The notes beneath the pieces were generated by a model that saw nothing but the letters and a program-made list of their open reading frames with translations, had not been told where the DNA came from and made no database searches. From Rikenellaceae bacterium (GTDB taxonomy: Bacteria > Bacteroidota > Bacteroidia > Bacteroidales > Rikenellaceae), in the NCBI GenBank assembly GCA_031286025.1, contig JAITVB010000235.1, forward strand, positions 1-15,820: 15,820 bases of DNA, given 5' to 3'. This document shows positions 1 to 15,820 of this stretch, one piece after another. Position numbers and translations under genes: made by a program. Numbering within the stretch: the stretch's first letter is position 1; each line of letters begins with the position of its first letter.

Positions 1-403
1 ATTGTTTGCGTTTGCGTTGGTCTATATGCAGAAACGCATCCGGTTGAATAACGATAAAATTCTTGTTCGTCGCAACAAAGCCCACAAGATGGTCGTCAAG
101 CGCCTGAAGAGCGCCGAGAAACACCTGCGCTCGAACGACGAACGGGCGTTCTATGACGAAATGCTCAAAGCGTTGTGGGGTTATATGGGCGACAAACTCA
201 ATCTGCCCGTGGCGCGGTTGTCGAAGGATAATGTGCGCGAAGCGCTCGCCGCCCGCAACGCCGAAGGGCGGTTGGTCGACCGGTTTGTCGACATCGCGGG
301 CGAGTGCGAATACGCCCAATATGCTCCGCAAGGCTCGGCCCGCAAGGAAGAACTCTATGGTGCGGCTCTCGAACTGATCTCTGAATTTGAATCCAAAATA
401 TAA
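1..403 (+). CDS. batD: BatD, C-terminal end (partial)
   Basis: The frame is open at the left edge, so only the last ~133 residues of a larger protein are visible. It begins in the end of a hydrophobic segment (FAFALVYMQKR), followed by a basic, helix-rich cytosolic tail. The stretch AFYDEMLKALWGYMGDKLNL followed by a KDNVREAL-like segment matches what I remember of the C-terminal tail of Bacteroidetes BatD proteins, which are roughly 600 residues long. BatD belongs to the Bat (Bacteroides aerotolerance) membrane system, with BatA/BatB (von Willebrand A domains) and the TPR proteins BatC/BatE. Its molecular role is not settled. The next gene is batE, which supports the call. The TAA stop lies 12 bases before the batE start, so the two are almost certainly cotranscribed. 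Confidence 0.8.
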   Translation, partial: LFAFALVYMQKRIRLNNDKILVRRNKAHKMVVKRLKSAEKHLRSNDERAFYDEMLKALWGYMGDKLNLPVARLSKDNVREALAARNAEGRLVDRFVDIAGECEYAQYAPQGSARKEELYGAALELISEFESKI

Positions 404-415
404 GGAGGAAAGCCG

Positions 416-1189
416 ATGAAACACCTCTTAATGATACTGATAGCTGCTTGGTTGGGGATGGCTTTCCCGGTCGGGGCAAGTGCTGCACCCGATTTTGACA
501 GGGTGTGGAACGAGGCCAATGAAGCCTATACCGCCGGCCGCTATGGTGATGCGATTGCGGCCTATGACTCGATCCGCGCGGCGGGCTGCGGCAGTGCGAA
601 ACTTTTTTATAATTTGGGCAACGCCTGCTTTAAGGATAATCGAATAGGACCGGCGTTGCTCAACTATTACCGGGCGCAGCGGTTGGCTCCGGGCGATGCC
701 GACATCGACCACAACCTGCGGGTGGCCAATGCCTATGTGGTCGACCGGATCGAAACGGTGCCCGTTTTCTTCCTCAAACGATGGGTGATCGAAGTGAGGA
801 GTTGGTTCGGGTCGAACGGTTGGGCGTGGCTCAGCCTGGTTTGGTTGACGGTCGGGCTGTGTGCGGCCGGGTTCTACCTGCTTTCGGGGCGGATAAGGAT
901 GCGTAGATTCGGCTTTTATGGCGGAATCGTGTGCCTGGCACTGTTCCTGGTTTCAGCCGGATTTGCGGCCAAAGGGCGGCGGACGGCGTTGAAGCCCGAC
1001 GAAGCGGTGGTGATGGCCCGGTCGGCCGTCGTGAAAGGTTCGCCGGATGGTAACAGCAAAGATATCTTCGTATTGCACGAAGGAACGAAGGTGAAAGTGC
1101 TCAATGCCTTGGGCGACTGGCGCGAGGTGTCGATCGCCGACGGCAACCAGGGTTGGATCGAAAGCCGAGCGGTCGCGCTGATCGACTGA
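416..1189 (+). CDS. batE: BatE, TPR/SH3 aerotolerance membrane protein
   Basis: This 257-residue protein is the last member of the Bat cluster. Residues 1-23 form a signal peptide ending ASA. Residues ~28-105 form tetratricopeptide repeats (NEAYTAGRYGDAIAAYDSI, then LFYNLGNACFKDNRIGPALLNY), probably periplasmic. Two membrane segments follow at ~135-157 and ~166-186. The C-terminal ~60 residues resemble a bacterial SH3 domain (VVMARSAVVKGSP through GDWREV and QGWIES). This TPR, two-helix and SH3 order is the usual BatE layout. The start is well supported: an AGGAGG Shine-Dalgarno at 403-408, strong for a Bacteroidetes gene, overlaps the batD stop and sits 7 bases before the ATG. The protein probably acts as a scaffold for the Bat complex in the inner membrane; that role is inferred from TPR and SH3 domains generally. 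Confidence 0.85.
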   Translation: MKHLLMILIAAWLGMAFPVGASAAPDFDRVWNEANEAYTAGRYGDAIAAYDSIRAAGCGSAKLFYNLGNACFKDNRIGPALLNYYRAQRLAPGDADIDHNLRVANAYVVDRIETVPVFFLKRWVIEVRSWFGSNGWAWLSLVWLTVGLCAAGFYLLSGRIRMRRFGFYGGIVCLALFLVSAGFAAKGRRTALKPDEAVVMARSAVVKGSPDGNSKDIFVLHEGTKVKVLNALGDWREVSIADGNQGWIESRAVALID

Positions 1190-1197
1190 GACAAAAA

Positions 1198-1220
1198 GGA
1201 AAGAGGGCCATTGTCTTTCC
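1198..1220 (+). other. Short hairpin after batE
   Basis: GGAAAGA (1198-1204) and TCTTTCC (1214-1220) form a 7-bp perfect stem with a 9-base loop, starting 9 bases after the batE stop. No T-run follows, so it is not a classical intrinsic terminator. It could slow transcription or protect the 3' end of the bat message. Confidence 0.3.
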
Positions 1221-1238
1221 CGGAGTACCGGCAGGTGC
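1218..1238 (+). repeat. Hairpin motif copy D, upstream of recR
   Basis: The stretch matches 16 of 21 bases of the motif at 13396-13416. It can fold as GTACC (1225-1229) over GGTGC (1234-1238) with a 4-base loop GGCA. Relative to that copy, one G-C pair becomes A-U and one U-A becomes U-G, so pairing is kept. It lies about 120 bases upstream of the recR start. This is the weakest of the four copies. Confidence 0.35.
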
Positions 1239-1301
1239 GGGCCAAAGTTCTGTAATGTGCATCCAAGAACTCCCCGCCATTGGTGTGGCGACATCGGTTG
1301 T

Positions 1302-1326
1302 AACTTTTTTCCGGTGAAAAAAAGTT
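1302..1326 (+). other. A/T-rich inverted repeat before recR
   Basis: AACTTTTTT (1302-1310) and AAAAAAGTT (1318-1326) form a perfect 9-bp inverted repeat with a 7-base loop, 32 bases before the recR start. The stem is mostly A-T pairs, so it is a weak RNA hairpin. It could be a protein-binding palindrome or chance. No TAnnTTTG box is obvious beside it. Confidence 0.3.
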
Positions 1327-1358
1327 GGACGGAACAAATCGAAGCGCAGGATAAAAAA

Positions 1359-1970
1359 ATGTCAAAACTGCTAGATCAGGTGGTGGGGGAGCTCTCGAAG
1401 CTTCCGGGGATCGGGCGGCGCACGGCGCTTCGCCTGGCCGTGCACCTGCTCCGGGTTGACCGCGAGGATGTCGGTGCGCTAAGCGAATCGCTCTCGCGCT
1501 TCCGCAACGACATCAAGTATTGTGGCCGATGCAACAACCTGTCGGACGACGACCTGTGCCCGATCTGCTCCGATCCGCACCGCGATCGGGGCGTAGTGTG
1601 CGTCGTGGAGCAGGTCAAGGATGTGATCTCGATCGAGAACACCCGCCAGTATAACGGCCTCTACCATGTGTTGGGCGGTATCATTTCGCCGATGCAGGGC
1701 ATCGCCCCGTCGGACTTGAAGATCGACCTGCTGCTCGAAAATATTGCGCAGGGGGGCATCCGCGAGGTGATCCTGGCGCTCAATACCTCGATCGAAGGCG
1801 AAACGACCGCTTTTTACATCACCCGCCGACTCGCGGCCCAAACGGGCGAGGAGAGCGAAGTTCCGGTGCGTATCTCGTCTATCGCCCGCGGCATCGGCTT
1901 CGGCGACGAACTCGACTATGCCGACGAACTGACGATTGCCCACGCGATCCACAACCGCACAACACTTTAA
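1359..1970 (+). CDS. recR: Recombination mediator protein RecR
   Basis: This 203-residue protein has the normal RecR length. RecR works with RecO and RecF to load RecA on SSB-coated DNA at gaps during recombinational repair. In order, the sequence has an N-terminal helix-hairpin-helix (LSKLPGIGRRTALRLAVHLL), a four-cysteine zinc finger (CGRC then CPIC), a Toprim domain (VVCVVEQVKDVISIENT) and the C-terminal segment GFGDELDYADELTIAHAI. The frame stays open back to an ATG at 1257, but the extra 34 residues are low-complexity and unlike RecR. MSKLLDQVVGELSKLPGIG at 1359 is the canonical N-terminus. There is no strong Shine-Dalgarno. proC starts 30 bases downstream, so the two probably share a transcript. 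Confidence 0.95.
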   Translation: MSKLLDQVVGELSKLPGIGRRTALRLAVHLLRVDREDVGALSESLSRFRNDIKYCGRCNNLSDDDLCPICSDPHRDRGVVCVVEQVKDVISIENTRQYNGLYHVLGGIISPMQGIAPSDLKIDLLLENIAQGGIREVILALNTSIEGETTAFYITRRLAAQTGEESEVPVRISSIARGIGFGDELDYADELTIAHAIHNRTTL

Positions 1971-2000
1971 GCCAAGTAGAAATTTTTTAAACAGGTCATA

Positions 2001-2798
2001 ATGAAAAGTCTGAAAATCGCCGTGATTGGCGCCGGCAATATGGGTGGAGCCCTGGTCGAAGGTTTCTTGAATTCGGGTCGGTACGCCCCCGAAAGTATTA
2101 CCATAGGCGATCTCAGTGCCGACGTCCGCCGGAAGTTTGAAGAACAGGGCGTGAAGGCTGCCGCTGACAATGCGGCGGCCGTGAGCGGCGCCGATGTGGT
2201 GATCGTGGGCGTCAAGCCGTGGTTGGTGGAACGGGTTGCCGGGCAAATCAAAGGTAATCTGACCCCCTCGGCGGCGGTGGTTTCGATTGCGGGCGGCGTT
2301 GGGCTCGATGCGTTGACCGGCTGTTTCGGCGGCTCGACGTCGCTTTACCGGGCCATTCCCAATATTGCCGCTTCGTTGGGCGAGTCGATGACCTTCGTTT
2401 CGCGCGAGGGGGGTAGCGCGTCGCTCGACGAAATGGTCGTCGGCTTGTTCGAATCGGTAGGCCAGGTGATGTTGATCGACGAAAAGCAACTCGACGCGGC
2501 GATGGTAGCCGCCTCTTGCGGTATTGCCTATGCGCTGCGCTACGTCCGCGCTTCGATGGAGGCCGGCATCGAAATGGGCCTCGGGGCCGCCGCCTCGCGC
2601 CGGATCGTGGCCCAGACGATCAAAGGCGCCGCCGAACTGTTGCTCAACGGCGATCAGCACCCCGAAGCGGCGATCGACCAGGTGACCACCCCCGGCGGAA
2701 CGACCATCGTGGGCCTTAACGAGATGGAACGCAGCGGTTTCACGGGAGCGGTCATCGACGGCTACCTGGCGGCTTTCCGTCGGGTGAAAGGGAAATAA
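2001..2798 (+). CDS. proC: Pyrroline-5-carboxylate reductase
   Basis: This 265-residue enzyme catalyses the last step of proline synthesis, NAD(P)H-dependent reduction of 1-pyrroline-5-carboxylate to L-proline in the cytoplasm. The N-terminal Rossmann motif is IAVIGAGNMGGALVEGF. VKPWLVERVAGQI and VSIAGGVGLDAL follow, as in the family. The middle has the family signature YRAIPNIAASLGESMT, and the C-terminal signature is TTPGGTTIVGLNEMERSGF. Length and motifs are complete. The gene follows recR by 30 bases in the same direction with no terminator between, so it is probably cotranscribed. The pairing looks like operon layout rather than functional linkage. Confidence 0.95.
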   Translation: MKSLKIAVIGAGNMGGALVEGFLNSGRYAPESITIGDLSADVRRKFEEQGVKAAADNAAAVSGADVVIVGVKPWLVERVAGQIKGNLTPSAAVVSIAGGVGLDALTGCFGGSTSLYRAIPNIAASLGESMTFVSREGGSASLDEMVVGLFESVGQVMLIDEKQLDAAMVAASCGIAYALRYVRASMEAGIEMGLGAAASRRIVAQTIKGAAELLLNGDQHPEAAIDQVTTPGGTTIVGLNEMERSGFTGAVIDGYLAAFRRVKGK

Positions 2799-2852
2799 GC
2801 ATCTGGTAACGGCAAGGATTGTCGTAAATTTTCCGAGATTTTTTTGCGACCC

Positions 2853-2882
2853 TTTCAAAACCCGATTTTTTAACTATTTTTG
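2853..2882 (+). promoter_or_regulatory. Candidate rex promoter
   Basis: TATTTTTG (2875-2882) is a perfect match to the Bacteroidetes -7 box TAnnTTTG. TTTC (2853-2856), 18 bases upstream, matches three of four bases of the -33 box TTTG. It lies in the 120-base gap after proC, 36 bases before the rex ATG. I saw no convincing Rex-type palindrome here, so autoregulation is not supported. Confidence 0.5.
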
Positions 2883-2918
2883 TCATGATAACGTCGTTCC
2901 GATAAGTTTCCGAACCCT

Positions 2919-3578
2919 ATGTCGATCAACTTCGTGCCCAACAACATTCCCGAGAAGACCATCGAACGTCTGAGCGAATACCGCCGCACGCTGCTCGATT
3001 GCCTCAACAAGGGGATCACCCATCTCTACTCGCATACGTTGGCGGGCATCCACGGCATTACGGCGGTGCAGGTGCGGCGCGATTTGATGCTGATCGGCTT
3101 TTCGAGCGATACCAAACGTGGTTACGACGCCCAGGTGTTGATCGACTTCATCGGCAACATCCTCGATGACCGCAACGTGATGAACATCGGCGTGGTGGGG
3201 ATGGGCCACCTGGGACAGGCAGTCACCCAGTATTTCACGGGAAAACGCTCGAAACTGAAGATCGTGGCGGCGTTCGACATTGCCCCTACCAAGGTGGGGA
3301 CGACTGTCGCGGGGGTGCCATGTTACCACATCGACGAGTTTCAAAAAAAAATCAAGGACCACAACATCAAGCTGATCCTGCTTTCGTCTCCGACCGACGC
3401 GGCCGGTTCGTTCGTGCAGCCGATCATCGACGCCGGGATCAAGGGCGTGCTCAATTTCACGTCGAAGCCGCTCAATTTCCCCGAGGGAATCTATGTCGAG
3501 GACTACGACATCATCACCCTGTTGGAAAAAGTCGCCTACTTCGTCAAGGAGTGCGAACTGCACAGCAGGAAGAAATAA
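2919..3578 (+). CDS. rex: Redox-sensing transcriptional repressor Rex
   Basis: This 219-residue protein has the usual Rex length. Rex is a dimeric repressor that leaves DNA when NADH rises and thereby controls fermentation and respiration genes. Residues ~9-85 form the winged-helix domain (IPEKTIERLSEYRRTLLDCL, then ITAVQVRRDLMLIGFSS and KRGYDAQVLI). A Rossmann NAD(H)-binding domain follows, with GVVGMGHLGQA as the GxGxxG motif and VAAFDIAP after the second strand. The C-terminal part (GVLNFTSKPLNFPEGIYVED) contains the family's conserved segment and the domain-swapped helix. It has its own candidate promoter upstream, and the RibF-like gene starts 11 bases after its stop, so the two are likely cotranscribed. 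A redox sensor paired with a flavin-cofactor enzyme is suggestive, but the sequence does not prove a functional link. Confidence 0.93.
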   Translation: MSINFVPNNIPEKTIERLSEYRRTLLDCLNKGITHLYSHTLAGIHGITAVQVRRDLMLIGFSSDTKRGYDAQVLIDFIGNILDDRNVMNIGVVGMGHLGQAVTQYFTGKRSKLKIVAAFDIAPTKVGTTVAGVPCYHIDEFQKKIKDHNIKLILLSSPTDAAGSFVQPIIDAGIKGVLNFTSKPLNFPEGIYVEDYDIITLLEKVAYFVKECELHSRKK

Positions 3579-3589
3579 GGGGAACCGGT

Positions 3590-4438
3590 ATGAAAGTCTG
3601 TCGTATATCCGGGCCGTTTGGTGAAGAGGGTGCCGGGGCAGGGAGTGTTTTTTCCGCACCGGAGACAAAGGCGGCGATCCGGGAGTCGTCGTTGGACGAT
3701 ATCCGTTCCCGATTGAACAACCCGGTAGTGACGGTCGGCTCGTTTGACGGGGTGCATCGCGGCCACCGCAAAATTCTCGAACGCCTCAAAGAGGTTGCCG
3801 CCGAACTGGGCGGCGAAAGTGTGGCCGTCACTTTTGATCCCCATCCGCGGCGGTTGGTCGATCCGGAACCCGGCAGCCTCCGATTGCTCAATTCGCTACA
3901 GGAGAAGATCCTGTTGCTCGATGGCGTGGGGATCGACAACTTGGTCATCATTCCGTTTACCCCGGGTTTTTCGCAGATCCCGTCCGATATTTTCTTGAAG
4001 GATTACCTGCTTCTGGGTTTGGGCGCCAAAGCGTTGGTAATGGGCTATAACCACCATTTCGGGCACAACCGCGAAGGCCGTTTCGATTCGGCGACCGGTG
4101 CCGGAATTATGGTCTGCGAGGTGCCTCAGTTCAATGTCGAAAACGACAAGGTCAGTTCGACGGCGATTCGCCAACTGATCCGTGAAGGGAAAATGTCACT
4201 GGCGGCCTACTGTCTCGATGCGCCTTATCCCTTGATGGGCCTCCTCGGCCCGGATGGTCGTTTTCTGCCGGAAGAGCCGTTGAAACAGTTGCCTCCGCCT
4301 GGGAATTACCCGGTCAAGGTGCACGGTGCGGCTTGCGACTGCTCCGGAAATCTCCATATCAATGCCGGGCAGAGAGTCTTCCTTTCATCGTCCGAATGCC
4401 CGCTCGCCGTTGGTTTCCAATCGGTCAGTTTCAGATAA
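3590..4438 (+). CDS. ribF: RibF-like FAD synthetase with degenerate kinase domain
   Basis: Prokaryotic RibF is bifunctional: riboflavin kinase makes FMN, and FMN adenylyltransferase makes FAD. The nucleotidyltransferase half is intact here: VTVGSFDGVHRGHR (48-60), VTFDPHPRRLV (80-90), GYNHHFGHNREG (152-163) and VSSTAIRQLIREG (188-200). The C-terminal half is only ~70 residues instead of ~120. It keeps YPLMG and LPPPGNYPVKV but lacks the GrxxGxPTaN ATP/Mg segment and the NiGxRPT segment of riboflavin kinase. The total is 282 residues against 305-320 typically, despite a ~25-residue longer N-terminus. The start at 3590 follows an AAGGGGA Shine-Dalgarno overlapping the rex stop. It probably works as an FMN adenylyltransferase only, or on another nucleotide. 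A complete RibF would then be expected elsewhere in the genome. Confidence 0.75.
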   Translation: MKVCRISGPFGEEGAGAGSVFSAPETKAAIRESSLDDIRSRLNNPVVTVGSFDGVHRGHRKILERLKEVAAELGGESVAVTFDPHPRRLVDPEPGSLRLLNSLQEKILLLDGVGIDNLVIIPFTPGFSQIPSDIFLKDYLLLGLGAKALVMGYNHHFGHNREGRFDSATGAGIMVCEVPQFNVENDKVSSTAIRQLIREGKMSLAAYCLDAPYPLMGLLGPDGRFLPEEPLKQLPPPGNYPVKVHGAACDCSGNLHINAGQRVFLSSSECPLAVGFQSVSFR

Positions 4439-4474
4439 ATTACCTCCCCCGATATAAAATTAGCGGGAATTGCT

Positions 4475-4482
4475 TACCTTTG
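4475..4482 (+). promoter_or_regulatory. Candidate guaB -7 box
   Basis: TACCTTTG is a perfect TAnnTTTG match, 72 bases before the guaB ATG. No good TTTG box sits at the usual spacing. A second, weaker box (TACCTTTT, 4513-4520) has TTTA 20 bases upstream. Either would give a short untranslated leader. Confidence 0.4.
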
Positions 4483-4554
4483 CCCAAATTTACACTCCCG
4501 CGAAGCGAGTTGTACCTTTTATAACGTTCTCCGGATCACTAAAATACAAAGCAT

Positions 4555-6027
4555 ATGTCATTCATCAACGATCGCATTTGTACCGAAGGGCTCACCTTTG
4601 ACGACGTGCTGTTGGTGCCGGGATATTCGGAAGTGCTGCCACGCACGGTCGACCTTTCCTCGCGCTTTTCGCGCAACGTCGCGATCCATACTCCCGTCGT
4701 TTCGGCCGCCATGGACACCGTCACCGAGTCGGAACTGGCGATCGCCATTGCCCGCGAAGGAGGCATCGGCGTGATCCACAAGAATATGACCATTGACGAA
4801 CAAGCCCGTCAGGTGCGCAAAGTCAAACGCGCCGAGAACGGGATGATCTATGACCCGATCACCATTTCGCAGGAACACACCGTGGGCGACGCCCTGCAAC
4901 TGATGCGCGAAAACCGTATTGGCGGCATCCCGGTGATCACCGACGACCGCACACTGATCGGCATCGTCACCAACCGCGACCTCCGCTTTCAAAAGGACAT
5001 GAACCGCAGCATCAGGGAGGTGATGACCAGCGAAAAGCTGATCACTACCCACAACACCGATCTGCGTAACGCTTCGGACATCCTGCTCCAGAACAAGATC
5101 GAAAAACTGCCCGTCATCGACGAGCATGGCAAATTAGTCGGCTTGCTTACTTACCGCGACATCACCAAAATCAAGGATAACCCCCACGCCAGCAAGGACG
5201 AAAAAGGCCGCTTGCGCGTGGCCGCCGGCGTCGGCATCACCGTCGACGCGATGCAGCGTGTCGACGCGCTTTGCGGCGCACAGGTCGACGCCGTGGTGAT
5301 CGACACTGCCCATGGTCACACCCCCGGCGCAGTCGATCTGCTGAAACAGATCAAGGCCAAATACTCCAACGTCGACGTCGTAGTCGGTAATGTCGCCACC
5401 GCAGAAGCCGCCCAAATGTTGGTCGCTGCCGGTGCCGACGCCGTGAAAGTCGGCATCGGCCCGGGGTCGATCTGCACCACCCGTGTGATCGCCGGGGTCG
5501 GCGTACCCCAACTTTCGGCCATCTATGACGTAGCCGCCGCCATCAAAGGCTCGGGTATACCCGTGATCGCTGACGGCGGCCTCCGCTACTCGGGCGATAT
5601 CATCAAGGCCCTCGCCGCAGGCGCAGATTCGGTCATGGCCGGCGGCATGTTTGCCGGGGTCGAAGAGTCGCCCGGTGAAACGATCATCTACAACGGCCGC
5701 AAATTCAAATCCTACCGAGGTATGGGTTCGCTTGAAGCTATGCAGCAGGGGTCGAAAGACCGTTACTTCCAGGACAACGAAGCCGACACCAAAAAACTCG
5801 TCCCCGAAGGCATCGCCGCCCGCGTACCCTATAAAGGCACCCTGGCCGAGGTTATTTACCAGATGATCGGTGGTCTCCGCGCCGGCATGTTCTATTGCGG
5901 TGCCAGAGACATTGCCGCCCTCCAGGAAGCCCGTTTTATCCGCATCACCAACTCCGGCGTCCAGGAAAGCCATCCCCACGACGTGGCCATTACCCGCGAG
6001 GCCCCCAACTACAGCCGGGGAGATTGA
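4555..6027 (+). CDS. guaB: Inosine-5'-monophosphate dehydrogenase
   Basis: This 490-residue enzyme is full length. It oxidises IMP to XMP with NAD+, the committed step to guanine nucleotides in the cytoplasm. The N-terminus [18 protein letters not shown] is canonical. Two CBS domains (~96-150 and ~157-210; [18 protein letters not shown] and [18 protein letters not shown]) interrupt the TIM barrel and normally bind regulatory adenine or guanine nucleotides. The catalytic loop GPGSICTTR carries Cys307. The phosphate-binding segment is [18 protein letters not shown]. The mobile flap follows as [18 protein letters not shown] with the Arg403-Tyr404 dyad, then [12 protein letters not shown]. It appears to be a single-gene unit with its own promoter, and it converges with the pseudogenes to its right. 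Confidence 0.97.
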
Positions 6028-6084
6028 ACGGTCTCTGACTGACTATTCGCCGTCGGAACGACCCCGCCTTTCGGGCCGTGCGGC

Positions 6085-6104
6085 TGACCGTTAACTGCCG
6101 GTCA
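6085..6104. other. Small hairpin between convergent units
   Basis: TGACCG (6085-6090) and CGGTCA (6099-6104) form a 6-bp stem with an 8-base loop between the guaB end and the converging ABC pseudogene. The bases after it on the + strand are CTATAAAAACG rather than a T-run, so any terminator role is weak. Confidence 0.25.
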
Positions 6105-6781
6105 CTATAAAAACGCTTTTACGTCCGTGACGATTTTTCCGTCGAACAGGTCCACCCTGCGGTGGGCGAAGGCGGCGGCGTGTTGGGAGTGGGTGACCAT
6201 GATCACCGTGGTACCCTCCTTGTCGAGATCGGTGAGCAGAGTCATCGGCGCCGTTTTTCGAGTCGATGTTTCCGGTCGGTTCGTCGGCGAGAATCAGTTT
6301 GGGGTTGGCGACCACGGCGCGCGCGATAGCCACACGCTGCTGCTGTCCACCGGAAAGTCGTTGCGGGAAGTGCCCGGCCCGGAGGCTGATGTTCATCCGT
6401 CTTAAAATGTCGATCACCATCTTCTTGCGCTCCGATGCTTTGATCTGCAGGTAGATTAGCGGCAACTCCACGTTTTCGAACACATTCAGCTCGTCAATCA
6501 GGTTGAAACTCTGGAAGACAAAGCCGATGTTTCCCTTGCGGTATTGCGTACGGTCTTTTCCCTTCAGGCTGCCGACCGCCTTGTCGAGCAGGAGATACTC
6601 TCCGGCCGAGGGGTTGTCAAGCAGGCCGAGGATGTTGAGCAGGATCGATTTGCCACATCCCGACGGGCCCATGATGGCAACGAATTCGCCTTGGTCGACC
6701 TCCATCGACACGCCGTTCAGCACGATAGTTTTGACCTCTTCCGTCCGGAAGACTTTTTTTCAGGTTTTCAATCTTTAACAT
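6105..6781 (-). pseudogene. ABC transporter ATP-binding protein (LolD/MacB type), two frameshifts
   Basis: The reading frame has to be changed twice to recover a complete ATPase. It starts MLKIENLKK at 6781. A run of seven A's on the coding strand (T's at 6754-6760) is one base too long; the adjacent frame then gives KVFRTEEVKTIVLNGV. The middle is intact: Walker A GPSGCGKS, Q-loop FVFQSFNL, signature LSGGQQQR and Walker [14 protein letters not shown]. Near 6246 the frame breaks again after DSKNGA, and the next frame reads [20 protein letters not shown] with the H-loop, ending at 6105. By comparison with the family's usual NGxEVM, about five bases look deleted. Intact homologues supply ATP hydrolysis to FtsX-type permeases that move lipoproteins, peptides or drugs. 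With a broken neighbour as well, decay is likelier than sequencing error. Confidence 0.85.
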
Positions 6782-6793
6782 GGTTTTGTTGTT

Positions 6794-7040
6794 TTATTCT
6801 GTTTTGATCGAATTCAACGAATTTTCGATGGCGGCGCGGTAGCTTTGCAGAGTAACGGTCAGTACGGTGATCGCTCCAACGACCAACAGGGCCACGGCAA
6901 AGATCCACCAGTGTACCGGCGACTAATACGCAAAGCCCTCCAACCACCGTTTTACGGCATAATAGGCCACAGGCGCCGCGATCACAAAACAGACGGCCAC
7001 GAATGCGGACGAAATTTCGAGTAAAGACGGATCATTTCCG
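6794..7040 (-). pseudogene. FtsX/MacB-type ABC permease remnant
   Basis: Only the last ~80 residues of what should be a 400-800-residue permease remain. One frame reads AFVAVCFVIAAPVAYYAVKRWLEGFAY, a typical penultimate membrane helix and loop of this family. It then meets TAG at 6923-6925 and continues in frame as SPVHWWIFAVALLVVGAITV and LTVTLQSYRAAIENS to a TAA at 6794. A lysine-to-stop change (AAG to TAG) would explain the break. Just upstream, another frame reads MIRLYSKF, which resembles the segment that normally precedes this helix and suggests a further frameshift near 7012. It precedes the ATPase pseudogene by 12 bases on the same strand, as in intact operons. The upstream boundary is approximate, and no mobile element is visible at the break. 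Confidence 0.75.
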
Positions 7041-7167
7041 TCCCTGAACCCCAAAGAAAAATAATCGACGACCGACGATCGGAAGTCGGGCGTTTTCATT
7101 GGAGCCCGAATAAACGACCTGAAAGTGACGGTAAAGGGTTGTGAAACAATTTTTATGTCCCGTCCTC
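7041..7167. other. Noncoding gap between permease remnant and L,D-transpeptidase promoter
   Basis: I see no gene here. A - strand open frame crosses the stretch, but its product is unlike any permease segment I know. This is probably the junction where the rest of the permease was lost. TTGTGAA at 7139-7145 resembles half of a Rex site but has no matching second half. Confidence 0.4.
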
Positions 7168-7198
7168 TTTGAATTCCGGATAATCGGAAATATCTTCG
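7168..7198 (+). promoter_or_regulatory. Promoter of first L,D-transpeptidase
   Basis: TTTG (7168-7171) and TATCTTCG (7191-7198) are separated by exactly 19 bases. This fits the Bacteroidetes consensus TTTG-N19-TAnnTTTG with one mismatch. The spacer begins AATTCCGGATA, nearly the same as the spacer of the next gene's promoter. The leader would be about 70 bases. Confidence 0.6.
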
Positions 7199-7275
7199 CA
7201 TCGGGAAATTCCGGTCGGGGGCTCGCGGAGAGAAGGGAATAAACGCCGGATGATATTGAACAACAAACAACAACA

Positions 7276-8280
7276 ATGCGTACCCCGATAACCGCTCTTC
7301 TCGTTTCACTCTTCTTGTTGTCGGCCTGCTCGCGCGGAGCCGTTTCCGAACAGCCCGCCGCTCTGCTGACGTCGATCGGGGTTTTCAGACAACCTGCCGC
7401 TGCCCCGGCTCCGGCCGTGACGATCGCGCGTGAACTGCTTTATGACGAACACACCTTGGCCGATAGCTTCTCATACAACGGAAAACCCCGTACTTTCCAA
7501 TGGGAAAAGATCCGGACGATGCTTGCCTTGCTCGATTCCATGCAACAGCGTCCCACGCGTTGGGCAATCCTCCAGAACCGCAACAACCGCAACGGGTTGG
7601 CCCCTCTGACACGCGAATTCACCCGCAACGCCTACAACAACATTCGGGATACCTTTGGTGTCGAGCGTGTCTTCTCGTCGCCGCTTTTCCTGTCGCCCGA
7701 TTCGCTCTTCCCTGCCCGCTATGCCCCCGATGGAACGTTGGTCAAGATCCGCGACTACACGGCCAATGATTCGATGGCCTGCGTCGAAGCGTTCCACCTC
7801 GACGGCGAGTGGCATGTTCCGAAACAATACGTCAAAAAAGCCGGTTCGGGTACCTTGTTTTTCCGTCACGCGATCTTTGTCGACCGCCGCGACCAGACGA
7901 TCGCCACGCTTGAAAAATCGGACGGGAAATGGATCGTGCGCAGTATGAATCCCGTCACCACCGGCCTCTTCCGTCCGCCCTACCAACGCGAAACTCCGCT
8001 CGGCGCGTTTGTGATCCAGGAGAAAAAAGAAAAAATGTTTTTTTTGAAAGACGGCACCAACGACGTCGAAGGCTTTGCTCCGTTTGCCAACCGTTTTTGC
8101 AACGGGGCTTACATCCACGGCGTACCGGTCAACTATCCGCGCCAGGAACTGATCGAATTTATCTGGACACTCGGTACCACGCCCCGCTCTCACATGTGTG
8201 TGCGCAACGCCACATCCCACGCCGAATTCGTCTTCAACTGGGCCCCTGTCGAACAGACGGTCGTCTTTATTTTCGAATAG
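7276..8280 (+). CDS. L,D-transpeptidase lipoprotein (YkuD family)
   Basis: This 334-residue protein has a lipoprotein signal, MRTPITALLVSLFLLSAC, with the lipid-anchored cysteine at 18. Family members form 3-3 crosslinks in peptidoglycan or attach proteins to it through a cysteine thioester intermediate in the periplasm. The C-terminal YkuD core has the segment TPLGAFVIQEKKEKMFFLKD, then YIHGVPV (His281-Gly282), and the active-site segment RSHMCVRNATSHAEF with Cys308 and Arg310. The usual motif is S/H-G-C-x-R; here Met replaces the Gly, which I believe is seen in a Bacteroidetes subfamily. The ~200 residues before the core have no domain I recognise. The start is fixed by the lipoprotein signal and by a good promoter 78 bases upstream. 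A second, different transpeptidase follows 57 bases downstream. Confidence 0.85.
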   Translation: MRTPITALLVSLFLLSACSRGAVSEQPAALLTSIGVFRQPAAAPAPAVTIARELLYDEHTLADSFSYNGKPRTFQWEKIRTMLALLDSMQQRPTRWAILQNRNNRNGLAPLTREFTRNAYNNIRDTFGVERVFSSPLFLSPDSLFPARYAPDGTLVKIRDYTANDSMACVEAFHLDGEWHVPKQYVKKAGSGTLFFRHAIFVDRRDQTIATLEKSDGKWIVRSMNPVTTGLFRPPYQRETPLGAFVIQEKKEKMFFLKDGTNDVEGFAPFANRFCNGAYIHGVPVNYPRQELIEFIWTLGTTPRSHMCVRNATSHAEFVFNWAPVEQTVVFIFE

Positions 8281-8285
8281 GGAAG

Positions 8286-8316
8286 TTTGGAATCCCGGAT
8301 AGAAAACGTATATTTA
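8286..8316 (+). promoter_or_regulatory. Promoter of second L,D-transpeptidase
   Basis: TTTG (8286-8289), 19 bases, then TATATTTA (8309-8316) fit TTTG-N19-TAnnTTTG with one mismatch. The spacer contains AATCCCGGATA, matching 10 of 11 bases of the first transpeptidase promoter's spacer. The box ends 21 bases before the ATG, so the leader is very short. Confidence 0.6.
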
Positions 8317-8337
8317 TCATTTCCCCCCACTTGCCCG

Positions 8338-9033
8338 ATGCGAAAACTTTTCGTTTTGCTTTTGTTGGCCTTGCTGCCGACCGGATATTCGACTCCCGGG
8401 GCGAATGATTCCGGCCCGTCGTCGTCATTCGACAGTGGTCGGCTCTACGCCGATATGCAGCTCGACGGGGTGGTCAATTTCACCGCTTTCGCCCGTGCCA
8501 TCGAGGGTTATAACACGATCAAGGGCATCCGCAAAGAAATCCTTACGCTGATCGACTTTTCAAAACCCTCTTCCGAAGACCGTTTCTTCGTCTTTGACCT
8601 GCACAGCCGCAAAATGTTGTACCGTAGCATGGTAGCCCACGGTAAAAACAGCGGTGATGTCTATGCCACTTCGTTCTCCAACGCCAACGGTTCGAACAAA
8701 AGCTCGCTCGGGTTCTTCCTCACCGACGAAACCTACCGCAGCGGTCGCACAGGCTACTCGCTCAAACTTACCGGCCTCGAACGGGGTATCAACGACCGGG
8801 CTCTTGCTCGCGGTATCGTCGTCCATGGTGCCGACTACTGCAACCCCGCATTCGTCGCCCGTGCAGGCCGTCTCGGCCGAAGCCTCGGATGTCCCGCACT
8901 CCCCGAAGCCGTCAACCGCGACGTCATCGACGTCATCAAAGACGGTTCGCTTCTATTCATCTACGCCAACGACCGCAACTACCTTTCCCAATCCACCATC
9001 CTCCCCCACTACGACGCCGTAGCCACACTGTAA
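8338..9033 (+). CDS. Exported murein L,D-transpeptidase-family protein (YkuD_2)
   Basis: This 231-residue protein has a signal peptide (MRKLFVLLLLALLPTGYSTP). It then reads VVNFTAFARAIEGYNTIKG and FFVFDLHSRKMLYRSMVAHG, typical of the YkuD_2 branch. The catalytic region contains KSSLGFFLTDETY, then GIVVHGADYC with His163-Gly164, and LGRSLGCPALP with the presumed nucleophile Cys185. A Pro follows the cysteine where classical YkuD enzymes have x-Arg; this is normal for this branch. It probably acts on peptidoglycan stem peptides in the periplasm, but its exact reaction is unproven. A TTG in frame at 8287 would add 17 residues, but the signal peptide fixes the ATG at 8338. It has its own promoter despite lying close behind the first enzyme, and it is convergent with the pectin operon. 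Confidence 0.85.
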   Translation: MRKLFVLLLLALLPTGYSTPGANDSGPSSSFDSGRLYADMQLDGVVNFTAFARAIEGYNTIKGIRKEILTLIDFSKPSSEDRFFVFDLHSRKMLYRSMVAHGKNSGDVYATSFSNANGSNKSSLGFFLTDETYRSGRTGYSLKLTGLERGINDRALARGIVVHGADYCNPAFVARAGRLGRSLGCPALPEAVNRDVIDVIKDGSLLFIYANDRNYLSQSTILPHYDAVATL

Positions 9034-9066
9034 TCTTTCGGGGGTTGCAGGGGTTGACGCGGTTGT

Positions 9067-9113
9067 GCCGGCTTCGACCGCCGCTTTTTAAAAAATGGGG
9101 GGGCGAAGCCGGC
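9067..9113. terminator. Inverted repeat between convergent genes, possible bidirectional terminator
   Basis: GCCGGCTTCG (9067-9076) and CGAAGCCGGC (9104-9113) form a perfect 10-bp stem. The 27-base loop contains TTTTTAAAAAA and a run of seven G's. The repeat lies in the 89-base gap between converging genes, as expected for a shared terminator, but no T-run follows the stem on either strand. A dispersed palindromic repeat is the alternative. Confidence 0.5.
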
Positions 9114-9122
9114 TTGACGTGC

Positions 9123-10091
9123 TTACTCCCTGGTCGGATCCCAATCGCCGAGGACGTTGGCGAGGGTGGCCTGCGCGGCTTCTGCGTCGGTCAGGGTTTT
9201 GATCCAGGCGGGGCGTTCGGAGGTGTTTGCACCGGGACCTACGTTTTTGTATTCGGCATAACGGGCGGTTAGTTCGTTGGCCTTGTTCCCCCAGTTGTTC
9301 CAACCGATGGGGAGGATGGCTTCGGGGAGTTCGCAGTGCATGAAGAGGACTGCGGCGTATGAACGCCAGGGACGTCCGAGACACATCCTGGTAACGCCTT
9401 CGCCGACGGTGACCTTACAGTTGTTGAATACGTAACCGTATTTTTGGTCTTGCGGAGTGGCGGCGGCGGTAATGAACGAGTCGCGTTTGCAATGGAGGGT
9501 GCAGTTTTCAAACCAGGCGGTCGATGGGCCGAAGATGTAGTCGGTGGTACCTTCGATGTAGCAGTCGACAAAATAGTTGCGTGTGCCGCCGAGGCCGGTC
9601 AACAGGGTGTCCTGGTTACCGAGCAGACGGCAGTTGCGGACGGTGCACCGGTCGCCGTCGATGTGCAGGGCGACGGCTTGGCCGCGCGGTCCGGCGCTGT
9701 TTTCGACGGTGAGGTTTTCGAGCGTGATGTGCGTTCCCTGCACGAGCATCGTATAGGTCTTAAAGGTTCCCATTTGGTTGAGGCCATTGTAGTCGCCCCA
9801 AACGATTTTGGTCTGGTCGGGGCCTTCGCCGACGATCTTCAGATCCTGGATCCAGGAGAATACGATGATCTTTTCGTTGTAAACGCCTTTTTTGACGATC
9901 ATCACACTCGGTTCGGGACGGTATCCGCGGACGCAATCCATCGCGGCGCCGATCGTTTTGAAGTCGCCCGATCCGTCTTGTGCGACGATGATCGTGTCAC
10001 GCGGGAAAACGCTGAACTGGGCTGAGGCCGGAGATGCGCCGGCCCCCAACAGGAGGGCGGCGATAGCGCTGATCAAGAGGTTTTTTTTCAT
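9123..10091 (-). CDS. Pectin methylesterase (CE8 pectinesterase)
   Basis: This 322-residue exported enzyme removes methyl esters from homogalacturonan, giving pectate and methanol. The signal peptide is MKKNLLISAIAALLLGAG through ASA-Q at 25. The family motifs are all present on the parallel beta-helix: GQAVAL with Gln138, NQDTLL with the acid/base Asp161, GTTDYIFG with the nucleophile Asp184, and LGRPWRSYA with Arg240. The opening IIVAQDGSGDFKTIGAAM is also typical. Length is normal for a one-domain bacterial enzyme. It is the last gene of the - strand operon and starts 4 bases after the stop of the CE12-PL10 gene, so translation is probably coupled. Its product, de-esterified pectate, is the substrate for the neighbouring PL10 lyase. 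Confidence 0.95.
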   Translation of the reverse strand: MKKNLLISAIAALLLGAGASPASAQFSVFPRDTIIVAQDGSGDFKTIGAAMDCVRGYRPEPSVMIVKKGVYNEKIIVFSWIQDLKIVGEGPDQTKIVWGDYNGLNQMGTFKTYTMLVQGTHITLENLTVENSAGPRGQAVALHIDGDRCTVRNCRLLGNQDTLLTGLGGTRNYFVDCYIEGTTDYIFGPSTAWFENCTLHCKRDSFITAAATPQDQKYGYVFNNCKVTVGEGVTRMCLGRPWRSYAAVLFMHCELPEAILPIGWNNWGNKANELTARYAEYKNVGPGANTSERPAWIKTLTDAEAAQATLANVLGDWDPTRE

Positions 10092-10095
10092 CGGG

Positions 10096-11850
10096 TTATT
10101 GTTGTTTTTTGAGATTGTCGTAACGGTCGATCGCGGCTTGCGGGCCGTAGGTGTACCAACTGTAACCGTTGCGGCGTTCGTAGCCGATTTCGGCGAGCGA
10201 GTATTTTTTGATGCCGTCGCGGTCGGAGAAGAAAGGACGGTTATCGTTCAATTCGTAGAAACGGGCCCAGATCTGCGGAGCGGCCGGGTCGGCCACTGCC
10301 TGGCGGTCACGGCGTCCTTCTGCGTTGGGCAGGGCCTCGATCTTGACACCGTGGATCGCCGCTTTTTTCATCCAAGCGATGGCGGCGTCGATCGCACGAG
10401 TCACCTCGGGCGACGGATTTTCGAGGTCCATCAGCAACATCACGATGCCCACCGATTCGCTGCCGCTGAGCGAGGGTAACTCATACGACCGTGCGCCGGC
10501 CGGGGCCAGGGTGTTCTCGTCGTGTTGGGCGCACCAGGCGGTGAGTACGCCTTTCTGGACATACTGCGTCTTGAGGATGCACTGCACCCCGCGGTCGAAC
10601 GCTTCGGCGCAACGTTGGCGCAGGGCCGGATCTTCGACCACTTTGGCGAATACTTCGTCGCCCCGGGCGATCTCATTGAGGAAGGTCATCGTGTTGACCA
10701 TTGCGTTGTCGTTGTAGGTGATGTGGGTGGCGTAGCCGCGGGCGTCGGGGTAGTACTGCGGCCAACCCCCGTTGGGATATTGCGCGGCCAGGAGATAGTC
10801 CATGCCCCGCAACACGGCCGACTGATACTCGGGATTGCCTGTCTGGTTAAAGACTTTCGAGAGGAAAGTCATTTCCATGAAGGTGGCGTCGTTGTCGGTC
10901 GTGCAATCGCTGTTCCCCTTGTCGGCGGCCACATTCTTTTTGTCGTTGGCGCTCAGCGGGAAGTGCATGTCGATGTTCTTCGGCCATCCGACCGCGTCGC
11001 GTTGGTAGAGAAGCACGTTGGCGGCGATCGCAACGGCTTCGTCCGTGCCGTACCATTCGTCGGGCATCCGTTCGGCCACGGCGCCCCAAGGACGGAAGCA
11101 GGTCGTTTCAGTCAGTTGGTCGGCCAACGGCAACTCGTTTTCGCGGATGCCCCCGGCGACCATCCGGGCGACGGTGAAGGCGCCGAATTCGCACAGGTGG
11201 GCGTCGTCTTCAAGCCCTTCGGGATATTTGGCCGCTTGGCCCGGTTCGAGCCACATGTATAGTTTCTTGGATTCGCGCGAACCGACTTTGAGCAGCAGCT
11301 TCACCGTACGGTCGGCCAGGTCGATCACCGGCACGTCGAGGGCTTTGCCCACTTCCGCGACCGCTTTCGAGTAGTCGGCGTGCATATCGACCGGAATACC
11401 CGCTTCGGGATGCCGACGTTTGGCAACAGGGGTCAACAGCACTGGCGTAGCTCCCTTTTCGCGTGTTTCGTTGACATAGGCGGTCAGGTATTCGCGGAAG
11501 GTACTTTCCGCATCGGTGTATTTCGCCGGATCGTCGGCCTTGCTGTCGACCCCGCCGAACTGAATGAGGACATAGTCGCCCGGCTTCAACTTACCGGCCG
11601 TTTTCTTCCAGTGGCCTTCCTCGTAATAGGTTTTCGAACTGCTGCCGGCCACGGCGGCATCGATCACGCGCACACTGTCGGCATTCAGGAAAGTCTGAAG
11701 CATCTGGCCCCAACCGCGCATCGGGGTACCGACGGTGTCGGCCACGCCGACGGTCGAGTCGCCGAGGGTATAGACATTGATTTTCGACGACTGGCAGGCC
11801 GAAAGTCCGGCTGCGGCCATCAGGCAAAGGAGTAGATGTTTGATCCGCAT
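10096..11850 (-). CDS. Fusion lipoprotein: CE12-like SGNH esterase plus PL10 pectate lyase
   Basis: This 584-residue protein has a lipoprotein signal, MRIKHLLLCLMAAAGLSAC, with Cys19. Residues ~24-245 resemble rhamnogalacturonan/pectin acetylesterase (CE12): nucleophile Ser32 in LGDSTVG, block II AVAGSSSKTYYEEG, TPVLLTPVAKRRHP, and the Asp215/His218 pair in DDAHLCEFGA. The block III segment, normally FGHND, reads FGGVD (98-102), so the oxyanion-hole Asn is missing. Residues ~250-584 are a PL10 pectate lyase: EAVAIAANVLLYQRDAVGWP, PNGGWPQYYP, ITYNDNAMVNTMTFL, SYELPSLSGSESVG, IWARFYELND. PL10 cleaves de-methylated homogalacturonan by beta-elimination. The fusion would pair deacetylation with chain cutting at the cell surface or in the periplasm. 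It follows the hydrolase gene by 32 bases and precedes the pectinesterase by 4. Confidence 0.9.
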   Translation of the reverse strand: MRIKHLLLCLMAAAGLSACQSSKINVYTLGDSTVGVADTVGTPMRGWGQMLQTFLNADSVRVIDAAVAGSSSKTYYEEGHWKKTAGKLKPGDYVLIQFGGVDSKADDPAKYTDAESTFREYLTAYVNETREKGATPVLLTPVAKRRHPEAGIPVDMHADYSKAVAEVGKALDVPVIDLADRTVKLLLKVGSRESKKLYMWLEPGQAAKYPEGLEDDAHLCEFGAFTVARMVAGGIRENELPLADQLTETTCFRPWGAVAERMPDEWYGTDEAVAIAANVLLYQRDAVGWPKNIDMHFPLSANDKKNVAADKGNSDCTTDNDATFMEMTFLSKVFNQTGNPEYQSAVLRGMDYLLAAQYPNGGWPQYYPDARGYATHITYNDNAMVNTMTFLNEIARGDEVFAKVVEDPALRQRCAEAFDRGVQCILKTQYVQKGVLTAWCAQHDENTLAPAGARSYELPSLSGSESVGIVMLLMDLENPSPEVTRAIDAAIAWMKKAAIHGVKIEALPNAEGRRDRQAVADPAAPQIWARFYELNDNRPFFSDRDGIKKYSLAEIGYERRNGYSWYTYGPQAAIDRYDNLKKQQ

Positions 11851-11882
11851 AATGGTAGGTTTTTTTAGGTTGGATTAGGTGG

Positions 11883-12920
11883 TTACGGTTTCACAGCAGA
11901 ATGGGGAGGGGATGAGGAGAGATCGCTCCCGAACGTTTTGCAGAGGAAAGCGGCCATCAGTTCGATCGTCGGCCCGAACCATGGATCGAAGAGCCAAAAC
12001 GGATGGGGGGTATCGGGAATCGTGTGCAACTCATAGGGGATGTCGAGAGCCTTCATCCGTCCGACCTGCACCGTCAGGCCGGGATGGTCTCGGTTCGAAC
12101 TGTTGATGAAGCAGACTGGCGCCGACGCTAGCGAAAGCTGCCGGGCGGGCGAAACGGCCTGCCACACGGCGGGACTCTCTTCGTAGGTGCCGCCCAACCA
12201 ACGGGCGTCGCCGGGCAATTCCCGTCCCGCCTCACGGGCTTTGCGCGCACGTTCGGTGCGGGCCGGGACGGCCAGGTCGGCCACGCCGTCGAGGTCGACC
12301 ACAGCCTGCACCGTGCTCGGAATATGGGAGTAGCCGCCCTCGCCCTCATAATGGGGATTGCCGTTCGTCGCGCCTGCCAGGTCGGCCAACAGTCCCCCGG
12401 CCGAGTCACCCGAAACAGCGATCCGATTCGGATCGATCCCCAAGTCGGCGGCATGGGCCCGCACCCAACGGATGGCGGCTTTTACGTCATAAATAGCGGC
12501 GGGATATAACGCCTCGGGGCTCAGCCGGTATTCGACCGGGATGCACACATAGCCCCGTGTGGCCAGGGCCGCGGCCATCGGCGCCTCCATCGACCGGTCG
12601 CCCGAATTCCATCCGCCGCCGTGGATCATCAGCAGAGCGGGGTACGCGAGACGGTTATCGGGTCGGTATATGTCCAAGTGAAGTTCGCGCCTGCCGTAAG
12701 GCGTGTCGGAAAGGACAGAGTAAACGATATCTTGCTTGACAACGATTCCGGCCGGGATTACCAACGGCACAATTCGGATCCGTGGATATTTCTGTATTTC
12801 CTGTCGGTAAGCGCTCCAAACGGTAAAGGACGTGTCGCGCGGAATCCCTTCGAAAAATTCCTGCGCCGACAGCATCCCGGGAAAGAGGAACAGCAGCACC
12901 AACCCCAGGTGGGTTTTCAT
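11883..12920 (-). CDS. Exported alpha/beta-hydrolase esterase, first gene of the pectin operon
   Basis: This 345-residue protein has a signal peptide, MKTHLGLVLLFLFPGMLSAQ. The fold signatures are HGGGW (100-104, oxyanion hole), GDSAGG (171-176) with nucleophile Ser173, and the C-terminal catalytic His306 in PDTPHPFW. Asp278 in SSNRDHPGL is the likely acid. It resembles the hormone-sensitive-lipase/BD-FAE-type carbohydrate esterases found with pectin or xylan genes, so it probably removes acetyl, methyl or feruloyl groups from pectin. The actual ester is not deducible. I chose the ATG at 12920 because the signal peptide starts there. The frame stays open to 13025, but that extension covers a repeated hairpin motif and would bury the signal peptide. 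A terminator-like hairpin sits 10 bases before this ATG. Confidence 0.85.
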   Translation of the reverse strand: MKTHLGLVLLFLFPGMLSAQEFFEGIPRDTSFTVWSAYRQEIQKYPRIRIVPLVIPAGIVVKQDIVYSVLSDTPYGRRELHLDIYRPDNRLAYPALLMIHGGGWNSGDRSMEAPMAAALATRGYVCIPVEYRLSPEALYPAAIYDVKAAIRWVRAHAADLGIDPNRIAVSGDSAGGLLADLAGATNGNPHYEGEGGYSHIPSTVQAVVDLDGVADLAVPARTERARKAREAGRELPGDARWLGGTYEESPAVWQAVSPARQLSLASAPVCFINSSNRDHPGLTVQVGRMKALDIPYELHTIPDTPHPFWLFDPWFGPTIELMAAFLCKTFGSDLSSSPPHSAVKP

Positions 12921-12924
12921 GGCG

Positions 12925-12946
12925 AAAAAAGGTGCCTCCCGGCACC
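12925..12946 (-). terminator. Terminator-like hairpin just before the hydrolase start
   Basis: In transcript sense GGTGCC, loop GGGA (a GNRA tetraloop) and GGCACC make a 6-bp GC-rich stem (12946-12931), followed at once by six T's (12930-12925), CGCC and the ATG. This is the classical form of an intrinsic terminator, so it may attenuate the operon or hide the ribosome site. Confidence 0.5.
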
Positions 12947-12952
12947 CGGAGA
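12931..12952 (-). repeat. Hairpin motif copy A
   Basis: In transcript sense this reads TCTCCGGGTGCCGGGAGG and then CACC. It matches copy C (13396-13417, other strand) at 20 of 22 bases, including 15 consecutive identical bases, and is the 3'-proximal copy in the pectin-operon leader. Confidence 0.75.
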
Positions 12953-12983
12953 CAGTTTGCTTTATCCAGACCAAGATACGAAA

Positions 12984-13005
12984 GGCACCGCTCCCGGTAC
13001 CCGGA
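12984..13005 (-). repeat. Hairpin motif copy B
   Basis: In transcript sense this reads TCCGGGTACCGGGAGC and then GGTGCC. On the + strand, 13 of 14 bases at 12992-13005 match 12937-12950 of copy A. It folds as GGTACC over GGTGCC with a 6-base loop; relative to copy A one stem pair changes from G-C to A-U and one from C-G or U-A type to U-G, so pairing survives. Confidence 0.6.
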
Positions 13006-13156
13006 ATTTTCACCTTGTTTTGCATAAGGCAACAATTTTGAGATAAATGGTTGAAATCGAGGTGTTATAGAAGCGAAAAAATGGCGAGTGGTTATGGATA
13101 AGTTACAGCTTAGTCGCTGTGAACCACAATGTTTTGCACTACTTCAAACAACTGTA

Positions 13157-13187
13157 CAAAGATAGTCATTCGCCGGAATTAACCTAA
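13157..13187 (-). promoter_or_regulatory. Candidate promoter of the pectin operon
   Basis: On the - strand TATCTTTG (13164-13157) is a perfect -7 box. TTAG (13187-13184) lies exactly 19 bases upstream and matches three of four bases of TTTG. The transcript would start near 13150, giving a leader of ~230 bases with motif copies B and A. Confidence 0.5.
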
Positions 13188-13372
13188 CTACTCTTGTCTA
13201 TAATTTTTAAGGAATCGGCAAATGACAGAAGTCAAAAATGGTTAAGGCGATTAAATTCCGATACGATATTTTTCAGTAGTCCGGTTTTCTGTGTACCGGT
13301 TTATCCCCTTGTCGAGGCCATATTTTTGTCATTTTACCTGAAATTTACAAGCGGATGTTTGTTTTTAATGTG

Positions 13373-13380
13373 TACCTTTG
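13373..13380 (+). promoter_or_regulatory. Candidate LamG-gene -7 box
   Basis: TACCTTTG is a perfect TAnnTTTG box, 105 bases before the LamG-gene ATG. No TTTG lies at the standard spacing. The transcript would start near 13387, so motif copy C would be at the extreme 5' end of the message. Confidence 0.45.
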
Positions 13381-13395
13381 ACAAAATATAGCCCC

Positions 13396-13417
13396 TCCCC
13401 GAGTGCCGGGAGGCACC
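13396..13417 (+). repeat. Hairpin motif copy C, inverted relative to A and B
   Basis: The stretch reads TCCCCGAGTGCCGGGAGG and then CACC on the + strand, in the same sense relative to its downstream gene as A and B are to theirs. GTGCC and GGCAC form a 5-bp stem with loop GGGA. Unlike copy A, no T-run follows directly. Bases 13403-13417 are the exact reverse complement of 12931-12945. Confidence 0.75.
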
Positions 13418-13474
13418 ATCCCTTTCCGGTTTTTCACGATACATTCGCAACACTCACTTATCTAACCTAATATC

Positions 13475-13489
13475 ATGAAGCCCCAATGA
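13475..13489 (+). other. Four-codon upstream reading frame overlapping the LamG start
   Basis: ATG AAG CCC CAA TGA encodes MKPQ, and its stop overlaps the ATG of the LamG gene (13486) in an ATGA arrangement. Such overlap allows reinitiation or translational coupling. It may equally be chance. Confidence 0.3.
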
Positions 13490-15820
13490 AAAAAAATTTT
13501 CGACCCGACGCCCGTTGTTTTTGCTACGGGATCTTGGGATTGATGTTTTCGCTTGTTTTCCCCGTTATGCAAAGTGCGGCCCAGGTCATGGCAGGATTAC
13601 CGCCGATCGGGACTGCAGGACAGTTTCCGGTCCCCTCGTCGGGGCTGCTGTTTTACCTCTCGGGCGACCACGGTTTCCGGGCCGACAGTGCGGCGGGCCG
13701 TGCCGAACCCAATTTCCGGAACGGGGTGAGCATCGTTCCCGGCGGTTTCCGGGGCTCGGCGATCCATTGTGAGGACGGGCGGCAACAATTTTCGTACTGG
13801 GCTCCGGGGAACATCTACGCCCAACGCGGAACGCTCGCCTTTGCCTGGCGCGGGGCACAACCGTTTACGCAGACCGAGTTTCCGCTTTTCCGCGTGGGTT
13901 ATGCCGACCATTCGAGTTGGGACATGGTGTGGTTGCGGATTGACTATAACGGTCACGGCTTTGATGCCTTTGTCACCGACGCCAACCTGGCGCGCGTGCG
14001 CGTTTCGTATACGATGCCCAAACTGCCCGCTCCCGACGAGTGGACCCACTTTGCCCTCACCTGGGACGAAACCGAAGGCATCCGCTTTTATGTCAACGGC
14101 CAAAAGGTGGCAGAAAACAAGACGATCGCCGTGCTGAACACCGGTCTCGACCAGTTCGGCCCCCACTCGCGCATCATCAGCCCGTGGCAGGTGCAGAGCG
14201 CATACAACTTTATCCGCGGCGGCGAGATCGACGAAATCCGCATCTACGACCAGGCGTTGGCTGACGGCCAAATCGCCATCCTTGCCCAAGGTAACGCATC
14301 CGACATAAAACCGTTCATGCGCAATCCGAGGCAAAAACAATGGATAGACGAGTGGGCGCTACGCTATGGATGGAACCGTCCGGGCGACCTGCCCTCCTGC
14401 CTGGCCGACAACGAAACGGTCATCCGAAAAGTGCAGATCAACGACGTTTACGACCAGAAACGTTGGTGGTGGAAAGGCACCGACGGTATTCGCGAAACCA
14501 CGTGGCCGGGGGTCTACAACCGCTCGCGCCTGCCGGGCCGCAACGACTATTTCCAACTGCCCGACTGGGATTGCTACACGACTTCCGGCAAACAAGTGCG
14601 CTTCCTGATGCCCGACGAACCATGGAACTACGTCGAGGTCGCCGGTGCAGCCTACGGTACGTTGGCCGTTTCATCGAGCACCGAAGGCACCGGCGCGACA
14701 ACATTCTCGACCCGACTCGCCAATCAGGAAAGAACGTTCCATAAAACGGCCTCACCCGTCACCGGAAAATCTCTCGTTTTTACCAATGACGCACAGGAAA
14801 CCCCGATCGGCGAACTGAACGCCTATTATATCCACCCGGGCAAAGCCCCGTCGGGCGTCGCCACGCTGAGTTACACCCTCACCTCACGCGGCAACCATAA
14901 TAACGAAAACATTTTCGATATCGAAGCCTATATCGCCGGCCGTTACCCCGCCGACGAACGCTCGGTGATGCTCGCTACCCCCGGTGCAAACGGAGGCCGC
15001 AGCGGACGCCGGGGCGATATGCCGTCTTACAACAACACTCTGGCTCCGCACCGCGCCGTGCCGGCCGATCGTATGCCGATCGTGCATGTGATTATCCCGA
15101 GTGATTTTCGCCCCACGGGGTTGGTCTACGAAGAGGACGCCCCGCTCATGGCCCGGGGCGCGTCCTATACCTGGCGCAACATGAACGGCGGCTTGGACGG
15201 CATCCGCATCGCCCTGCCGGCGCTTGACGTCGCCCCGACGATGGACGGCTGCTTCCCGATCAACATCCAGGTCAAAGACCCGATCTGGCCGTTGCGCAAT
15301 ATGTTTGACTTTACGTTTTCAGTCAAGCCGGGCCAAGGGCGGGTGCTCTACCTCGACCTGCGCGACCGCATCTTACCGGATGACAAACCGCTCTACCTGA
15401 CCTTAGCAGGTTCAGACCCCGATTTTTCGCCCGTCGACCTCGAAGGCACTCGCATTGATCTGATCTTTAAATCATTGGACGAGGCGAAGAAGGAACACGT
15501 CGCCGACCGTTTTACCCAGGTGCGCGACACCTACGCGATGATCGTCGAGGAGGGCACCAACAGCAAGCGCCTGAACAAATACAACCAGTTCGAAGCCGAC
15601 ATGACCGACCTGCTGCGCATTGAGCCGAACCATTGGCCGGGTTACAATTACTGGTACATCTACAACTCGGAACAGGTGAAACCGACCGTCGAACCGCTCG
15701 TCGTACCCGACAGTGTGCCGCGTTGGGCCTTCCTGCAACTCGAAAATTTGAAACGCCACAAATATTTCGTCGAGTATTATATCGATAAGCGCCAGATCGC
15801 TTCCGGCCAGTTCGGCGGCG
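13486..15820 (+). CDS. Large exported LamG-domain protein (partial, runs off the right edge)
   Basis: From the ATG at 13486 the frame is open for 778 codons with no stop before the window ends, making it the longest gene here. Residues 1-33 look like a signal peptide (MKKNFRPDARCFCYGILGLM through QSAAQ). Residues ~48-265 form a LamG/concanavalin-like jelly roll: GLLFYLSGDHGF at the start, EWTHFALTWDETEGIRFYVN near 185, and GEIDEIRIYDQALADGQI at 246-263. Such domains usually bind carbohydrate or protein. I do not recognise the ~500 residues after it; they are rich in Trp, Tyr and Asp, with notable segments KRWWWKGTDGI and NHWPGYNYWYIYNSEQ. No transmembrane segment is seen after the signal. Divergence from a pectinase operon with a shared leader motif suggests a role in binding or processing pectin or rhamnogalacturonan; no catalytic residues can be assigned. 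Confidence 0.8.
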   Translation, partial: MKKNFRPDARCFCYGILGLMFSLVFPVMQSAAQVMAGLPPIGTAGQFPVPSSGLLFYLSGDHGFRADSAAGRAEPNFRNGVSIVPGGFRGSAIHCEDGRQQFSYWAPGNIYAQRGTLAFAWRGAQPFTQTEFPLFRVGYADHSSWDMVWLRIDYNGHGFDAFVTDANLARVRVSYTMPKLPAPDEWTHFALTWDETEGIRFYVNGQKVAENKTIAVLNTGLDQFGPHSRIISPWQVQSAYNFIRGGEIDEIRIYDQALADGQIAILAQGNASDIKPFMRNPRQKQWIDEWALRYGWNRPGDLPSCLADNETVIRKVQINDVYDQKRWWWKGTDGIRETTWPGVYNRSRLPGRNDYFQLPDWDCYTTSGKQVRFLMPDEPWNYVEVAGAAYGTLAVSSSTEGTGATTFSTRLANQERTFHKTASPVTGKSLVFTNDAQETPIGELNAYYIHPGKAPSGVATLSYTLTSRGNHNNENIFDIEAYIAGRYPADERSVMLATPGANGGRSGRRGDMPSYNNTLAPHRAVPADRMPIVHVIIPSDFRPTGLVYEEDAPLMARGASYTWRNMNGGLDGIRIALPALDVAPTMDGCFPINIQVKDPIWPLRNMFDFTFSVKPGQGRVLYLDLRDRILPDDKPLYLTLAGSDPDFSPVDLEGTRIDLIFKSLDEAKKEHVADRFTQVRDTYAMIVEEGTNSKRLNKYNQFEADMTDLLRIEPNHWPGYNYWYIYNSEQVKPTVEPLVVPDSVPRWAFLQLENLKRHKYFVEYYIDKRQIASGQFGG

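Follow-up and report, generated by a model that had tools for sequence, protein, structure and literature searches.

Three copies of a short hairpin-forming motif stand in the 5′ leaders on both arms of a divergent pectin locus in a Rikenellaceae bacterium, raising the question of whether they mark this locus or something broader. The window, meaning here the whole stretch of 15,820 nucleotides analysed (contig JAITVB010000235.1, assembly GCA_031286025.1), carries copies A and B ahead of an esterase gene and copy C ahead of a LamG-domain gene (Table 1). As first described, copies A (12931-12952, minus strand) and C (13396-13417, plus strand) form an inverted repeat with 20 of 22 bases identical (91%), and all three copies are oriented along their own genes. 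The hairpin of copy A reads GTGCC-GGGA-GGCAC (12932-12945) and is followed by C and six T, a terminator-like site. Copy B, the direct tandem partner of A at a distance of 53 nt in the esterase leader, has the stem GGTACC/GGTGCC with the 6-nt loop GGGAGC (12984-13001), and no -7 box of its own was recognisable. The predicted hairpins comprise 7 pairs at -13.2 kcal/mol in A (z -2.0) and 8 pairs at -13.5 kcal/mol in B (z -1.9). The further claim that the stem is kept despite sequence changes stands for B, with its A-U and U-G pairs and two more loop bases, but is ambiguous for C because the 32-nt stretch of that copy prefers to pair CUCCCC with GGGAGG (z -0.8). Copy C also matches TTTG-N-GTGCCNNRAGGCAC exactly.

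Relative to the esterase start taken at ATG 12920, to which codon scoring and a signal peptide (MKTHLGLVLL...) both point, the hairpins of copies A and B end 11 and 63 nt upstream. The LamG start at ATG 13486 was picked by its signal peptide, codon scoring alone giving 13567. Just ahead of it, the stop codon of a mini-ORF (MKPQ*, 13475-13489, plus strand) shares bases with the LamG start (ATGA), and the two may be translationally coupled. Elsewhere in the window, 10096-11850 (minus strand) encodes a single protein in which a GDSL esterase is fused to a pectic acid lyase, and a 23-nt inverted repeat at 9067-9113, between the converging L,D-transpeptidase and pectinesterase genes, is probably a two-way terminator.

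Table 1. Leader elements, promoter boxes and adjoining genes in the window.
Feature	Position (nt)	Strand	Details
Copy A, leader element	12926..12969	-	R1 model 35.7 bits, R2 35.3 bits; fold
-7-like box TATCTTGG (5/6)	12971..12978	-	Upstream of copy A, 25 nt from hairpin
Copy B, leader element	12979..13022	-	R2 35.2 bits; fold
-7 box TACCTTTG (6/6)	13373..13380	+	22 nt ahead of copy C hairpin
Copy C, leader element	13377..13422	+	R1 28.2 bits, R2 28.4 bits; hairpin 13403-13416
BD-FAE type esterase, behind A/B	11883..12920	-	Pfam PF20434 on longer ORF to 13025
LamG-domain secreted protein, behind C	13486..15819	+	PF13385; runs off contig

A 16-base core, allowing up to three mismatches, has two matches in the window, namely A and C (B is too divergent), versus 0.20 in shuffles. 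Chance is untenable as an explanation because of the genome-wide counts: a 15-base core with up to two mismatches has 32 matches in the home genome, whereas its reversed control has 5; the 32 include false copies, some inside genes. A covariance model from 23 copies located 43 home places at E ≤ 1, and a model rebuilt on 43 copies returned at least 54 at E ≤ 1 and at least 48 at E < 0.1 among the best 150 of 824 first-look candidates. Twenty more contigs were examined, nine for weak matches and eleven others, and the eleven yielded one weak match (E 0.69). With the 1.72 Mb home assembly in 261 contigs and 77.5% complete, the true copy number is probably higher. The 48 copies at E < 0.1 group into 41 sites, and 7 of these hold tandem pairs, all direct, with units of about 42-53 nt. 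An invertible promoter (inverton) was rejected, since among home places only the window has a close inverted pair (443 nt); on C109, the only further contig to carry copies in both orientations, about 3 kb separates them. Exact matches numbered zero for a 24-base pattern in named genomes and for a 19-base pattern in viral contigs, collections from which records near the home genome may be missing, and a search of phage DNA for the element gave no match.

The preliminary description had named a self-complementary dispersed repeat as its rival, and this was at least half right: the copies are dispersed, partly tandem and lineage-specific. Carried further, that rival holds that the element is neutral or selfish DNA resembling REP, MITE or mobile-promoter sequences, surviving best in promoter-side gaps, with a hairpin that serves its own copying and not the genes. 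The tandem and antisense copies at home fit such a repeat, which we regard as a real possibility, if a doubtful one.

Location relative to genes was assessed with a simple codon-usage gene caller on 472 kb, mostly contigs chosen for carrying copies. A same-strand gene lies downstream at 33 of the 41 sites versus 46% of random noncoding places (binomial p 6e-6), and 27 sites fall within 100 nt of a same-strand gene start versus 22% (binomial p 2e-9), p-values that are overstated because copies are non-independent and most contigs were chosen for having copies. An opposite-strand gene comes next downstream at 7 sites, one of them in a convergent gap, and one further site lies inside a gene on the other strand, making 8 of 41 that are antisense or without a sense gene. 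Sense sites outnumber antisense ones 13 to 6 in codirectional gaps (p 0.17); the 17 sites in divergent gaps are uninformative on orientation. The leader placement initially proposed, in one strand sense and near start codons, is seen at most sites but not at those eight. Convergent gaps hold 1 of 41 sites versus 17.5% of random noncoding places, which supports the leader placement and counts against the selfish-repeat reading.

The copies are locked to a promoter as well as to a strand. PMC7366714 gives TAnnTTTG as the box consensus of sigma-ABfr-type promoters. In 19 of 48 home copies a perfect (6/6) box of this form has its end 14-34 nt upstream of the hairpin, compared with 2.6% of random noncoding and 6.1% of gene-upstream places. 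At 5/6 or better the figures are 33 of 48 versus 14.6% and 16.4%. Second members of tandem arrays sit behind the first and usually have no perfect box of their own. Home copies show no conservation beyond about 15 bases upstream of the -7 box end, although this 5′ edge is uncertain because T-richness before the box is also seen in generic promoters; for that reason we rejected the idea that conservation starts exactly at the box. In the part of a related genome (G024) that was compared, usable relatives were found for 108 of 390 home genes, four of them element genes; the G024 purE is preceded by a similar -7 box but lacks the element.

What do the marked genes have in common? Within 260 nt downstream of home copies lie 29 genes, two of them in the window. 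Their Pfam names include PdxA, ECF sigma, sulfatase, TonB, 3′-5′ exonuclease, POT transporter, class IV aminotransferase, Asp/Glu racemase, thymidylate synthase, an HU-like domain, a phage-integrase-family (XerC/D-type) recombinase, ObgE, PIF1-like helicase, OmpA, PurE, MutS domain V, RsmH (MraW) and thioesterase; 6 of the 29 had no Pfam match. A pectin-specific leader that coordinates both arms of the window locus, as had been suggested, could draw on the three copies in two leaders and on another LamG-domain gene with the element in its leader (contig C229, L072:106-883). It is already contradicted by the 27 other genes that carry the element without a common theme, and a second genome has it on different genes; we consider this reading hardly credible and rejected a pectin regulon. 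The phrase "both arms of a pectin locus" describes the place of first sighting, not what the element marks.

That second genome (G070), from the same family, shows the same architecture. Seventeen copies with an exact core were read in 15 short model-chosen stretches, out of 34 core matches. The -7 box is perfect in 13 of the 17 and at least 5/6 in 16; for 11 of the 13 perfect ones, the distance from box end to hairpin is exactly 23 nt. Behind the box follow CAAAGT, N, ATTCATGCGA and GTGCCGCRAGGCAC. Conservation of the core and CAAAGT is partly built in because copies were chosen by model and core pattern, whereas that of ATTCATGCG is not built in by selection. The linker behind the box varies in sequence and hardly in length, and position -11, although flanked by near-invariant bases, is free (A7 C6 G3 T1). 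Such a mix of free and invariant positions is unlike the plain decay of recent copies, and this, together with the same box spacing in two genera, argues against a purely selfish repeat. On the other side, none of the 11 readable partial G070 proteins matches any of the 29 home target proteins, as a selfish repeat would lead one to expect. No clear target-site duplication was seen by eye in G070.

G070 also brings in the possibility of an intrinsic terminator or attenuator, whose hairpin and T-run would stop transcription within about 40 nt to give a tiny RNA or a switch. A T-run (at least four T in six) follows 13 of 17 G070 hairpins, a second -7 box of at least 5/6 stands behind 12 (6/6 in 9), and copy A in the window has its six T after the stem. 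At home, however, just 7 of 43 copies, or 10 in another counting frame, have the T-run, and a second box of at least 5/6 follows 8 of 43 (6/6 in 2); the G070 T-run may instead be a T-rich stretch ahead of a second promoter. We judge a terminator improbable.

The proposal of an RNA element was examined on the GUGCC/GGCAC main stem in 49 home copies, collected by a sequence-only model that was itself trained on copies found with a stem model. The 228 scorable cells comprise 175 Watson-Crick, 22 G.U, 17 A.C and 14 other combinations, so that an RNA-type strand bias is not significant (p 0.52); the 24 best copies hold 9 G.U and 3 A.C (p 0.15), and 25 core-search copies hold 7 and 5. In 43 copies, pairing is slightly above shuffled alignments (88.3% vs 86.3%; 10 of 500 shuffles as high), and 38 of 500 shuffles reach the observed stem covariation. 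With no strand bias in the home main stem and the eight antisense or sense-less sites described above, RNA function is no more than a possibility, and the missing bias agrees with a selfish repeat.

The picture differs for a second helix. The inner arm, made up of the four bases ahead of the hairpin, differs between versions in step with the loop: UCCG/CGGR at home, UGCG/CGCR in G070 and UCGG/CCGR in genus g19 and much of genus g7, with ACGG or another first letter in the inner arm of many G063 copies. Combining the inner helix with a shortened stem gives an eight-pair pseudoknot. In 72 distinct rows it is 93.4% paired, where shuffles reach 84.1% and slid versions no more than 43.6%; double-changed cells number 41, versus 14.3 in shuffles. 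Inner-helix covariation across genera reaches 0.294, compared with 0.152 shuffled and at most 0.056 slid. Pair 9-19 is CG in 56 rows, GC in 11, UG in 2 and unpaired in 3; pair 10-18 is CG in 41, GC in 26 and unpaired in 5. Two of the five cross-genus measures do not exceed shuffles, namely pairs with a double change (4 vs 2.6; 64 of 500) and further pair types (11 vs 10.7; 279 of 500). Rows from other genomes were selected with the hairpin pattern, so that their outer stem is set in advance but their upstream arm is not, and home rows were kept only with at least four of five outer pairs (34 of 43, copy B of the window being among those dropped). Overall the inner-helix evidence is good and not overwhelming, because the double changes amount to about two events. 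The preliminary description had named covarying stems with related genes downstream as support; the inner helix does covary across genera, but the downstream genes are unrelated.

Within the home genome the inner helix does not covary. The T/C-R pair is T-G in 26 rows, T-A in 7, C-G in 7 and C-A in 4, with no pairing-type association (p 0.42), and the other two inner pairs are each C-G in 43 of 49 rows, only one differing row keeping a standard pair (T-G). For the outer pair next to the stem, the letters look independent by eye on the alignment, and we rejected it. Separately, the base before TCC in home copies goes with the identity of the third loop base (C: 16 G, 1 A; T: 15 G, 9 A; p 0.03), an association that the proposed pairing leaves unexplained. 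Nested prediction on single strands gives the outer hairpin (-9.7 to -12.2 kcal/mol, z -1.8 to -2.6).

A DNA palindrome would also give cross-genus covariation of the inner helix, and the element could be a DNA operator of a global regulator, bound as a duplex palindrome at a set distance behind the -7 box, with the arm changes reflecting altered specificity. The set distance and palindromic core suit an operator, matched arm changes between genomes fit dimer half-sites, and CAAAGT could serve as an extra contact. Against it, the inner T stands opposite G in 31 distinct rows and opposite A in 22; T-G is a legal RNA pair but makes an imperfect DNA palindrome, which suits RNA better. Nor do the targets form a coherent regulon. 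We therefore hold an operator to be quite unlikely.

Beyond these two genomes the distribution is patchy, with its own version per genome, as would be expected of a selfish repeat. For RibF, the nearest named match is Rikenellaceae bacterium Hm464_bin19 at 50% identity; its genome returns the same places as G024, which points to Rikenellaceae as the family. The first model gave weak matches at E ≤ 0.1 in 5 of 60 relatives. The second gave some match at E ≤ 0.5 in 30 of 37 genomes (the top two at 4e-4 and 6e-4), almost all of them no better than chance, and among 268 same-family genomes reached E ≤ 0.003 in at least nine others, G070 standing out with at least 17 matches, both counts taken from the best 24 candidates per genome. 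The core GTGCCNNRAGGCAC is present in 95 of the 268, mostly once or twice, like the control; its count rises to 53 in G063 and 34 in G070, with 13 in each of G026, G096 and G085 and 12 at home, and the controls give 0 in all six. In g7 (G063, G026 and G096; 32 copies) and g19 (G109 and G121; 5 copies), none of the 37 copies has a perfect box at the home/G070 distance and 6 have a 5/6 box, about the random level; their flanks are other, often longer repeats. In G063 and G026 (L323-L342) the core is embedded in longer repeats with flanking homology and without perfect -7 boxes, a further point for the selfish-repeat reading. In an order-wide sample of 393 genomes, which excludes G070 and the g7 genomes, TTTG-N19-26-core is present in 9: the home genome has seven occurrences and the remaining eight have one or two each, with none for the controls.

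Other repeats came to light in passing. G649 and G513 (family f42, outside the home family) have TCGG, one base and GTGCCCGGAGGCAC behind TTTG, in two places each. G024 contains a different dispersed repeat of at least 70 nt (L250-L309, e.g. L265:14401 and L307:15564) that begins GGGGTTTCGGAATACTTTTG and whose arms appear to change together (GCGG/CCGC, GTGG/CCAC), and G174:C37:42232-42407 holds GTGCCGCAAGGCAC six times in one spot, mostly in 27-nt steps.

The element is a dispersed, promoter-locked leader repeat, and to judge by its layout it is probably the first ~40 nt of many transcripts, the transcription start here being placed from the -7 box. The explanation we favour, at a probability of roughly 0.48, is a short interspersed promoter-locked leader repeat that is constrained and acts at the transcript start of many genes. 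A typical copy would begin at or near the predicted start of a sigma-ABfr-type promoter (TAnnTTTG) and run through CAAAGT, a spacer (A-rich at home, NATTCA in G070), the inner arm (UCCG at home) and R to GUGCC-GGRA-GGCAC. Copies would spread as DNA, bringing promoters with them or settling at promoters in mobile-promoter-like fashion; the first about 40 nt of the mRNA would fold, the inner arm pairing with the hairpin loop as an H-type pseudoknot or an alternative hairpin. Some factor would then recognise the element, most likely at the transcript 5′ end, with effects on stability, early termination or translation. That something recognises it is suggested by the uneven conservation, with invariant blocks beside free positions, and by the fixed spacing. 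Judged from the letters, the spread resembles that of mobile DNA, whereas the signs of recognition are the uneven conservation, the set spacing and the matched arms. Accordingly, about half of the weight goes to a constrained element at the transcript start, the rest mainly to a passenger repeat and less to an operator or terminator.

A bolder version, unlikely in our estimation, is a new compact pseudoknot class at the 5′ end of dozens of Rikenellaceae mRNAs, a mobile promoter-leader tag read throughout by one trans-acting factor, on account of which the inner helix would change in concert in all copies within a genome. Should the transcribed element prove active, a single 5′ structure would be common to dozens of unrelated genes of a Bacteroidales lineage, and another genus has rewritten that structure at an unchanged promoter distance. 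Repeats serving as global transcript tags could then be studied in a manageable case, within a phylum where leaders are poorly understood. Even as nothing more than a repeat, the element remains promoter-locked and lacks the usual transposase.

Several known systems share features with the element. CsrA/RsmA leader hairpins carry GGA in the loop and occur in repeated copies near the start codon. The home hairpin loop likewise contains GGA and its copies are repeated near start codons, but the G070 loop is GCRA, and we rejected a CsrA target, PF02599 not being found in the 77.5% complete home genome. Correia and NEMIS-type MITEs are dispersed and foldable, can be co-transcribed with the neighbouring gene and act in leaders; the element is also dispersed and foldable, but is much shorter and by eye has no terminal inverted repeats or clear target duplication. 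It sits in 5′ leaders as Rfam cis-regulatory elements do, although Rfam 15 gave no match in the window at gathering score or in 12880-13500 at E ≤ 1, and only one sub-threshold match in 13 related loci (Thr_leader, opposite strand).

Structured RNA candidates from the human microbiome, according to PMC8040213, include palindromic ones and HMP2_39, a 49-bp leader candidate found mostly in Alistipes; HMP2_39 is described as lying upstream of ribosomal protein L20, unlike the element, the two being set apart by descriptions and not by sequences, and the element may still match one of the candidates. A literature search by titles and abstract openings brought up nothing recognisable as the element, which may still be published; the accessible portions of PMC7366714, PMC8049555, PMC8040213 and PMC5771137 do not describe it, the candidates of PMC8040213 being compared by description only. 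REP/REPIN sequences, according to PMC8049555, are short palindromic extragenic repeats in tens of copies, some paired, with RAYT transposases. The element is likewise a short palindromic extragenic repeat in tens of copies, some of them paired, and differs in being promoter-locked, with pairs that are direct tandems. The Y1 (RAYT, or REP) transposase PF01797 was not found in any of the 17 genomes searched, the home genome among them at 77.5% completeness, and we therefore rejected a RAYT-driven REP; as far as this one carrier goes, the negative result also weighs against a selfish repeat.

Putative mobile promoters are homologous promoter stretches dispersed within one genome. The element resembles them as a lineage-specific short stretch with a core promoter box before unrelated genes of one genome: judged by the definition of a dispersed stretch with a core promoter ahead of non-homologous genes, it qualifies, with the box present in 19 of 48 home copies and 13 of 17 in G070, and the box may move together with the repeat. 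Unlike putative mobile promoters, however, the element has its shared sequence mainly behind the -7 box, in the leader, and its palindromic core is reworded between genera.
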